A DNA stretch of 64,000 bases from Reyranella sp. (GTDB taxonomy: Bacteria; Pseudomonadota; Alphaproteobacteria; Reyranellales; Reyranellaceae): positions 1 to 64,000 of the forward strand of contig JAQSDW010000196.1 of the NCBI GenBank assembly GCA_029946105.1, in the 5' to 3' direction. Under the pieces are notes generated by a model that saw only the letters and a program-made list of their open reading frames with translations, was not told the DNA's origin and searched no databases. The position numbers and the translations under genes are program-made. This document shows, in pieces, positions 1 through 64,000 of this stretch (within the stretch, counting starts at the first letter, position 1; every line of letters starts with the position of its first letter).

Positions 1-997
1 CGCTGTAGTTGCGCCCGCCCAGCACGATCGGCCGCGTCGTCGGCCACCCGCGGGCTTTGTCGTCGGCGCCCTCGATGACGGCGCCGACCGCCACCGTGCG
101 CTCCGCCACCCAAGGACCGCTGTAGAGAAGCTGGGCGGCGTCGCGAAAGGGCGCGTAGTCGAACTCGACCGGCGTCCCGCCAAGAGCCTTCAGTTTCTCG
201 ATGGCCTGTGCATAGAGCGTCGCGTAAGCATCGTCGCCGAAGAATTCGAGCGGCTTCGGTACGCCGAAGCGGAACGCCTTGCCGATGGCCGGTGTCGCGC
301 GAGGAACGCACGCCACGTCCAGCACGACATCGGCATCGGCGCAGCTCAGGGCAAACACCGATACGCAGTCGAGCGAGCGGCAGGCCGGCACGACGCCCTC
401 GTTACTGAACAGGCCCGGCGTGGGCTTCAGGCCGACGATGTTGTTGAAGGCAGCCGGCACGCGACCGGAACCCGCCGTGTCGGTGCCGAGGGAAAAGCTC
501 ACGAGGCCGGACGACACAGCGACCGCCGAGCCCGAGCTCGAGCCGCCGGGCACGTAGTCGGCATCGAAAGGATTGCGCGGCACGCCATAGGGTGAGCGTA
601 CGCCGACGAGGCCGGTCGCGAATTGGTCGAGATTGGTCTTGCCGATGGCGATGGCGCCCGCCGCGACGAGACGCTTCACGACGTCGGCCGACTCCTTTGC
701 GTCATAGGCAAAACCGGGGCAGGCGGCCGTGGTCGCGAGGCCCGCGACGTCGATGTTGTCCTTAACCGCGAAGGGAATGCCGTAAAGCGGCAGGCGATCG
801 ATGTCGCCACGCCGTGCGTCGAGTGCGGCGGCCTGTGCGAGCAGCTCGGCGTCCGAGGCGCGCGAGATCCACACCTTGTCGTCGCCCGCCTCTTTGATGC
901 GCTTCAACACCTCCCCGATCGTCTGCCGGACGTCGAGCGAACCGGCACGGTAGGCGCTCAGCAGCGCATGAACACCAAGGTCGAGGAGGGCTGTCAT
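1..997 (-). CDS. atzF: Allophanate hydrolase, amidase domain (3' end cut by window edge)
   Basis: This amidase-signature enzyme should split allophanate (or urea-1,3-dicarboxylate) into ammonia and CO2 in the cytoplasm. The reading frame starts at an ATG reading MTALLDLG and runs off the left edge, so about 332 residues are visible. The Ser-cisSer-Lys triad elements are present: Lys in GIPFAVKDN, the paired serines in PGGSSSGSAV, and the nucleophile in GTDTAGSGRVPAAF. The following NNIVGLKPTPG and VPACRSLDCVSVFA are wording typical of allophanate hydrolases rather than of GatA. It is divergent from the transporter/atzGEH operon, with about 110 bp between starts. This placement matches its role as last step after an AtzE-type hydrolase. 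The C-terminal domain and any urea carboxylase partner lie outside the window. Confidence 0.85.
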   Translation of the reverse strand, partial: MTALLDLGVHALLSAYRAGSLDVRQTIGEVLKRIKEAGDDKVWISRASDAELLAQAAALDARRGDIDRLPLYGIPFAVKDNIDVAGLATTAACPGFAYDAKESADVVKRLVAAGAIAIGKTNLDQFATGLVGVRSPYGVPRNPFDADYVPGGSSSGSAVAVSSGLVSFSLGTDTAGSGRVPAAFNNIVGLKPTPGLFSNEGVVPACRSLDCVSVFALSCADADVVLDVACVPRATPAIGKAFRFGVPKPLEFFGDDAYATLYAQAIEKLKALGGTPVEFDYAPFRDAAQLLYSGPWVAERTVAVGAVIEGADDKARGWPTTRPIVLGGRNYS

Positions 998-1052
998 GCC
1001 TCGCTTGTAGACAACGCCGGATGTGAATGCAGCCGACAGTTTCGCGCGGGGA

Positions 1053-1069
1053 TTGGCACGGTCCTTGCC
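1053..1069 (+). promoter_or_regulatory. Sigma-54 (-24/-12) promoter of the importer/atzGEH operon
   Basis: The sequence TTGGCACGGTCCTTGCC matches the RpoN consensus TGGCACG-N4-TTGC exactly, with GG at 1055-1056 and GC at 1067-1068 separated by 10 bases. Transcription would begin near 1079, leaving a leader of 20-30 nt before the binding-protein gene. The site implies activation by an enhancer-binding protein such as NtrC; no clear NtrC site was seen in the short upstream region. Confidence 0.75.
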
Positions 1070-1109
1070 TGTTGGGTGCGGGGATAACAGGGAACAAATG
1101 GGGCTTACA

Positions 1110-2714
1110 ATGAAGCGTCGCTCATTCATCAGGACGACGGCTGCCGCCAGCGCCGCCGTCACCGCCGCGCCGGCCATCTGGTCCGAGGCCAAGGCGCAGG
1201 CCCGCAACGAGACGCTTCTGCTGGTGACCGAAAGCCCGCCCAATTCGATGGACATCCAGGGCGTCGGCACCAACCGGCCGGCCTACGAAGTTTCGTGGAA
1301 CACCTACGATCGCTTGATTACCTACGGCGCCAAGAAGGATGCCAACGGCAACGATCATTACGATTACACCAAGCTCGAGCCCGAGCTCGCCACCGACTGG
1401 AACGTCACGCCCACCTCGGCCACCTTCAAGTTGCGCAAGGACGCCAAGTTCCACGACGGCACGCCGATCACTGCCAAGGACGTGAAATGGTCGTTCGACC
1501 GCGCCGTCTCGGTCGGCGGCTTCCCGACCTTCCAGATGGCGGCGGGCTCGCTGGAGAAGAAGGAGCAGTTCGTCGTCGTCGACGACAACACTTTCCGCGT
1601 CGACTTTCTGCGCGCCGACAAGCTCACCATGCCCGACATCGGCGTGCCGGTGCCGGTGATCATGAATTCCGAGCTCTGCAAGAAGAACGCAACCGCCACC
1701 GATCCGTGGGCCATGGAGTGGTTGAAGAACAATCTGGCCGCCGGCGGCGCCTACAAGATCGAACGCTGGCAGCCCGGCCAGGAAGTGGTCTTCGCGCGCA
1801 ATGACGATTGGAAGAACGGGCCGATGCCCAAGGTCCGGCGCGTCATCCAGCGCATCATCCCGTCGGCTGGCAACCGCCGCGCGCTGCTCGAACGCGGCGA
1901 TGCCGACATCTCGTTCGACCTGCCGTCCAAGGATTTCGCCGAACTCAAGACATCGCCCAAGCTCACCGTGATCGGCACGCCGATCGAGAATGCGATGATG
2001 TATCTCGGCATGAACGTGAACCAGAAGCCGTTCGATAACGTCAAGGTGCGCCAGGCTGTGGCCTGGGCCGTGCCCTACCAGCAGATCATGGACTCGGTGA
2101 TGTTCGGCCAGGCGATCCCGCTATTCGGCGGTGCCGACAACAAGTTCAAGGGCGTCTACTGGCCGCAGAAGGATGGTTATAAGACCGACATCGCCAAGGC
2201 CAAGGCGCTGATGGCGGAGGCGGGCTATCCCAACGGCTTCGAGACGACCCTGTCGTTTGACCTCGGCCTCGCCAGCACCAACGAGCCGCTCACGATCCTG
2301 GTCCAGGAGAGCCTGGCGCAGATCGGCATCAAGTCCACGATCAACAAGATCCCGGGCGCCAACTGGCGTGGCGAACTGCTCAAGAAGAACATGCCGATGA
2401 TCACCAACGCCTTCGGCGGCTGGCTGAACTATCCGGAGTATTTCTTCTTCTGGTGCTATCACGGCCAGAACGCCGTCTTCAACACGATGGGCTACAAGAA
2501 CCCGACGATAGACGCGCTGATCGACAAGGCGCGGTTCACCACGGGTCCGGAGTATGAGGCGGCGGTCAAGGGTTTCATCGACATCGCCTTCGAGGAGGTG
2601 CCGCGGGTGCCGATCTTCCAGCCGCTGCTGAACGTGGCGATGCAGAAGAACGTCACCGGCTACCGCTACTGGTTCCACCGCCAGCTCGACTATCGCCAGC
2701 TCGTGAAGAGCTAG
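1110..2714 (+). CDS. ABC transporter substrate-binding protein, family 5 (peptide/nickel type), Tat-like signal
   Basis: This is the periplasmic receptor of an oligopeptide-type importer, 534 residues, a normal length for SBP_bac_5. The N-terminus MKRRSFIRTTAAASAAVT is a twin-arginine-type signal ending near the AKAQA site, so it may be exported folded. The typical NDDW and KDVKWSFDRAV segments of the family are present. I chose the ATG at 1110; an in-frame ATG at 1098 (MGLT-) is equally possible and would only lengthen the n-region. It is the first gene of the sigma-54-driven operon and is followed 21 bp later by its permease. The ligand is unknown. The linked atzG/E/H genes suggest a nitrogen-rich amide or ureide rather than a peptide. 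Confidence 0.88.
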   Translation: MKRRSFIRTTAAASAAVTAAPAIWSEAKAQARNETLLLVTESPPNSMDIQGVGTNRPAYEVSWNTYDRLITYGAKKDANGNDHYDYTKLEPELATDWNVTPTSATFKLRKDAKFHDGTPITAKDVKWSFDRAVSVGGFPTFQMAAGSLEKKEQFVVVDDNTFRVDFLRADKLTMPDIGVPVPVIMNSELCKKNATATDPWAMEWLKNNLAAGGAYKIERWQPGQEVVFARNDDWKNGPMPKVRRVIQRIIPSAGNRRALLERGDADISFDLPSKDFAELKTSPKLTVIGTPIENAMMYLGMNVNQKPFDNVKVRQAVAWAVPYQQIMDSVMFGQAIPLFGGADNKFKGVYWPQKDGYKTDIAKAKALMAEAGYPNGFETTLSFDLGLASTNEPLTILVQESLAQIGIKSTINKIPGANWRGELLKKNMPMITNAFGGWLNYPEYFFFWCYHGQNAVFNTMGYKNPTIDALIDKARFTTGPEYEAAVKGFIDIAFEEVPRVPIFQPLLNVAMQKNVTGYRYWFHRQLDYRQLVKS

Positions 2715-2735
2715 GCGCGGGCGCCGGAGGCGGCG

Positions 2736-3749
2736 ATGCTGAACCTGCTGCTGTCGCGGCTGGCGACGGCGATCCCCAGCATCGTCGGGGTCGTCATCGT
2801 CACCTTCATTCTGACCCGCATGCTGCCGGGTGACCCCGCAGCCTATTTCGCCGGGCTGGCCGCGAGCCCGCAGGCGATCGCGGAGATCAGGACCAAGCTC
2901 GGCCTCGACAAGCCGCTGCCCGAGCAGTTCGTCGCCTATATCGGCGATCTGCTGCACGGCAACCTCGGCAATTCGCTCAGTACCGGCCAGCCGGTGGTGA
3001 CGGAAATCGCCACGCGCCTGCCGGCCTCGGCCGAGCTCACACTGTTTGCCCTGATCCTGGCGGTGGCGATCGCCATTCCGCTCGGCGTGCTGGCCGCGGT
3101 GAAGCAGGGCACCTGGATCGATCACACCTGCCGCATCGTCACGACGGCGGGGGTGTCGTTGCCGGTGTTCTTCACCGGCCTGCTGTTCGCCTACGTCTTC
3201 TATTATCTGCTGCAGTGGGCGCCGGCGCCGACCGGGCGGCTCGACGTCTTTCTCTCAGCCCCGACCCACATCACGGGCTTCTACCTGATCGATTCGGCGC
3301 TCACCGGCAATCTCGAGGCGTTCTGGGGAGCTCTAAGTCAGCTCGCGCTCCCGGCGATCTCGATGGCGATCTTTTCCCTGGCCCCGCTCGCCCGCATGAC
3401 ACGCGGCTCGATGCTGGCGGTGCTGGGCAGCGACTTCATCCGCACCGCGCGGGCGAGCGGCCTCAGCCCGCGCACGGTCGTCTTCACCTATGCCTTCCGC
3501 AACGCCGTGCTGCCGGTCATCACGACGCTCGGCATGGTGTTCTCCTTCCTGCTGGGCGCGAACGTGCTGATCGAGACGGTGTTCGCCTGGCCGGGCATCG
3601 GCCTTTATGCGGTGAACGCTCTCATCACCTCTGATTATGCGCCGGTGCAGGGCTTCGTGCTCACCATGGCGGTGCTCTACGTGGTGCTCAACCTCACCAT
3701 CGACTTCCTCTACGGCCTGGTCGATCCGCGCGTGCGGCTGGACTCCTGA
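2736..3749 (+). CDS. ABC transporter permease, DppB/OppB type
   Basis: First inner-membrane permease of the peptide-type importer, 337 residues. It starts at an ATG with a strong GGAGGCGGCG ribosome site. The N-terminal transmembrane helix leads into the family signature RMLPGDPAAYFAG, followed by about five more hydrophobic segments. The EAA-type cytoplasmic loop that docks to the ATPases reads ARASGLSPRTVVFTYAFRNA. It ends with the usual DFLYGLVDPRVRL. It sits 2 bp before the DppC-type gene, consistent with a co-translated heterodimeric channel. Confidence 0.92.
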   Translation: MLNLLLSRLATAIPSIVGVVIVTFILTRMLPGDPAAYFAGLAASPQAIAEIRTKLGLDKPLPEQFVAYIGDLLHGNLGNSLSTGQPVVTEIATRLPASAELTLFALILAVAIAIPLGVLAAVKQGTWIDHTCRIVTTAGVSLPVFFTGLLFAYVFYYLLQWAPAPTGRLDVFLSAPTHITGFYLIDSALTGNLEAFWGALSQLALPAISMAIFSLAPLARMTRGSMLAVLGSDFIRTARASGLSPRTVVFTYAFRNAVLPVITTLGMVFSFLLGANVLIETVFAWPGIGLYAVNALITSDYAPVQGFVLTMAVLYVVLNLTIDFLYGLVDPRVRLDS

Positions 3750-3751
3750 GC

Positions 3752-4597
3752 ATGCTGCCGCTGCTCCGCCACGCCCGCTACGTCCTGTCGGAGAACCCGG
3801 TCACCGGGATCGCTTTCGGCCTGTTCGCACTGTTTCTGTTCGCCGCAATCCTGGGCCCTGTGCTGGCGCCCTACAATCCGATGCAGAGCAACGCCGCCAT
3901 GGCGCTGAAGCCGCCGTCGGTCGCACACTGGTTCGGCACCGACCAGCTCGGTCGCGACATCTTCAGTCGAGTGCTGGTGGCCACACGCCTCGACCTCACC
4001 ATCGCCTTCGCCTCGGTCATCCTGGCCTTCTTCCTCGGTGCGCTATCGGGTGTCGCGGCGGGTTATTTCGGCGGCTGGACCGATCGCATCGTCGGGCGCC
4101 TGGCCGACACGATCATGGCCTTTCCGCTGTTCGTGCTGGCCATGGGCATCGTGGCGGCGCTCGGCAACGAGGTGATCAACATCGTGATCGCCACCGCCAT
4201 CATCAATTTCCCGCTCTACGCCCGCGTAGCGCGCGCCGAGGCCAACGTGCGACGCGACGCAGGCTTCGTCGAGGCGGCGCGACTCTCGGGCAATGGCGAG
4301 ACGCGCGTACTGCTGGGCCATGTGCTGCCCAACATCATGCCCATCATGATGGTGCAGATGTCGCTCACCATGGGCTACGCCATCCTGAACGCCGCCGGCC
4401 TGTCGTTTATCGGGCTCGGTGTCCGCCCACCCGCCGCCGAGTGGGGCATCATGGTCGCCGAGGGCGCCAACTTCATCCAGTCGGGCGAATGGTGGATCGC
4501 GCTCTTTCCCGGCGCCACGCTGATGCTGGCAGTCTTCTGCTTCAATCTCCTGGGCGACGGGCTGCGCGACATCATCGATCCAAGGATGCGCACATGA
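3752..4597 (+). CDS. ABC transporter permease, DppC/OppC type
   Basis: Second permease of the same importer, 281 residues. The periplasmic loop contains the family landmark HWFGTDQLGRDIFSRVL. The EAA loop reads VEAARLSGNGETRVLLGHVL, and the C-terminus FNLLGDGLRDIIDPR is characteristic of the DppC branch. Its stop codon overlaps the start of the next ATPase gene (ATGA), indicating translational coupling. Together with the DppB-type protein it should form the translocation pore fed by the upstream binding protein. Confidence 0.92.
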   Translation: MLPLLRHARYVLSENPVTGIAFGLFALFLFAAILGPVLAPYNPMQSNAAMALKPPSVAHWFGTDQLGRDIFSRVLVATRLDLTIAFASVILAFFLGALSGVAAGYFGGWTDRIVGRLADTIMAFPLFVLAMGIVAALGNEVINIVIATAIINFPLYARVARAEANVRRDAGFVEAARLSGNGETRVLLGHVLPNIMPIMMVQMSLTMGYAILNAAGLSFIGLGVRPPAAEWGIMVAEGANFIQSGEWWIALFPGATLMLAVFCFNLLGDGLRDIIDPRMRT

Positions 4598-5577
4598 CTG
4601 CGGTGCCCGCTCTTTCGGTGCCCGCCCTCTCGGTCGAGGACCTGTCGGTCGAGTTCCGCACGCGCTCCGGCGTCGTCAAGGTGCTGGAGCATGTGTGCTT
4701 CAGCGTCGACAAGGGCGAGACCGTGGCGCTGGTGGGCGAGAGCGGATCGGGCAAGTCGGTCACGGCCTTCGCCGTCATGGGCATCCTCGATGCCGCCGGC
4801 AAGGTGACGTCGGGGCGGGCGATGTTCGGTGGCGCCGACCTGCTGGCGTTGAGCGAGCACGATCTTGCCGAGCAGCGCGGCCGCGAACTCTCGATGATCT
4901 TCCAGAATCCGCGCACGGCGCTCAATCCGATCCGTCGCGTGGGACGCCAGATCGCCGACGTGCTGGTGCGCCACGGCGGCGCCACCCGCAACGATGCCCC
5001 GCGGGCCGCGATCGAGATGCTGAAGAAGGTCCGCATTCCCGATCCCGAGCGCCGCGCCGAGGCCTATCCCTTCGAGCTGTCGGGCGGCATGTGCCAGCGT
5101 ATCATGATCGCCATCGCACTCGCCTGCCGGCCGGCGCTGCTGATCGCCGACGAGCCGACCACCGGCCTCGACGTCACCACCCAGGCCGTGATCATGGACC
5201 TGATCGGTGAGCTGGCGGGCGAGGCGGGCATGGCCACGATCTTCATCACCCACGACCTGGCGCTGGCCGCCGAATACTGCGACCGCATCGTGGTCATGCA
5301 TGCCGGCCACATCGTCGAGGCCGCCCCGGGCCGCGACCTGTTCGCCTATGCGCGCCATCCCTATTCGGCCAAGCTGTTGGCCGCGACGCCGGGTGAGACG
5401 GTCTCGCTCGAGCAGATGGCCTCGATCCCCGGCGGCCTGCCGGACCTGCGCCGCGCCGACCTGCCGGCCTGCCGCTATAGCGGCCGCTGCGAGCGTCGCC
5501 TCGACCAATGCGCCCAACCTCTGCCGCAGAGAACCGTGGGTGAGCGCCACGTCATTGCCTGCTGGAATCCGCTATGA
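4594..5577 (+). CDS. ABC transporter ATP-binding protein, DppD/OppD type
   Basis: One of the two ATPases that energise the importer, 327 residues. Walker A is GESGSGKS at about residues 48-55, the ABC signature is LSGGMCQR, and Walker B is LLIADEPTTGLD. The C-terminal oligopeptide extension carries the cysteine pattern (ACRYSGRCERRLDQC) seen in this subfamily, which may bind an Fe-S cluster. The start is the ATG overlapping the permease stop. A duplicated ALSVPALSVE stretch lies at the N-terminus. It overlaps the next ATPase gene by 4 bp. Confidence 0.92.
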   Translation: MTAVPALSVPALSVEDLSVEFRTRSGVVKVLEHVCFSVDKGETVALVGESGSGKSVTAFAVMGILDAAGKVTSGRAMFGGADLLALSEHDLAEQRGRELSMIFQNPRTALNPIRRVGRQIADVLVRHGGATRNDAPRAAIEMLKKVRIPDPERRAEAYPFELSGGMCQRIMIAIALACRPALLIADEPTTGLDVTTQAVIMDLIGELAGEAGMATIFITHDLALAAEYCDRIVVMHAGHIVEAAPGRDLFAYARHPYSAKLLAATPGETVSLEQMASIPGGLPDLRRADLPACRYSGRCERRLDQCAQPLPQRTVGERHVIACWNPL

Positions 5578-6596
5578 CAGAGGCGGTAGCCCCCGGGCCG
5601 TTGCTCGATATCGCCGAGCTGGCCAAGCGATTCACCGTCGGCAGCAAGCAGAGCCTGCTGGCGCGGGCCACGTCGTTTCGCAAACCGGTGGCGCCGCTAC
5701 CGCAGCTTTATGCGGTCGACGAGGTGAGCTTCACCATCGGCCGTGGCGAGACGGTCGGGCTGGTGGGCGAGTCGGGTTGCGGCAAGTCCACCCTGGTGCG
5801 TCTGATCAACCGCCTGCTCGATCCGACTTCGGGAAGCATCCGTCTGGGGGGTGCAGAACTGGCCGACTTCAAGGCGCGGAACTTTGCCGCCAATCCCCAT
5901 CGCGCCCGCATCCAGATGGTGTTCCAGGACGCCAGCGACTCGCTCAATCCGCGCTACACGGCGGCCGACGCCATCGCCGATCCGATCCGGCGGCTGAAGA
6001 AAATGTCGGGGCCCGATCTTGCGGCAAGGGTTGAGAAGCTCGCCGACATGACCGGCCTGCCGCGCGAGCTTCTGTCGCGCTTCCCGCACCAGCTTTCGGG
6101 CGGCCAGAAGGCGCGCGTCGGCATCGCACGCGCGATTGCCGTCGAGCCCGAACTGCTGATCCTCGACGAGCCGACGGCCGCGCTCGACGTCTCGGTGCAG
6201 GTCGTGATCCTGCAGCTTCTGCAGCAGCTCAAGCGCGAACTCGGCATGAGCTATCTGTTCGTGAGTCACGATCTCAACGTCGTGCGGCTGCTCTGCGACC
6301 GGGTGCTGGTGATGTATCTCGGCAAGGTCGTGGAGCAGGGGCCGGCCGCCGAAGTCTTCGCCGATCCGAAGCACCCCTATACCAAGGCGCTGATCTCGGC
6401 GATCCCGCAGGCCGAGCCCGAGCAGCGGGTCGGCCGCCTGCGCCTGGGCGGCGAGCCGCGCAGCCCGATCGATCCCGATCCGCGGGTCTGCCGCTTCTAT
6501 GGCCGCTGCCCCAAGGGCACGCCGCGCTGCGCCGAGGATATGCCGCTCTTGCGTCCGGCTGGTCTGGCGCGGCAGGTTGCCTGTCACTTCGCTTGA
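5574..6596 (+). CDS. ABC transporter ATP-binding protein, DppF/OppF type
   Basis: Second ATPase of the importer, 340 residues. It shows Walker A GESGCGKST, signature LSGGQKARVGIARA, and Walker B LLILDEPTAALD followed by the FVSHDLNVV switch histidine segment. The C-terminal RVCRFYGRCPKGTPRC again has the cysteine-rich tail of oligopeptide ATPases. Its start overlaps the preceding stop. Twelve bases after its stop the atzG-like gene begins behind GGGAGGAAAGAC, so transport and hydrolysis genes are in one transcription unit. Confidence 0.92.
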   Translation: MTEAVAPGPLLDIAELAKRFTVGSKQSLLARATSFRKPVAPLPQLYAVDEVSFTIGRGETVGLVGESGCGKSTLVRLINRLLDPTSGSIRLGGAELADFKARNFAANPHRARIQMVFQDASDSLNPRYTAADAIADPIRRLKKMSGPDLAARVEKLADMTGLPRELLSRFPHQLSGGQKARVGIARAIAVEPELLILDEPTAALDVSVQVVILQLLQQLKRELGMSYLFVSHDLNVVRLLCDRVLVMYLGKVVEQGPAAEVFADPKHPYTKALISAIPQAEPEQRVGRLRLGGEPRSPIDPDPRVCRFYGRCPKGTPRCAEDMPLLRPAGLARQVACHFA

Positions 6597-6608
6597 GGGA
6601 GGAAAGAC

Positions 6609-6809
6609 GTGGCCGACGAGAAGCCTGCGGAGAAGCTAGACGTGGCGCGCCTGGTCGACGAGACGGCGAAGGCCATCGGCCTGCCGATCGCGGCCGAGTC
6701 CCGCGCCAACGTGATCCTGAACTACGAGCGATCGCTGACGATCGCGCGGCCGCTGCTCGAGGTCGAACTCGACGACGAGCTGACGCCCGGTCCGGTGTTC
6801 CGGCCATGA
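6609..6809 (+). CDS. atzG: AtzG/HpxX-like small subunit (DUF4089), partner of the AtzE-type hydrolase
   Basis: A 66-residue acidic helical protein starting at GTG behind a good ribosome site. Its small size, position directly before an AtzE-type gene and C-terminal DELTPGPVFRP fit the DUF4089/AtzG family. Members of that family are GatC-like and wrap around the amidase subunit. In Pseudomonas sp. ADP, AtzG forms a complex with AtzE, and Klebsiella hpxX occupies the same place in the oxalurate locus. Its stop overlaps the atzE start by 4 bp, which supports a stoichiometric complex. Identification rests on size, context and weak motif likeness. Confidence 0.8.
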   Translation: MADEKPAEKLDVARLVDETAKAIGLPIAAESRANVILNYERSLTIARPLLEVELDDELTPGPVFRP

Positions 6810-8188
6810 GCGATCCTCTCTCGAAGGCGGCGACCGCGACCGAAATCGCGGCTGCGGTGAGGAGCGGCAAGGCCAAGGCCACTGCCGTGATCGAGGCCAC
6901 GCTGAAGCGCATCGAGAAGTCGGAGCCCACGATCAACGCCTTCACCGACGTGGTGGCCGAGCGGGCGCGCAAACGCGCGGCCGAGATCGATGCCGGCAAT
7001 CACCGCGGGCCCTTGATAGGCGTGCCGTTCGCGGTCAAGAATCTGTTCGATATCGAAGGCCTGCCGACGCGGGCCGGCTCCAAGATCAACGTCGATGGGC
7101 CGAAGGCGGCACGCGACGGCGCGCTGGTGCGCAAGCTCGAGGCCGCGGGCGCGATCCTGGTCGGCGGCCTCAACATGGGAGAATACGCCTACGATTTCAC
7201 TGGCGAGAACGTGCACTACGGCCCGTCGCGCAATCCGCGCGACACGACGCGCATGTCCGGTGGCTCGTCGGGCGGTTCGGGTGCCGCGGTGGCGGCGGGC
7301 GAGGTGCCGCTGGCGCTGGGCTCCGACACCAACGGCTCGATCCGCGTGCCGTCCTCGCTCTGTGGCCTGTTCGGCCTAAAACCGACCTATGGCCGTCTGA
7401 GCCGCGCAGGTTCGTTCCCGTTCGTCGACGCTTTCGATCATTTGGGGCCGATCGCGCGCTCGGCCGAGGATCTGGCGTTGTCGTTCGACGCGATGCAGGG
7501 CTGGGATCCCGACGACCCGGTCTGCACCGATCGTCCTGCCGATCCGACCCTGCAGCGGCTGATCGAGGGCATCGACGGGCTGCGCATTGCAATCGCCGGC
7601 GATTATTTTGCCAAGGGTGGCGAGCCCGAGATGTTCGAGGCCGTGGCAACGGTGGCGAAGGCGCTGGGTGCAACGAAGACGGTCGTGCTGCCGGAGGCGG
7701 CGGCGGCGCGGGCGGCGGCCTATGTCATCACCGCCGTCGAGGGCGGGCAGCTTCATCTGCCGCGGCTGAGAAGCCGCCCGCAGGATTTCGACCCCGACAC
7801 GCGCGAACGCTTCATGGCCGGCGCCCTGCTGCCGGGCTCCTGGTACGTGAAGGCCCAGCGCTTCCGCCGCCGCTATCGCGCAAACGTTCTGAAAATCTTC
7901 GACCAGGCCGACATCGTCCTCGCGCCGGCCACGCCCTGCACGGCGCCCAAGCTCGGCCAGGTCATGATGAAACTGGGTGGCGTCGATCTGCCGGTGCGCG
8001 CCAATCTCGGAGTCTTCACCCAGCCGATCTCGTTCATTGGCCTGCCCGTGGTGGTGGCGCCGCTGCAGCGGCCGGGCGGCCTGCCGATCGGCGTACAGAT
8101 CATCGCCAAGCCTTTTAACGAACAGGCAGCCCTTCGCGTCGCCGCCTTCCTGGAGAAGCAGGGCGTCGCCAGCGCGCCGCCGGCCTGA
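6806..8188 (+). CDS. atzE: AtzE/HpxY family amidohydrolase (1-carboxybiuret hydrolase-like)
   Basis: Amidase-signature enzyme of 460 residues. The catalytic Lys78 (VPFAVKNLFD), cis-Ser155 (SGGSSGGSG) and nucleophile Ser179 (GSDTNGSIRVPSS) sit at the usual spacing. GSKINVDGP, LNMGEYAYDF and FGLKPTYGRLSRAGSFPFVD are the wording of AtzE-family proteins rather than GatA. The characterised AtzE-AtzG complex deaminates 1-carboxybiuret to urea-1,3-dicarboxylate, the substrate used by AtzF-type allophanate hydrolase, which is encoded divergently here. No cyanuric acid hydrolase (AtzD) is visible, so the true substrate could be another ureide such as an oxalurate-type compound. The start overlaps the atzG stop. 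Confidence 0.85.
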   Translation: MSDPLSKAATATEIAAAVRSGKAKATAVIEATLKRIEKSEPTINAFTDVVAERARKRAAEIDAGNHRGPLIGVPFAVKNLFDIEGLPTRAGSKINVDGPKAARDGALVRKLEAAGAILVGGLNMGEYAYDFTGENVHYGPSRNPRDTTRMSGGSSGGSGAAVAAGEVPLALGSDTNGSIRVPSSLCGLFGLKPTYGRLSRAGSFPFVDAFDHLGPIARSAEDLALSFDAMQGWDPDDPVCTDRPADPTLQRLIEGIDGLRIAIAGDYFAKGGEPEMFEAVATVAKALGATKTVVLPEAAAARAAAYVITAVEGGQLHLPRLRSRPQDFDPDTRERFMAGALLPGSWYVKAQRFRRRYRANVLKIFDQADIVLAPATPCTAPKLGQVMMKLGGVDLPVRANLGVFTQPISFIGLPVVVAPLQRPGGLPIGVQIIAKPFNEQAALRVAAFLEKQGVASAPPA

Positions 8189-8198
8189 GGAGATAAAA

Positions 8199-8597
8199 AT
8201 GGAAATCAATATCCCCGAGGTCGTGGGCGAGGTGACTGCGGCCTTCAATCGCTACGAGATGGCGCTCAACACCAACGACGTGGTGACGCTCGACTCGCTC
8301 TTCTGGAAGAGCCCGCACACGCTACGCTACGGTATCGGCGAGCAGCTCTACGGCCACGACCAGATCGCGGCCTTCCGCGCCGGACGCGATCCCGGCTTCG
8401 TGCTCAATCGCGACCTGCTGAAGCTCTGGATCGTCACCTACGGCCGCGACTTCGGTACGGCGAACTGCGAGTTCCGTCGCCACGGCGCCACCAAGACCGG
8501 TCGGCAGAGCCATACCTGGATGCGCACTCCTGAGGGTTGGCGTATCGTGGCCGCGCACGTCTCGCTGCTTGGCGAGGTGACGCCCATGAAAGCCTAA
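8199..8597 (+). CDS. atzH: AtzH/HpxZ-like protein (DUF3225, SnoaL/NTF2 fold)
   Basis: A 132-residue protein with an excellent GAGGAG ribosome site, 10 bp after atzE. The N-terminal EVTAAFNRYEMALNTNDVVTLDSLFW and the C-terminal HTWMRTPEGWRIVAAHVS are typical of the HpxZ/AtzH branch of the NTF2-like superfamily, in which an aromatic cavity can bind a small amide. Family genes accompany atzG-atzE or hpxX-hpxY, so the trio is conserved as a unit. The exact chemistry in this organism is not established. A role in handling the carboxylated product or substrate of AtzE is inferred from linkage. Confidence 0.82.
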   Translation: MEINIPEVVGEVTAAFNRYEMALNTNDVVTLDSLFWKSPHTLRYGIGEQLYGHDQIAAFRAGRDPGFVLNRDLLKLWIVTYGRDFGTANCEFRRHGATKTGRQSHTWMRTPEGWRIVAAHVSLLGEVTPMKA

Positions 8598-8605
8598 GGG
8601 ACGAA

Positions 8606-9583
8606 TTGAAACTTCTGCTGACTCATCTGCCGCTGGCCAGGCGGACATACTACGGTACGCGGGCGCTCGCGCGGCTGCAGGAGCTGGTCGAGGTGACGCT
8701 GCACGAGGGCGATGCGCCGCTCGATCCTGCCGGCGTGATCGCGGCGGCACGCGACGTCGATTTCATCATCGCCGACCGTTCCACTCCCGTGCCCGGGGAG
8801 ATCTTCGCCGGCCTGCCCAATCTCAAGGTCGTGATGCGGAGCGCGGTCGATATCCGCAACATCGACGTGGCGGCGGCCTCGGCCGCCGGCGTGCTGGTCA
8901 CCCATGCCGAGCCCGGCTTCGTGAAGTCGGTCGTCGAGCTGACTCTGGGCTTCCTCGTCGATCTGTCGCGAGGAGTAACGCGCGCGGCAACCGACTACCA
9001 TGAGGGCCGAAAGCCCGAGATCCGCGTCGGCCGGCAACTCGCCGGCAGCACGGTCGGCATCATCGGCTACGGCCGCATTTCCTGCGATCTCGCACCGCTG
9101 CTCGCCGCCATGGGTATGACGGTGCTGGTGTCCGATCCCTACGCCCAGGTCGATGACCAGCGCTTCATCAAGCTGCCGATGGACGATCTGCTGGCGCGTG
9201 CCGACTATGTGATCTGCCTCGCCATCGCCAACGAGGACACCGAGAACCTGCTCGATGCGGCGGCCTTCGCCCGCATGAAATCGGACGCCTTTTTCATCAA
9301 CATGTCGCGCGGCAACCTTGTCGACGAGGCAGCGTTGACGAAGGTGTTGGCCGAAAATCGCATCGCTGGAGCGGCCATGGACGTTGGCCGCGCGCCGGAT
9401 CAGATGCCATCGCCCGAGCTGGCGCGCCTGCCCAACGTGATCGCCACGCCACATGTCGGCGGCCTGACCCCGCCCGCCAGCGAAAGTCAAGCGATGGATA
9501 CTGTGCGCCAGGTCGAGGTGCTGGTGAAAGGCGAGGTTCCGCCGGGTGCCGCCAACCTCAATCGGTGGACGCGACGGCCCTAA
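8606..9583 (+). CDS. D-isomer-specific 2-hydroxyacid dehydrogenase family protein with atypical active site
   Basis: NAD-binding oxidoreductase fold, 325 residues. I chose TTG at 8606 because AAGGGACGAA lies just upstream and the conserved N-terminus (MKLLLTHLPLARR) begins there. The catalytic Arg (NMSRGNLVDE) and His (ATPHVGG) segments are present. However, the position that normally reads DVFxxEP reads DVGRAPDQMP, so the catalytic Glu seems absent. The dinucleotide loop GYGRISCD also lacks the last glycine. It follows atzH by 8 bp and is probably in the same operon. It may act on a pathway acid or serve a non-canonical reduction. Confidence 0.75.
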   Translation: MKLLLTHLPLARRTYYGTRALARLQELVEVTLHEGDAPLDPAGVIAAARDVDFIIADRSTPVPGEIFAGLPNLKVVMRSAVDIRNIDVAAASAAGVLVTHAEPGFVKSVVELTLGFLVDLSRGVTRAATDYHEGRKPEIRVGRQLAGSTVGIIGYGRISCDLAPLLAAMGMTVLVSDPYAQVDDQRFIKLPMDDLLARADYVICLAIANEDTENLLDAAAFARMKSDAFFINMSRGNLVDEAALTKVLAENRIAGAAMDVGRAPDQMPSPELARLPNVIATPHVGGLTPPASESQAMDTVRQVEVLVKGEVPPGAANLNRWTRRP

Positions 9584-9625
9584 TCCACTGGTCGCCTGAA
9601 ACCTTCCGGCAGGGCGTACGTTGGT

Positions 9626-9644
9626 CTTTCAGTCCTGCTGAAAG
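9626..9644 (+). promoter_or_regulatory. Hairpin overlapping the ribosome site of the small gene at 9655
   Basis: Arms CTTTCAG (9626-9632) and CTGAAAG (9638-9644) enclose a 5-nt loop. The 3' arm shares its last bases with the Shine-Dalgarno AAAGGAGG of the next gene, so folding would mask part of it. Regulation is inferred only from this geometry. Confidence 0.4.
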
Positions 9645-9654
9645 GAGGCGAACA

Positions 9655-9870
9655 ATGGATAATCTTTCCGATCTGACCGCCGTTCGCGTCCCCGACGACG
9701 AGGTCGATCTTTACAACGTGACCGAAAGCGGCTGGTACGCCGTCGATGACGAGGACAAGGCGGTCATCGGGCCGTTCGAGAGCCTCGATGAATGCGACCA
9801 GGCGATCGGCGACCGGAACAGCCTCATGGCTCCCCAGATCTCGCCCATTTCACGGGCCCACATTACCTGA
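9655..9870 (+). CDS. Small acidic protein of unknown function (GWYAVDD motif)
   Basis: A 71-residue protein with a near-perfect AAAGGAGGCGAACA ribosome site before ATG. The core pattern, VTESGWYAVDDEDKAVIGPF followed by ESLDECDQAIGDR, recurs in the neighbouring frame-broken copy at 9947. This shows it is a real protein family and not chance coding. It resembles short surface or stress-related domains that read a GPF turn followed by a helix with a Cys, but I do not recognise the family. No signal peptide or membrane segment is seen. It lies between two hydroxyacid dehydrogenase genes on opposite strands. Confidence 0.7.
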   Translation: MDNLSDLTAVRVPDDEVDLYNVTESGWYAVDDEDKAVIGPFESLDECDQAIGDRNSLMAPQISPISRAHIT

Positions 9871-9946
9871 ACGCGGCTGGCACGGTTGAAATGCGGCGGC
9901 GTCGCCTTGCGTCTTGGGGAGCCCTCTTGGCACCGGAGGCGGCCCC

Positions 9947-10146
9947 ATGCGTAATCCCCCCAATGCGTACCCAAGGATCTGATTGCCGTTCACGTCCCTA
10001 CCGAGGATTTGGGCGACTATAGCGTCACCCAGACTGGTTGGTACGCGCTCGACGACGGCGGCGACAACATCCTCGGCCCGTTCGACAGCCTGGCCCAGTG
10101 CGATCGCGCCATACGCGAACGCCTGCTGCCGACGATCGGAGATTGA
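9947..10146 (+). pseudogene. Frameshifted tandem paralogue of the small GWYA protein
   Basis: An ATG at 9947 with a GGAGGCGGCCCC ribosome site opens a frame that stops after 11 codons. The +1 frame beyond the run of six C at 9956-9961 encodes KDLIAVHVPTEDLGDYSV, then TQTGWYALDDGGDNILGPFD and SLAQCDRAIRER, ending at TGA 10144-10146. This clearly parallels the intact gene at 9655. Adding one C to the run would restore a single reading frame. It is therefore a recent pseudogene, a sequencing error in a homopolymer, or a slippage-controlled gene. Confidence 0.65.
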
Positions 10147-10162
10147 CGCCGGGAGATTGAGC

Positions 10163-11209
10163 CTAGTTCCCCGGGCCGCGCTCCATCGAGTAGGGCTGCC
10201 AGCGATCGAGCTTGGATTTTTCCAGCACCGTCGGATTGACGCAGGCACGCGGCCACTTGCCGCCCAGCACCAGCGCCATCTCCGCGCCGACGCGCCGCTT
10301 GCGCGCGACGTCGAAGCGGTTCGAGGCCGAGGCGACGTGCGCCGTCAGGATGACGTTGTCCATGCCGAGCAGCGGATTGTTGTGCCCGACCGGTTCGGTC
10401 TCCAGCACATCGAGGCCGGCGCCGGCGATCCAGCCTTCCTGCAGCGCCTTGATCATCGCGGCTTCGTCGACCGTTGAGCCGCGGCCGGTGTTCACGAACA
10501 ACGCCGTCTTCTTCATCTTCTTGAAGTGCGTTTCCTTCATCAGGTGATGCGCATCCTTGGTGCCGGGCGCGTGCATCGAGATGATGTCGGAGCGCTGCAG
10601 CAGCTCGTCGAAGCCGACCGGCTGCACGCCATGGTCGGACATCACCAGTTCCTCGATGTAGGGATCGTAGGCCAGCATCTGGAAGCCGAACGGCGCGGCA
10701 CGCTTGGCGACAGCACGCGCGACGTGACCGAACGAGATGAAGCCCAGCGTCATGCCCATCAGGCGCGGGAACTGGTAGAGCATCGGCCGCGCCTTGCCCC
10801 AGTCGCCCTTGCGGACCATCTGGTCCTGCACCACCAGGCGCCGCCAGCTCGACAGGATCAGGGTCATGGCGTGGTCGGCCACTTCCTCGATGAAAGTGTC
10901 GGGGCAGTTGGTGACGGGAATGCCGAGCGCGGTCGCGGCCTCCACGTCGACCGAATCGACGCCGACGCTGGCCAGCGACACGACCTTCAATTTCTTGGCC
11001 GAGTTGATTACCTTCGCCGTGATGCGTGGCCGGCCCTTGGCGTAGATCGCGTCGGCATCGATGGCAGCAGCGGCAAGTTCATCCTCGCCGCCCTTCACCT
11101 CGACGATCTCGGCGCCGATGGCGGCCAATGCCTCCATCTCCAGGGAATGGTCCGCGCCCGGCACGCCTGTGCCCGGGCCGGCGGTTGTCACGATCTTGAA
11201 ACGTGCCAC
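10163..11209 (-). CDS. D-isomer-specific 2-hydroxyacid dehydrogenase (phosphoglycerate dehydrogenase-like)
   Basis: A 348-residue cytoplasmic NAD(P)-dependent dehydrogenase. The GTG start at 11209 is preceded by GGAGGAGACAACAC and gives the conserved beginning VARFKIVTTAG. The catalytic set is intact: Arg in NTGRGSTVDE, Glu in DVLETEP and His in LTAHVAS. The Rossmann loop is LGFISFGHVARAVA, lacking the usual first two glycines at their normal sites. It is convergent with the small paralogues and divergent from the phosphonate monoester hydrolase gene. The substrate is unknown; sugar-acid or glyoxylate-type acids are usual for the family. Confidence 0.85.
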   Translation of the reverse strand: MARFKIVTTAGPGTGVPGADHSLEMEALAAIGAEIVEVKGGEDELAAAAIDADAIYAKGRPRITAKVINSAKKLKVVSLASVGVDSVDVEAATALGIPVTNCPDTFIEEVADHAMTLILSSWRRLVVQDQMVRKGDWGKARPMLYQFPRLMGMTLGFISFGHVARAVAKRAAPFGFQMLAYDPYIEELVMSDHGVQPVGFDELLQRSDIISMHAPGTKDAHHLMKETHFKKMKKTALFVNTGRGSTVDEAAMIKALQEGWIAGAGLDVLETEPVGHNNPLLGMDNVILTAHVASASNRFDVARKRRVGAEMALVLGGKWPRACVNPTVLEKSKLDRWQPYSMERGPGN

Positions 11210-11280
11210 GTGTTGTCTCCTCCGCTGATTTGAGCGCACTCTAGCGCAAATCGGCGCCTCTCCAACCACGGTGAAACGGC

Positions 11281-12813
11281 ATGTCTGCAATCAAGAACGT
11301 CCTTTTGATCGTCGTCGACCAGTGGCGTGGCCTGATGCTGCCCAAGCTCGGCGCGGATTACCTGAAGCTGCCGAACATCGACCGTCTGTGCGCGGAGGGC
11401 GTGACTTTCCGCAACCATTTCACCCAGGCTGTACCCTGCGGGCCAGCGCGGGCCAGCCTGCTGACCGGCCTCTACATGATGAACCACCGGGCCGTTCAAA
11501 ACACCGTTCCGCTGGCCGACCGCTTCACCAACCTGGCGCACGAGCTGCGCCGTGGCGGCTATGACCCGGCGCTGGTCGGCTACACCACCACGACGCCCGA
11601 TCCGCGCAAGACCGCGCCCAACGATCCGCGTTTTTTCGTGCTGGGCGATATCATGGAGGGCTTCCATGCCGTAGGGGCGTTCGAGAACCGTGACGCTTAT
11701 TTCGGCTGGGTGGCGGGCCAGGGATTCGAGTTACCCTCCACCCGAGAGGATATCTGGCTGCCGCAAGGCGGCGGCGGTGCCGGTGCGACGTCGCGGCCGG
11801 CGGTGATCCCGAGAGAATTGTCCGACACCGCCTGGTTCACCGAACGCGGCCTTGCCTATCTGCGCGGTCGCGAGGGACGCCCGTGGTTCCTGCATCTGGG
11901 CTATTACCGGCCGCATCCGCCCTTCATCGCCTCAGCCCAGTATCACGCGATGTACCGGCCGGAGGACATGCCCAAGGCCGTGCGTGCCGGCTCGGCCGCC
12001 GAGGAGGCGAGGCAGAATGCGTTGCTCGGCTACTATGTGAACCACATTTCGCAGTCGAGCTTCTTCCAAGACGGCAAGAAGCTGGGCTCGGAAATGAGCG
12101 AGCAGGAAGTCGCGCAGGTGCGCGCCACCTATTGCGGTCTGATGAGCGAGATCGACGAGCAGCTCGGCCGCGTGTTCGACTATCTGAAGCAGACCAACCA
12201 GTGGGAAGATACGCTGATCGTCTTCACCTGCGATCATGGCGAGCAGCTCGGCGACCATCATCTGCTGGGCAAGATCGGCTATTTCGACGAGTCCTATCGC
12301 ATCCCCATGATCGTGCGCGATCCGCGCCAGGAGGCGAATGGCACGCGCGGCACGGTCGAGCCGCGCTTCACCGAGACGATCGACACCATGCCGACCATCC
12401 TCGAATGGCTCGGCCTGCCGGTCCCTCGCCAGTGCGACGGCCGCTCGCTGCTGCCGTTCTGCGAGGGCGAGCCGCCGGCCGACTGGCGCACCGAGGTGCA
12501 CTACGAGTTCGACTTCCGCGACCTCTACTACAGCAAGCCCGAATCGTCGCTGGGCATTCCGATGGACAAGTGCGGGCTGGCAGTGGTGCAGGACGAAGCC
12601 TTCAAGTACGTGCATTTCGCCGCCCTGCCGCCGCTCTTCTTCGACCTCGAGAAGGACCCGGGCCAGTTCGTGAACCGTGCCACCGATCCCGCCTATGCCG
12701 CGCGCATGGGCGAGTATGCCGCCAAGATGCTGACCTGGCGGCTGGGCTTTGCCGAGCGCACCCTCACCGGTTATCGCGCGACCCCGAATGGCCTTGAAGT
12801 CCGGGCAGCGTAG
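11281..12813 (+). CDS. pehA: Phosphonate monoester hydrolase / arylsulfatase family enzyme (PehA-like)
   Basis: Alkaline-phosphatase-superfamily hydrolase of 510 residues, close in length and wording to rhizobial phosphonate monoester hydrolase. The formylglycine site is Cys53 in CGPARASLLTG (CxPxR). Metal ligands lie in LLIVVDQWRG and in FTCDHGEQLGDHHLLGK. Long stretches such as TGLYMMNHRAVQNTVPL and YTTTTPDPRKT are typical of PMH rather than of general sulfatases. These enzymes are promiscuous for phosphonate and phosphate diesters and sulfates. There is no signal peptide, so it should be cytoplasmic. It may feed phosphonates or alcohols into metabolism, and a phosphonate importer lies in the same window at 50-53.6 kb. 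Confidence 0.85.
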   Translation: MSAIKNVLLIVVDQWRGLMLPKLGADYLKLPNIDRLCAEGVTFRNHFTQAVPCGPARASLLTGLYMMNHRAVQNTVPLADRFTNLAHELRRGGYDPALVGYTTTTPDPRKTAPNDPRFFVLGDIMEGFHAVGAFENRDAYFGWVAGQGFELPSTREDIWLPQGGGGAGATSRPAVIPRELSDTAWFTERGLAYLRGREGRPWFLHLGYYRPHPPFIASAQYHAMYRPEDMPKAVRAGSAAEEARQNALLGYYVNHISQSSFFQDGKKLGSEMSEQEVAQVRATYCGLMSEIDEQLGRVFDYLKQTNQWEDTLIVFTCDHGEQLGDHHLLGKIGYFDESYRIPMIVRDPRQEANGTRGTVEPRFTETIDTMPTILEWLGLPVPRQCDGRSLLPFCEGEPPADWRTEVHYEFDFRDLYYSKPESSLGIPMDKCGLAVVQDEAFKYVHFAALPPLFFDLEKDPGQFVNRATDPAYAARMGEYAAKMLTWRLGFAERTLTGYRATPNGLEVRAA

Positions 12814-12904
12814 AGGCGCCATGGCATTGAAGGCACGCCGGACTATGCGGCGCAGCAGCCAGCTAAGGTCTATTCGAGAACCTCGCCGGCGCACAACCAA
12901 CAAT

Positions 12905-12929
12905 CCCCGCCCAGCGTGGTGGGGCGGGG
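12905..12929. terminator. GC hairpin between convergent genes
   Basis: Arms CCCCGCCC (12905-12912) and GGGCGGGG (12922-12929) with a 9-nt loop lie between the convergent PehA and globin genes. Only a weak T tract follows (TCGTCT), so it may act as a bidirectional terminator of moderate strength. The rest of 12814-12957 shows nothing recognisable. Confidence 0.5.
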
Positions 12930-12957
12930 TCGTCTAGAGCAGATGCCTCAACCGCGG

Positions 12958-13509
12958 TTAGCGAGCGCGGTAGCCGGCCGTGACTTCGTCCTTGTGGGCG
13001 GCGAAGGCCGCCAGGACTTCGGCCTTTTCGCGCTGCGGGACCTTGACGAGGTCCAAGGTCCGTCCGAGTTCCGCGGCGACCTCGTCGAATTCTGCGGGGG
13101 AAATCCGGAGAGTTCGGTGGGCCTCCTCAAGGCCGAGCGGCGTCTTGCCGGGCTTGGTGGGCGTGAACTGGAAAGGCCCACCGGAAACGTTGCAGACCCA
13201 CAGCGTCCGCATGAACTTGAGGCCGGGCAACCTTCCCAGGTTCTTGGTGTGCCATTCCCGCAGCTGCGGGTTTTGGGAGTTCTGGCCGACGATGGGATTC
13301 TTCACGACGGCGTCGCTGAAGTGATCCACCACCGCCGCGATGGCGAAGACGCCACCCAGCCGCTCGTACAGTGTTTTCTCAGGCATGGTTTGCTGGGCCT
13401 GTGCGTACGCGCCATCTACCCCCGCCAATACAGCCACCGCGGCGGCGGTCAGCGTCAGCCCGGCGGCCGCGCTTCGTCTCGTCATCGGGGTCGAAACAGC
13501 CCTTGTCAT
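12958..13509 (-). CDS. Exported truncated hemoglobin, group 1-like
   Basis: A 183-residue protein with an N-terminal twin-arginine-like signal (MTRRSAAAGLTLTAAA, cleavage after AYAQA) and a small globin domain that starts with LYERLGGVFAIAAVVDHF. The likely proximal heme histidine is in GLEEAHRTLRIS. I chose the ATG at 13509 because AAGGAG lies 6 nt upstream; ATG 13515 would overlap that site. Truncated globins bind O2 or NO, and a signal peptide would place this one in the periplasm. It follows the sigma/anti-sigma gene by 59 bp on the same strand, so it is probably part of that regulator's own operon and regulon. Confidence 0.78.
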   Translation of the reverse strand: MTRAVSTPMTRRSAAAGLTLTAAAVAVLAGVDGAYAQAQQTMPEKTLYERLGGVFAIAAVVDHFSDAVVKNPIVGQNSQNPQLREWHTKNLGRLPGLKFMRTLWVCNVSGGPFQFTPTKPGKTPLGLEEAHRTLRISPAEFDEVAAELGRTLDLVKVPQREKAEVLAAFAAHKDEVTAGYRAR

Positions 13510-13568
13510 GGTCATCTCCTTGGTGATGGGGGTACGCCAAACTCCGCCTGCCGCTCGATGCGCACGTC

Positions 13569-14519
13569 TCAGCGCAGCAGGGCGATCGCCAGCAGGACAA
13601 CCGTCACGGCGAGCACGCCGCTGGCCGTCCGCCAGAGCCGTGGCCGCGCGAACGCCACGCGCTCGGGTACAATTCGCAGTTCGATGTTTTTCCAGACCTG
13701 CGGTCGCGGCAGCGCCGGGGCCAGCGTTTCGGTCAGCAGCGCGAAGCGATCCTCCCACTGGTCGACGGCCCGGCAATAGCGCGCGTCGCGCTCGCGGCGT
13801 CTCTCGAAGCCGCGCCGCACCGCGCCGTGCAGGCCGCCGACGGCGTATTCAGCGGCGACCAGCTCGCGCCAGCCGGCGTCCGAGCCGCCGGTGAGACAGC
13901 GGTTCATCTGCGCCAGGCCGCGACGGACCCAGCTCTTGGCGGTACCAAGTTGGACGTCGAGGCGCTTGGCCAACTCGCTGTGCGTCAGGCCCTCGAAGTA
14001 CGCCAGCGTCAAGGCGCGGCGATGGTTGGCCGGCAGATTGGCGAGACAGGCATTGACCCGCCGGGCGTCGTCGCTCCGTATTGCCTGGTCGGCGGGATCA
14101 AGATCCGCCGATGCGAACATGTCACCTTTGATTTCGTCGTGACCGTCCTCGCGCCGATGAAGTGCTTCGCGCGCCGTCAGCGCGCGGTTGCGCACGATCC
14201 GTACCAGCCAGCCATAGGCCGTGCCCTTGTCGGGATCGTATCGATGCGCCCACCGCCAGATGCGTACGAACGAGTCCTGCAGTACGTCCTCGGCGACGTC
14301 GCTGCGTCCGCCGACAATGCTCCGCGCGATCGCCAACAGCCGCCCCGCGGTCAGCTCGTAGAGTCGCGCGAAGGCGGATTCGCGGCCGGCGGCGGTCTCG
14401 GCCAGCAGGAGGGCAAGCGCGTCGAACGAACCGCTCGGGGACGGTGTGTGCGGATTGGTAAGCGAGGCCGCGCCGCGCAGCCGGGTCATGCCCCTGCCAA
14501 GACTGAGGATTTCGACCAT
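13569..14519 (-). CDS. ECF sigma factor fused to a membrane anti-sigma domain
   Basis: A 316-residue chain, start ATG 14519 with AAAGGAG 8 nt upstream. Residues about 45-112 are sigma region 2 (DVAEDVLQDSFVRIWRWA), and about 152-208 are region 4 (LPANHRRALTLAYFEGLTHS, then the GTAKSWVRRGLAQM helix). Without a stop the chain continues into an anti-sigma segment, WRELVAAEYAVGGL at about 217-230 and AVDQWEDRFALLTETLAP at about 251-268. This is the N-terminal layout of RskA/ChrR-like anti-sigma proteins. The chain ends with a transmembrane helix at about 298-315 and has no periplasmic domain. The usual arrangement is two overlapping genes. The truncated globin gene follows. Confidence 0.8.
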   Translation of the reverse strand: MVEILSLGRGMTRLRGAASLTNPHTPSPSGSFDALALLLAETAAGRESAFARLYELTAGRLLAIARSIVGGRSDVAEDVLQDSFVRIWRWAHRYDPDKGTAYGWLVRIVRNRALTAREALHRREDGHDEIKGDMFASADLDPADQAIRSDDARRVNACLANLPANHRRALTLAYFEGLTHSELAKRLDVQLGTAKSWVRRGLAQMNRCLTGGSDAGWRELVAAEYAVGGLHGAVRRGFERRRERDARYCRAVDQWEDRFALLTETLAPALPRPQVWKNIELRIVPERVAFARPRLWRTASGVLAVTVVLLAIALLR

Positions 14520-14798
14520 CAATCCAGCTCCTTTGGATTCACTACCCGCCAAACCGCGATTTGGATGCACTGCATCCGTTTCGCCAAAGCCTAGGCTCTC
14601 TTCGAGGAACGACACTTCGTCGGGGGTCGAACCCGCGGGAGAACGCCATGTCGTCATCGAGACTACGACCCGCCGCCTCTTCCTGTTCCGGATTCGGCAG
14701 TTCACGACTTCGGCATATGCAATTGCCTGCTGACTGCGACCTGAATCATGAAGACGGGCTACTGGAGTAGCCTGCCTTTGGCGGGCTAAACTCGAGTC
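14520..14798. other. Intergenic region between sigma gene and pcaH, with a palindrome
   Basis: No convincing gene lies here. At 14563-14577 there is a perfect palindrome GGATGCA-C-TGCATCC, about 45 bp upstream of the sigma-factor start on the minus strand, which could be an operator. I could not assign -35/-10 elements with confidence for either divergent gene. Confidence 0.35.
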
Positions 14799-15497
14799 AT
14801 GAAAGAGGAAACCTACCGCCGGCCGGCTCCGGGCCAGCATCCGCCCAACCGGTCCGAAGGTTACAAATCGACGACCGGGCGCTCGCCGGCCAAGCCCGCG
14901 ATCGTGCTGCCCCAGACCTTGTCGGAAATCACCGGGCCCTTGTTGGTCGAGGAACGGCTCGGCGCGCTGGAGAACGATCTCACGCGCCAGCGCATGGGGC
15001 CGCCGCTCGGCGAGCGTATCATCGTGCACGGCCGCGTGCTCGACGAGGACGGCAAGGCCGTGCCCAACGCCCTGGTCGAGATCTGGCAATGCAACGCTGC
15101 CGGCCGATATCATCATCCGGACGACCAGCACGATGCGCCGCTCGATCCCAATTTCTACGGCGGCGGACGGGCGCGCGCCGATACCGACGGCCACTACAAA
15201 TTCATCACGGTGAAGCCCGGCGCCTATCCGTGGGGCAACCACAAGAATGCCTGGCGGCCGGCGCATATCCATTTCTCGCTGTTTGGGCCCGCCTTCGCCA
15301 CGCGCCTGATCACGCAGATGTATTTCCCCAACGATCCGGTGCTGGCCTACGACCCGATCTACAACGCCGTGCCCGAGGGTGCGCGCCATCGCCTGCAGGC
15401 GGCCTTCGACATGGAGGGCACGCAGCCGGAATGGGCGCTGGCCTACAAGTTCGACATCGTGCTGCGCGGCCGCAACGCTACACCCCTTGAATCCTGA
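14799..15497 (+). CDS. pcaH: Protocatechuate 3,4-dioxygenase beta subunit
   Basis: Catalytic, iron-carrying subunit of the intradiol dioxygenase that opens protocatechuate to beta-carboxymuconate; 232 residues. The four Fe(III) ligands are visible: Tyr104 (GRYHHPDD), Tyr143 (GAYPWGN), and His156 and His158 (RPAHIHFS). The conserved WQCNAAGRY and VHGRVLDEDG motifs of the beta chain are present. pcaG follows 6 bp later, so the two chains are made together for the (alpha-beta) oligomer. No other pca-pathway genes (pcaB, pcaC, pcaD) are nearby. Confidence 0.93.
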   Translation: MKEETYRRPAPGQHPPNRSEGYKSTTGRSPAKPAIVLPQTLSEITGPLLVEERLGALENDLTRQRMGPPLGERIIVHGRVLDEDGKAVPNALVEIWQCNAAGRYHHPDDQHDAPLDPNFYGGGRARADTDGHYKFITVKPGAYPWGNHKNAWRPAHIHFSLFGPAFATRLITQMYFPNDPVLAYDPIYNAVPEGARHRLQAAFDMEGTQPEWALAYKFDIVLRGRNATPLES

Positions 15498-15503
15498 AGC
15501 TGG

Positions 15504-16091
15504 ATGCCAAGCATGCCTCATGGCCTGACGCCCTCGCAGACGATCGGGCCGTTCTATTGGGGCACCGTGGTCAGCACCTGTCGCGCCGAGCTGGCGCCGC
15601 GCGGCGTGGCCGGCGAGCGTATCGAGATCGTGCTAACCTTGCACGACGTCGACGGCAAGGTGGTCACCGACGGGCTGCTCGAACTCTGGCAGGCCAACAG
15701 TCACGGCCGCTACAACCATCCCGAGGATCGCCGCAATCTGCCGCTCGACGCAGGCTTCGAGGGCTTCGGCCGCGCCTCGACCGATGGCGACGGCTCTGCG
15801 CATTTCGGCACGGTGAAGCCCGGCCGCGTGCCGTGGCCACATGATGGAGGGCAGGGCGGCGGCTTGCAGGCGCCGCACATCAACATCTCCGTCTTCGCGC
15901 GCGGGGTGCTGAACCGCCTCGCGACCCGGCTCTATTTCGACGGCGACCCGGCGCTGGCCGAGGATCCGGTCCTGAAGCTGGTCGAGCCGGCGCGGCGCGG
16001 CACGCTGCTGGCCAAGTGCGACGCCAAGGGTGTCTGGCGCCTGCCGATCCATCTCGGCGGCGCGCAGGAGACGGTCTTTTTCGAGAGCTGA
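15504..16091 (+). CDS. pcaG: Protocatechuate 3,4-dioxygenase alpha subunit
   Basis: Partner subunit of PcaH, 195 residues. It has the alpha-chain opening GLTPSQTIGPFYWGTV and the shared beta-sandwich landmarks LWQANSHGRYNHP and APHINISVFARG. The second histidine ligand of the beta chain is replaced (HINIS), as expected for the non-iron subunit. It ends 3 bp from the convergent SMP-30-type gene. The start could be the ATG at 15504 or the one at 15513. Confidence 0.92.
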   Translation: MPSMPHGLTPSQTIGPFYWGTVVSTCRAELAPRGVAGERIEIVLTLHDVDGKVVTDGLLELWQANSHGRYNHPEDRRNLPLDAGFEGFGRASTDGDGSAHFGTVKPGRVPWPHDGGQGGGLQAPHINISVFARGVLNRLATRLYFDGDPALAEDPVLKLVEPARRGTLLAKCDAKGVWRLPIHLGGAQETVFFES

Positions 16092-16094
16092 TCC

Positions 16095-17327
16095 CTAACT
16101 CGGCCCCGCACCCTGGGTGCCGACGTAGACGGCGTAAAGCGACTGGCTGGCTGCCATGAACAGCCGGTTGCGCTTGGGACCACCAAAACAGACGTTGCCG
16201 CAGACTTCGGGCAGGCGGATGCGGCCGAGCAACTTGCCCTCCGGGTTCCATACCGTGACGCCGCTGTAGCCGAGGTTGCGACCAGCGTTGCTCGATACCC
16301 AGATGTTGCCATCGACGTCGGCGCGCAGCCCGTCGGGCCCGCATTTGATGCCGTCGACCATGAAGTCCGAGAACAGCTTGCGATTGGAGGTCTTGTTGTC
16401 GGTACCGACGTCGAATGAGTAGACCTCGCCCTTGCCGCCCGGCCCGGTGTCGCCCGGTCCCTTGCCGGTGCTGGCGACATAGAGCTTCTTGTAGTCGGGC
16501 GAGAAGCAGAGGCCGTTGGGATCGGGCACCTGATCTTCGGTCACCACGAGATCGACGCGGCCGCTGGGATCGATGCGATAGCAGTTGGTCGGCAACTCGC
16601 GCTTGTAGGCGCCCATGCCGGGCGGCTGGCCGAGCGTCGGCTTCAGTCGGCCGCCGGCATTGCTCGGGCCGCCCGCCATGTCGGGCGTGCCCTCGTAGAG
16701 CTGGCCGCCGTAGGGCGGATCGGTGAACCAGTAGCTGCCGTCGGGATGGGCCACGACGTCGTTGGGCGAGTTCAGTTTCTTGCCCTGAAAGTTGTCGGCC
16801 AGCACGCTCACCGAGCCGTCGAGTTCGTAGCGCACCACGCGTCTCGTCAGATGCTCGCAGGACAGTTGCCGGCCCTGGAAGTCGAAGCTGTTGCCGTTGC
16901 TGTTGTTCGACGGCAGGCGGAACACGCTCACGCGGCCGTCGTCCTCCAGCCAACGCAGTTGGCGGTTGTTGGGAATGTCGCTCCATACCAGGTAGCGACC
17001 GACCGAATTCCACGCCGGCCCCTCCGACCACAGCGCGCCGGTCCAAAGCCGCGTGATGGCGGCGTTGGGTTGGGTGATGCCGTTGAACGCCGGATCGACG
17101 GTAATCATGTCGGGATCGCGGAAGTAGGTCGTTGGCGCGCCGTTCGGCCCGAAATCCCGCGGCGGATTGGTGATCGTGGTGGCCGGAGCCGCGGGGGCTG
17201 GCGTTGCCGCTGGTGTTGCCGGCGCCTGGGCCTGTGCAAGGCTTGGAGCGAGGGCGATGGCGCCGATGCCGGCGGCCGCGATCAGGCCGCGGCGTGACAG
17301 GTCACGGCCGCATGGCTGTTGAGTCAT
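16095..17327 (-). CDS. Exported SMP-30/gluconolactonase (LRE) family protein
   Basis: A 410-residue six-bladed beta-propeller hydrolase with a twin-arginine signal (DLSRRGLIAAAGIGAIAL, then APSLAQAQA) followed by an Ala/Pro-rich linker (ATPAATPAPAAPATT). The start ATG 17327 has GGAGGAACACCC upstream. The propeller keeps the family's metal and substrate regions: WSEGPAWNSVGRYLVWSDIP, LNSPNDVVAHPDGSYWFTDP and DGIKCGPDGLRADVDGNIWV. Lactones of sugars or aromatics are likely substrates, acting in the periplasm. It is convergent with pcaHG but not obviously co-regulated. Confidence 0.83.
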   Translation of the reverse strand: MTQQPCGRDLSRRGLIAAAGIGAIALAPSLAQAQAPATPAATPAPAAPATTITNPPRDFGPNGAPTTYFRDPDMITVDPAFNGITQPNAAITRLWTGALWSEGPAWNSVGRYLVWSDIPNNRQLRWLEDDGRVSVFRLPSNNSNGNSFDFQGRQLSCEHLTRRVVRYELDGSVSVLADNFQGKKLNSPNDVVAHPDGSYWFTDPPYGGQLYEGTPDMAGGPSNAGGRLKPTLGQPPGMGAYKRELPTNCYRIDPSGRVDLVVTEDQVPDPNGLCFSPDYKKLYVASTGKGPGDTGPGGKGEVYSFDVGTDNKTSNRKLFSDFMVDGIKCGPDGLRADVDGNIWVSSNAGRNLGYSGVTVWNPEGKLLGRIRLPEVCGNVCFGGPKRNRLFMAASQSLYAVYVGTQGAGPS

Positions 17328-17443
17328 GGGTGTTCCTCCAGGGATTTTGTTTTTGGGTAGTCGGAACAACGCGACGCTACAGAGCAGAGGCTAGGTCCGG
17401 CGCCCGGGCGACGACAATGCCCGTGGGCGCACTTCTGGATGCC

Positions 17444-18007
17444 CTAAATATAGCTCACCTTGACGATCTCGAGCTCTTCCTCGCCGGTCGGCGTTCGCAG
17501 CCGCACGACATCGCCTTCCTGCGCGCGCAGGAGCGCCCGGGCGATCGGGGAGATCCAGCTCACGTGGCCCTTGGCCAGGTCGACCTCGTCGACTCCCACG
17601 ATCTTGACCGTACGTTGCTTGTCGTCGGCATTGGCCGTGGTCACGGTGGCGCCGAAGAACACCTGGTCGGTCGCAGCTCCACTTTGGGCGCGCTTGGCCG
17701 GGTCGACCACCTCGGCATTGGCCAGACGCTTGCTGAGGTAGCGGACGCGCCGGTCGATCTCGCGCAGGCGCTTCTTGCCGTAGATATAATCACCATTCTC
17801 CGAGCGATCGCCGTTGCCGGCCGCCCACGTCACCACCTTCACCACTTCGGGCCGCTCCTTGCGCATGAGCTGGTTCAGCTCGTCGCGCAGGCGCTCGAAG
17901 CCTTCGGGCGTCATGTAGTTCTTGGCGGTCGTCGGCAACCCACCCATGTCTTCAGGCAGGTCGTCCTCGTCGTCGCCGTCGCTTTCCTTGGTGAAGGCCT
18001 TGCTCAT
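17444..18007 (-). CDS. greB: Transcription elongation factor GreB
   Basis: A 187-residue Gre factor that rescues backtracked RNA polymerase by stimulating transcript cleavage. The coiled-coil N-domain includes the acidic tip segment NGDRSENGDYIYGKKRLREIDRR, written here in part as GDRSENGDYIYGKK, which is diagnostic. The C-domain has VSWISPIARALL. It carries an N-terminal acidic extension (SDGDDEDDLPED) not found in Escherichia coli GreB. It diverges from ureD with only about 30 bp between starts. Confidence 0.92.
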   Translation of the reverse strand: MSKAFTKESDGDDEDDLPEDMGGLPTTAKNYMTPEGFERLRDELNQLMRKERPEVVKVVTWAAGNGDRSENGDYIYGKKRLREIDRRVRYLSKRLANAEVVDPAKRAQSGAATDQVFFGATVTTANADDKQRTVKIVGVDEVDLAKGHVSWISPIARALLRAQEGDVVRLRTPTGEEELEIVKVSYI

Positions 18008-18037
18008 TTCGACCCTTAATCTATCAAGCAGGGGTCG

Positions 18038-18865
18038 ATGACAACCAGCCCGCCCCGTCTCCAACGTGCTTCCGGCGAAAGCCGCGTCGCTTTTGCCGTG
18101 CGTGAGGGCAAGACACGGCTGGCCGACCTTTATCAGCGCGATCCCTGCCGGGTCCTTTTTCCCGATCCCGAGCCCGGCGAGCCGCCGCAGGCGGTGTTGG
18201 TGACGACCTCGGGCGGCGTGGCGGGCGGCGATCGGCTGCGCATGGAAGTGGCCGCCGGGCCGGGCGCCCATGCGATCGTCTCGACGCAGGCGGCGGAAAA
18301 GATCTATCGCGCCGCGCCCGGCAGCGAGCCCTGCCGGATCGACGTGGCGATCGCCGTGGAGACGGGCGCCATCCTCGACTGGCTGCCGCAGGAAACCATC
18401 GTCTTTCAGGGCGCGCGTCTGACGCGGCGCACCGTGGCTGAAGTGGCGCCGGGCGCGTCGCTGCTGGGCTGCGAGATGGTGGTCCTGGGCCGCGGCGCCT
18501 CGGGCGAGCGCTTCGCCTCGGGGCTGTTGCTCGACTCCTGGTCGGTCAGGCGCGCCGGCCGGCTTGCCTGGACCGACACGCTGCGCGTCGAGGGCGAGGC
18601 CCCGGGCGGCGCAGGCTTCGGCTCGGCCAATGCGCTCGCCACCGTGATTGGCGTGTGGGACGCTCCCGAGCCGTATTTCGAGAGGGCGCGCGCGCTGCTC
18701 GATGATGCCGGAGAAGCCCGCCGCGACGTTCGCGCCGGCGTCACGCTGGTGAACGGCGTCCTGGTGGCGCGGCTGCTGGGTGAGGCCACGGCGGTACGCG
18801 CCGCGGCCATCGCCTTCCTCACGACGTTCCGGGGCCAGCGGCTTCCCCGCGTTTGGCATGTTTGA
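18038..18865 (+). CDS. ureD: Urease accessory protein UreD
   Basis: A 275-residue scaffold protein that binds apo-urease and recruits UreF-UreG for nickel delivery. Family landmarks are [45 protein letters not shown] and [13 protein letters not shown]. It is the first gene of the urease cluster, 30 bp from divergent greB, with CAGGGG just before the start. No strong promoter is visible in that gap, so transcription may start inside greB. Confidence 0.93.
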
Positions 18866-18918
18866 TGCGTCTGCGGCCGGGCTATAGTCGGACCCGATCC
18901 GACAGGGGGAAATGGTCG

Positions 18919-19221
18919 ATGAATCTGACGCCGCGTGAGAAGGACAAGCTTCTGGTCGCCATGGCTGCCCTCGTGGCTCGCCAGCGTCTCGAGCGCGGCG
19001 TGAAGCTCAACCATCCCGAAGCCGTGGCCCTGATCAGCGACTTCGTCGTCGAGGGCGCGCGCGACGGCCGCTCGGTCGCCGACCTGATGCACGAGGGCGC
19101 GAACGTGATCCGGCGCGAGCAGGTGATGGAGGGTGTCGCCGACATGATCCACGACATCCAGGTCGAGGCGACCTTTCCCGACGGCACCAAGCTCGTCACC
19201 GTCCACGATCCGATCCGCTGA
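18919..19221 (+). CDS. ureA: Urease gamma subunit
   Basis: A 100-residue structural subunit, the usual length. [40 protein letters not shown] and [20 protein letters not shown] cover the complete family. A separate ATG at 18912 is in another frame and is not used. It remains an independent gene, unlike beta and alpha, which are fused directly downstream. Confidence 0.95.
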
Positions 19222-19233
19222 GGAGCAGAGGCC

Positions 19234-21279
19234 ATGAAGCCGGGTGAGATCGTCACCGCTCCGGGCGAGCTGGAGCTGAACAAGGGCCGCAATCCGATCA
19301 CCGTCGAGGTCGCCAACACGGGCGATCGTCCGATCCAGGTCGGCAGCCATTATCATTTCTTCGAGACCAACGACGCGCTGAAGTTCGACCGCAAGCGCGC
19401 CAAGGGCATGCGGCTCGACATCGCCGCCGGCACCGCCGTGCGCTTCGAGCCCGGCCAGTCGCGCACGGTGCGGCTCACGCCCTACATGGGCGGGCGCGAG
19501 AGCCATGGCTTCCAGGCCAGGGTGTCGGGCAAGCTCGGCCCGATCGCCAAGGTCGGCCCGTCCAACGAGGGCGCCACGCGCATTTCGCGCTCGGCCTATG
19601 CCGGCATGTTCGGTCCGACCACGGGTGATCGGGTGCGGCTGGCCGACACCGACCTCTTCGTCGAGGTCGAGAAGGACCACACGACCTACGGCGAGGAAGT
19701 GAAGTTCGGCGGCGGCAAGGTGATCCGCGATGGCATGGGCCAGAGCCAGCGCACGAGGGCCCAGGGCGCGGTCGACACCGTGATCACCAATGCGCTGATC
19801 GTCGATCACTGGGGCATCGTGAAGGCCGACATCGGCCTCAAGGGCGGGCTGATCGTCGGCATCGGCAAGGCCGGCAATCCCGATGTCCAACCCGGCGTCG
19901 ACATCATCATCGGTCCCGGCACCGAGGCGATCGCGGGCGAGGGCAAGATCATCACCGCGGGCGGCATCGACTGCCATATCCACTTCATCGCGCCGCAGCA
20001 GATCGACGATGCGCTCTACAGCGGCGTCACCACCATGATGGGTGGTGGCACCGGCCCCGCCCATGGAACGCTCGCCACCACAGTGACGCCCGGCCCGTGG
20101 CACATGGGCCGCATGCTGCAGGCGGCCGAGGGCCTGCCGATGAACCTCGGCTTCTTCGGCAAGGGCAACACCAGCAAGCCGGCCGGCCTGAAAGAGCAGA
20201 TCGAGGGTGGTGCCTGCGGGCTCAAGCTGCACGAGGACTGGGGCACGACGCCGGCGGCGATCGACAATTGCCTCACCGTGGCCGACCGCTTCGACGTGCA
20301 GGTGGCGATCCACACCGACACGCTGAACGAGTCGGGCTTCGTCGAGACCACGCGGGCGGCCTTCAAGGGCCGCGCCATCGCCACCTTCCACACCGAGGGC
20401 GCGGGCGGCGGCCATGCGCCCGACATCATTCGCCTGTGTGGCGAGAAGAACGTGCTGCCGAGCTCGACCAATCCCACCATGCCCTACACGGTGAATACCG
20501 TGGACGAGCATCTCGACATGCTGATGGTCTGCCATCACCTCGACGCGCGCATCCCGGAGGACGTCGCTTTCGCCGAAAGCCGCATCCGCCGCGAGACCAT
20601 CGCCGCGGAGGACATCCTGCACGATCTCGGTGCCTTCTCGATGATGTCGTCCGACAGCCAGGCCATGGGCCGGGTCGGCGAAGTCGTGATCCGCACCTGG
20701 CAGACCGCTGACAAAATGAAGAAGCAGCGTGGTCGCCTGAAGGAGGAGACCGGCGACAACGACAACGTCCGCGTGAAGCGCTACGTCGCCAAATACACCA
20801 TCAATCCTGCCATCACCCACGGCATCGCCAAACATGTGGGCTCGGTCGAAGTCGGCAAGCGCGCCGATCTCGTGATGTGGGCGCCCGCCTTCTTCGGCGC
20901 CAAGCCCGACATGGTGCTGATCGGCGGCTCGATCATCGCGGCACCCATGGGCGATCCCAACGCCTCGATCCCGACGCCGCAGCCGGTTCACTACCGGCCG
21001 ATGTTCGCAGCCTTTGGCCGCAGCCTGGTGATGAGCCCGGCGCTGTTCGTGTCGCAGGCTGCCATCGCCAAGGGCGTGAGCAAGAAGTGGGGCCTCTCGC
21101 GTCCGCTGCTGGCGGTCAAGGGCACGCGCAAGATCGGCAAGAAGGACATGGTGCACAATTCGCTCTGTCCCAAGATCGAGGTCGATCCCGAGACCTATGA
21201 GGTGCGGGCCAACGGCGAGCTGCTGACCTGCGAGCCCGCGACCGTTCTCCCGATGGCGCAACGCTATTTCCTGTTCTGA
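19234..21279 (+). CDS. ureBC: Urease beta-alpha fusion (UreB-UreC in one chain)
   Basis: A single 681-residue frame. Residues 1 to about 101 are a full UreB ([20 protein letters not shown] through [11 protein letters not shown]). A linker of about 13 residues ([13 protein letters not shown]) leads to a full 567-residue UreC from about 115 ([20 protein letters not shown]). All alpha active-site residues map with an offset of 114 from Klebsiella numbering: nickel ligands His248, His250, His360, His386 and Asp474, carbamylated Lys331 in LKLHEDWG, and catalytic His434 in VCHHLD. The linker contains no ATG, GTG or TTG codon in frame that could restart UreC. Urea hydrolysis is cytoplasmic; ureE follows after 2 bp. 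Confidence 0.95.
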
Positions 21280-21281
21280 CC

Positions 21282-21770
21282 ATGAAGCGCGCGCTTGAAG
21301 TTGTCCGTGCCGGCCATTGGCCGACGCAGGACCGCACCGACACCGTCACCCTGCTGTTCGACGACCGCTACCGCCGCCGGCTGCGCATGCTGGGCGATGG
21401 CGGCCTCGATTTCCTGCTCGATCTGGTCGAGCCGGTGGTGCTGCATTCCGGCGATGGGCTCCGGCTGGAAGAGGGCGGCTTCGTCGAAGTGAAGGCCGCC
21501 GACGAGGATCTCGTCGAGGTGCGTGGCCACGACCCAGCCTCGTTCGCACGACTGGCGTGGCATCTCGGCAACCGCCACCTGCCGACGCAGATCGACAGCG
21601 ACCGGATCCTGATCCGCGACGACCATGTCATCGTCGACATGCTGAAGGGGTTGGGCGCCCAGGTCCGCAAGGTGCGCGTGCCGTTCGATCCCGAGGGCGG
21701 CGCCTACGGCCAGCACAATCACGATACCGGCCATCGTCACGGCGAACTGCATTCCGAGCGCCATGGCTAG
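21282..21770 (+). CDS. ureE: Urease accessory protein UreE (nickel metallochaperone)
   Basis: A 162-residue chaperone that carries nickel to the UreDFG complex. The N-domain has DTVTLLFDDRYRRRLRM. The C-domain has the conserved LAWHLGNRHLPTQI, whose histidine binds nickel at the dimer interface. The tail GQHNHDTGHRHGELHSERHG is histidine-rich, as in many UreE proteins, and can store extra nickel. Confidence 0.93.
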   Translation: MKRALEVVRAGHWPTQDRTDTVTLLFDDRYRRRLRMLGDGGLDFLLDLVEPVVLHSGDGLRLEEGGFVEVKAADEDLVEVRGHDPASFARLAWHLGNRHLPTQIDSDRILIRDDHVIVDMLKGLGAQVRKVRVPFDPEGGAYGQHNHDTGHRHGELHSERHG

Positions 21771-21788
21771 TTCACAATCTATTTCACG

Positions 21789-22484
21789 ATGACGAGCGAT
21801 CCGCTCTACCGGCTGCTCGCCTGGCTGTCGCCGGCCTATCCGGTCGGCGCCTTCAGCTATAGCCACGGCATCGAGACGGCGGTCGAGGAGGGCTTCGTCA
21901 CCGATCGCGACTCGCTGGTCGCCTGGCTGGAAAGCGTGCTCGAACGCGGCACCGGCCTGGTCGACGCCGCGCTGTTTGCCGTCGCGTGGCGCGCTGTCGA
22001 TGGTGCCGCCGATGGTACCGATTGGGCGGCGTTCGATGCCGTCGCCGAACGCGCGGCGGCGTGGCGCGGAACCGCCGAAATGGCGCTCGAATCGCGCCAG
22101 CAGGGCGGCTCGTTCCTGTCGATCACCCGGACAGCCTGGCCGCATCCGGCCCTGGATATGGCTCACGCGCGAACCGGCGGCGAGATCGCGCTGCCTGTGG
22201 CTGTCGCGCTGGCGACCGCCGCCCACGGCATCGCGCTCGAGCCGGCACTCGGCGGCTACCTGCACGCCTTTACCGCCAACCTGATCTCGGCGGCGGTGCG
22301 GACCGTGCCGCTCGGCCAGACCGACGGCCAGCGTGCGCTGGCAGCACTGGAGTCGGCGGTGCTGCGAACCGTCGAGGCGGCGCTCGCCGCGGCCTCGCTC
22401 GATGAGATCGGCACGGCGACGCCGCTGCTCGACTGGTGCTCGCTGCGCCATGAAACGCAGTACACACGCCTGTTCCGGTCATGA
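21789..22484 (+). CDS. ureF: Urease accessory protein UreF
   Basis: A 231-residue all-helical protein that couples UreG GTP hydrolysis to urease activation. The opening [19 protein letters not shown], followed by [10 protein letters not shown], is the family signature. The C-terminal [17 protein letters not shown] region is the expected UreG-contacting tail. Its stop overlaps the DUF3995 gene start by 4 bp, so that gene is translationally coupled to it. Confidence 0.92.
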
Positions 22485-22905
22485 ACGCGGTGCTGGCCCT
22501 CCTGCTGTTCGTCGCCGTCAGCGCCATTGCCGTCGTCCACGCCATGTGGGGCCTGGGCAGTCACTGGCCCGAGGCCAACCAGGAGGCGCTGGCGCGCGGC
22601 GTCGTGGGCGATGGCCGGCGGCGCATGCCGCCGCCGTGGCAATGCTTTGCCGTCGCCGCTCTGTTGGCGCTGGTGGCGCTGTGGCCCTGGTACGTACTCG
22701 GGCGCGGATCGGACCCGGTCGTGCTGACCGGCACCTTTGCCATCGCCGGCACCTTCGTTGCCCGCGGCTGGGCCGGCTACAGCCCGCGCTGGCGGAGCCA
22801 TTTCAACGACGAGCCGTTTGCCAGGCGCGACAAGCGGTACTATGCGCCCTACAGCCTGTTGCTCGGCGTGGGCTATCTCGCGCTGCTGGCCGGAGAAATG
22901 GAACG

Positions 22906-22909
<4 letters not shown>
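22481..22909 (+). CDS. DUF3995-like membrane protein inserted between ureF and ureG
   Basis: A 142-residue protein with about four hydrophobic segments: [57 protein letters not shown] and [15 protein letters not shown]. The [11 protein letters not shown] pattern after helix one is typical of DUF3995. It overlaps ureF by 4 bp at its start and ureG by 4 bp at its end, so it is firmly embedded in the urease accessory operon. The function is unknown. A role in nickel or urea handling at the membrane is only inferred from its position. Confidence 0.75.
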
Positions 22910-23523
<614 letters not shown>

Positions 23524-23554
23524 TGTGGAAGAATGGAAGAAAGAGGAGAAGTCG

Positions 23555-24124
23555 ATGATCCGGACGATCTGCCTGACGGCCCTGTTGCTCGCCCTTGCCG
23601 GCCCCGCGTCGGCCCATCCCGGCCATGAAGCTTCCGGTTTCCTCCATCCTTTCACCGGAATAGACCATCTGCTGGCCATGGTCGGCGTCGGGATGTGGGC
23701 GGCCTTTCTGGCGGTCCGCAAGCCCGCAGCGGCATTCCTGGTTCCGGCCGCCTTTGTCGCCATGATGGCTGTCGGTGCAGCTGCCGGGTTTGCAGGCATA
23801 AAATTGCCTATGGTCGAGGCAATAATCCTGACGTCGGTTTTCGTCTTCGGCGGTCTCATCATGGCTGCAGTGCGTATGCCGTCGGCGGCGGCCATGGCGG
23901 TGGCCGCCCTGTTCGCCTTCTTCCACGGTTATGCCCATGCCCTGGAGGCGCCGGCCAACGGGGCGGGAATCTATATTTTGGGGTTCCTGGCCGCGACCAC
24001 CCTCCTGCAAGCAGCCGGGCTGGGACTCGGTTGGGTTGCACGGCGCGCCGTCGGCGACCTGGGATTGCGGGCCTTGGGAGGGGTCGTCATGGCGGGGGGC
24101 GCCCTCGTCCTGATCACCAACTAA
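23555..24124 (+). CDS. hupE: HupE/UreJ family nickel permease
   Basis: A 189-residue membrane protein with a cleavable signal (ICLTALLLALAGPASA) followed by the family motif HPGHEASGFLHPFTGIDHLL, whose histidines and aspartate are thought to coordinate nickel. About six transmembrane segments follow, including AFFHGYAHALEAP. The ATG at 23555 has AAGAGGAG upstream and gives the correct signal peptide. As the last gene of the ure cluster it would supply nickel for the urease made upstream. Confidence 0.88.
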   Translation: MIRTICLTALLLALAGPASAHPGHEASGFLHPFTGIDHLLAMVGVGMWAAFLAVRKPAAAFLVPAAFVAMMAVGAAAGFAGIKLPMVEAIILTSVFVFGGLIMAAVRMPSAAAMAVAALFAFFHGYAHALEAPANGAGIYILGFLAATTLLQAAGLGLGWVARRAVGDLGLRALGGVVMAGGALVLITN

Positions 24125-24150
24125 AAGCTTTCCCGGGCCGGGCGGAGAGT

Positions 24151-24167
24151 TTGGCACGGCATTCGCT
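24151..24167 (+). promoter_or_regulatory. Sigma-54 (-24/-12) promoter of urtABCDE
   Basis: TTGGCACGGCATTCGCT fits the RpoN consensus with one mismatch (TCGC for TTGC). GG at 24153-24154 and GC at 24165-24166 have the required 10-base spacing. It lies 49 bp upstream of urtA and predicts nitrogen-limitation control of urea import. Confidence 0.65.
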
Positions 24168-24215
24168 ATCCAAGTTTCTGCACGGGGAGTCCGTAGCGAA
24201 AACAAGGAGAGCGGG

Positions 24216-25505
24216 ATGAAATTCGGATCGATGATGCGGACGGGTATGGTCGCCGCCGGCCTGTTGGCAGGCGCTGCGGGCAGCGCGTTCGCGCAGGGGG
24301 CACCGATCAAAGTCGGTATTCTGCATTCGCTGTCTGGCACGATGGCGATCAGCGAGACGACCCTCAAGGACGTCATGCTGATGCTGATCGAGGAGCAGAA
24401 CAAGAAGGGTGGCGTTCTGGGTCGCAAGCTCGAGGCTGTCGTCGTCGATCCGGCGTCGAATTGGCCGCTGTTCGCCGAGAAGGCGCGCGAGTTGCTGCAG
24501 AAGGACAAGGTCGCCGCAGTGTTCGGCTGCTGGACCTCGGTCAGCCGCAAGTCGGTGCTGCCGGTGTTCGAGGAGCTGAACGGCATCCTCTTCTACCCAG
24601 TCCAGTACGAGGGTGAAGAGAGCTCGCGCAATGTGTTCTATACCGGCGCCGCTCCGAACCAGCAGGCGATCCCGGCCGTCGACTACCTGATGGCCAACGA
24701 GAAGGTTCAGCGTTGGGTCCTGGCCGGCACTGACTACGTCTATCCGCGCACGACCAACAAGATCCTCGAGGCCTACCTCAAGCTGAAGGGCGTCAAGCAG
24801 GAAGACATCCTGATCAACTACACGCCGTTCGGTCATTCCGATTGGCAGTCGATCGTCGCCGACATCAAGAAGTTCGGCTCGGCCGGCAATAAGACCGCCG
24901 TCGTGTCGACCATCAACGGCGACGCCAACGTTCCGTTCTACAAGGAGCTCGGCAACCAGGGCATCAAGGCCAAGGACATCCCGGTCGTGGCCTTCTCGGT
25001 CGGCGAAGAAGAACTCGCCGGTATCGACACCAAGCCGCTGATCGGCCATCTCGCTGCCTGGAACTACTTCCAGTCGGTAAAGAACCCGACCAACGAGGCC
25101 TTCATCAAGACCTGGCAGACCTACACCAAGAACCCGAAGCGAGTGACGAACGATCCGATGGAAGCCCACGTGATCGGCTTCAACATGTGGATCGAGGCGG
25201 TGAAGAAGGCCGGCACGACCGACGCCGACGCCGTCATCGACGCCATGATCGGCATTGCCGTGCCGAACCTGACGGGTGGCCTGTCGGCCATGATGCCGAA
25301 CCATCACATCACCAAGCCGGTGCTGATCGGCGAAATCCAGGGCAACGGTCAGTTCGACGTCGTGTCGTCGACCGCTCTGGTGCTCGGCGACGAATGGTCG
25401 GACTACCTGCCCGACTCCAAGGACCTGATCTCGGATTGGCGCAAGCCGATGAGCTGCGGCAACTTCAACGTTGTCACCGGCAAGTGCGGCGGCAAGGGCA
25501 AGTAG
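24216..25505 (+). CDS. urtA: Urea ABC transporter substrate-binding protein UrtA
   Basis: A 429-residue periplasmic receptor with a classical signal peptide (cleavage near SAFAQG). UrtA-specific wording includes GILHSLSGTMAISETTLKDV, FGCWTSVSRKSVLPVFEELN and PVQYEGEESSRNVFYTGAAP, which separates it from branched-chain amino-acid receptors. The C-terminus NFNVVTGKCGGKGK is typical. It is preceded by GGAGAGCGGG. A hairpin after its stop likely sets a high UrtA to permease ratio. Confidence 0.94.
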   Translation: MKFGSMMRTGMVAAGLLAGAAGSAFAQGAPIKVGILHSLSGTMAISETTLKDVMLMLIEEQNKKGGVLGRKLEAVVVDPASNWPLFAEKARELLQKDKVAAVFGCWTSVSRKSVLPVFEELNGILFYPVQYEGEESSRNVFYTGAAPNQQAIPAVDYLMANEKVQRWVLAGTDYVYPRTTNKILEAYLKLKGVKQEDILINYTPFGHSDWQSIVADIKKFGSAGNKTAVVSTINGDANVPFYKELGNQGIKAKDIPVVAFSVGEEELAGIDTKPLIGHLAAWNYFQSVKNPTNEAFIKTWQTYTKNPKRVTNDPMEAHVIGFNMWIEAVKKAGTTDADAVIDAMIGIAVPNLTGGLSAMMPNHHITKPVLIGEIQGNGQFDVVSSTALVLGDEWSDYLPDSKDLISDWRKPMSCGNFNVVTGKCGGKGK

Positions 25506-25532
25506 GCCCGACCGTCACCAACTCACAGGGGC

Positions 25533-25554
25533 GGGGCGACTTTCGAGTCGCCCC
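25533..25554 (+). terminator. TTCG-capped hairpin between urtA and urtB
   Basis: Perfect 9-bp arms GGGGCGACT and AGTCGCCCC enclose a TTCG tetraloop, 27 bp after the urtA stop. No long T tract follows (GTTCTC), so partial termination or mRNA stabilisation of urtA is more likely than full stop. Confidence 0.6.
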
Positions 25555-25584
25555 GTTCTCGTCTCCGGGTTAATCCTCAAGACA

Positions 25585-27198
25585 ATGTCCCCCAAGCGTA
25601 TCCTCGCCGTCCTGTTGTCGGTGCTGGCGTCTGCCGCCCTTGCGGGAGCAGCCCTCGCCGCCGATCTCGCGGGCCTCATCGCCAACCTGACCGCGGGTGG
25701 GTTCGGTGAACGCGAAACCGCGATCACCGCGTTGGCCGCGTCGGGCGAGCAGCGGGCCGCGCCGATCCTCGAAGCCCTGGCATCGGGCCAGCTCTATGTC
25801 CGCAAGTCCGACAATCTGGTGCTGATTGGCAAGCCCGACGGCAACCAGCTCTCCCTGACCGAAGCAATCTCCGGCAAGACCGCGGGCAGCGGCACCGAAG
25901 CCGAGCTCGACCGCGTCCGGGTTAACAATCGCCTGCGCGGCGTCATCGAAGCAGCCGTCGGTTCGCTCACGCTGATGAGTCCCGATGCCCGCGTGCGCCG
26001 CGGGGCTGCAGAGGCCCTGTTCAAGCGCCGCGATGCCGCCTCGCTGGCCGCCCTCGATGTGGCGCTGGCCGCGGAGAAAGACCCGCGCATTAAGCGCGCC
26101 ATGAGCGAGGCGCGGGCCGCCAGCGTTCTCGCCTCCGATGCGCCGACGGCGCAGAAGCTCGAAGCCATTGCGCTCGTGCGCGAGCGTGCCGATCGCGATT
26201 CGCTGGGCGTGCTGGACGCCACGGCCAATTCGGCGACCGATCCCGAAGTCAAGGCCGCCGCCGCTGCCGGCGCCAACGCCACCCGCCAGACCCTTGCCGC
26301 CTGGGAGGCGGCGCAGAATGTCTGGTATGGCATCTCGCTCGGCTCGGTCCTGCTGCTGGCAGCCATCGGCCTCGCCATCACCTTCGGTACCATGGGCGTG
26401 ATCAACATGGCGCACGGCGAGATGGTGATGCTGGGCGCTTATACGACCTTCGTCGTCCAGGAGATCATCCGGACCTCGGCGCCGCACCTGTTCGATGCCT
26501 CGCTGCTGATCGCACTGCCACTCGCTTTCGTGGTGGCGGGTGGTATCGGCATCCTGATCGAGCGCGGCATCATCCGCTTCCTCTACGGCCGGCCGCTCGA
26601 CACGCTGCTGGCGACCTGGGGTCTGTCGCTGGTGCTGCAGCAGGCCGTGCGCTCGATCTTCGGCTCGTCCAACCGCGAGGTCGGCGCGCCGTCGTGGATG
26701 TCGGGCGCCTTCCAGCTCGGCCAGCTCAACATCACCTACGGCCGGCTTTGGATCGTGGTGTTCTCGCTCATCGTGTTCGTGACCCTGATCCTGGTGCTGC
26801 GCAAGACGCCGCTCGGCCTCTATATGCGGGCGGTCACGCAGAACCGGCCGATGGCCTCGGCCATGGGCATCCGCACGCCGCGGGTCGATGCGCTCACCTT
26901 TGGCCTCGGCTCCGGCATCGCCGGCCTGGCCGGCGTGGCGCTCAGCCAAATCGACAACGTCAGTCCCAATCTCGGGCAGGGCTACATCATCGACTCGTTC
27001 ATGGTCGTGGTGTTCGGCGGCGTCGGCAATCTGTTCGGCACGCTGATCGGCGCGCTGACCCTGGGCGTGGTCAACAAATTCCTCGAACCCTACGCCGGAG
27101 CGGTGCTGGGCAAGATCCTAGTGCTGGTGTTTATCATCCTGTTCATCCAGCGTCGCCCGCGCGGCCTGTTCGCGCTGAAGGGCCGGTCAGTCGAATGA
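25585..27198 (+). CDS. urtB: Urea ABC transporter permease UrtB
   Basis: A 537-residue LivH-type permease. As usual for UrtB, a signal-like N-terminus (SVLASAALAGAALAADLAG) is followed by a periplasmic helical-repeat domain up to about residue 235. Then come eight or so transmembrane helices beginning WYGISLGSVLLLAAIGLAIT, with the MGVINMAHGEMVMLGAY motif. The ATG at 25585 is the first codon giving this signal. It pairs with UrtC. Confidence 0.93.
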   Translation: MSPKRILAVLLSVLASAALAGAALAADLAGLIANLTAGGFGERETAITALAASGEQRAAPILEALASGQLYVRKSDNLVLIGKPDGNQLSLTEAISGKTAGSGTEAELDRVRVNNRLRGVIEAAVGSLTLMSPDARVRRGAAEALFKRRDAASLAALDVALAAEKDPRIKRAMSEARAASVLASDAPTAQKLEAIALVRERADRDSLGVLDATANSATDPEVKAAAAAGANATRQTLAAWEAAQNVWYGISLGSVLLLAAIGLAITFGTMGVINMAHGEMVMLGAYTTFVVQEIIRTSAPHLFDASLLIALPLAFVVAGGIGILIERGIIRFLYGRPLDTLLATWGLSLVLQQAVRSIFGSSNREVGAPSWMSGAFQLGQLNITYGRLWIVVFSLIVFVTLILVLRKTPLGLYMRAVTQNRPMASAMGIRTPRVDALTFGLGSGIAGLAGVALSQIDNVSPNLGQGYIIDSFMVVVFGGVGNLFGTLIGALTLGVVNKFLEPYAGAVLGKILVLVFIILFIQRRPRGLFALKGRSVE

Positions 27199-27225
27199 GC
27201 CGGTCTGTCAAATGAGTACGGGCGA

Positions 27226-28344
27226 ATGATCACGCGCTTCCTGTTGCAGGGCATGGACCGGAACCTGCGCCTTTTCGTGTTGCTGGTCCTGGCGATCGGC
27301 ATCGCCCTGCCGCTGCTCAATCAGATCATGCCGCCCAGCAGCCCGTTCTACGTGCCCGCCTGGCTGCTGCAGCTGATCGGCAAGTATCTCAGCTTCGCCC
27401 TGCTGGCGTTGGCGGTCGACCTGGTGTGGGGCTTCTGCGGCATCCTCTCGCTCGGCCACGGTGCCTTCTTTGCGCTCGGCGGCTACTGCATGGGCATGTA
27501 TCTGATGCGCCAGATCGGCAGCCGCGGCGTCTACGGCAACCCGCTGCTGCCCGACTTCATGGTGTTCCTGAACTACAAGGAACTGCCCTGGTTCTGGTAC
27601 GGCTTCGACAATTTCGGCTTTGCCATGCTCATGGCCATCCTGGTGCCGAGCTTGCTGGCTTTTGCGTTGGGCTGGTTCGCCTTTCGCAGCCGCGTCACCG
27701 GCGTCTATCTCTCGATCATCACCCAGGCGATGACTTTCGCGCTGATGCTGGCATTTTTCCGCAACGACATGGGCCTCGGCGGCAACAACGGCATGACCGA
27801 TTTCAAGGAGATCCTGGGTTTCTCCGTACAGGCCGACAGCACCCGTGCCGTGCTCTGCTTCGCCTCGGCCTTCACGTTGGCGCTGGGCCTCGTCGTCTCG
27901 GCGGCGATCGTGGGCTCGCGCTTCGGCAAGGCGCTGACCGCGGTGCGCGATGCCGAAAGCCGCATGCGCTTCCTGGGCTACCGCGTCGAGGGCTACAAGC
28001 TCTTCGTCTTCGTGTTCTCGGCCGCCATGGCCGGCGTTGCGGGCGCGCTCTACGTGCCGCAGGTCGGCATCATCAATCCCAGCGAATTCTCGCCCGCCAA
28101 CTCGATCGAGGCCGTGCTCTGGGTCGCGGTCGGTGGTCGTGGCACGCTGATCGGGCCGGTGATCGGCGCCTTCATCGTCAACTTCGGCAAGACTTGGCTG
28201 ACCGGCGCGCTGCCGGAGTTCTGGCTGTTCGCGCTGGGCGCGCTGTTCATCGTCGTCACCCTGCTGCTGCCCAAGGGCGTGGTCGGCCTGTGGGGCCAGA
28301 TCAAGGCCCGCTCGCAGGCGAAGAAGGCGAGGGCGCCAGCATGA
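27226..28344 (+). CDS. urtC: Urea ABC transporter permease UrtC
   Basis: A 372-residue LivM-type permease with about ten hydrophobic segments. UrtC landmarks are LVWGFCGILSLGHGAFFALG, RNDMGLGGNNGMTDFKEILG and the EAA-like AVRDAESRMRFLGYRVEGYK. The C-terminus is basic and cytoplasmic. It ends 10 bp before urtD. Confidence 0.93.
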   Translation: MITRFLLQGMDRNLRLFVLLVLAIGIALPLLNQIMPPSSPFYVPAWLLQLIGKYLSFALLALAVDLVWGFCGILSLGHGAFFALGGYCMGMYLMRQIGSRGVYGNPLLPDFMVFLNYKELPWFWYGFDNFGFAMLMAILVPSLLAFALGWFAFRSRVTGVYLSIITQAMTFALMLAFFRNDMGLGGNNGMTDFKEILGFSVQADSTRAVLCFASAFTLALGLVVSAAIVGSRFGKALTAVRDAESRMRFLGYRVEGYKLFVFVFSAAMAGVAGALYVPQVGIINPSEFSPANSIEAVLWVAVGGRGTLIGPVIGAFIVNFGKTWLTGALPEFWLFALGALFIVVTLLLPKGVVGLWGQIKARSQAKKARAPA

Positions 28345-28354
28345 GTAACGTGGC

Positions 28355-29101
28355 ATGAGAAGCACCTCCGCGCTCCTCTACCTCAGCGGTGTCACCGTCT
28401 CGTTCGACGGCTTCAAGGCGCTGAACAACCTCTCGCTGCTGATCGAGCCGGGCGAGATGCGCGCCATCATCGGGCCCAACGGCGCCGGCAAGACCACCAT
28501 GATGGACGTCGTCACCGGCAAGACACGGCCGGACTCCGGTGAAGTCGTGTTCGACGGCCGCGCCGACCTCACCAAGCTCGATGAGGCGAACATTGCGACC
28601 CTGGGCATCGGACGGAAATTCCAGAAGCCCACGGTGTTCGAGAATCATACCGTGCGCGACAACCTGCTGCTGGCGCTGGCGGGCCTGCGCAAATGGCATC
28701 GCCTGCTGCTCGCCCAGCCGACCAAGGACGAGAACCACCGGTTGACCGAGATCCTTTCCGTCATCCGCATGGAAGAGCAGCAGTACATGCTGGGCGCGCG
28801 CCTCAGCCACGGCCAGAAGCAGTGGCTGGAGATCGGCATGCTGCTGGCCCAGGATCCCAAGCTCCTGCTGGTCGACGAGCCGGTGGCCGGCATGACCGAT
28901 GTCGAGACCGAGACCACGGCGCAGGTGTTGCGCGAGATCAACAAGACGCATTCGGTCGTCGTCGTCGAGCACGACATGAGCTTCGTGCGCGCGCTCGGCG
29001 TCAAGGTGACGGTGCTGCACGAGGGCTCGATGCTGGCCGAGGGCACGCTCGACCAGGTGAGCGCCGATCAGCGCGTCGTCGAAGTGTACCTCGGACGTTG
29101 A
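28355..29101 (+). CDS. urtD: Urea ABC transporter ATP-binding protein UrtD
   Basis: A 248-residue LivG-type ATPase. Walker A is GPNGAGKTT, signature LSHGQKQWLEIGMLL (the variant seen in UrtD), and Walker B LLLVDEPVAGMTDVET. The N-terminus LSGVTVSFDGFKALNNLSL is typical. It works with UrtE on the UrtBC pore. It starts 10 bp after urtC with no strong ribosome site, suggesting coupling. Confidence 0.93.
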   Translation: MRSTSALLYLSGVTVSFDGFKALNNLSLLIEPGEMRAIIGPNGAGKTTMMDVVTGKTRPDSGEVVFDGRADLTKLDEANIATLGIGRKFQKPTVFENHTVRDNLLLALAGLRKWHRLLLAQPTKDENHRLTEILSVIRMEEQQYMLGARLSHGQKQWLEIGMLLAQDPKLLLVDEPVAGMTDVETETTAQVLREINKTHSVVVVEHDMSFVRALGVKVTVLHEGSMLAEGTLDQVSADQRVVEVYLGR

Positions 29102-29117
29102 GCAGGGGACGATAGCA

Positions 29118-29813
29118 ATGCTCGCAGTCCGGAACGTCGATCTCTTCTACGGTGCCGCCCAGGCGTTGCGCTCGGTGTCGGTGTCGGCCACGATCGGCCG
29201 GGTGACCTGCCTGCTGGGCCGCAACGGCGTCGGCAAGACCAGCCTGCTGCGCGCCATCGTCGGCCTGCAGCCGATCGCCTCGGGCTCGATCGCCCTGGAA
29301 GATCACGAGATTTCCAAGCTGCCGCCCTATGAGCGGGCGCGACGTGGCGTGGCGCTGGTGCCGCAGGGGCGCGAGATCTTCCCGCTGCTGACAGTAAAAG
29401 AGAACCTCGAAACTGGCTTCGCGCCGGTCGGCCGCGATCAGCGCAAGATCCCCGACGAGGTGTTCGAACTCTTCCCGGTGCTCGATTCGATGCTGAAGCG
29501 CCGCGGCGGAGATCTCTCGGGCGGCCAGCAGCAGCAGCTCGCCATCGGCCGTGCGCTGACCATGCGGCCAAAGCTTCTGGTGCTCGACGAGCCGACCGAG
29601 GGCATCCAGCCGTCGGTGATCAAGGACATCGGCCGCGCCATCACCTTCCTGCGCCAGCGCGGCGACATGGCGATCCTCTTGGTCGAGCAGTATCTCGAAT
29701 TCGCCCACGAACTGGCCGACGATTTCGCGGTCATGGACCGCGGCGAGGTCGTGATGTCCGGCACCCGCGAGACCTTCGACGCGGACGCCGTGCGCCGTCA
29801 CATGACGGTCTGA
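29118..29813 (+). CDS. urtE: Urea ABC transporter ATP-binding protein UrtE
   Basis: A 231-residue LivF-type ATPase. Walker A is GRNGVGKTSLL, signature LSGGQQQQLAIGRAL, Walker B LLVLDEPTEGIQPSV, and the switch is VEQYLEFAHELAD. This is the last gene of the urt operon and is convergent with the following amidohydrolase, only 19 bp apart. Confidence 0.94.
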   Translation: MLAVRNVDLFYGAAQALRSVSVSATIGRVTCLLGRNGVGKTSLLRAIVGLQPIASGSIALEDHEISKLPPYERARRGVALVPQGREIFPLLTVKENLETGFAPVGRDQRKIPDEVFELFPVLDSMLKRRGGDLSGGQQQQLAIGRALTMRPKLLVLDEPTEGIQPSVIKDIGRAITFLRQRGDMAILLVEQYLEFAHELADDFAVMDRGEVVMSGTRETFDADAVRRHMTV

Positions 29814-29832
29814 GTGGCGCGCTCCGAAGAGG

Positions 29833-31533
29833 CTAGCCGGAGGCCTGAGCCCCGCGCACGAGGCGGCCCGGCCGCTCGCCCGTCAGCTCGTCGTTCTGCA
29901 TTGTCTCCACCCCGGCCACGAAGATGTGGCGGTAGCCCGAAGCACGCTGGATCAAACGCCGGCCGCCCGTCGGCAGGTCGTAGACCACTTGGGGCCGCTT
30001 GAGCTGCAGCGCATCGAAGTCGATCACGTTGATGTCGGCCTTGTGGCCCGGCGCCAGCAGGCCGCGATCGGCGAGGCCGTAGGACAAGGCCGTGCCGCGC
30101 GTCTGCTTGGCGATCAGGAATTCGAGGTCGAGCTTCGGTCCCCGTGTGCGATCGCGGCCCCACAGCGTCAGCAGCGAGGTCGGCGAAGAGGCGTCGCAGA
30201 TCACGCCGACATGGGCGCCGCCGTCGGCCACGCCCAGCACGGTCGCTTCATCGACGATCATCTCGTGCACCACGTCGAGGCTGCCGGCGGCATAATTCTC
30301 GAATGGCAGCATCAGCAGGCCCTTGCCGTCCTGTGCGAGGATCACTTCCAGGGCGACTTCCTGCGGCGTGCGGGCGGTGCGTTCGGCAATGGCTGCGACC
30401 GAATTGGCGAGATCGGGCTCGTAGTCCGGCCGGTCGGCGATGGGAAACATCTTGTGGAAGGCCTCGCCCATGTACGCCGGCGCGCCGCCGCGTGGTGCGA
30501 GCAGGCGCCGGCGCAAATCGGCATCGGCCGTCAGGCGCTGGTAGCGCGCATCGGGCGCCAGATCGCGCAGCTCGCGCCACACCGGTTGGGCTGCAAACGG
30601 ATGGACGGTGGTTTCGAGCCCCATGATCACGCCGATCGGCCGGCTGCCGACCTGCGCATTGGCCTCGTGGCCCTTGGCGCGCATTCGATGGATATTGGCC
30701 AGCGTGTCCCGCCACAGGTCGGGCTGGGCATCGACCTGGACCAGCAGGCAGGAGAGCGGGCGGCCCGCCAGCGTCGCCGCCGCTTCCAGCGCCTCGAACT
30801 CGCCGGGACCGAAGTCGGAATTCACCTCGATCACGCCGCGGCCGGCGCGCTTGATGCCCTGCGCGATGCCCAGCAACTCGGCCTCGCGGGCGGACAGCGA
30901 GGGTGTGAAACGACCATCGCGGGCCTTGTGCTTGGTGGTGCGCGAAGTCGTGAAGCCCATGGCGCCGGCCCGCAGCGCTTCCTCGGTGAGGCGCGCCATC
31001 TCCTCGATCTCGCGCTCGGTCGGGATCTCGTCGTGTTCGGCACCGCGATCGCCCATGACGTAGAAGCGCAGCGCGCCGTGCGGCAACTGGGCGGCCACGT
31101 CGACGGCGCGGTTCATCGATTGAAGTGCATCGAGATAGTCGGGGAAGGACTCCCAGTTGAACTTCACGCCCTCGCTCAGGACCGTGCCGGGAATGTCCTC
31201 GACACCTTCCATCAGGTTGATCAGGTAGCCCGACTGGCCGGGCCGCACCGGTGCGAAGCCCACGCCGCAATTGCCGAAAATCGTCGTGGTGACGCCATGC
31301 CACGAACTGGGCGTGACGAACGGATCCCAGGTCGCCTGGCCGTCGTAGTGGGTGTGGATGTCGACGAAGCCCGGGGCCACAATCAGGCCCCCGGCGTCGA
31401 TCTCGCGTTTGGCCGCACCGAGCCTGGGGCCGACGGCGGCGATCTTTCCATCTTGCACTGCGACATCGGCGACACGGCGCGGAGCACCGGAGCCATCGAT
31501 TACGGTTCCATTTCGGATGACGAGGTCAAACAT
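29833..31533 (-). CDS. Amidohydrolase, N-acyl-D-amino-acid deacylase family
   Basis: A 566-residue metal-dependent hydrolase. It opens MFDLVIRNGTVIDGSGAPRR, has the first metal motif DIHTHYDGQATWDP, then GNCGVGFAPVRPG, a long internal insertion and the C-terminal DKGL-type DRGLLAPGHKADINVIDFD. This is the D-aminoacylase branch, which releases a fatty or acetyl acid from N-acyl-D-amino acids, but many members have other amide substrates. There is no signal peptide. Its position at the end of the urea locus fits a general amide-nitrogen theme; the substrate is not known. Confidence 0.83.
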   Translation of the reverse strand: MFDLVIRNGTVIDGSGAPRRVADVAVQDGKIAAVGPRLGAAKREIDAGGLIVAPGFVDIHTHYDGQATWDPFVTPSSWHGVTTTIFGNCGVGFAPVRPGQSGYLINLMEGVEDIPGTVLSEGVKFNWESFPDYLDALQSMNRAVDVAAQLPHGALRFYVMGDRGAEHDEIPTEREIEEMARLTEEALRAGAMGFTTSRTTKHKARDGRFTPSLSAREAELLGIAQGIKRAGRGVIEVNSDFGPGEFEALEAAATLAGRPLSCLLVQVDAQPDLWRDTLANIHRMRAKGHEANAQVGSRPIGVIMGLETTVHPFAAQPVWRELRDLAPDARYQRLTADADLRRRLLAPRGGAPAYMGEAFHKMFPIADRPDYEPDLANSVAAIAERTARTPQEVALEVILAQDGKGLLMLPFENYAAGSLDVVHEMIVDEATVLGVADGGAHVGVICDASSPTSLLTLWGRDRTRGPKLDLEFLIAKQTRGTALSYGLADRGLLAPGHKADINVIDFDALQLKRPQVVYDLPTGGRRLIQRASGYRHIFVAGVETMQNDELTGERPGRLVRGAQASG

Positions 31534-31611
31534 GGCGACAGGATAGGCCCGGGGTGCCCGCTCGGTCTATGGTCGCCCCGTCAGTAGCCATCCCGTCCGG
31601 GAGTAAGACCG

Positions 31612-32760
31612 TTGCAAAGACCGCTTCTCTTCACGCCCCTCAAGCTGCGCGGCGTCACCGCGCCCAACCGCTGCGTCGTCTCGCCGATGGTCCAGTACCG
31701 CGCCACCGACGGGCAGTTGAACGACTATCACCTGGTTCATCTCGGCAAGTTTGCGCTGGGCAAGTTCGGCATCATCTTCACCGAGAACTGTGCAGTCGAG
31801 CCGCGCGGCCGCGTTACGCAAGGCGATCTCGGCATGTGGGACGATGGCCAGATCGAGGGCCACAAGCGGCTGACGCGGTTCATCCAGCAGGAGGGCTCAC
31901 TCGCCGCTACGCAGATCACCCATGCCGGCCGCAAGGCGTCGTCGCCGCGCCAATTCGACAAGCCGGACGAGTTCGGTCCGAAGGGCGCGGGCTGGGAGCG
32001 CTGGCAGGTCGTGGCACCCTCGGCGCTCTCCGCCGGCGAGCGCTACTCCGAGTCCCCGGTGGCGCTCGACGTCGCGGAGATGGACAGCATCGTGAGGAAA
32101 TTCGGCGAGGCCGCGCGCCGCGCCGACGCTGCGGGCTACGACGTGATCGAGATCCACGGCGCGCACGGCTATCTATTGGCCCAGTTCCTCTCGCCGCTCA
32201 GCAACAAGCGCAACGACCAGTATGGCGTCGACCGCGCCGGCCGCATGAAATTCCCGCTCATGGCGGCAAAGGCCGTGCGCGAGAACTGGCCCGAGCACAA
32301 GCCGATGTTCATCCGCGTCTCGGCGATCGATGGCGGAGGCGGCTGGGACGTTGACGATACGGTGGCCTATGCGCAGGAGCTGAAGGTGCTGGGCATCGAC
32401 GTGGTCGACACCTCGTCGGGCGGTCTCACCGGGCTTTCGACGGCGCTACCGGTGAAGCGAGCGCTGGGTTTCCAGGTGCCCTTCGCGGCGGCGGTAAAGC
32501 GTGGAGCGAAGATTCCCACCATGGCGGTCGGCCTGATCCTCGATGGGCCGCAGGCGGAAAAGATCCTGCAAGACGGCGACGCCGACCTGATCGCGATCGG
32601 TCGCCAGGCGCTCTACAACCCATTCTGGCCGGTCCACGCCGCGCAGGAGATGGGCTGCGACACCGACTTCAGCATGTGGAATCCCGAGTACGGCTGGTGG
32701 CTCGACAAGCGCAAGAACAACCTTCCGGTCGAGCGCGCCGCAACAGGACAAGTGAAATGA
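31612..32760 (+). CDS. NADH:flavin oxidoreductase, Old Yellow Enzyme family (YqjM-like)
   Basis: A 382-residue FMN enzyme with a TTG start preceded by GGGAGTAAGACC. The TIM-barrel opening reads LFTPLKLRGVTAPNRCVVSP with MVQYRATDG. ITHAGRKASSP and EIHGAHGYLLAQFLSPLSNK carry the substrate-binding His and FMN contacts, and GLILDGPQAEKILQDG and DLIAIGRQALYNPFWP form the phosphate site. It should reduce activated C=C bonds. It overlaps the CoA-transferase gene by 4 bp, and that gene overlaps the monooxygenase, forming a coupled trio. Confidence 0.88.
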   Translation: MQRPLLFTPLKLRGVTAPNRCVVSPMVQYRATDGQLNDYHLVHLGKFALGKFGIIFTENCAVEPRGRVTQGDLGMWDDGQIEGHKRLTRFIQQEGSLAATQITHAGRKASSPRQFDKPDEFGPKGAGWERWQVVAPSALSAGERYSESPVALDVAEMDSIVRKFGEAARRADAAGYDVIEIHGAHGYLLAQFLSPLSNKRNDQYGVDRAGRMKFPLMAAKAVRENWPEHKPMFIRVSAIDGGGGWDVDDTVAYAQELKVLGIDVVDTSSGGLTGLSTALPVKRALGFQVPFAAAVKRGAKIPTMAVGLILDGPQAEKILQDGDADLIAIGRQALYNPFWPVHAAQEMGCDTDFSMWNPEYGWWLDKRKNNLPVERAATGQVK

Positions 32761-33971
32761 CGGGAATTCTCGCTGGCCTTCGCATCGTCGAAGGGTCGGC
32801 TTTCATCGCCGCTCCCCTGGGCGGCATGACGCTGGCGCAACTCGGCGCCGACGTGATCCGCTTCGACGATATCAAGGGTGGCCTCGACAACGACCGCTGG
32901 CCGATCACGAAGGAAGGCCGCTCGTTCTACTGGGCCGGTCTCAACAAGGGCAAACGCTCGATCGCCGTCGACCTGCGCAATCCCAGGGGCCGCGAGCTGC
33001 TCACGGCCCTGATCACCTCACCGGGCGAGGGCGCGGGGATCTTCACCACCAACATGCCTGCGCGCGGCTGGCTCGCCTATGAGGAGCTCTCGAAGAAGCG
33101 TGCCGACCTGATTGCGCTGAATATCGTGGGCGCGCGCGACGGTTCGGCCCATGTCGACTACACGGTGAATGCCATCACCGGCTTTCCCATGGTCACTGGC
33201 CCAGTCGGCCACGAGGGTCCGGTCAATGCCGTGGCGCCGCCGTGGGATCTCGCCACCGCCTATGCCGGCGCCATGGCGATCCTGGCCGCCGAGCGGCACC
33301 GGCGGATGACGGGGCAGGGGCAGCGCATCGTGCTGCCGCTGCAGGACATGGCGCTCGCGACGACCTCGGCGCTGGGGTACCTCGGCGAAGCGGTCGTGAA
33401 CGAGGTCGACCGGCCGCGCTACGGCAACGAGATCTTCGGCACGTTCGGCCGCGATTTCAGGACCAGCGACGGCCGCTTCCTCATGATCTGCATCTTCTCC
33501 GACCGTCACGTCGATGCGCTGGCGGCGGCGGGCGGCTTTGCCGCGACCTTCAAGGAAATCGAGACGGCAGCCGGGGTCGATCTCAAGACCAATGCCGGCC
33601 GCTGGATCGCGCGTGACCGGCTGTGTGCGGTGATCGAGCCTTGGGTGGCCGCGCATACGGCGGCCGACGTCGGCGCTGCGCTGAAGAAGGCCGGTGCCCT
33701 GTGGGCGCCTTACCAGACCTTCCGCGAGCTGGCATCAGACAAGGCGGCGGTGCGCGACAACCCGATGTTCACCGTGCTCGACCAGCCCGGCATCGGCCGC
33801 TACCCGGTGGCGGCCTCGCCGTTGCAGTTCGGTGCTGTCCCGCGCGAGGCGCCCAGGGTTGCGCCCACCCTGGGCCAGCATACGGACGAGATTCTTTCCG
33901 CTATCCTCGGCCTGCCGGATCACGAGATCGCCCGGCTGCATGATGAAAAGGTCGTGGGTGGACCAAGATAG
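32757..33971 (+). CDS. Family III CoA-transferase, 2-methylfumaryl-CoA isomerase (Mct)-like
   Basis: A 404-residue CaiB/BaiF-type protein. The opening MTGILAGLRIVEGSAFIAAP, then LGGMTLAQLGADVIRFD, and later WAGLNKGKRSIAVDLRNPRG and VDYTVNAITGFPMVTGP, closely follow the wording of mesaconyl-CoA C1-C4 CoA-transferase from the 3-hydroxypropionate bicycle. Asp164 in PPWDLATAYAG is at the place of the catalytic aspartate. Mct moves CoA within one molecule. Here it is sandwiched between an OYE reductase and an aromatic hydroxylase, so an aryl or unsaturated acyl-CoA role is inferred. The family level is firm; the substrate is not. Confidence 0.8.
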   Translation: MTGILAGLRIVEGSAFIAAPLGGMTLAQLGADVIRFDDIKGGLDNDRWPITKEGRSFYWAGLNKGKRSIAVDLRNPRGRELLTALITSPGEGAGIFTTNMPARGWLAYEELSKKRADLIALNIVGARDGSAHVDYTVNAITGFPMVTGPVGHEGPVNAVAPPWDLATAYAGAMAILAAERHRRMTGQGQRIVLPLQDMALATTSALGYLGEAVVNEVDRPRYGNEIFGTFGRDFRTSDGRFLMICIFSDRHVDALAAAGGFAATFKEIETAAGVDLKTNAGRWIARDRLCAVIEPWVAAHTAADVGAALKKAGALWAPYQTFRELASDKAAVRDNPMFTVLDQPGIGRYPVAASPLQFGAVPREAPRVAPTLGQHTDEILSAILGLPDHEIARLHDEKVVGGPR

Positions 33972-35136
33972 AATTCTGATCGCCGGCGGCGGCATCGGCG
34001 GGCTCGCCGCGGCGCTGGCGCTGGCCCAGAAGGGCATCGCGTCGCTGGTTTTGGAGAAGGCCTCCAAACTGGGCGAGATCGGCGCCGGCATTCAGCTCGG
34101 CCCCAACGCCTTTCATTGTTTTGATCGCCTCGGCGTGGGCGAAGCGGCTCGCGGCATGGCGGTCTATATCGACTCGCTCCGCCTCATGGATGCCCTCGCC
34201 GACGGCGAGATCACCCATATCGACCTCGGCGACAAGTTCCGTGCCCGCTTCGGCAATCCCTATGCCGTGGTCCATCGCGGCGACCTGCACGGCGTGCTGC
34301 TGAAGGCCTGCAACGACCATCCGCTGATCGATCTCCGCACTCACAGCGAGGTCGTGGGCTACGACCAGGACGGCAGCAGCGTCACGGTCCGCCTCGCTGA
34401 CGGCACAACGGTGAAGGGCCGCGCGCTGGTCGGCGCCGACGGCCTGTGGTCCCACGTTCGGGGCCAGGTCGCGGGCGACGGCGCGCCGCGCGTTTCGGGC
34501 CACACCACCTATCGCTCGGTAATCCCGTTGGAGCAGATGCCGGAGGATTTGCGTTGGAACGCGGCCACTTTGTGGGCGGGGCCCAAGTGCCACATCGTCC
34601 ACTATCCGCTGTCGGGCTGGAAGGTTTTCAACCTCGTCGTCACCTATCACAATCACGCGCCCGAGCCGGTCGCCAGCAAGCCGGTGCCGGTCGAGGAAGT
34701 CCGCAAGGGTTTTACCCATATCTGCGAGCGGGCGCAGAACATCATCCGCCATGGCAAGGACTGGCACATGTGGGTGCTGTGCGACCGCGATCCCATCGAC
34801 AAGTGGATCGATGGCCGCGTGGCGCTGCTGGGCGACGCTGCCCATCCGATGATGCAGTACATGGCGCAGGGCGCCTGCATGGCGATGGAAGACGCAGTCT
34901 GCCTGGCCGACTCGCTCTCGCGCTACGACTCGCTCGAAACGGGCCTTGCCACCTACAGGACCCGACGCGTGCTGCGTACCGCGCGTGTGCAGCTGATGTC
35001 ACGCGCCATGGGCGATCACGTCTACCATCCCGACGGCCCGCACGCGGCACTGCGCAACGTCCTCATGAACGCCAAGAGCCAGGACCAGTGGCTCGATACG
35101 CTGGAATGGCTCTACGGCGGCAACGGCCTGGATTGA
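33958..35136 (+). CDS. FAD-dependent 3-hydroxybenzoate 6-monooxygenase-like protein
   Basis: Class A flavin hydroxylase of about 392 residues. The GTG at 33958 is chosen because AAAAGG lies 6 nt upstream; ATG codons at 33940 and 33943 are alternatives. FAD motifs: GGGIGGLAAALALAQKG, the DG motif GRALVGADGLWSHVRGQV, and GDAAHPMMQYMAQGACMAME. GPNAFHCFDRLGVGEAARGM and WNAATLWAGPKCHIVHYPL are wording of 3-hydroxybenzoate 6-hydroxylases, which form gentisate with NADH and O2. No gentisate 1,2-dioxygenase gene is in the window. It overlaps the CoA-transferase gene. Confidence 0.83.
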   Translation: MDQDRILIAGGGIGGLAAALALAQKGIASLVLEKASKLGEIGAGIQLGPNAFHCFDRLGVGEAARGMAVYIDSLRLMDALADGEITHIDLGDKFRARFGNPYAVVHRGDLHGVLLKACNDHPLIDLRTHSEVVGYDQDGSSVTVRLADGTTVKGRALVGADGLWSHVRGQVAGDGAPRVSGHTTYRSVIPLEQMPEDLRWNAATLWAGPKCHIVHYPLSGWKVFNLVVTYHNHAPEPVASKPVPVEEVRKGFTHICERAQNIIRHGKDWHMWVLCDRDPIDKWIDGRVALLGDAAHPMMQYMAQGACMAMEDAVCLADSLSRYDSLETGLATYRTRRVLRTARVQLMSRAMGDHVYHPDGPHAALRNVLMNAKSQDQWLDTLEWLYGGNGLD

Positions 35137-35179
35137 CGTAGATCATGGCGGCCAGCGTGACGCCGACCGATGAAGCGTC

Positions 35180-35815
35180 ATGGAAACACCGTCCAATTTG
35201 GCGGAGAGGCCTGCGCCGCGGCCGTGGCGGCCCTGGCATTTCGTGCTGATCGTGGTGGCCGCGCTGTTCGTTGCCGCCGACGCTGTCGTACTGTGGGCGG
35301 TGCTGATCGCAGGCGCCGCCGATCCGCCGGCCCACGCCGGCTGGACGCTGCGCGAGGGCGAGGAACAGGCCCTCTATGCCGTATCGAGCCCGACATCGAC
35401 CACGGTCAACGTGAGCGCCTTGGTGCTAGCCTGCGAGGTGGTGTCGGGACGGCGCATCCTGCAGTTCCAGCTCTATGTCGAGGGTGACCGCCCGTTGCTG
35501 CCGGTCGGCGCGCGCCGCGAACAGCTCAAGGACGATCCGCACGTGCGGCTCGAGATCGACGGTGTCGCCTACCCGGTGCAGCTCTATTTCGCCGGCGACT
35601 TCGCCACCATCGCCGACCGTGCGGACGGCATGCTGCCGGCCGTGTCGCCGGGCCTGGCCGAACGCTTCGAACGCGGCGCGCGCCTGATGCTGCGGTTCGA
35701 TCTGCTGACCGAGAAGGTGGGCGGCAGCGACTACGACGGCGCCGCCACGGTCGACCTCAAGGCTGGCGACGCCGGCAAGGCAATCGCCGTGGTCCGGCGG
35801 CGCTGCCGCCAGTAG
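35180..35815 (+). CDS. Hypothetical membrane-anchored protein
   Basis: A 211-residue protein I do not recognise. A Pro/Arg-rich cytoplasmic start (ERPAPRPWRPW) is followed by one transmembrane helix (HFVLIVVAALFVAADAVVLW) at about residues 20-42, and then a probable periplasmic beta-rich domain without obvious catalytic motif. The single helix suggests signal-anchor topology. It lies 43 bp after the monooxygenase and 60 bp before the NAD regulator. No partner is evident. Confidence 0.6.
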   Translation: METPSNLAERPAPRPWRPWHFVLIVVAALFVAADAVVLWAVLIAGAADPPAHAGWTLREGEEQALYAVSSPTSTTVNVSALVLACEVVSGRRILQFQLYVEGDRPLLPVGARREQLKDDPHVRLEIDGVAYPVQLYFAGDFATIADRADGMLPAVSPGLAERFERGARLMLRFDLLTEKVGGSDYDGAATVDLKAGDAGKAIAVVRRRCRQ

Positions 35816-35875
35816 TGCGGCCAGTAGCGCCGCCCCGAGCGCGCAGCCGAAAGAACGGGCATACTGGCTTCCGAC

Positions 35876-36850
35876 ATGCCGCCTGCCGCCAACCGACCCC
35901 GTCCCACCGCGTTCAGTTCGATAGCCATCGAACTGAACGCGGTGCTGGTCGCGTTGATCGACGAGCAGCCGCAGGTGCTGACCCTCGAGGACGGCGCGCT
36001 GCTGCCCTCCGGTCCGTTCGAGGGCGATCACCCGACGCTGCAGACCGGGCTGCGCGCCTGGGTCGAGCGCCAGACCCATCATCCGCTGGGCTATGTCGAG
36101 CAGCTCTACACTTTTGCCGACCGCTCGCGCGCCGCGGCCACCTCCGGCCGGCGCATCGTCTCGATCTCTTATCTCGGGCTGACACGCGAGCTCATCGACA
36201 AAGAGGGGGCGGCGGCGGGCGAGCATGAGCCCGGCTGGCAGAGTTGGTACCGCTATTTTCCGTGGGAGGACTGGCGCGGCGGGGCGCCGGTATCGCTCGC
36301 GCGACAGGTAATGCCGCGGCTCAGGCGCTGGATCGACGCGGCATCCGATACCGCCGACCGGCGGCAAAGGCGGCAGCGCGTCGAGATCAACTTCGCCGAG
36401 GCGAGCTGGAACGAGGATCTGGTGTTGCAGCGCTACGAGCTGCTCCATGAGGCCGGACTCGTGCCCGAAGCGGGCGGGCGCCGGCCGGTCGCCAATCCTC
36501 TGCCCGGTGGCGTCATCGGCGCGCCGATGCACTACGACCATCGCCGCATCCTCGCCACCGGCATCGCGCGGCTCAGGGCCAAGATCAAGTACCGGCCGGT
36601 CGTGTTCGAGCTGATGCCGCCCGGCTTCACCCTGGGCCAGCTCCAGCTTGCCGTCGAAGCGCTGGCCGGCCGGCCGCTGCACAAGCAGAACTTCCGCCGC
36701 CTCATCGACCAGCAGGGCCTGGTCGAGGAGACCGGCGCCGTATCGGCCGAGACCGGCGGCCGCCCGGCCAAGCTCTACCGCTTCCGCCGCGAGATCCTGC
36801 TCGAGCGCGCCGTCGCCGGCACCAAGCTGCCGCTGTCGCGGACTGTCTGA
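35876..36850 (+). CDS. nadQ: NadQ-like NAD biosynthesis regulator (Nudix-like domain plus winged helix)
   Basis: A 324-residue protein. The N-terminal part (about 14-190) is a degenerate Nudix-like domain that begins IAIELNAVLVALIDEQPQVL and includes LGYVEQLYTFADR and YRYFPWEDWRGG, with no catalytic Nudix box seen. The C-terminal part, KYRPVVFELMPPGFTLGQLQ and LHKQNFRRLIDQQGLVEETG to GRPAKLYRF, is a winged helix. This matches alphaproteobacterial NAD regulators that repress nad genes. nadA and nadC lie 0.7 kb downstream with operator-like palindromes. An 18-bp-arm palindrome is embedded in the first codons. Confidence 0.8.
   Translation: MPPAANRPRPTAFSSIAIELNAVLVALIDEQPQVLTLEDGALLPSGPFEGDHPTLQTGLRAWVERQTHHPLGYVEQLYTFADRSRAAATSGRRIVSISYLGLTRELIDKEGAAAGEHEPGWQSWYRYFPWEDWRGGAPVSLARQVMPRLRRWIDAASDTADRRQRRQRVEINFAEASWNEDLVLQRYELLHEAGLVPEAGGRRPVANPLPGGVIGAPMHYDHRRILATGIARLRAKIKYRPVVFELMPPGFTLGQLQLAVEALAGRPLHKQNFRRLIDQQGLVEETGAVSAETGGRPAKLYRFRREILLERAVAGTKLPLSRTV
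35905..35944. repeat. Perfect 18-bp-arm inverted repeat inside the nadQ-like gene
   Basis: Arms CACCGCGTTCAGTTCGAT (35905-35922) and ATCGAACTGAACGCGGTG (35927-35944) are separated by AGCC. It encodes the first beta-strand (FSSIAIELNAV), so it is both coding and able to form a 40-nt hairpin about 30 nt after the start codon. It may be an autoregulatory operator or a translational hairpin. Confidence 0.8.
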
Positions 36851-36863
36851 GGTCGGCTGATCG

Positions 36864-37391
36864 CTATTTGGGGCTGACGCGCCGCCAGTCCGCGGCGACG
36901 AAGCCCTGGGCGTCGAGCGGCGTTTGCTTGGCGATCGCGGGCTCCGCCCCGCGGCAGACCCAGTCGTAGGCCAGCATGCGCTCGGTGCCGGTGACGACCC
37001 GCGGGATCACCGGCGAGCTGCTGTCGCGGCGGGAGAACTCGCGCATGGCCGCCGTCGGCGTGCGGTCGGTATCGGGCTTCATGCAGGAAGGGGTCTGGGC
37101 GTTCTGGCAGGCAAGCACGTCGCCACCGACGCAGCGCCACGCGATTCCGTAGTCGGGCTGCCGGCCGGCCTTGAGGGCGGCGATCTGGTCCGGCGTGAAG
37201 AAGGCGGCCCGGATCCAGTCCGGCACGCCGCTGGCGGTGAACCGCCGGTCGGGGCCGTCGATTGTGCCGACGGCACGGCAATAGGCCTGTGGATCGGCGA
37301 AGGACGGGGTCTGGGGGGACACGCCCGTTCCGCCGGTGAGAATCGCCAGGCCCGTAACAATTCCGGCGACGATCGGGAGGGCACTGCGCAT
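36864..37391 (-). CDS. Hypothetical secreted cysteine-containing protein
   Basis: A 175-residue protein with a signal-like start (MRSALPIVAGIVTGLAILTG) and five cysteines in the mature part (AYCRAV, AWRCVGG, LACQNA, PSCMKP, WVCRGA), suggesting disulfides in the periplasm. There is no recognisable domain; the last segments (YDWVCRGAEPAIAKQ, FVAADWRRVSPK) look like a small extracellular fold. It is convergent with the NAD regulator (13 bp apart) and divergent from nadA. I can assign no function. Confidence 0.65.
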   Translation of the reverse strand: MRSALPIVAGIVTGLAILTGGTGVSPQTPSFADPQAYCRAVGTIDGPDRRFTASGVPDWIRAAFFTPDQIAALKAGRQPDYGIAWRCVGGDVLACQNAQTPSCMKPDTDRTPTAAMREFSRRDSSSPVIPRVVTGTERMLAYDWVCRGAEPAIAKQTPLDAQGFVAADWRRVSPK

Positions 37392-37446
37392 GCCGCCCCT
37401 TCTAGGCGAGGGTCGGCCGCTTGTCGAAACCGGGAAAAGGAGGGGG

Positions 37447-37475
37447 TTGACGCGCTTTATGCTCGTTCATAGCAT
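37447..37475 (+). promoter_or_regulatory. Putative nadA promoter
   Basis: A -35-like TTGACG (37447-37452) and -10-like TAGCAT (37470-37475) are separated by 17 bp. The -10 is weak but overlaps the first operator-like palindrome. An AT-rich TATAAA at 37481-37486 is too far from this -35 and may serve another start. Confidence 0.45.
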
Positions 37476-37502
37476 AAGACTATAAATGCTCATAGTGAGC
37501 AT
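37457..37502. promoter_or_regulatory. Two operator-like palindromes upstream of nadA
   Basis: Site 1 is TTATGCT-N7-AGCATAA (37457-37477). Site 2 is ATGCTCA-TAG-TGAGCAT (37486-37502). Both share the TGCT/AGCA core, lie across the likely -10 and transcription start, and end 12 bp before the nadA start codon. They are the natural targets for the NadQ-like protein encoded just upstream; binding is inferred. Confidence 0.6.
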
Positions 37503-37514
37503 AATAGGTGCCAC

Positions 37515-38489
37515 ATGAATGTCTCCCCGCAATCCGCCCAGCTCTACGACAAGGTGAAGTCGGTGATCCTGCCGGCCGAATGGTCCTGTTTCGCGCCCGA
37601 CGTCGACGCCATCCTGGCGCTGAAGCGCGAGAAGAATGCCGTCATCCTGGCGCACAACTACCAGACGCCCGAGATCTTCCACGGCGTGGCCGACATCGTG
37701 GGCGACAGCCTGGCGCTGGCGCGCGAGGCGATGAAGACCGATGCCGACGTGATCGTTCTGGCCGGCGTCCATTTCATGGCCGAGACCGCCAAGCTCCTGA
37801 ACCCCTCGCGCACCGTCCTTATTCCCGACCTCAGGGCGGGCTGCTCGCTGGCCGAATCGATCACCGAGGAGGACGTGCGCCTGCTGCGCCAGCGTTGGCC
37901 CGGTGTGCCGATCGTCACCTACGTCAACACCTCGGCGGCGGTGAAGGCCGAGAGCGACATCTGCTGCACCTCGGGCAATGCGAAGAAAATCGTCGAGAGC
38001 CTGGGCGTACCTAAGGTCATCATGCTGCCCGACGAATACCTGGCGCAGAACATCGCCCGCGAAACCGATGTCGAGGTCATCACCTGGGCCGGCCACTGCG
38101 AGGTCCATGAGCGCTTCTCCGCCTCGGATGTTCGCCAGGTGCGCGCCGGCCATCCCGGCGTGGTCGTGCTGGCTCACCCCGAATGCCCGCCCGAGGTCGT
38201 GGCCGAGGCCGACTTTGCGGGTTCGACCGCGGCGATGGCGGACTATGTCGCGCGCGAACGGCCGGGCCGCGTCGTGCTGATGACCGAATGTTCCATGAGC
38301 GACAACATCGCGGCATTGCACCCCGAGATCGAGTTCGTGCGGCCGTGCAACCTCTGCCCGCACATGAAGCGCATCACCCTGCCCAAAATCCGTCGCGCGC
38401 TCGAAACCATGAGCCACGAGGTGACGATCGATCCCACTGTCGCGGGCCCGGCCCGTCGCGCCGTCGAACGCATGCTGGCCGTCGGCTGA
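37515..38489 (+). CDS. nadA: Quinolinate synthase NadA
   Basis: A 324-residue [4Fe-4S] enzyme that condenses iminoaspartate with dihydroxyacetone phosphate to quinolinate. Likely cluster cysteines are Cys110 ([11 protein letters not shown]), Cys195 ([11 protein letters not shown]) and Cys281 ([11 protein letters not shown]). Substrate residues lie in [23 protein letters not shown] and EVITWAGHC. It begins 12 bp after an operator-like site and is followed after 10 bp by nadC. The usual middle gene nadB (aspartate oxidase) is absent from this operon. Confidence 0.95.
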
Positions 38490-38499
38490 GGAGAGAAAC

Positions 38500-39453
38500 A
38501 TGACCGCAATCGTAAACTTGGCCCCGTTGCCCCACCTGATGCTCGAGGCGCCGGTCCGCGCCGCCCTGCTGGAGGATCTCGGCCGCGCCGGCGATCTCAC
38601 CACCGACGCCATCGTCCCGGCCGATGCGTGGGCCGAGACGGCGCTGGTCGCGCGCCAGCCCGGCGTCGTGGCCGGCCTCGATGCCGCCGCGCTCGCCTTC
38701 CACTTGATCGAACCCGCCATCGAGATCGCGATCGAACGGCCCGACGGCACACGCGTGGCGCCGGGCGACCGCATCGCGGTCATCGCCGGCCCGGCGCGCG
38801 GCATGCTCACGGCCGAGCGCGTGGCGCTCAATTTCCTCGGCCATCTCAGCGGCGTCGCCACGGCAACAGCCACACTGGTGGCGGCGGTGCAGGGCCACAA
38901 GGCGCGCATCTGTTGTACGCGCAAGACCATGCCCGGACTGCGCAGCCTTCAGAAATACGCCGTGCGCGCGGGCGGCGGCGTCAATCACCGCTTTGGCTTG
39001 GACGATGCCGTGCTGATCAAGGACAACCACGTCGCCGCGGCCGGTGGCGTGGCGCCGGCGATCCGCGCCGCGCGCGCCGGCGTCGGCCATCTCGTCAAGA
39101 TCGAGGTCGAGGTCGATTCCCTCGATCAGCTCGACGAGGCCCTGGGCGAGCGCGTCGATGCCGTGCTGCTCGACAACATGGGCCCCGACATGCTGGCCGA
39201 GGCGGTGCGCCGCATCGACGGCCGCACCATCGCCGAGGCCTCAGGCCGCATCATACCGGCCACCGCCGGCGCCATCGCCGCGAGCGGCGTCGATCTGATC
39301 TCGGCCGGCTGGCTGACGCACAGCGCCCAGGTCCTCGACATCGGCCTCGACTGGCAGCGGTTGTGCCGGGACGATCGGGCTGCGGGGCGCTCGGAGATCT
39401 CGGGCAGGGAACGGGAAAGCCCCGTCAGGACGGGATCCCCCGGCGGCCGGTGA
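38500..39453 (+). CDS. nadC: Nicotinate-nucleotide pyrophosphorylase (carboxylating) NadC
   Basis: A 317-residue enzyme that makes nicotinate mononucleotide from quinolinate and PRPP. Landmarks are EDLGRAGDLTTDAIVP, LNFLGHLSGVATATA, the catalytic CCTRKTMPGLRSLQKYAVRA, GGGVNHRFGLDDAVLIKDNH and LISAGWLTHSAQVLDIGLD. The ribosome site GGAGAGAAAC precedes the ATG. About 30 extra C-terminal residues extend beyond the family end and overlap the 3' end of the opposite-strand flavoprotein gene by 29 bp. Confidence 0.95.
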   Translation: MTAIVNLAPLPHLMLEAPVRAALLEDLGRAGDLTTDAIVPADAWAETALVARQPGVVAGLDAAALAFHLIEPAIEIAIERPDGTRVAPGDRIAVIAGPARGMLTAERVALNFLGHLSGVATATATLVAAVQGHKARICCTRKTMPGLRSLQKYAVRAGGGVNHRFGLDDAVLIKDNHVAAAGGVAPAIRAARAGVGHLVKIEVEVDSLDQLDEALGERVDAVLLDNMGPDMLAEAVRRIDGRTIAEASGRIIPATAGAIAASGVDLISAGWLTHSAQVLDIGLDWQRLCRDDRAAGRSEISGRERESPVRTGSPGGR

Positions 39454-39874
39454 TCTGGGCGATGCGGATGCGAAAATACATCGCCTCCAGCGGGCGCTCC
39501 TTGCCGTCCACGATGGCTTTCACGTAGCCGGGCTCCCACCATGCCGGGCGCTTCTGCATCAGGGCATGGGCGTGGGTGCGCGACGCTTCGTGTTCGTCCG
39601 TATTCGGGAGCTCTTCGTATTGCCCGAGAACGATGACGGTTTCCCATTTTTCCGTCGTCGCGAGATCGTCCACTTCGACGCAGACCCGGGGATTGGCGCG
39701 CATCCACGTGGTTTTGTGGCCTTCGGTGGAAAAGCCGTAGAGGTAGTCGACATCGTACTCGAAAGACATCGGCACGATGTAAGGCTGGCCGTCTTGGATG
39801 TAGCCCAATCGGGCGACGCGCGCGCGTTTCAGGAGGTCGATGCTCGCTTTGCGAGTCATGCTTTCGATCAACAT
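39425..39874 (-). CDS. Pyridoxamine 5'-phosphate oxidase-like flavin-binding protein
   Basis: A 149-residue split-barrel protein. The opening MTRKASIDLLKRARVARLGY and IQDGQPYIVPMSFEYDVDYL, then GFSTEGHKTTWMRANPRVCV, are typical of the NimA/PPOX-like FMN-binding family. Start ATG 39874 has AGGTGG upstream; ATG 39859 is an alternative. The enzyme activity is unknown; relatives bind FMN, F420 or heme. An FNR-type box lies 80 bp upstream, which suggests expression under low oxygen. Confidence 0.8.
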   Translation of the reverse strand: MLIESMTRKASIDLLKRARVARLGYIQDGQPYIVPMSFEYDVDYLYGFSTEGHKTTWMRANPRVCVEVDDLATTEKWETVIVLGQYEELPNTDEHEASRTHAHALMQKRPAWWEPGYVKAIVDGKERPLEAMYFRIRIAQITGRRGIPS

Positions 39875-39953
39875 TGCGACCACCTGTGATGAAGTCGGTG
39901 CTCCCGGGTCTCTTCGGATGGCGCAAGCTGACCACGGCGGTGGCCCTCGCCTC

Positions 39954-39967
39954 TTGACCTGGATCAA
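39954..39967. promoter_or_regulatory. FNR/FixK-type box
   Basis: TTGACCTGGATCAA is a perfect match to the TTGA(C/T)-N4-(A/G)TCAA anaerobox used by FnrL and FixK in Alphaproteobacteria. It is 80 bp upstream of the flavoprotein start on the minus strand and 158 bp upstream of the small lipoprotein gene on the plus strand, so it could serve either. Confidence 0.6.
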
Positions 39968-40124
39968 GGGGCCTCGAACGACGGCGGCAAGCACGCGCTC
40001 GGCAATGAGCGGGAGCGGGCCCTCAGTTCCGCGATCCGGCGAGGCTTGCGCTGGGTCAATGAGTCGCCGCGTCCTGGTGGCAGACTCCCGCCACTTCTGC
40101 ACCAGGGTATGCTCGGAGGAACCG

Positions 40125-40247
40125 ATGAGATTGCTGCTTCTGTTGGCCGCCGCGCTCCTCCTTCTCGGCGGATGCAAGTCGGTGCCCGGTGCGGACGGCC
40201 GTTACGCCACGCCCTCGCGCGGCGGCTGGGACAACTTCCGCGGCTGA
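40125..40247 (+). CDS. Small predicted lipoprotein
   Basis: A 40-residue peptide with a strong CGGAGGAACCG ribosome site. MRLLLLLAAALLLLGGCKSV is a compact lipoprotein signal with lipobox LGGC, cleaved before Cys17. The mature tail has only about 24 residues (DGRYATPSRGGWDNFRG). Entericidin-like or structural roles are possible. It lies between the FNR box and a short palindromic repeat (CCCCCTGGCGGGGG near 40275). Confidence 0.65.
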   Translation: MRLLLLLAAALLLLGGCKSVPGADGRYATPSRGGWDNFRG

Positions 40248-40306
40248 GCGGGCGCGGCGATGTCAGGCTCCTTTCCCCCTGGCGGGGGAGCGGAACATGA
40301 AAGAGT

Positions 40307-40684
40307 CTAGGCCGGCAATGCCGCCGTGATCAGGATTTCGACCTGGTCGCCCTCGGGCATGACGGATTGCACGAACGAGCGCACCGGCCCTTCGCCGTCG
40401 GGCATCCACGACGCCCAGACGCGATCGAAGGCCGGCTTCTGGTCGTGGTCGGTCACCACCACGTCGGCGCGCAGGATGCGCGTGCGGTCGATGCCGGCGG
40501 TCGCGAGATGGCCGTCGAGCACGGCCAGCGTGTCGGCTGTCTGGCCGGGCAGGTCGAGTGATTTGTCGCGCGCGGTCGCCACTGCATAGAGCAGCCCGCC
40601 GCCGCCCGGGAAGCGGTAGACCGATAGTGCAGATTTGCTGGGCCGGGCCTTGTTGGGAACGCGCGCGATGTCGGGATGGGGCAA
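40307..40684 (-). CDS. RidA/YjgF family protein
   Basis: A 125-residue protein of the Rid superfamily, with a TTG start behind GGAGACGGTGAC. GQTADTLAVLDGHLATAGID and RTRILRADVVVTDHDQKPAF match the fold core. The imine-hydrolysing arginine of true RidA (usually CESRVAR at the end) is not seen; the end reads EGDQVEILITAALPA. It is therefore probably one of the Rid subgroups with another small-molecule role. Confidence 0.8.
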   Translation of the reverse strand: MPHPDIARVPNKARPSKSALSVYRFPGGGGLLYAVATARDKSLDLPGQTADTLAVLDGHLATAGIDRTRILRADVVVTDHDQKPAFDRVWASWMPDGEGPVRSFVQSVMPEGDQVEILITAALPA

Positions 40685-40721
40685 GTCACCGTCTCCTGGT
40701 GAGAGGTCTCCTGGCGGGGGC

Positions 40722-43700
40722 CTAGCGACCGAACGGATTGGGGATGTGGAAGGAGGGCATTGGAATGCTGGGCAGCATCGACGGCACCTTCTCGACCTCC
40801 TTTATGATGCTGGTCATGCCGGGCGGATCCTTCGCCCCGCCGCGGGTGGCGGAAAAGGAGGGGCCCGCCAGCGGACCGCGCACCGACATGATCAGGTACG
40901 GCAGCGACGGCTCCTCGGCGAGGAAGAAGTCGATCGTCGTCTCCGTCGTGGCATTCTCGAGCGAGGTGCGCGTGTGGATGCTGGCGGTGGCGCCGCTGCC
41001 CTGGAGCCGCAGGTCCCTGTCGCTCAGCATGCTGTGGGAGATTTCTACTCCACCCGAGATCGGGTCGTCATGGTTCACGAAGCGGTTCAGCACCAGCGAT
41101 ACAGCGTTCAGGATATTGCCGACGCCGATGCCGCCGCGCTCGCCGAACAGGCTGGCGATATTGCCCAGGGTGAAGTCGATGGCGCCGCCGGTGGCGCCTG
41201 CCGCCGCCGCACCGATCATCTGCAGGAAGCGGTTGGCGCTGGGATAGACATGGCCGCCCAGCCGCGCGCCGCCCGCCAGCGAGGCTTTTAGCCCCGCCGC
41301 CGTGGTGCCTGAGCCGCTGAGCATGATGTCGTTGGCGTTCAGCACGCCGTCGAGCGCGACCTTGATCATGCTACCGACTTCGTTGGTGCCGGAGCTTGCG
41401 CGCATCATCTCGCCGATCCGAAGCCCGTCGGCGGTGCCCTTCAGATGGAACGAAAGCGCCGGCTGCGTCGCATCGACGACGCCCGACAGGTTGAGCGCGC
41501 CGCCATAGAGGGCGCCCTTGAGATGCGTGAGCGTGAGCTTGCCATCCTTCAGTTCGGCCGCGATATCGGCATTGCCGAGACGCCCCTGCGCCCCACCAAG
41601 CGCTGCCGTCGCCAGCCTGAACGTGCCGTCGAACTTGCGGAACGAGGCCGTGTCGATCTCGTCCGACGCAGCGGCCCGGCCGCGCTCGTAAGGCCGCGGC
41701 GCAGAGCGGCCACGGAAGAACTTGTCGAACTCGAAGGTCTCCACCTTCAGGTCCGCCGTGATGTGGGGCCGGCCGGCGAGGTGGTCGGCGGAGATCGCCA
41801 CGGTCATCGGCTGGCCGTCGGCGACGACGCTGCCCTTGTAGGACATCGACGCGATCTTGCCGTCGGTGACGCCGAGCAGGGCCAGCGCGCCGCTCGCCTG
41901 CACGGTCGCGCCCATGGCGCTCACCGAACCGCGCCGGATGGCGAGGCTCTCCCAGGTGCCGGCGACGTCGCCGGCGGCAGACACGCTGCCGAACCCCGTC
42001 GGCGGCGCGCCGGCCAGCTTCAGCACGCGGTCGATGTCGGGCGTCTCGAAGGTGAAGACGACGTTGGCGCGCGGCAGCGGCGTCCAGTAGTCGGCCACCG
42101 CGCCGCGCACGTCGAGCCGCGCGCCGGCCAGGCTTGCCACCTTGAGATCGTTCAGTTTCAGCGTGCCGGCCTGCCGCGCGACATCGAGATCGATGCCCGA
42201 CACCACCTCGCCGCGATAGTCGACCCGGGCGACCTTTAGCTTGAGGCCGAGCGACGGGCCGAGCAGGGCCAGGATCGGCACGACCGCACTGGTGGGCGAC
42301 GTCGCGGCGGCCGCCTGCCCGGGCGGCGGCACGAAGGCATCGAGGTCGACGGTGACCAGCTCGAGCCGCAGTTCGACCGATAGCGGGATGGTGAAGGCGA
42401 CCGTGATGCCGGCCCGCCCCTTGAGGGTGTCGAGTTCGAAGCTCGTGCCCTCGACCAGCACGTCGCCGTCGCGCGAGCCCATTCTGCCGCGCATGCTGAC
42501 GCGCGTGAGCTTGTCCGCCGGGATCGCCGAGGTGTCGACCTGCAGCCACGCCAGCGTCTCGCGCAGCTTCGGCCCCTCCAGGCTGAGCTCGCCCGACACG
42601 CGCGGCCGTGCCGAAGTGCCGGCCAGGGTCGACACCAGGGTCGACGAGGCGCGCACGACGAAGTCGCCTGGCAGGTCGATGGTGAATTTCGGCACCGCGA
42701 TGGCGCCGTTGCGGGCTTCGATCTCGACCGCGATGTTGCGCACGGATTGGCGATTATAAATCAGCACGCCGACGTCGAGCGCGAGCTTGGCGTTGAGCGC
42801 GACCAGCCAGTTCGGCTCGCGTGGCGCGGTCGAGGTTACAGTCGGCAGAGGCGGCGGCGGTGCTGCTTCTTCGGCGGCCTTCGCGGCAGCCTTGACCTCG
42901 GCCGGCAGCACGATCGCTTTTAGCCAGCGGTCGAGATCGACCCGCGTGGCGCTCAGGCGAGCATCGACCGAGAGCACCGGTTCGGCCTTTGCCGTCAGCG
43001 ATCCCGAGAGCTTGTCGTCGCCCATCATCAGGGTGAAATCCCTGGCGCTCACGTCGGTCCGCGAGAGCGCGACCGGTCCCTCGAAACGGAACTTGCCGGC
43101 CAGCAGCGGCGGCACGTGCGGCCGCGGCTGTCCTGCGATCCTGGCCAGGGCTCTCACGAACACGACCATATTTTCCGCCGACGCCGATACAGTGCCCGAC
43201 AGCCGCGCATCGGGGCCGAGCTCGCTCACCGTGCCCTTGTAGGCGAGCTTGCCGCCGGCCGTGTCCAGCGTGAGGTCGACATCGTGGCCTGCCGCCATCT
43301 TGGCCCGGAGCGAGACCGAGAACTTCAGGGGCGCGTCGTCGACCGACCCGCTGCCGGCGAGCGCAACCGGCCCCGTCATCGATGTCGCCGAGGCGGAGAG
43401 GTCCAGCCTGTCGGCTGAGACCGAGAGGCCCGTCCTAGCATCGCTGAAGGAGAGCGTGCCGCCCTCGACGCGGAAGCTCGTCACCGGCAACGGCCCGCCC
43501 GCGCCGGCCGAAGGCGCGAAGGCCCAATTCGGCTGGCCCGTGGCGTCGATCTCCAGATTGACCCGGGCAGCCACCAGCGTGACCTCGCTCGCCGTGATGG
43601 CGCCGGTGAGCAGGGCTGGCAGCGAAAGCCACACGGTGACCGATTTCACCTCGGCCATGTTGGGGCTCTTTGCCCCCACCGGGTTCGCGAAGCTGACGCC

Positions 43701-43913
43701 GTCCAGCGTCACGACCGGCAGCGGCAGCAGCGACAGGCGGATCGACCCCGCGATCGCGAGGTCGCGGCCGGTGGCCTGCTTCACCTCGGCGATGATCTGG
43801 GGCTTGTAGCTGTTCAGGTCGATCAGGAACGGCAGCACCAGCAACGCCGCGATCAGCACTCCGACCACGCTGCCGATGGGGATCAGGAGTTTTCTAATCG
43901 GGAAAGGCGACAT
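40722..43913 (-). CDS. AsmA family protein
   Basis: A 1063-residue envelope protein anchored by one N-terminal helix (LLIPIGSVVGVLIAALLVLP), followed directly by the AsmA signature FLIDLNSYKPQIIAEVKQAT and GRDLAIAGSIRLSLLPLPVV. The remainder is a long repetitive beta structure of the bridge-like lipid transfer type, ending with an AsmA-like C-terminal domain (ISHSMLSDRDLRLQGSGATA). It likely spans part of the periplasm and affects outer-membrane lipid composition. The two halves carry Ala/Pro-rich linkers (AAKAAEEAAPPPPLP). No partner gene is linked. Confidence 0.88.
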   Translation of the reverse strand: MSPFPIRKLLIPIGSVVGVLIAALLVLPFLIDLNSYKPQIIAEVKQATGRDLAIAGSIRLSLLPLPVVTLDGVSFANPVGAKSPNMAEVKSVTVWLSLPALLTGAITASEVTLVAARVNLEIDATGQPNWAFAPSAGAGGPLPVTSFRVEGGTLSFSDARTGLSVSADRLDLSASATSMTGPVALAGSGSVDDAPLKFSVSLRAKMAAGHDVDLTLDTAGGKLAYKGTVSELGPDARLSGTVSASAENMVVFVRALARIAGQPRPHVPPLLAGKFRFEGPVALSRTDVSARDFTLMMGDDKLSGSLTAKAEPVLSVDARLSATRVDLDRWLKAIVLPAEVKAAAKAAEEAAPPPPLPTVTSTAPREPNWLVALNAKLALDVGVLIYNRQSVRNIAVEIEARNGAIAVPKFTIDLPGDFVVRASSTLVSTLAGTSARPRVSGELSLEGPKLRETLAWLQVDTSAIPADKLTRVSMRGRMGSRDGDVLVEGTSFELDTLKGRAGITVAFTIPLSVELRLELVTVDLDAFVPPPGQAAAATSPTSAVVPILALLGPSLGLKLKVARVDYRGEVVSGIDLDVARQAGTLKLNDLKVASLAGARLDVRGAVADYWTPLPRANVVFTFETPDIDRVLKLAGAPPTGFGSVSAAGDVAGTWESLAIRRGSVSAMGATVQASGALALLGVTDGKIASMSYKGSVVADGQPMTVAISADHLAGRPHITADLKVETFEFDKFFRGRSAPRPYERGRAAASDEIDTASFRKFDGTFRLATAALGGAQGRLGNADIAAELKDGKLTLTHLKGALYGGALNLSGVVDATQPALSFHLKGTADGLRIGEMMRASSGTNEVGSMIKVALDGVLNANDIMLSGSGTTAAGLKASLAGGARLGGHVYPSANRFLQMIGAAAAGATGGAIDFTLGNIASLFGERGGIGVGNILNAVSLVLNRFVNHDDPISGGVEISHSMLSDRDLRLQGSGATASIHTRTSLENATTETTIDFFLAEEPSLPYLIMSVRGPLAGPSFSATRGGAKDPPGMTSIIKEVEKVPSMLPSIPMPSFHIPNPFGR

Positions 43914-43994
43914 CGGCTGCCTCGTCGCTGGACATCGGCATACTAGCGCGCCGATGGGAGGCGGAACATGAGTTTCCCCGACGGGACATTTCCT

Positions 43995-44046
43995 CCTCCC
44001 CAGTCAGCTGGGGAGGTGTCAGCGTCTTACGCTGACGGAGGGGTCA
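43995..44046. repeat. Double-hairpin intergenic repeat
   Basis: Two adjacent palindromes: CCTCCCCAG-TCAG-CTGGGGAGG (43995-44016) and GTCAGCGT-CTT-ACGCTGAC (44018-44036), followed by GGAGGGG. It belongs to the same style of C/G-rich REP-like elements seen at 46518 and around the insertion sequence. The rest of 43914-44103 holds no gene. Confidence 0.65.
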
Positions 44047-44103
44047 GAGACCCGAGGATGACTCAAACCGTTAATCTGTGCTCGGAGCAGGAACGAGCAT
44101 TGC

Positions 44104-44418
44104 CTAACGATTGCGTCCGGCAACGTACTTCCGCAACGCGCTATTGATCTCCGTCTGGTAGCCGCGGCCACGACCGCGCGCCTTGAACCAGGTGACGATG
44201 TCGGAATCGAGCCGGATCGTGATCGGCTGCTTGACCGGCCGGTAGAGGTCGCCACGCTGCGCCAACCGCCAATTGGCGGCCGGCGCTTCGGGGATGTCCT
44301 TGGTATCGATCGCTTCGTCCGCTTTTGCCCCCAGGGCGGCGAGCTGCCGCCGCTCCGCCGTGCTAAGGGGTTTCCGCTTCGTAGCGCCGCCGCTCGTGTG
44401 AAGTTGCTTTCCGCGCAC
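44104..44418 (-). CDS. brnA: BrnA antitoxin
   Basis: A 104-residue ribbon-helix-helix antitoxin. GTG start at 44418 has GCGAGG 7 nt upstream and lies inside the 3' end of brnT, the usual overlap for this system. The C-terminal KQPITIRLDSDIVTWFKARG and RGYQTEINSALRKYV form the RHH DNA-binding part. It should bind BrnT and repress the shared promoter. Here the partner toxin gene has an internal stop, so the antitoxin may persist without a functional target. Confidence 0.85.
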   Translation of the reverse strand: MRGKQLHTSGGATKRKPLSTAERRQLAALGAKADEAIDTKDIPEAPAANWRLAQRGDLYRPVKQPITIRLDSDIVTWFKARGRGRGYQTEINSALRKYVAGRNR

Positions 44419-44650
44419 CGATGATCCTCGCAAGATTTTCCTCCTCGCCTCTCGGGTAGGTGTGGACGACCACCACAAAGGTGATTGTCCCCACGACGCC
44501 GATGGCATGCCACCTCTGTTCTCCGTCGATCACGCGGTCCGGGACAATGATGTGCAATGGATCATCCTAGACGCGACGCGCCAACTCGAAGGAGACGCCG
44601 TGCTTGGCCAGGTTCGTCCGTGCCTTTCCGGGATCCCAATCGAACCGCAC
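44363..44650 (-). pseudogene. brnT: brnT toxin gene with an internal amber codon
   Basis: From GTG 44650 (SD TGAGGCGC) the frame reads VRFDWDPGKARTNLAKHG, then VSFELARRV, stop at 44567-44569 (TAG), then DDPLHIIVPDRVIDGEQRWH and later IIGARKATSHERRRYEAETP to the stop at 44363. This is a complete 95-codon BrnT RNase interrupted once. TGG (Trp) to TAG is the simplest change. The remaining parts show no other damage, so the lesion looks recent. Confidence 0.8.
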
Positions 44651-44668
44651 TTGCGCCTCAGTATATGT

Positions 44669-44696
44669 ATATTAATGTACGTACATCAGAGGTCAA
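44669..44696 (-). promoter_or_regulatory. brnTA promoter with central palindrome
   Basis: On the minus strand, TTGACC (44691-44696) and TAATAT (44669-44674) are spaced by 16 bp. The spacer contains the perfect palindrome ATGTACGTACAT (44675-44686), which is well placed as the BrnA operator. The region is strikingly AT-rich for this genome. Confidence 0.65.
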
Positions 44697-44753
44697 TTTC
44701 AAGGAATTCTGCAAAGTAGATTACACTGCTGCGTTCGTTGCTTGCGCCCTGTG

Positions 44754-46511
44754 ATGACCATTGCCATCGTCCGGGGTGCACCCTATCTGATTCGGATGCG
44801 TGAATTCCTCCCCGAATCCCGACTGTCAGAGATCATCGAGCAAGCGCGCGGCCAGTCGCCGGCCGATCTTGTCGTGAAGGAAGTCGGTATCCTCGATCTC
44901 ACCTCGGGCGAGATTCGCATTGGGGACGTCGCCATCGCCGGCGACCGCATCGTCGGCACCCACGAGCGCTACACTGGCGCCACCGAGATCGACGGCCGCG
45001 GACTCACCGCCGTGCCGGGTTTCATCGACGCCCACGTCCATTGCGAATCCACCCTGGTCACGCCGCTGGAGTTCGACCGCTGCGTCGTGCCGCGCGGCAC
45101 CACCACGGCGATCTGCGATCCGCACGAGATCAGCAACGTGCTGGGCATCGCCGGACTGAAATATTTCCTGGAGTGCGCGGCGGTCACGGTGATGGACCTG
45201 CGCGTCCAGCTTTCGTCGTGCGTGCCGTCGACGCATCTCGAGACTTCGGGCGCCACGCTGGAGGCCGAGGACCTGCTGCCGTTCAAGCATCATCCCAAGG
45301 TGCTGGGGCTGGCTGAGTTCATGAACGTGCCGGGCGTGCTGGCGCGCGATCCCAAGGTGCTGAAGAAGCTGGCGGCCTTCTCCGACGTACAGATCGACGG
45401 CCATTCGCCGCTGCTGTCGTCCTACGACCTTAACGCCTATATCGCCGCGGGCGTGCGCAACTGCCACGAGACGACGTCCGCGGAGGAAGCGCGTGAGAAG
45501 CTGCGCAAGGGCATGCAAATCCTGGTGCGCGAGGGCACGGTCTCCAAGGATCTGGCCGCGTTGGCCCAGCTGATCACCACCGAGCGCGCGCCGTTCCTGG
45601 CATTCTGCACCGACGACCGCAACCCGCTCGACATCGCCGAGGAGGGCCATGTCGATTACCTGATCCGCGCCGCCATCAAGAAAGGCGTGAAGCCGCTCAA
45701 CGCCTATCGCGCTGCCACCTGGTCGGCGGCCCGGCATTTCGGCCTGGTCGATCGCGGCCTGGTGGCGCCGGGCCAGCGCGCCGACCTCGTATTGCTGGAG
45801 GATCTGGAAACCTGTGCGGTGAAGCAGGTGATCTGCCGCGGCGCGCCTGTGACGCCGGACCGCTTTTCCACGCGGCCCGATGTGCCACTGGTCGGGCTCG
45901 ATTCGGTGAAGTTGCGGCCCGTCACCGCCGCGACGTTCCGGGTGCCTGCCGGCGCCGGTGGCTCGCCGCCGGTGATCGGCGTGAGGCCGGGTCAGATCCT
46001 GACGGACCGGCTAGAAATTCCTGTCGCGCGAAGGGACGGCGCGTTCGTGGCCGATGTCGCGAGCGACGTGCTGAAGGTTGCGGTGCTGGGCCGCCACAAC
46101 ACCGAAGGCCGGGTCGGCCGCGGGTTCGTCAAAGGCTTCGGCTTTGCGCAGGGCGCCATCGCCTCGTCGATCGGCCATGACAGCCACAATGTCTGCGTCA
46201 TCGGCTGCACCGACGCCGACATGGCCGCGGCCGTCAATCGCCTGATCGAGCTGAAGGGTGGCTTCGCGGCCGCGGTCGACGGCAAGGTGGTGGCCGAGCT
46301 GGTGCTGCCGATCGCCGGCCTGATGAGCGACCGGCCGTTCGAAGAGGTGGAGCAGGGGCTGCGCCGCCTGCGCGACGCTGTACGCGCCCTCGGCACGGCG
46401 CTGCACGAGCCCTTCCTGCAGATGGCCTTCCTGCCGCTGCCGGTGATCCCGCACCTCCGCATCACCGACAAGGGCCTGGTCGACGTCGACCGGTTCGAAC
46501 TGGTCGGCTGA
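44754..46511 (+). CDS. ade: Adenine deaminase
   Basis: An approximately 585-residue metal-dependent deaminase that converts adenine to hypoxanthine and ammonia. The amidohydrolase motif GFIDAHVHCESTLVTPLEF, then GTTTAICDPHEISNVLGI, and the late FLAFCTDDRNPLDIAEEGHV, are diagnostic of the Ade family. The C-terminal domain has FGFAQGAIASSIGHDSHNVC and VGCTDADMA-like VIGCTDADMAAAVNRLI. The start is uncertain: ATG 44754 is chosen, while TTG 44742 and ATG 44796 are also in frame and none has a strong ribosome site. It is divergent from brnTA. Confidence 0.92.
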   Translation: MTIAIVRGAPYLIRMREFLPESRLSEIIEQARGQSPADLVVKEVGILDLTSGEIRIGDVAIAGDRIVGTHERYTGATEIDGRGLTAVPGFIDAHVHCESTLVTPLEFDRCVVPRGTTTAICDPHEISNVLGIAGLKYFLECAAVTVMDLRVQLSSCVPSTHLETSGATLEAEDLLPFKHHPKVLGLAEFMNVPGVLARDPKVLKKLAAFSDVQIDGHSPLLSSYDLNAYIAAGVRNCHETTSAEEAREKLRKGMQILVREGTVSKDLAALAQLITTERAPFLAFCTDDRNPLDIAEEGHVDYLIRAAIKKGVKPLNAYRAATWSAARHFGLVDRGLVAPGQRADLVLLEDLETCAVKQVICRGAPVTPDRFSTRPDVPLVGLDSVKLRPVTAATFRVPAGAGGSPPVIGVRPGQILTDRLEIPVARRDGAFVADVASDVLKVAVLGRHNTEGRVGRGFVKGFGFAQGAIASSIGHDSHNVCVIGCTDADMAAAVNRLIELKGGFAAAVDGKVVAELVLPIAGLMSDRPFEEVEQGLRRLRDAVRALGTALHEPFLQMAFLPLPVIPHLRITDKGLVDVDRFELVG

Positions 46512-46517
46512 CCCCTT

Positions 46518-46556
46518 CGCCCCTTCGGCCACCTCCCCCGCAAGCGGGGGGAGGAA
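46518..46556. repeat. C/G palindromic repeat, intact copy
   Basis: CCTCCCCCGC-AA-GCGGGGG followed by GAGG forms a hairpin just after the adenine deaminase stop, preceded by CCCTTCGCCCCTTCGG. A second copy starts about 10 bp downstream and is split by the insertion sequence. It may also serve as terminator for ade. Confidence 0.6.
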
Positions 46557-46584
46557 TCAGATTTTCTCCTCCCCCGCCTGCGGG

Positions 46585-46634
46585 TGTATGGACCGGAGAG
46601 AAGGGTAACGGCCGTTCGGAGACATGGTGAACAC
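46585..46634 (+). repeat. Left terminal inverted repeat of the IS481-type element
   Basis: It begins TGTATGGACCGGAGA and ends GACATGGTGAACAC. It contains a degenerate second transposase-binding block compared with the right end. Confidence 0.8.
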
Positions 46635-46651
46635 TCTTAGGGAGTGGAACC

Positions 46652-47722
46652 ATGAGGTTTTCGATGCCGTTCCAAGGGAAAGCGGAAGGCCGTGAGGAGG
46701 CCTGCCGGTTGGCGCTCAGGGCCGGAGCCAATCGGCGCGAACTGTGCCGGCGTTTCAAGATCAGCCCGAGGATTCTGTACAAGTGGCTGGATCGCTACCA
46801 GGCGCTCGGGGCGATCGGATTGACCGAGAGATCGCGTCGACCGCATCGCTCGCCGTTACGGACGGTTGCCGAGGTGGAAGCCGCCGTGCTTGCCGTGCGC
46901 CGCGAGAACCCGGTGTGGGGCGGCCGCAAGATCGCCGCCAGCCTGCGCCGGCAAGGCCAGTCCCCGCCGGCGCCTTCGACCGTGACGGCGATCCTGCGCC
47001 GCAACGGCGAGCCGATGACGGCCCCCGGTCAGAAGGCGTGGAACGACGTCGCCCTGGGCCATGGACGGCTGCACCCGCTGACTGTGGTCGATGATCACTC
47101 ACGCTACACCGTGGTGCTTGAGGCTGCCGACAACCAGCGCCATCGGATCGTTCAGAACGCCACGCAGGCGGCCTTCGAACGCTACGGCCTGCCCGATGTC
47201 ATCCTGACCGACAACGGCAGCCCGTGGGGCGACACCGCCGGGCAGAGGCTGACCAAGTTCGGCGTCTGGCTGATCGAGCACGGCGTGGCGCCCTGGCACA
47301 GTCCGCCGCGTCACCCGCAGAACCATGGCAAGAACGAGCGCTTCAACCGCACGCTCAAGGCCGAGCTGCTCGCAGGCCGCACCTTCGACGATCTCGACCA
47401 GGCCCAACGGGCCTTCGATGTCTGGCGCCACCGCTACAATCACCATCGGCCACATGACGCGCTGGCCCTCGCCGTACCTGCCGACCGCTACCGGCAGAGC
47501 CCACGATCCTTCAACCCCCTCGTCGAACCCTTCGATTATCCACCGGGCGACAGCCTGCGCCGCGTCGATACCGCCGCACGCTTCAGCTTCCTGGGCAGAT
47601 CCTTCAAGGCTTCCAAGGCGCTCATCGGCAAGCAGATCGCCGTACGACCGACCGAACGCGATGGCGTCTTCGATCTCGTCTTCCGCCACGTAATCGTCAG
47701 ATCAATCGACCTGCATCAATAA
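46652..47722 (+). CDS. IS481-family transposase, probably catalytically defective
   Basis: A 356-residue DDE-type integrase-fold protein. The N-terminal helix-turn-helix is GANRRELCRRFKISPRILYK, plus WLDRYQALGAIGLTERSRRP. The second catalytic Asp (VILTDNGSPWG) and the Glu (HPQNHGKNERFNRTLKAEL) are present. Family members have a segment ending WQMDFKG, carrying the first Asp, between KAW and ALGxGRxHPLTVxDDHSRY. Here QKAWNDVALGHGRLHPLTVV runs straight through, so about 20 residues with that Asp seem deleted in frame. It has a GGGAGTGGAACC ribosome site. Confidence 0.85.
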   Translation: MRFSMPFQGKAEGREEACRLALRAGANRRELCRRFKISPRILYKWLDRYQALGAIGLTERSRRPHRSPLRTVAEVEAAVLAVRRENPVWGGRKIAASLRRQGQSPPAPSTVTAILRRNGEPMTAPGQKAWNDVALGHGRLHPLTVVDDHSRYTVVLEAADNQRHRIVQNATQAAFERYGLPDVILTDNGSPWGDTAGQRLTKFGVWLIEHGVAPWHSPPRHPQNHGKNERFNRTLKAELLAGRTFDDLDQAQRAFDVWRHRYNHHRPHDALALAVPADRYRQSPRSFNPLVEPFDYPPGDSLRRVDTAARFSFLGRSFKASKALIGKQIAVRPTERDGVFDLVFRHVIVRSIDLHQ

Positions 47723-47740
47723 ACTGAGCTAATCTGAAAT

Positions 47741-47790
47741 GTGTTCACCATGTCCCCGAACACACGTTCACCATGTCTCCGGTCCGTACA
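47741..47790 (-). repeat. Right terminal inverted repeat of the IS481-type element
   Basis: Read inward it begins TGTACGGACCGGAGA and contains two clean copies of ACATGGTGAAC, the probable transposase-binding repeats. Confidence 0.8.
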
Positions 47791-47824
47791 GCGGGGGAGG
47801 TGCCCCGAAGGGGCGGAGGGGGTG
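47791..47824. repeat. Right half of the palindromic repeat split by the insertion
   Basis: GCGGGGGAGGTGCCCCGAAG continues as GGGCGGAGGGGGTG. Together with 46567-46584 it rebuilds the original hairpin element. Confidence 0.6.
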
Positions 47825-47853
47825 CTCCTCACGAAATCGTTATTCTGAAATAA

Positions 47854-47954
47854 TTGCAAGTTTAGCAGGATATGTGCTATATTTCTGCTATCGTCGCCGC
47901 GACATGCATCTACAGTGCGGGCCGCCCGGGTCACCGATCCGGAGCGGCCTTTTT
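47854..47954 (+). ncRNA. Candidate short transcript (promoter plus strong terminator)
   Basis: A -35-like TTGCAA (47854-47859) and -10-like TATATT (47878-47883) with 18-bp spacing are followed about 37 bp later by a terminator hairpin. Arms GGCCGC+CCGG (47920-47929) and CCGG+GCGGCC (47939-47949, one bulged A) enclose a 9-nt loop, then TTTTT. The predicted RNA would be about 65 nt. No convincing peptide lies inside it; a frame from ATG 47904 would have to read through the terminator. Confidence 0.4.
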
Positions 47955-48261
47955 GGCAACCAGAACCATAGCCAGTGCTTACCGGGGCCCGGTCTGTGCT
48001 GGCCCGAACCTTTGACCATGCCCCGGCCGGCGCATTCGCCGGCTACGCTCCAATCGAGGAGGAGGGGCCGTCCCGCGGTCATGTGCCGTGCGTAGCAACG
48101 AATGGCTGCCCTCGCTGGAGACCGTCCAGTGGCAGGGTGGACCGAAGACGCGAGAAAACGCGTCCCAATATGGACTTAGACGGTCTGCTGCGGCTCTCGG
48201 ACTGCAGGTCGATGTTCCGATGTCACACGTCCCTGTCACAGAAAATGTCTCAACTTGGTAT
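47955..48261. other. Gene-free stretch
   Basis: About 300 bp between the candidate short RNA and the binding-protein gene. Open frames here lack ribosome sites and recognisable composition. Repeated TGACA/TGTCA words occur towards the right end (48219-48291), but no clear array is formed. Confidence 0.4.
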
Positions 48262-48310
48262 GACACGGCCGGTGTGACACGAGCTGTCACGACAGGGTGC
48301 CGGCCGTGTC
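48262..48310. terminator. Nested inverted repeat after the binding-protein gene
   Basis: Perfect 11-bp arms GACACGGCCGG (48262-48272) and CCGGCCGTGTC (48300-48310) surround an inner TGTGACA/TGTCACG pair. It lies 12 bp beyond the stop of the minus-strand gene ending at 48323, so it is probably its terminator, although no T tract is obvious. Confidence 0.5.
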
Positions 48311-48322
48311 CCGAAAGGTGGT

Positions 48323-49915
48323 CTACTTGTCCATCCAGACGTCCTCGAAGCGGGAGCCGTTGTAGAGGCTGTTCACCATCGGCCGGAAGCCCTTGACGTA
48401 AGGGTGCCAGCAGCTCCCCGAGGCGTTCCACATGATGACCGGCCGGGCGCCGTCCTCGAGCAGCTTCTGGTCGATCTGGTGGACGATCTGGCGGCGCTTC
48501 TCGAGGTCGGTCTCGCGCGACTGGACCGGGAACAGCTTCTCGATCTCGGGGTTGCAGTAGCCGGTGTAGTTGCGCTCCGACTTGCAGGCGAAGTTCTCGA
48601 AGTACATCTGGTCGGGATCGTCGACGCCGGCCCCGGTGGTGTTGAGACCGATCGAATAGTCCTTGCGCGCCACCTTGGCGAACCACAGCGAGGTGTCGAC
48701 GAGTTCGAGTTCGCCCTCGAGGTAGACCTCCTTGAGCTGGTCGATCAGCAGCACCGCCGGATCGCGGTAGAGCAGGTGGTTGCGGGTGGCGACCTTGAGC
48801 TTGAGCTTCTTGTCGGGCCCGTAGCCCAGCTTCTTCATGATCTCGCGCGCCTCGGCGCGGTTCTTCTGCACATCGGGACCGTAGCCCGGGATGGTATCGT
48901 ACATTGCCTTGGGCAGGCCCCAGACGCCATTGGGCGCCGGCTCCATGACGCCGCCGATATCGGCCTCGCCCTGGTTGATGATGTCGATGAAGGTCTTGCG
49001 GTCGAGACTGAGCAGCATGGCGCGGCGGACGTCGGGATTATCGAACGGCGGCGCCTCGCGATTGACGATCAGGTTGGTGTTGTTGTTCATCGACGCCACT
49101 TCGCAGATCGCCTTGGGCGACTGGGTCTTCATGTCCTTGAGCAGCGGGATGGTGACGGCATAGGGCGCGGTCATGTCGTAGCGGTTGGTGACGAAGCCCA
49201 GGATCGCGGTGGCGCGGGCCGGCACGATCGAGAAATCGATGCCGTCGAGGTAGGGCTTGCCCTTCTTGAAGTAGTCGGGGTTGCGCGTGAGCCGAACGAT
49301 TTCCTTCTGCTTCCAGTCGGCGATCTTGAACGGGCCGGTGCCGATCGGCTTGGTTCGCATGTCGGCGGTGGAGACGTGGCAGGGATAGACCGGGCTATAA
49401 CCGGAGGCGAGCAGCACCAGCAGTGAGGGCTGCGGCTGGCCGAGATGGAAGGTCGCCTCCAGGTCGCCGTTGGTCGTGACCTTCTCCAGGTTCCAATACC
49501 AGGACTTTCGCGGGTTCTTGCGCAGCTTCAGGGTCTCGCTACGGCCGGTCAGCATGTCCCAGGTGCACTGCACGTCCTTGGCCGTGAACGGCTTGCCATC
49601 GTGCCATTTCACGCCGGGCTTGAGCTTGAAGGTGAGCTGCTTGCCGTCGGCGCTCCAGGCCCAGCTTTCGGCGAGATCGGGCCGGATGGTCGAGAGGCTG
49701 TTCTGCGGGATCTGCTGGTCGAACAGCACCAGGTTGTTGTAGAGGCCCATGAAGGGCACGACGGTCGAGGTCGTCGCCTCCTCGTGGATCGAGGCGCTGG
49801 GCGGATTGTCCTGGAAATACATTTTGAGCGTGCCGCCGCTCTTCTGGGCGAGCGCCGGTGTTGCCGCGAGGCCCAAGGCCGTAATGGCGCACAACATTCC
49901 CATCGGAAACCGCAT
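48323..49915 (-). CDS. ABC transporter substrate-binding protein, family 5 (orphan)
   Basis: A 530-residue periplasmic receptor with a Sec signal (AITALGLAATPALAQKSGG). Family features include ESWAWSADGKQLTFKLKPGV, KWHDGKPFTAKDVQCTWDML and IGTGPFKIADWKQKEIVRL. It shares the peptide/nickel receptor fold of the gene at 1110 but little wording. No permease or ATPase of its own type is adjacent; instead it follows phnE by 84 bp on the same strand. It may be expressed with the phosphonate importer and supply another permease elsewhere. Confidence 0.88.
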   Translation of the reverse strand: MRFPMGMLCAITALGLAATPALAQKSGGTLKMYFQDNPPSASIHEEATTSTVVPFMGLYNNLVLFDQQIPQNSLSTIRPDLAESWAWSADGKQLTFKLKPGVKWHDGKPFTAKDVQCTWDMLTGRSETLKLRKNPRKSWYWNLEKVTTNGDLEATFHLGQPQPSLLVLLASGYSPVYPCHVSTADMRTKPIGTGPFKIADWKQKEIVRLTRNPDYFKKGKPYLDGIDFSIVPARATAILGFVTNRYDMTAPYAVTIPLLKDMKTQSPKAICEVASMNNNTNLIVNREAPPFDNPDVRRAMLLSLDRKTFIDIINQGEADIGGVMEPAPNGVWGLPKAMYDTIPGYGPDVQKNRAEAREIMKKLGYGPDKKLKLKVATRNHLLYRDPAVLLIDQLKEVYLEGELELVDTSLWFAKVARKDYSIGLNTTGAGVDDPDQMYFENFACKSERNYTGYCNPEIEKLFPVQSRETDLEKRRQIVHQIDQKLLEDGARPVIMWNASGSCWHPYVKGFRPMVNSLYNGSRFEDVWMDK

Positions 49916-49999
49916 TCTTCTTTCCTCCCTGCTTCGATTTGCAGAGAGGATGAACGGTCCGGCGCGGCCCGTCGAGACGGCTCCGCCGCGGTGCTCCGC

Positions 50000-50794
50000 T
50001 TAGCGGATCATGGCCCTGAGCTTGGACGACACCAGGTCGGTGGCCAGCACGAGGACCAGGATCACGATCACGCAGGCCGCGGTGTCCTCGTAGGCGAACA
50101 GCTTCATCGAGCTGATCAACTCGAAGCCGATGCCACCGGCGCCGACCATGCCGAGCACGGTGGAGACGCGGATGTTGGTCTCGAAGCGGTAGAGCACCAC
50201 GCCGATCCAGGTCGGCAGGACCTGCGGCAGCACGCCGAACACGATGCGCTGCAAGGTGCCGGCGCCGGCGGCGCGGAGCGCATCGAGCGGGCCTTCGTCG
50301 ATCTCCTCGATGGCTTCGGCGAAGAATTTGCCCAGCATGCCGGCGCCGTGGAGTGCGATCGCGAGCACGCCGGCGAAGGGGCCGAGGCCGACGGCGGCGA
50401 CGAAAATCAGCGCCAGGATGATCTCATTGATGCCACGCATCACGTTCAGCACCTGGCGCAGGCCGTGGAACACCCAAGCATAGGGCGAGAGGTTACGCGC
50501 GGCGAAGAAGCAGACCGGCAGCGCCAGCACGATGCCGAGCAGCGTGCCCCAGAGTGCGATCTGCACCGTCTCGACGGCGGGCTTCACCAGCTTCTGCATG
50601 AAGGCGAAGTTGGGCGGCAGCATGCGGCCGATGAAGTCGGCGATCCACGGCAGGCCGTCGATGAAGCCGGTGATGCTGAGATGCGTGCCCTCGGCCGACC
50701 ACACCAGCACGGCGAGCGAGACGCCGAGGATGGGGGCCAATATCCACCAGCCGAGCGGGCCGCGGGGTTTGTTGACGACGAATTGCAGGGACAT
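50000..50794 (-). CDS. phnE: Phosphonate ABC transporter permease PhnE
   Basis: A 264-residue inner-membrane permease with about six helices. PhnE landmarks are TVQIALWGTLLGIVLALPVC, FHGLRQVLNVMRGINEIILA, the EAA loop EEIDEGPLDALRAAGAGTLQ, and the end VLGMVGAGGIGFELISSMKL. It starts 3 bp after phnC. The long first periplasmic region (AEGTHLSITGFIDGLPWIAD) is normal for the family. Confidence 0.92.
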   Translation of the reverse strand: MSLQFVVNKPRGPLGWWILAPILGVSLAVLVWSAEGTHLSITGFIDGLPWIADFIGRMLPPNFAFMQKLVKPAVETVQIALWGTLLGIVLALPVCFFAARNLSPYAWVFHGLRQVLNVMRGINEIILALIFVAAVGLGPFAGVLAIALHGAGMLGKFFAEAIEEIDEGPLDALRAAGAGTLQRIVFGVLPQVLPTWIGVVLYRFETNIRVSTVLGMVGAGGIGFELISSMKLFAYEDTAACVIVILVLVLATDLVSSKLRAMIR

Positions 50795-50797
50795 GAA

Positions 50798-51625
50798 CTA
50801 GGCCCTTTCTTCGGCGGCGGAGGCGATGACGGCTTCGGCGGCGATGCGGCGGCGCTCGGTCAGGCGCTGGGCGGCGTCGAGCACATTGGGATCGTCGAGG
50901 CCGGGATAGATGCTGCGGATCACGTCGCCGCTCACACCCGAGGGCGGGCCGTCATAGACGACCTGGCCGGCCGAGAGACCGACGACGCGCTCGGCGAACT
51001 CCAGCGCATAGTCGATCTGGTGCAGGTTGCAGAGCACGGCGATGTTCGATTCCTTGCAGCTCTTCTTCAGGTACGTGAGCACGGTGCGCGAGGTCTTGGG
51101 GTCGAGGCTGGCGACCGGCTCGTCGGCCAGCATGAACTTGGGCTGCTGTGCCAGCGCGCGGGCGATGCCGACGCGCTGCTGTTCGCCACCCGACAGCGCA
51201 TCCGCGCGGCTCTTCGCCTTGTGGGACATGGCGACCTGCTCGAGGCAATGCATCGCGATCCGCACGTCGGCTTCGGGAAAGAGCTGCAGGCTGCTCAGGA
51301 TGGGGGAGAGATCGGCCATGCGGCCGACCAGTACGTTCTTCAGCACGCTGAGGCGCTTCACCAGATTGTGCTGCTGGAAGATCATGGCGACGTTGCGCCG
51401 GAGCAGGCGCAAGTCGCGGCGGTTGGACGACAGCGACGTGCCGTCGACCACGATGTCGCCGGCCGTCGGGTCGATCAGCCGGTTGATGCAGCGCAGCAGC
51501 GTCGACTTGCCGGCACCCGACGGTCCCAGCACGACGACGAACTCGCCGGGCCGGATCGACAGGCTGACGTCGCGGAGCGCCTGGTGCTCGCCGTAGGATT
51601 TGGCGAGGCCCTTTATTTCGATCAT
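50798..51625 (-). CDS. phnC: Phosphonate ABC transporter ATP-binding protein PhnC
   Basis: A 275-residue ATPase. Walker A is [13 protein letters not shown], signature [15 protein letters not shown], Walker [17 protein letters not shown], and the switch His is in [38 protein letters not shown] is typical of PhnC. It energises PhnE with PhnD as receptor. It lies 24 bp after phnD. Confidence 0.93.
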
Positions 51626-51649
51626 GCGCGGCCTCCCGGCTGTCGCCCG

Positions 51650-52513
51650 TTACTTCTGCTTCTTGAGATCGATGTTGGCGAGCTTGGCCGTCTCGCGGAC
51701 GATGTCATAGGCCTGGTCGTTGGTTTCCTTGAAGCCGTTCAGCTTGCCCTGGTCGGACCAGTTGAGGCCCTTGATGTCGAGGAACGCGGCCTTCACCTTG
51801 GCCTTCATCTCGGGCGAAAGGTCCTTGCGCCACACCATCGGCGACTCCGGGATGGGTGCCGACTCCCACACGACCTGGATCTGGTCGGCCTTGATGTGGC
51901 CCTTGGCGATGGCGGCATCGAGGATGCGGTCGGCGATGGTGGCGGCGTCGACCTTGCCGTTGGCGACGGCCAGCGCATTGGCGTCATGGGCGCCGGTGAA
52001 GAGCACTGTCTTGAAGTCGCGCTTGGGATCGATGCCGGCCTTGATCAGGCCCGCCAGCGGGAAGGCGTAGCCCGAGGTCGAGGCGGGATCGACGAAGGCG
52101 AAGTTCTTGCCCTTGAGATCGTCGAGGGTTTTGATGCCGCTCGACTTCAACGCGATGATCTTGCTGTGATAGTAGGTGCGGCCGGCCTTGGCGGTCTCGG
52201 CGATGGCGAAGGCCTCCACCGGGGTCACGGTGGTGGCCAGCACATAGGAGAACGGCCCGAGGTAGGCGATGTCGAGGTGCTTGGCACGCAACGCCTCGAT
52301 GACGCCGTTGTAGTCGGTGGCGACGAAGCCCTGGACCTTGTAGCCAGAGTTCTTCTCGACCGCGTCGAGGATGTCCTTGCTCTGCGCCAGCATGGCCCGC
52401 GAGTCCTCGGACGGGATCAGCCCGACCTTGAGCACCTGCTGGGCGTGGACGATCGATGGTGTTGTAAGCGCGGTGCTGGCGACGAAGAGTCCGAAGGTGC
52501 GACGTGTAATCAT
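51650..52513 (-). CDS. phnD: Phosphonate ABC transporter substrate-binding protein PhnD
   Basis: A 287-residue periplasmic receptor. A twin-arginine-like signal (MITRRTFGLFVASTALTTPS) ends at VHAQQ. The phosphonate-pocket segments LKVGLIPSEDSRAM, DIAYLGPFSYVLA and FAFVDPASTSGYAFPLAGL match PhnD, where the Ser-Thr-Ser turn binds the phosphonate group. It begins 20 bp after the Fe-ADH gene, which links phosphonate uptake and an oxidoreductase step. Confidence 0.92.
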   Translation of the reverse strand: MITRRTFGLFVASTALTTPSIVHAQQVLKVGLIPSEDSRAMLAQSKDILDAVEKNSGYKVQGFVATDYNGVIEALRAKHLDIAYLGPFSYVLATTVTPVEAFAIAETAKAGRTYYHSKIIALKSSGIKTLDDLKGKNFAFVDPASTSGYAFPLAGLIKAGIDPKRDFKTVLFTGAHDANALAVANGKVDAATIADRILDAAIAKGHIKADQIQVVWESAPIPESPMVWRKDLSPEMKAKVKAAFLDIKGLNWSDQGKLNGFKETNDQAYDIVRETAKLANIDLKKQK

Positions 52514-52533
52514 GTTTTCCTCCCGTTTGTTTT

Positions 52534-53646
52534 TTATGCAGCCAGTTCGGCGACGAGACTTTCGCGTCGCCCGATGAAATTCTTTCCGCGATCGCCCGCC
52601 AGGGCGTCGTCGATCAGGCGTGACCAGTCGGCCGCCTTGATGCCGTGCTGGGTGGCGTCAGGCGAGACGCCGAGTTTCTGCAGGAAGGCTTCCAGCCGCG
52701 CGGCGCCCGCGGCGAGGTCGGGTCCGAAGATGCGGCGCAAGGCGGCGTCGCAGACGGCATCGCAGCCGGCCACGGCGCGCATCACCATGGGCAGGCTAAA
52801 GGAACAGGCGATGCCGTGCGGCACGCCGTGATGCAGCGTCAGATGGTAGGAGAGCGCATGGGCCAGCGCCGTGCGCGTGTTGGAAAAGGCAAGGCCGGCA
52901 AACAGGCTGGCCCGCGCGAGGCGGGTGCGCAGTGCCTCGTTCTTGAGATCGTCGGCCAGCAGCGGCAGGGCGTCGAGCACCTCGCGCGCGGCGACCTCGG
53001 CCAGCGAGCCTGACACCGGATTGGCGTTCACGTTCCAGATGCTCTCCAGCGCGTGGCTGAGCGCATCGAGGCCGGTGCTGATGGTGATCGCGCGCGGCAG
53101 GCCCGTGGTCAGCAGCGGATCGACCAGTGCCGCCTCGGGATAGAGCGTGTCGCGGGCGAGCGAGTATTTCTTCATCGCCCCGGTGTCCCATACCGTGGCC
53201 CACGAGGTGACCTCACTGCCGGTGCCGGCCGTGGTCGGCACGGCGATGATCGGCGTACGGCCAAGCGCTTCCCCCCCGATGCCGGTCTGCAGGTGATAGC
53301 GAACCTTGTCGAAATCGCCCGATGCGGCGGCCAGGACCTTGGCTGCATCCATCACCGAACCACCACCCAGCGCCACGATCGCCTCGACCGGGCGCGCCGC
53401 GGCGGCATAGGTCCGGCAGGACTCGGCGAGGCCAATGAAATCCGGATTGGGGCCGATGTTGCGCACCATGACCGCCGGCTCGCCGGCCAGCACCACCACG
53501 CGGCGCGTCAGATCGGCGAAGACGCCGCCGCCATTGGCATCGTCGTAGGTCACCAGGCAATAGGCCCGGCCGGCCAGCATCTCGCCCAGCGTCTCGAAGA
53601 CGCCAGCGCCGAACTTCACGTCGACCGGATTACGGTAGCGCCACAT
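52534..53646 (-). CDS. Phosphonate-associated iron-containing alcohol dehydrogenase
   Basis: A 370-residue group III alcohol dehydrogenase. ATG 53646 has GGGAGAAAGCGCGG upstream. The NAD loop is ALGGGSVMDAAKVLAA, then PTTAGTGSEVTSWATVWD, and metal ligands in DALSHALESIW and LHHGVPHGIACSFSLPMVM. This wording fits the branch linked to phosphonate clusters, whose members interconvert phosphonoacetaldehyde and 2-hydroxyethylphosphonate. It heads the phn importer operon and is divergent from the LysR gene. No phnX, phnW or C-P lyase gene is present nearby, so the next step must be encoded elsewhere. Confidence 0.83.
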   Translation of the reverse strand: MWRYRNPVDVKFGAGVFETLGEMLAGRAYCLVTYDDANGGGVFADLTRRVVVLAGEPAVMVRNIGPNPDFIGLAESCRTYAAAARPVEAIVALGGGSVMDAAKVLAAASGDFDKVRYHLQTGIGGEALGRTPIIAVPTTAGTGSEVTSWATVWDTGAMKKYSLARDTLYPEAALVDPLLTTGLPRAITISTGLDALSHALESIWNVNANPVSGSLAEVAAREVLDALPLLADDLKNEALRTRLARASLFAGLAFSNTRTALAHALSYHLTLHHGVPHGIACSFSLPMVMRAVAGCDAVCDAALRRIFGPDLAAGAARLEAFLQKLGVSPDATQHGIKAADWSRLIDDALAGDRGKNFIGRRESLVAELAA

Positions 53647-53749
53647 CCGCGCTTTCTCCCGATATTGCTTGTTGTTGGTGACAATCTTCCGGCCGGGTCT
53701 CACATTTATCCAATTCAAAGGTTCTTCAAGTCACATTGAGAAAATCAAT

Positions 53750-54670
53750 ATGAGGTACACCCAGCTCCGTTCCTTCCATGCCGTCGCCCAGCGGATGAGT
53801 TTCACCGCCGCGGCGCGCGAGCTCGGCGTCAGCCAGCCCACCATGACCACCCAGGTGAAGTCGCTCGAGGAGGAATTCGGCGTCGAGCTGTTCGTCCGGC
53901 GCGGCCGGCGCATCGAGCTCACCGAGACCGGCGACGGCCTGCTCGATATCACCCGCCGGCTGTTCTCGGACGAAAAAGAGGCGGCGGACTACCTCAACGA
54001 GACGCGGGGGCTGAAGACGGGCCATCTGCGCGTCGGCGCGGTGGGTCCCTATCATGTCACCGACATGCTGGCCGCTTTCAATGCACGCTATCCCGGGATC
54101 TACGTCTCGGTGACGGTCGGCAATTCACGCGACACGTTGCGCGACCTTCTGGACTACCGCACCGACGTCGCCGTGCTGGCGCATGTCGATCCCGACACAA
54201 GGCTGATCGCGATCCCCTATCGGCGGCACAAGGTCGTGGTCATGTGTCCCGTCGATCACGCCTTCGCCCAGCGCCGCACGCTGCGTGCCCGCGACATGGA
54301 AGGTCAGCGCCTGATCGTGCGCGAGGCGGGCTCGACGACGCGGCGCGCCTTCGACCAGGCGATGCGCGAGAAGGACGTACGGCCCAAGGTCGTGATGGAG
54401 ATCGGCAGCCGAGAATCGATCCGCGAGGCAGTGGCCAAGGGGATCGGGCTCGGGGTCGTGTCCGAGGCCGAGTTCATCCCCGATTCGCGCATTCATGCCC
54501 TGCCGGTGACGGACGTGGAGATCTACACCTACGCCCATGTCGTCTATCTCAAGGAACGGCAGAACGCGCGGTTGGTGCGCGCCTTCCTCGATGTGCTGAG
54601 CGGCCTGCTCGCGATCGGTGCGGTCAGCCGGCCATCCAGCCGCCGTCGACCATCAGGTTCTCGCCGGTGA
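53750..54670 (+). CDS. LysR family regulator, phosphonate-catabolism type
   Basis: A 306-residue regulator. The helix-turn-helix is FHAVAQRMSFTAAARELGVS followed by QPTMTTQVKSLEEEFGVELF. The ligand domain begins LRVGAVGPYHVTDMLAAFNA. Members of this branch are associated with aminoethylphosphonate genes, and the gene is divergent from the Fe-ADH/phnDCE operon with 103 bp between starts. TTGA-N5-TCAA immediately before the start (53736-53748) could be part of its binding region. Its 3' end overlaps the opposite-strand SDR gene by 47 bp. Confidence 0.85.
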   Translation: MRYTQLRSFHAVAQRMSFTAAARELGVSQPTMTTQVKSLEEEFGVELFVRRGRRIELTETGDGLLDITRRLFSDEKEAADYLNETRGLKTGHLRVGAVGPYHVTDMLAAFNARYPGIYVSVTVGNSRDTLRDLLDYRTDVAVLAHVDPDTRLIAIPYRRHKVVVMCPVDHAFAQRRTLRARDMEGQRLIVREAGSTTRRAFDQAMREKDVRPKVVMEIGSRESIREAVAKGIGLGVVSEAEFIPDSRIHALPVTDVEIYTYAHVVYLKERQNARLVRAFLDVLSGLLAIGAVSRPSSRRRPSGSRR

Positions 54671-55382
54671 TGAAGGTCGCCTCGTCCGACGCCAGGAAGA
54701 GCGCCGCGTTCGCCACGTCCTCGGAACGGCCGAGCCGCGGCAGCGGCGTGCGGGCATGGGAATAGTCGAGCCAGCGCGGCTCGACGGCGCGCCCGGTCTT
54801 GCCGGTCAGGATCTTGCCCGGCGCTACGGCGTTGCAGATGATGCTGTCGCGGCCGTAGTCCGCCGCGATCTGGCGCGTGAGATAGACCACGCCCGCCTTC
54901 GAGGTGCCGTAGGACACGTCCTCGGGCGAGGATATCATGCCGTGCTGTGAGGAGATGTTGACGATGCGCCCGCGCGCCTCGTGGCGGATCTCCTGGGTCA
55001 GCATCTGGCGCACGGCGGCGCGGCACATCAGGAAGACGCCGGCGAGATTGACCGCCATCACGCGGTTCCATTCTTCCAGGCTGGTGTCGGTCAACTTCTT
55101 GCCGATGCGGATGACGGCATCGTTCACCACGATATCGAGCCGGCCCGTCGGCAAGGCAGCGCGTCGCACCGCCTCGTCGACGTCCTTCTCGTTCGAGACG
55201 TCACCCTGGAAGAAGGGTACGTCCAGAATCTTGTGCGTGGGCTCGCCGCCTTCGACCACCGCCTCGGTGATGTCCATCAGCAGCAGTGTAGCGCCTTCAG
55301 CCAGGAACCTGGTCGCGATGGCGCGGCCGATGCCTGAGGAGGCGCCGGTGATGAGGGCGGTCTTGCCGGCGAGACGTGTCAT
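54624..55382 (-). CDS. Short-chain dehydrogenase/reductase (last gene of the catabolic operon)
   Basis: A 252-residue classical SDR. The cofactor motif is TGASSGIGRAIATRFLAEG, followed by NDAVIRIG where most SDRs have NNAG. The catalytic Ser lies in IVNISSQHGM and the YxxxK in VSYGTSKAGVVYL. Residue Asp in LLMDITEA after strand two suggests NAD preference. It is 9 bp from the next SDR gene upstream. The substrate is unknown. Confidence 0.87.
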   Translation of the reverse strand: MTRLAGKTALITGASSGIGRAIATRFLAEGATLLLMDITEAVVEGGEPTHKILDVPFFQGDVSNEKDVDEAVRRAALPTGRLDIVVNDAVIRIGKKLTDTSLEEWNRVMAVNLAGVFLMCRAAVRQMLTQEIRHEARGRIVNISSQHGMISSPEDVSYGTSKAGVVYLTRQIAADYGRDSIICNAVAPGKILTGKTGRAVEPRWLDYSHARTPLPRLGRSEDVANAALFLASDEATFITGENLMVDGGWMAG

Positions 55383-55391
55383 CTGCCGCCG

Positions 55392-56192
55392 TCAGCCTCG
55401 CCGGACACTCGCGCCGCCATCCACCGGCAGGGTGACGCCAGTGATGAAGCTCGCCTCGTCGGACGCAAGGAACAGGGCGGCATTCGCCACGTCCCAGCCG
55501 GTGCCCATCTTCTTGCCGAGCGGCACCTTGGCGTCGCGCTCGGCCTCGACCTCGGCGCGCGTCTTCTTGAAGGTGCGGGCGCGGGTGTCGACAGCCATCG
55601 GCGTGTTCATCAGGCCGGGCAGGATGACGTTGGCGCGGATACCGTAGGCGGCGTTCTGGTAGGCGAGCTGCTCGGTGAAGGACACCATCGCGGCCTTGGT
55701 CGCCTTGTAGGCGACATAAGGATAGGTGGTGATCACGGCCATCGAGGAGATGTTGATGATGGCGCCGCTCTTCTGGGCGCGCATGATCGGGATCACGTGC
55801 TTGGCGGCCAGGATGCAGCTCTTGAGATTGATCGCCACGCAGCGGTCGAATGCCTCCTCGGTGATCTCGAGCAGCTCGGCGTCACCACCCGAGAGGCTGA
55901 CGCCGACATTGTTGTGCAGGATGTCGATGCGGCCCCAGCGGCTGTGCGCATCGGCCACCATGGCCTTGATCTCGGCTTCCTTGGTGACGTCGGCCTTGAA
56001 GGCCATCGCCGTGCCCTGGTTGGCGCCGATCATCTCGACCGTCTCCTGGGCCGATTTGAGATTGTGGTCGACGCACAGGACCTTGGCGCCTTCGCGCGCG
56101 AAGGTGAGGGCCGTCGCACGGCCGTTGCCCATGCCTTCGCCGGGGCTCTGGCCGGCGCCGACGACGATGGCGACGCGATCTTTGAGGCGCAT
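55392..56192 (-). CDS. Short-chain dehydrogenase/reductase
   Basis: A 266-residue SDR with an extended cofactor loop GAGQSPGEGMGNGRATAL, catalytic Ser in IINISSMAVITTYPY, and the YxxxK in VAYKATKAAMVSF. CVDHNLKSAQETVEMIG indicates NAD preference. It shares the unusual GxGxGNGRA loop with the SDR at 56762, so these two are recent paralogues within one operon. It is separated by 1 bp from the CMD-family gene. Confidence 0.87.
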   Translation of the reverse strand: MRLKDRVAIVVGAGQSPGEGMGNGRATALTFAREGAKVLCVDHNLKSAQETVEMIGANQGTAMAFKADVTKEAEIKAMVADAHSRWGRIDILHNNVGVSLSGGDAELLEITEEAFDRCVAINLKSCILAAKHVIPIMRAQKSGAIINISSMAVITTYPYVAYKATKAAMVSFTEQLAYQNAAYGIRANVILPGLMNTPMAVDTRARTFKKTRAEVEAERDAKVPLGKKMGTGWDVANAALFLASDEASFITGVTLPVDGGASVRRG

Positions 56193-56193
56193 G

Positions 56194-56748
56194 TCAGGAC
56201 ACTCCCGGAATCGGATACTGCTTCAGGACTTCTTTGTAGTGGGGCTCGTTGTCCATCTTCATGGTGGCGAGCACGCGCACGACCGCGCAGTAGAATGCGA
56301 TGGTGAGCACGAGATCGGTCATGTGCTCGTTGCTGAGGTCCTTCTTGATCTCGGCGAAGGTGGCGTCGGACATGGCGAGATCGCGCACCATCTCGCGCGC
56401 GCCCTTCAGGATCACCCGGGCCAGCGGCTCGAGTTTGGAAGTCTTGCCTTCGGTCTCAAGGAAAAGGTTCTGGATGTCCTCGTCGGTGACGCCGAATTCC
56501 TTGCCGATCTTCACGTGGTGGGTGAACTCGTATTCCGACTTCTCCATCCAGCCGACCTGGAGGATGGCGAGCTCGCGCAGGCGCGGATTGAGCGTGCTCT
56601 TGTTGCGGATGTAGCCGCCGACGCCATGGAAGGCGCGCGCCATGCCGGGCGAATTGACGAGCAGCCGCGTGAGATTGATCGGCCGCTTGAGCAGCTCCTT
56701 GTGTTCGGGCGGAAGCTGATCGGCATCGAGATAGGGCAGGCGGGCCAT
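56194..56748 (-). CDS. Carboxymuconolactone decarboxylase family protein
   Basis: A 184-residue all-helical protein starting at ATG 56748 with GGAGACGAACAAG upstream. LNPRLRELAILQVGWMEKSE followed by YEFTHHVKIGKEFGVTDEDI is the AhpD/CMD core. The peroxidatic CxxC of AhpD is absent (the site reads WMEKSEYEFTHH), so a CMD-type or unknown activity is more likely than peroxidase. It sits between two SDR genes. Confidence 0.8.
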   Translation of the reverse strand: MARLPYLDADQLPPEHKELLKRPINLTRLLVNSPGMARAFHGVGGYIRNKSTLNPRLRELAILQVGWMEKSEYEFTHHVKIGKEFGVTDEDIQNLFLETEGKTSKLEPLARVILKGAREMVRDLAMSDATFAEIKKDLSNEHMTDLVLTIAFYCAVVRVLATMKMDNEPHYKEVLKQYPIPGVS

Positions 56749-56761
56749 CTTGTTCGTCTCC

Positions 56762-57577
56762 TCACTGAGCTGCTGAATCGCGTTCCGGGCCCTGCAGCGT
56801 GACGCCGCCGTCGACCACCAGCACGTGGCCGGTGATGTAGCGGGCGTGGTTGCTGAGCAGGAAGCGCACGGCATGGCCGATGTCCCAGCCGGTGCCCTCG
56901 ATCTTGAGCACCGAGGCCTTGGCGCGCTGGGCGCGGTTGGCCTCGCTCATGCCGTTGCCGCGATTGACCATCGGCGTGTACATCGGGCCGGGGCAGATGC
57001 AGTTGACCCGGACGTGGTCGCGGCCGTGATCGACCGCCATCGCCTGCGTGAGTCCGATGACCGCCGCCTTGGAGACCGTGTAGGTCGTGAGGCCGCGTGG
57101 CCGCAGCGCCGAGATCGACGAGATGTTGACGATGGCACCGCCCTTGGCCGTCTTGATCATGGCCGGGATCGCATGCTTGGAGAGCAGGAACATCGTCTCG
57201 ACGTTCACTTGCATCACGCGCCGGTATTCCTCGGGCTTCTCGTCGACCACGCTGCCGCGGCTGCCGATGCCGACGTTGTTGTCGAGGAAATCGAGCCGGC
57301 CCCAGCGGTCGACCGCGGCATCGACCAAACGCTTGCATTCGGCTTCCTGGGTGACGTCGCCGGCATGTGCCGCCGCCGTGCCGCCTTCGGCCTTGATCAT
57401 CTCGGCCGTGCGTTCGGCGAGTTTCAGATCGAGGTCGGCCACCAGCACCTTGGCGCCGGCGCGCGCCAGCAGAATTGCTGCTGCCCGGCCGTTGCCGATA
57501 CCGTCGCCGACTGCGCCGCCGCCGGAAATGATCGCAACCTTGCCGGACAGGCCGGCGTCGTCCTCGGGACCCTTCAT
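56762..57577 (-). CDS. Short-chain dehydrogenase/reductase
   Basis: A 271-residue SDR, ATG 57577 behind GAGGAGAATGAG. The cofactor loop GGGAVGDGIGNGRAAAILLA has the same extended form as the SDR at 55392. The catalytic part is IVNISSISALRPRGL and TTYTVSKAAVIGL, and DNNVGIG replaces NNAG. It follows the SMP-30 gene by 25 bp. The substrate is unknown. Confidence 0.87.
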   Translation of the reverse strand: MKGPEDDAGLSGKVAIISGGGAVGDGIGNGRAAAILLARAGAKVLVADLDLKLAERTAEMIKAEGGTAAAHAGDVTQEAECKRLVDAAVDRWGRLDFLDNNVGIGSRGSVVDEKPEEYRRVMQVNVETMFLLSKHAIPAMIKTAKGGAIVNISSISALRPRGLTTYTVSKAAVIGLTQAMAVDHGRDHVRVNCICPGPMYTPMVNRGNGMSEANRAQRAKASVLKIEGTGWDIGHAVRFLLSNHARYITGHVLVVDGGVTLQGPERDSAAQ

Positions 57578-57602
57578 CTCATTCTCCTCGGGGCAATCGC
57601 CC

Positions 57603-58442
57603 TCATGGCAATCCGGCGCCGGGCACGTCGACCCGCATGGTCTCGATGCGGCCCTCGAGCGTCTTCGCCGTGGTTGGCCCGCTCTTCGAATTGGTGACGA
57701 CGAACAGGGTGCGTCGATCCTTGCCACCCAGCATGCAGGCATAGGCGCCGCGGGGTGCGAGATCGAGACTGTGCGTGATCTTGCCGCCTTCGAGCACGCG
57801 CAGCACGCGGCGGCCGAACGGATCGCTGACCCAGATCGCGCCCTCCTCGTCGAGGCAGATGCCGTCGGGGAAGCAGCCTTCGATGGTGGCCCAAGTGCGG
57901 CGATTGGAGAGCGAGCCGTCGGCCGCGACGTCGAATGCCGTGAGGCGATGGGCGAAGGTCTCGCCTACGATCATGGTCTTGCCGTCGGGCGTGATCACGG
58001 TGCCGTTGGGAAACAGGAGATCGTCGGCCGCCTTGTGCACCGAGCGATCTGTGTCGACGCGGATCAGGCAGGTCGTGCGCTCTGCCTCGCCGGCATGGCG
58101 GTCGAAGCCGAAATTTCCGACGTAGGCGCGGCCCTTGGCGTCGACGATCATGTCGTTGCAGTGGCCGGTCGCCAGCGACCCCAACTCAGCCTCGACCGAG
58201 AGCTTGCCGCCCGAGAAACGCATCAGGCGACGGTCGGTCATGCTCACGATCAACATCGTTCCGTCGGGCCGCCAGCCCAGCCCCGACGGTTGGCCCGGCA
58301 CTTCGACGATTGTCTCGGCCTTGCCGCTCTCGTCGACCGTCCGAACCTGGTGGACATAGAAGTCGGAGAAGTAGAGGCGGTCGTTCCGCCAGCGCGGCCC
58401 CTCGCCGAAGGAGAGACCGGTAAGGAGCGGTTCGAGTTTCAT
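57603..58442 (-). CDS. SMP-30/gluconolactonase family protein (cytoplasmic)
   Basis: A 279-residue beta-propeller lactonase without signal peptide. LTGLSFGEGPRWRNDRLYFS holds the first metal Glu, and GHCNDMIVDAKGRAYVGNFG and FPDGICLDEEGAIWVSDPFG carry the other metal ligands. It differs from the exported relative at 16095 in length and location. A lactone intermediate in the pathway of this operon is implied. Confidence 0.87.
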   Translation of the reverse strand: MKLEPLLTGLSFGEGPRWRNDRLYFSDFYVHQVRTVDESGKAETIVEVPGQPSGLGWRPDGTMLIVSMTDRRLMRFSGGKLSVEAELGSLATGHCNDMIVDAKGRAYVGNFGFDRHAGEAERTTCLIRVDTDRSVHKAADDLLFPNGTVITPDGKTMIVGETFAHRLTAFDVAADGSLSNRRTWATIEGCFPDGICLDEEGAIWVSDPFGRRVLRVLEGGKITHSLDLAPRGAYACMLGGKDRRTLFVVTNSKSGPTTAKTLEGRIETMRVDVPGAGLP

Positions 58443-58452
58443 TGCCTCTTCC

Positions 58453-59331
58453 TCACTTCACGACATCCCAGTCGATGCGGAAGCTGTCGCCCTGCGGCTG
58501 GATGTAGCCTGCATTGGCGCCGGGGAAGTGGGCGGGACAGAGAAGAGAGTTGGTTTCGACGCAATCCTCAAGGAGCTGGCGGCGGCTCTTGGCCGACATT
58601 TCCTGGTCCCAGCAGAACTGGCTCGACCAGTCGGGATGATAGACCTGGATCGGGTGATGCATGATGTCGCCCGAGAAGCAGGCCTGCTTGCCGGCGTCCT
58701 TCAGGTTGATGGCGATCGATCCCGGTGTATGGCCGGGATAGTCCTTGATGGTGAGCATCGGATCGGGTTGGTGGTCGCTCTCGATCATGATGGCGCGGCC
58801 GGCCTCGACGATGGGCAACACCGAATCGTCGAACGACCCGTCATTGACGCCGTCCTTGGTCTTGCGCTCATTGTCCCAGTGCGCGTACTCGCGCTTGGCG
58901 AACAGATAGCGCGCATTGGGAAATGTCGGCACCCAGCGGCCATTCTCGAGCTTGGTGTTCCAGCCCACGTGATCGATATGCAGATGCGTGCACATCACGA
59001 AGTCGACCGACTCGGGCGGACAGCCGCAGGCGCGGAGGCGATTGAGGAACGGCGTGTCGAGCTTGTTCCAGGCTGCGTTGTGGCGCTGCTTGTCGTTGCC
59101 GAGGCAGGTGTCGATCAGGATTGTGTGGCGGCCGGTCTTCACGACCCAGGTGTGCACGGAGCCCACGAGGCGATCGGAACCCGCCTCGACATGATCGGGC
59201 ACCATCCAGCCCTTCTGCGCGTCGAAGGCCTGCTGGTCGAACTTGGGGAACATGCGGTTGGGCCGGAAGCCTGCGGCGCATAGTTCCTCGACCTTCTCGA
59301 CGGTGGCGCCACCGATCTTGCGAACCGTCAT
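58453..59331 (-). CDS. Metallo-beta-lactamase fold hydrolase
   Basis: A 292-residue dinuclear zinc hydrolase. The HxHxDH motif is MCTHLHIDHVGWNTKLE, with further ligands in KDYPGHTPGSIAINL, CFSGDIMHHPIQVYHPDW and CPAHFPGANAGYI. It starts at ATG 59331, 11 bp after the class III ADH gene. Lactonase or thioester-type hydrolysis is plausible; there is no signal peptide. Confidence 0.87.
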   Translation of the reverse strand: MTVRKIGGATVEKVEELCAAGFRPNRMFPKFDQQAFDAQKGWMVPDHVEAGSDRLVGSVHTWVVKTGRHTILIDTCLGNDKQRHNAAWNKLDTPFLNRLRACGCPPESVDFVMCTHLHIDHVGWNTKLENGRWVPTFPNARYLFAKREYAHWDNERKTKDGVNDGSFDDSVLPIVEAGRAIMIESDHQPDPMLTIKDYPGHTPGSIAINLKDAGKQACFSGDIMHHPIQVYHPDWSSQFCWDQEMSAKSRRQLLEDCVETNSLLCPAHFPGANAGYIQPQGDSFRIDWDVVK

Positions 59332-59342
59332 GGCGCTTCCTC

Positions 59343-60455
<1,113 letters not shown>

Positions 60456-60538
60456 GCGAACGCCCCCAAGCTTGCGAAGCGGGGAGCCTAGAGCAGGGAA
60501 GCGGCTCCAGTCCATGCCACCTCGGTCATCGTGCGGAA

Positions 60539-60829
60539 TTAGAGATCGTCAGGCCAAAGCTGAGCGCCGTGCTGGATTGTCAGCAATTCGATGTCATCGG
60601 CACGAATCCGATAAGCAACAATGTACGGTGTCCCGACGACGACCAACTCGCGCGTGCCGCGAATGCGTCCCGGGCGACCGCGCCCAGGTGCTTTGCCTAG
60701 TCGTTGAACAGCTAGAGCAATGGTCCCGACAACCCGCGCCGCGGCGGTGGGATTGTCGGCTTCAATGTACGCGCCGATTTCTTCAAGGCGACGCCTGGCG
60801 CGCCTCGTCCAGCGGACGACGCGCTTCAC
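60539..60829 (-). CDS. RelE/ParE superfamily toxin
   Basis: A 96-residue basic protein, VVRWTRRARRRLEEIGAYIE then PYIVAYRIRADDIELLTIQH, the fold core of ParE-like toxins that poison gyrase or, for RelE relatives, ribosomes. Its start overlaps the antitoxin stop by 4 bp. It lies between catabolic genes of the same strand, so the pair looks like an insertion into an operon. Confidence 0.83.
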   Translation of the reverse strand: MKRVVRWTRRARRRLEEIGAYIEADNPTAAARVVGTIALAVQRLGKAPGRGRPGRIRGTRELVVVGTPYIVAYRIRADDIELLTIQHGAQLWPDDL

Positions 60830-61071
60830 CGCCGACGCTTGCGCTGGGTGTACTTGGCGATGGTTGCGGCCACTTCGGCATCAGTGGCGAAGTCGCCCTG
60901 GTCAGCTTCGCGCAAGCCCGCTTCGATGTCGGCGAGCTGCCATGCCTCGCGTGTCACGAAATCGCCGATTGCCTGGGCCGCCACATAGGACCGTGACCGG
61001 TCCAGCTTCGCGGCGAGCGCGTCCAGCTTCTTTGCTACATCGTCGGGCAATCGAATGGTAAATGCCGACAT
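60826..61071 (-). CDS. Ribbon-helix-helix antitoxin (CopG/ParD-like)
   Basis: An 81-residue protein. SAFTIRLPDDVAKKLDALAA followed by KLDRSRSYVAAQAIGDFVTR is the RHH dimer and DNA-contacting strand. The acidic C-terminal half (ADIEAGLREADQGDFATDAE) wraps the toxin. An extensive palindrome just upstream is the likely autoregulatory operator. Confidence 0.85.
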   Translation of the reverse strand: MSAFTIRLPDDVAKKLDALAAKLDRSRSYVAAQAIGDFVTREAWQLADIEAGLREADQGDFATDAEVAATIAKYTQRKRRR

Positions 61072-61081
61072 GGTTCACTCC

Positions 61082-61116
61082 GGTTCAATTTGATCCATTT
61101 TGGACCAAATTGAACC
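61082..61116. promoter_or_regulatory. Operator-like palindrome of the ParDE-type module
   Basis: Arms GGTTCAATTTG (61082-61092) and CAAATTGAACC (61106-61116), with inner TCC/GGA also pairing. It ends 10 bp from the antitoxin start, typical of RHH autoregulation, and nearly touches the stop of the upstream gene at 61127. Confidence 0.7.
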
Positions 61117-61126
61117 ATCATTCCAG

Positions 61127-62092
61127 TCAAGCCGTCAAACGAGCCAATTCCGTCTTCGCGGCCTTGTACTGATCAACAAGCCGCTGGCAGAGCTCGGCGG
61201 CGGCGGGGATGTCCTCGATGTTCCCGACGCCGTGGCCCGCCGTATAGATGTCCTTCCAGCGCTTCTTGTTCTCCTGCGCGGCCACGATCTTGCCCGGTAG
61301 GGTCGTGCGCAGCACGTCGAGGTCGACGCCGGCCGCTAGCAGGCTGGGTGTCAGCCAGTTGGCCGGCGCACCGTCGATCGAGGCGGTGAGGAAGACGTCG
61401 GTCGCGCGGGTCGCGAGGATCATGTCCTTGTGCGCGGCGGCCGCCATCGCCTCCTGGGTCGCGATGAAGCGCGTGCCGATATAGGCGAGGTCGGCGCCCA
61501 TCGCCTCGGCCGCCAGCACGTCGCGGCCGGTGGTCTGGCCGCCCGCCAGCACGACGGCAAAGTGATCGCCCAGCTGGCGCACCTCGTTCATGAGGGCGAA
61601 GGGATTGATGGTGCCGGTATGGCCGCCGGCACCGCCCGCCACGGCGATCACGCCGTCGACGCCGGCCTCCAGCGCCTTCTCGGCATGGCGGCGGTTGGCG
61701 ATGTCGTGCAGCGCCACCGCGCCCCAGCCATGGATGCGCTTGATGGCGTCGCCCGGTGCGCCTTTCGACGTCAGCACCACCGGCACCTTGTATTTCTCGA
61801 CCAGCTCGAGGTCGCCGGCGTAGCGCGGGTTGGAGGCGTGGACGACCAGGTTCACCGCCCAGGGTGCCGGCTTCCTGCCCGAGTCTTCGAGGCGCTTCAT
61901 GCCGTCCTGCATCTCGTCGAGCCAGGCCTGGAACTCCTCGCGGCTGCGCGTGCCGTGGGCGGGGAAGCTGCCCATGACTCCTTCGGCGCAGCAGGCGAGC
62001 GTCAGCGCGGGATTGGACACCAGGAACATGGGGGCGGCGATGGCGGGGATCGCCATGCGCTCCATCAGTTTCTTCACTTCAGCGCGCGCCAT
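61127..62092 (-). CDS. Nitronate monooxygenase family protein
   Basis: A 321-residue FMN TIM-barrel enzyme. IPAIAAPMFLVSNPALTLAC, GVDGVIAVAGGAGGHTGTIN and GADLAYIGTRFIATQEAMAA are class landmarks for 2-nitropropane dioxygenase-type proteins. Relatives oxidise alkyl nitronates or reduce quinones and acyl-CoA-like substrates. It starts 3 bp after the CoA-transferase gene and heads into the toxin-antitoxin module. Confidence 0.86.
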   Translation of the reverse strand: MARAEVKKLMERMAIPAIAAPMFLVSNPALTLACCAEGVMGSFPAHGTRSREEFQAWLDEMQDGMKRLEDSGRKPAPWAVNLVVHASNPRYAGDLELVEKYKVPVVLTSKGAPGDAIKRIHGWGAVALHDIANRRHAEKALEAGVDGVIAVAGGAGGHTGTINPFALMNEVRQLGDHFAVVLAGGQTTGRDVLAAEAMGADLAYIGTRFIATQEAMAAAAHKDMILATRATDVFLTASIDGAPANWLTPSLLAAGVDLDVLRTTLPGKIVAAQENKKRWKDIYTAGHGVGNIEDIPAAAELCQRLVDQYKAAKTELARLTA

Positions 62093-62095
62093 GGC

Positions 62096-63223
62096 TCAGA
62101 TCTCTCCAACAGTGGGCGTCGTCGAGGTGACGCCTGCTTCGGCCAGTTTCTTCAATTGTGCGTCGTCGTAGCCCAATAGCTCGCGCAGCACTTCGCTGGT
62201 GTGCTGGCCGAGATCGGGTCCGGGACGCTCGATGCTGATGCCCTTGCCGCCGAGACGATAGGGCAGGCCCTTGACTAGGCCGCCGCGTTCGTCACGCACG
62301 AGGGTGACGCCCTGCAGCGCCATGTTGCCGAGAAGATCGTTGCCGTCGTTGCAGGGCGCGGCGGCAATGGCGCGCGCTAGGAGCGCTGCAACCGCGGCGG
62401 TGCTGTCGTGACCGATGCAGAAGGCTTCGAGCGTAGCATCGGGCCGGTCGAGGGTGACGGCGATCCAGCGTCCATCCTCGCAGAGATAGGCATCCTGCTG
62501 GGCCACACCTTCTTCGCGGTTTCCGCGCCGGTCGTTGGGTCGCGCCGGATCGGCCGAGGCCGCCAGGATTTCCTCGCCCAAGGTGAAGGACGCGACCTCG
62601 CGCTGCGAGAAATCGAGGAACGCGCCTTTGCCGGTGCGACGCGCCTCCATGACGGCCGTGATCACGATGCCGGTGGCGAACAGCGAGACAATCTGGTCGG
62701 GGTAGTTCACGTCCATGCCGGAGATGCGCGGCTCCTCGCCCTCGTAGCCGGTGAGGGAGGCGATGCCGGAGGTGGCATCGAGCGTGCTGCCGAACGAGAC
62801 GTTCATGCGTTCCGGCCCGGTGTCGCCCTGGCTCGATATGGCCGCGAACACGAGGCGCGGGTTGGCGGCGCTCAGGTCCTTGTAGCCGAGGCCGGCACGG
62901 TCGAGCACGCCACGGCGGAAGTTCTCGACAACGACGTCGCAATGGGCCGCGAGCTCGCGGATGACGCGCTGTCCCTCGGGCGCCTTGAGGTTGAGTGCCA
63001 GGCCGCGCTTGTTGCGGTTGGTGAAGCGGAACTGCGGCGAGCGGTTCCACCAGCCGTCGTTGTCATCGGGTTTGCCGACGATGCGGAAGGGATCGAGATA
63101 GGCGCCCGATTCGATCTTGATCACGTCGGCGCCGAGATCGGCCAGCATGGCCGAGGTGTTGGCGCCGGCCGTCAGCAGGCCGAAGTCGAGGACGCGGATA
63201 CCGCTGAGGGGACGCGCGCTCAT
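62096..63223 (-). CDS. Family III CoA-transferase (CaiB/BaiF)
   Basis: A 375-residue CoA-transferase. PLSGIRVLDFGLLTAGANTS and LADLGADVIKIESGAYLDPF open the fold, and Asp176 in MDVNYPDQIVSLFATGIV is at the catalytic position. VVVENFRRGVLDRAGLGY is typical. It overlaps the upstream CoA-transferase gene by 4 bp, so the two chains may form a heteromer like the BbsE-BbsF pair of benzylsuccinate CoA-transferase. Confidence 0.88.
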   Translation of the reverse strand: MSARPLSGIRVLDFGLLTAGANTSAMLADLGADVIKIESGAYLDPFRIVGKPDDNDGWWNRSPQFRFTNRNKRGLALNLKAPEGQRVIRELAAHCDVVVENFRRGVLDRAGLGYKDLSAANPRLVFAAISSQGDTGPERMNVSFGSTLDATSGIASLTGYEGEEPRISGMDVNYPDQIVSLFATGIVITAVMEARRTGKGAFLDFSQREVASFTLGEEILAASADPARPNDRRGNREEGVAQQDAYLCEDGRWIAVTLDRPDATLEAFCIGHDSTAAVAALLARAIAAAPCNDGNDLLGNMALQGVTLVRDERGGLVKGLPYRLGGKGISIERPGPDLGQHTSEVLRELLGYDDAQLKKLAEAGVTSTTPTVGEI

Positions 63224-64000
63224 GCGGCCAACTCCGGAGCTGGTTGCGGCGCGAACGACCGGCCGTTCCACTGCACGGGCAGTTGCGGCAGACGCAAGGT
63301 GCCCTCAGTCGAATGCGCCATGTCGGCCAGGAATCCGCGCGCGACATACTGTTCGGTCTGGAGCAGCTCGGCCGGCGAGAAGGTCGGACCGAAGGGCACG
63401 CCTTTGGCCTGCGCCGTTGTCTGGATCTCGCTTCGCGTCTTGTTGGCGAACCACGGCGTGATGATCTCGTACAGTTCGGCGATGTTCTGGCGGCGGCCGG
63501 CACGGGTGCTGAACTTCGTATCGGCGAGCCGAGGATCGCCGATCAGGGCGCGCGTCGCCGGCCACTGCGTGACAGTGTAGACGACGGCCACGTGGCCGTC
63601 GCGGCAGGGCACGATCTGGAATTCCGAGTTCCTGCCTTCGCGGCCGGGGGAGACGCCGCCAGCGTCGGCGCCGGATACGGCTTTCCAGTTCACCCATTGC
63701 ATCACTTCGGCCAGCGACACGCGGACAGGCGGCGCGGGCTGGCCGGCATCACGGGCGGCGAGTGCCGCGGTGAGGCCGGTGAAGGCGGTGAGGCCCGCGG
63801 CGTAGGAGGCCTGATGGCCGCCCAACCGCAGCGGCTTGCGTTCGGGCTCGCCCACCATGTGCAGCAGTCCACCCAGCGCCAGGATGGTGAATTCGCTGAT
63901 CGGCCGGTTGGCTGCATTCATCTCGGCCGGAAACGCCGCGATCTCGATCGGCGTCGCGCGCGCGGCGCGCAGCAGCGGCGCCGACGCGGCCGGTTCCTCG
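63220..64000 (-). CDS. Family III CoA-transferase, 5' end outside window
   Basis: The last about 260 residues of a CaiB/BaiF-type protein. The visible frame enters from the right edge (EEPAASAPLLRAARATPIEI) and continues GGHQASYAAGLTAFTGLTAA, VSLAEVMQWVNWKAV and QTTAQAKGVPFGPTFSPAEL. The internal ATG at 63921 is not the true start, since the N-terminal CoA-binding part must lie beyond. It overlaps the next CoA-transferase by 4 bp. Confidence 0.83.
   Translation of the reverse strand, partial: EEPAASAPLLRAARATPIEIAAFPAEMNAANRPISEFTILALGGLLHMVGEPERKPLRLGGHQASYAAGLTAFTGLTAALAARDAGQPAPPVRVSLAEVMQWVNWKAVSGADAGGVSPGREGRNSEFQIVPCRDGHVAVVYTVTQWPATRALIGDPRLADTKFSTRAGRRQNIAELYEIITPWFANKTRSEIQTTAQAKGVPFGPTFSPAELLQTEQYVARGFLADMAHSTEGTLRLPQLPVQWNGRSFAPQPAPELAA

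Follow-up and report, generated by a model that had tools for sequence, protein, structure and literature searches.

A SigK-RskA-type sigma/anti-sigma fusion without periplasmic sensor in Reyranella and its relatives

A gene found in a 64,000-nucleotide stretch of a Reyranella sp. contig (JAQSDW010000196.1, positions 1 to 64,000, hereafter the window) encodes an ECF18/19-like sigma factor and a cytoplasmic RskA-type anti-sigma domain joined in one polypeptide; as is evident from the sequences of this and kindred proteins, the periplasmic RskA_C part has been lost, and a C-terminal membrane anchor is present in most members. The explanation we favour, which has in our estimate an even chance of being right, is that the protein represents a single-chain SigK-RskA module that would be inhibited in cis, mostly anchored by its tail and opened by a signal from the cytoplasm, perhaps of thiol nature.

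Layout of the fused gene

The gene occupies positions 13569..14519 of the minus strand as an uninterrupted frame running from ATG over 316 amino acids to the stop codon, with no internal stop. Sigma region 2 was matched at residues 53-118 (Sigma70_r2, PF04542, E 1.9e-14; 14166..14363, minus strand) and region 4 at residues 154-205 (Sigma70_r4_2, PF08281, E 1.7e-12; 13905..14060, minus strand), region 3 being absent, which is the domain content of ECF sigma factors. The top NCBIfam model is that of SigK (PRK09646, 5.8e-37, a match below the curated cut-off of this model) and the nearest solved relative by sequence is SigK 4nqw_A; by likeness rather than by ECF group models, the sigma part appears to be SigK-like (ECF18/19-like), SigK being its nearest characterised counterpart. 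Residues ~214-290 (13650..13880, minus strand) have no Pfam match, and a profile of this segment finds stand-alone RskA-/ChrR-like anti-sigma factors of relatives with E-values mostly from 1e-6 to 8e-22 (best 7.7e-22). Judged by these profile matches together with a confident predicted fold, the segment is a complete cytoplasmic RskA-type anti-sigma domain. The protein ends exactly with a putative membrane helix (residues 298-316; 13572..13628, minus strand; mean Kyte-Doolittle hydropathy 2.13 over 19 residues, 0 residues beyond), so that no periplasmic RskA_C follows, and PF10099 is unmatched anywhere in the genome. The succession of a cytoplasmic anti-sigma domain and one membrane helix is that of RskA, but RskA is separate from its sigma factor while here both are parts of one chain. 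Translation, Pfam, profile and hydropathy data agree in this with an earlier sequence-only reading, which had described ECF regions 2 and 4, an RskA-like segment and a final helix in a single frame. That reading did not extend to the missing periplasmic sensor, to the conserved genes taken here as targets or to their loss in the window.

Spread and origin of the fusion

The same fusion was recovered in 17 genomes including that of the window: 76 genomes of the order yielded 15 (the window's own counted), to which a member of another family (G046) and a MAG contig (L032) are added, the 16 other proteins sharing ~39-76% identity with that of the window. When 385 genomes were sampled evenly across the class, only G000, G016 and G046 carried it; the fusion is rare and lineage-bound. 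Orthologues of the kind that the sequence-only reading proposed to look for thus exist, and its refuting case, in which close relatives all carry two separate genes, does not hold. A sequencing or assembly error might be suspected of having merged two overlapping genes, as most relatives outside the family show an ATGA-type overlap at the junction site, but the junction is in frame in seventeen genomes and its codons 205-217 (13869..13907, minus strand), the stretch singled out earlier for verification, are open in every fused relative read, by which this explanation is already refuted and its probability brought next to nil. Since the fused frame is kept in 17 genomes with dN/dS of 0.13-0.35 over the sigma and anti-sigma domains, it is far beyond chance.

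Relatives outside the family have sigma and anti-sigma factors encoded by two overlapping genes, with ATGA as a frequent form of the overlap, and the anti-sigma partners are of two types: RskA with helix and RskA_C domain, or a soluble protein combining the same anti-sigma domain with a ChrR cupin (Cupin_7). In the tree built for sigma plus anti-sigma, all 12 fused proteins included constitute one clade (95/90), with a two-gene system possessing full RskA and a Ferritin_2 gene beside it as the sister (81/75); C249 and an RRR..DA motif are shared by 12 of 12 aligned fused proteins. The two-gene loci L078, L079, L084, L086, L048 and L095 belong to the same sigma clade, have the same anti-sigma domain as the fusion and adjoin Ferritin_2, but their genes are separate, overlapping and provided with a sensor (RskA_C or Cupin_7), whereas the fusion has none. 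Two independent fusions were considered on account of the sigma-only tree, which put L032 among two-gene rows (89/72), and were discarded in view of the single clade given by the combined tree and of the shared C249 and RRR..DA motif. Most simply, the family would stem from one fusion event accompanied by the loss of the periplasmic RskA_C sensor, with the inhibitor retained.

Several arrangements of related genes are worth recording. In two distant loci, L112 (G434) and L113 (G611), sigma and anti-sigma genes lie in the same frame with one TGA between them, implying that such a fusion needs little; these loci are a possible model of fusion origin, or of stop-codon readthrough. Beside Ferritin_2 and cytochrome c genes, L048, L084, L086 and L095 encode an ECF sigma factor and a soluble anti-sigma factor with RskA-type domain and ChrR cupin, L086 having apparently two such anti-sigma genes. 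Among the fused proteins themselves, that of L126 (G786) lacks the C-terminal membrane helix and that of L123 (G036) has a weak, nearly lost one, so that soluble natural versions of the fusion may exist.

Ferritin_2/cytochrome c neighbourhood and predicted promoters

Ferritin_2 adjoins the fused gene in all 16 other loci, in 15 of them together with a c-type cytochrome, and its products have, by inspection, an apparent export signal. In the order the Ferritin_2 gene is divergent, while in L042 and L032 it lies downstream in the same direction; survival of the linkage despite changed gene order argues for function. In every fused locus but L032 (16 of 17), the motif GCATCC-N16-GGTA stands upstream of the projected sigma start at a distance of 4-24 bases, and GCATCC-N16/17-GGTT or GGTA precedes Ferritin_2 by 34-63 bases in 16 of the 16 other fused loci; the two-gene neighbours L078 and L079 have the latter motif ahead of their Ferritin_2 genes as well. 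In the window, the predicted own promoter GCATCC-N16-GGTA (14543..14568, minus strand) ends 23 bases upstream of the ATG. Its -35 part GCATCC resembles the CCATCC reported for SigK. Very probably, the open form of the protein would read GCATCC-N16/17-GGTW before its own gene and before the exported Ferritin_2/cytochrome c operon, and such targets suggest handling of iron, redox state or oxidants outside the cytoplasm.

Genome-wide, motif matches numbered 13 versus 4 for a reversed-pattern control in G000 and 11 versus 8 in G016, that is, modestly above the control and close to background, so promoters are claimed at the locus only and a genome-wide regulon was not derived from the motif. One match in the window (14837-14862, plus strand) is inside a dioxygenase ORF and was taken as chance. 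G016 also contains a second Ferritin_2/cytochrome c pair (L134, 3900000-3907000), 90% and 77% identical to the pair of L033, with no sigma gene nearby and no promoter motif.

The species of the window is a special case. Its genome (98% complete) has no Ferritin_2 gene, while the nearest kin, G796 and G809, retain both ferritin and cytochrome c genes. Next to the fused gene, on the plus strand, there are a remnant of the divergent ferritin promoter (14572..14597), in which GCATCC is kept and GGTT mutated to GGCT, and a decayed, frame-shifted 5′ end of Ferritin_2 comprising ribosome site, start and signal peptide (14637..14730). The latter was delineated by alignment to nine relatives with scores of 40-75, in every case higher than any of 200 shuffles gave; since one of three control alignments to adjoining DNA reached 53, the weaker single matches of the relic are not to be leaned on. 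Read from these alignments, the species has lost the Ferritin_2/cytochrome c operon, of which a decayed 5′ end remains. The sigma promoter and the ferritin promoter remnant are placed back to back, with an inverted repeat at 14556-14584, and two adjacent genes following the relic (14799-16091, plus strand) look by eye like subunits of an intradiol (protocatechuate 3,4-) dioxygenase.

On the other side, separated from the end of the sigma gene by 53 bases, an exported truncated globin is encoded downstream (12958..13515, minus strand; PF01152, E 4.7e-7), probably co-transcribed with it. The globin is absent from all 60 relatives searched, occurring only in this genome among 61, and was for this reason ruled out as a conserved partner. 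In the window's species, the self-promoter most likely drives the sigma gene together with this globin, and the fused protein may have outlived its ancestral neighbour and become rewired.

The missing Ferritin_2 and the relic beside the gene might also be expected if the window copy had become roleless upon the operon loss and were drifting. We find such decay very improbable, because the promoter is intact, no stop interrupts the frame, and dN/dS against the nearest kin L124 and L125 is 0.13-0.19 for the sigma part and 0.24-0.31 for the anti-sigma domain, values in which part of the measured selection predates the loss. Judged by these ratios, purifying selection acts on both halves of the window copy. 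In the short helix, dN/dS against the same kin is ~0.75-1.1; what is conserved there is hydrophobicity, not sequence.

Control of a sigma factor clamped in its own chain

An AlphaFold model based on 61 aligned rows reached a pTM of 0.79 with pLDDT of ~91-97 in the anti-sigma domain (an earlier one with 12 rows, pTM 0.37, was too weak for use). Its sigma part superimposes on RskA-bound SigK with all 148 residues at 3.6 A (Z 14.9), as opposed to 21-28 A on polymerase-bound ECF sigma factors. The sigma factor is thus predicted to be closed and clamped in cis as in the SigK-RskA crystal, a structure on which the model may lean through the training set. At rest, the anti-sigma domain would most probably fold back and clamp regions 2 and 4 in the manner of RskA on SigK.

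By alignment, Cys158 (14046..14048, minus strand) and Cys208 (13896..13898, minus strand) correspond to SigK C133 and C183, with the same 50-residue spacing. In SigK both are required for activity and for activation by RskA (PMC7509140). The same pair is present in 27 of 27 two-gene relatives; being general in the sigma group, it is alone no pointer to a sensor specific for the fusion. Cys249 of the anti-sigma domain (13773..13775, minus strand) is, by its invariance in the 12 aligned fused proteins and its absence at this place in stand-alone relatives, peculiar to the fusion. With no periplasmic sensor, sensing of a signal or release must go another way. With less assurance, we suppose that a cytoplasmic, probably thiol or redox, change at C158/C208, perhaps with participation of C249, opens the clamp while the halves stay joined, and that the membrane tail would hold the protein as the clamp opens. 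In its fullest form the proposal reads that a sensor-less, tail-anchored sigma factor, thiol-switched in cis through C158, C208 and C249 with neither separation nor proteolysis, transcribes the Ferritin_2/cytochrome c operon at the membrane; stated so specifically, it is less likely to be right than not.

The sequence-only reading had offered two outcomes, namely release by proteolysis or action of the sigma part while tethered. As a dichotomy, these are not supported in the form stated. Opening of the clamp in cis is a third route that suits the data no less well, given a fused relative without helix and another with a weak one, the kept redox-sensitive cysteine pair of SigK and the circumstance that a cut within the helix leaves the anti-sigma domain attached. 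In the proteolytic scheme, the site-2 protease RseP would cut the tail-less helix, constitutively or on a signal, and another protease would then remove the anti-sigma domain. An RseP-type protease is encoded in the genome (G000:C216, E 2.1e-68), and there is a precedent for RseP cleavage in short-tailed variants of Pseudomonas putida IutY, where fewer than ~50 periplasmic residues make cleavage RseP-dependent, Prc-independent and the protein active without signal (PMC5411451). Yet the anti-sigma part of IutY is periplasmic, so that the cut frees sigma, whereas here the cytoplasmic clamp stays attached and processive degradation from the clamp end would threaten the sigma part itself; moreover, the helix is missing in L126 and weak in L123. 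As a cut leaves the clamp in place and the helix is dispensed with in G786 and weak in G036, we rank opening in place above proteolysis, which we consider unlikely, though it is the chief alternative.

Less probable again is a constitutive tethered activator, in which the RskA-type domain would hold sigma in a highly active state and control would be exerted by transcription only. Such a role has a parallel in Y. enterocolitica, where RskA truncated in its periplasmic part (1-179) strongly activates SigK, the SigK cysteines being needed (PMC7509140), and the predicted own promoter makes positive feedback possible. However, the cytoplasmic domain of RskA alone (1-85) inhibits (PMC7509140), the activating 1-179 form retains roughly half of the periplasmic part that is missing in the fusion, and the AlphaFold model is closed.

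In its architecture, the family differs from the closest known systems. SigK-RskA (ECF18/19; M. tuberculosis, Y. enterocolitica) shares with it the sigma type, the cysteine pair, the cytoplasmic domain followed by one helix and the predicted clamp, but consists of two proteins, has a periplasmic RskA_C and is neighboured by mpt70/83, whereas the fusion is one chain without RskA_C next to Ferritin_2/cytochrome c genes. Fusions of sigma and anti-sigma factors are already known as IutY/ECF243, ECF48/52/53 and some ECF36 (PMC8999054). IutY of P. putida (ECF243) likewise unites both functions in one membrane polypeptide, but in the order sigma, helix and periplasmic anti-sigma coupled to a TonB receptor (PMC5411451), while in the window protein the anti-sigma domain is cytoplasmic, precedes the helix and is followed by nothing periplasmic. 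The actinobacterial ECF48, ECF52 (SCO4117) and ECF53 resemble the fusion in their C-terminal anti-sigma domain and membrane helix, but their anti-sigma domains are zinc fingers and ECF52 has in addition a periplasmic proline-rich region and a carbohydrate-binding domain (PMC8999054); the fusion has neither, C249 being in the alignment the sole cysteine of its anti-sigma domain, which is therefore no ZAS zinc finger. The open-access literature yielded no account of a SigK-RskA fusion, of a fusion with clamp kept and sensor lost or of its link to Ferritin_2/cytochrome c.

In the usual account of sigma/anti-sigma control, two proteins part after an outside signal, whereas in this conserved natural family the clamp is retained, parting is impossible and the outside sensor is absent. 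The fusion may serve as a test of whether RskA-type regulation, including the reported activator role of RskA, proceeds by opening in place or by release, and it also offers a switch made of a single gene, for which a promoter is predicted. It further draws attention to an exported Ferritin_2/cytochrome c operon, apparently unstudied, that is under several kinds of anti-sigma factors in alphaproteobacteria.
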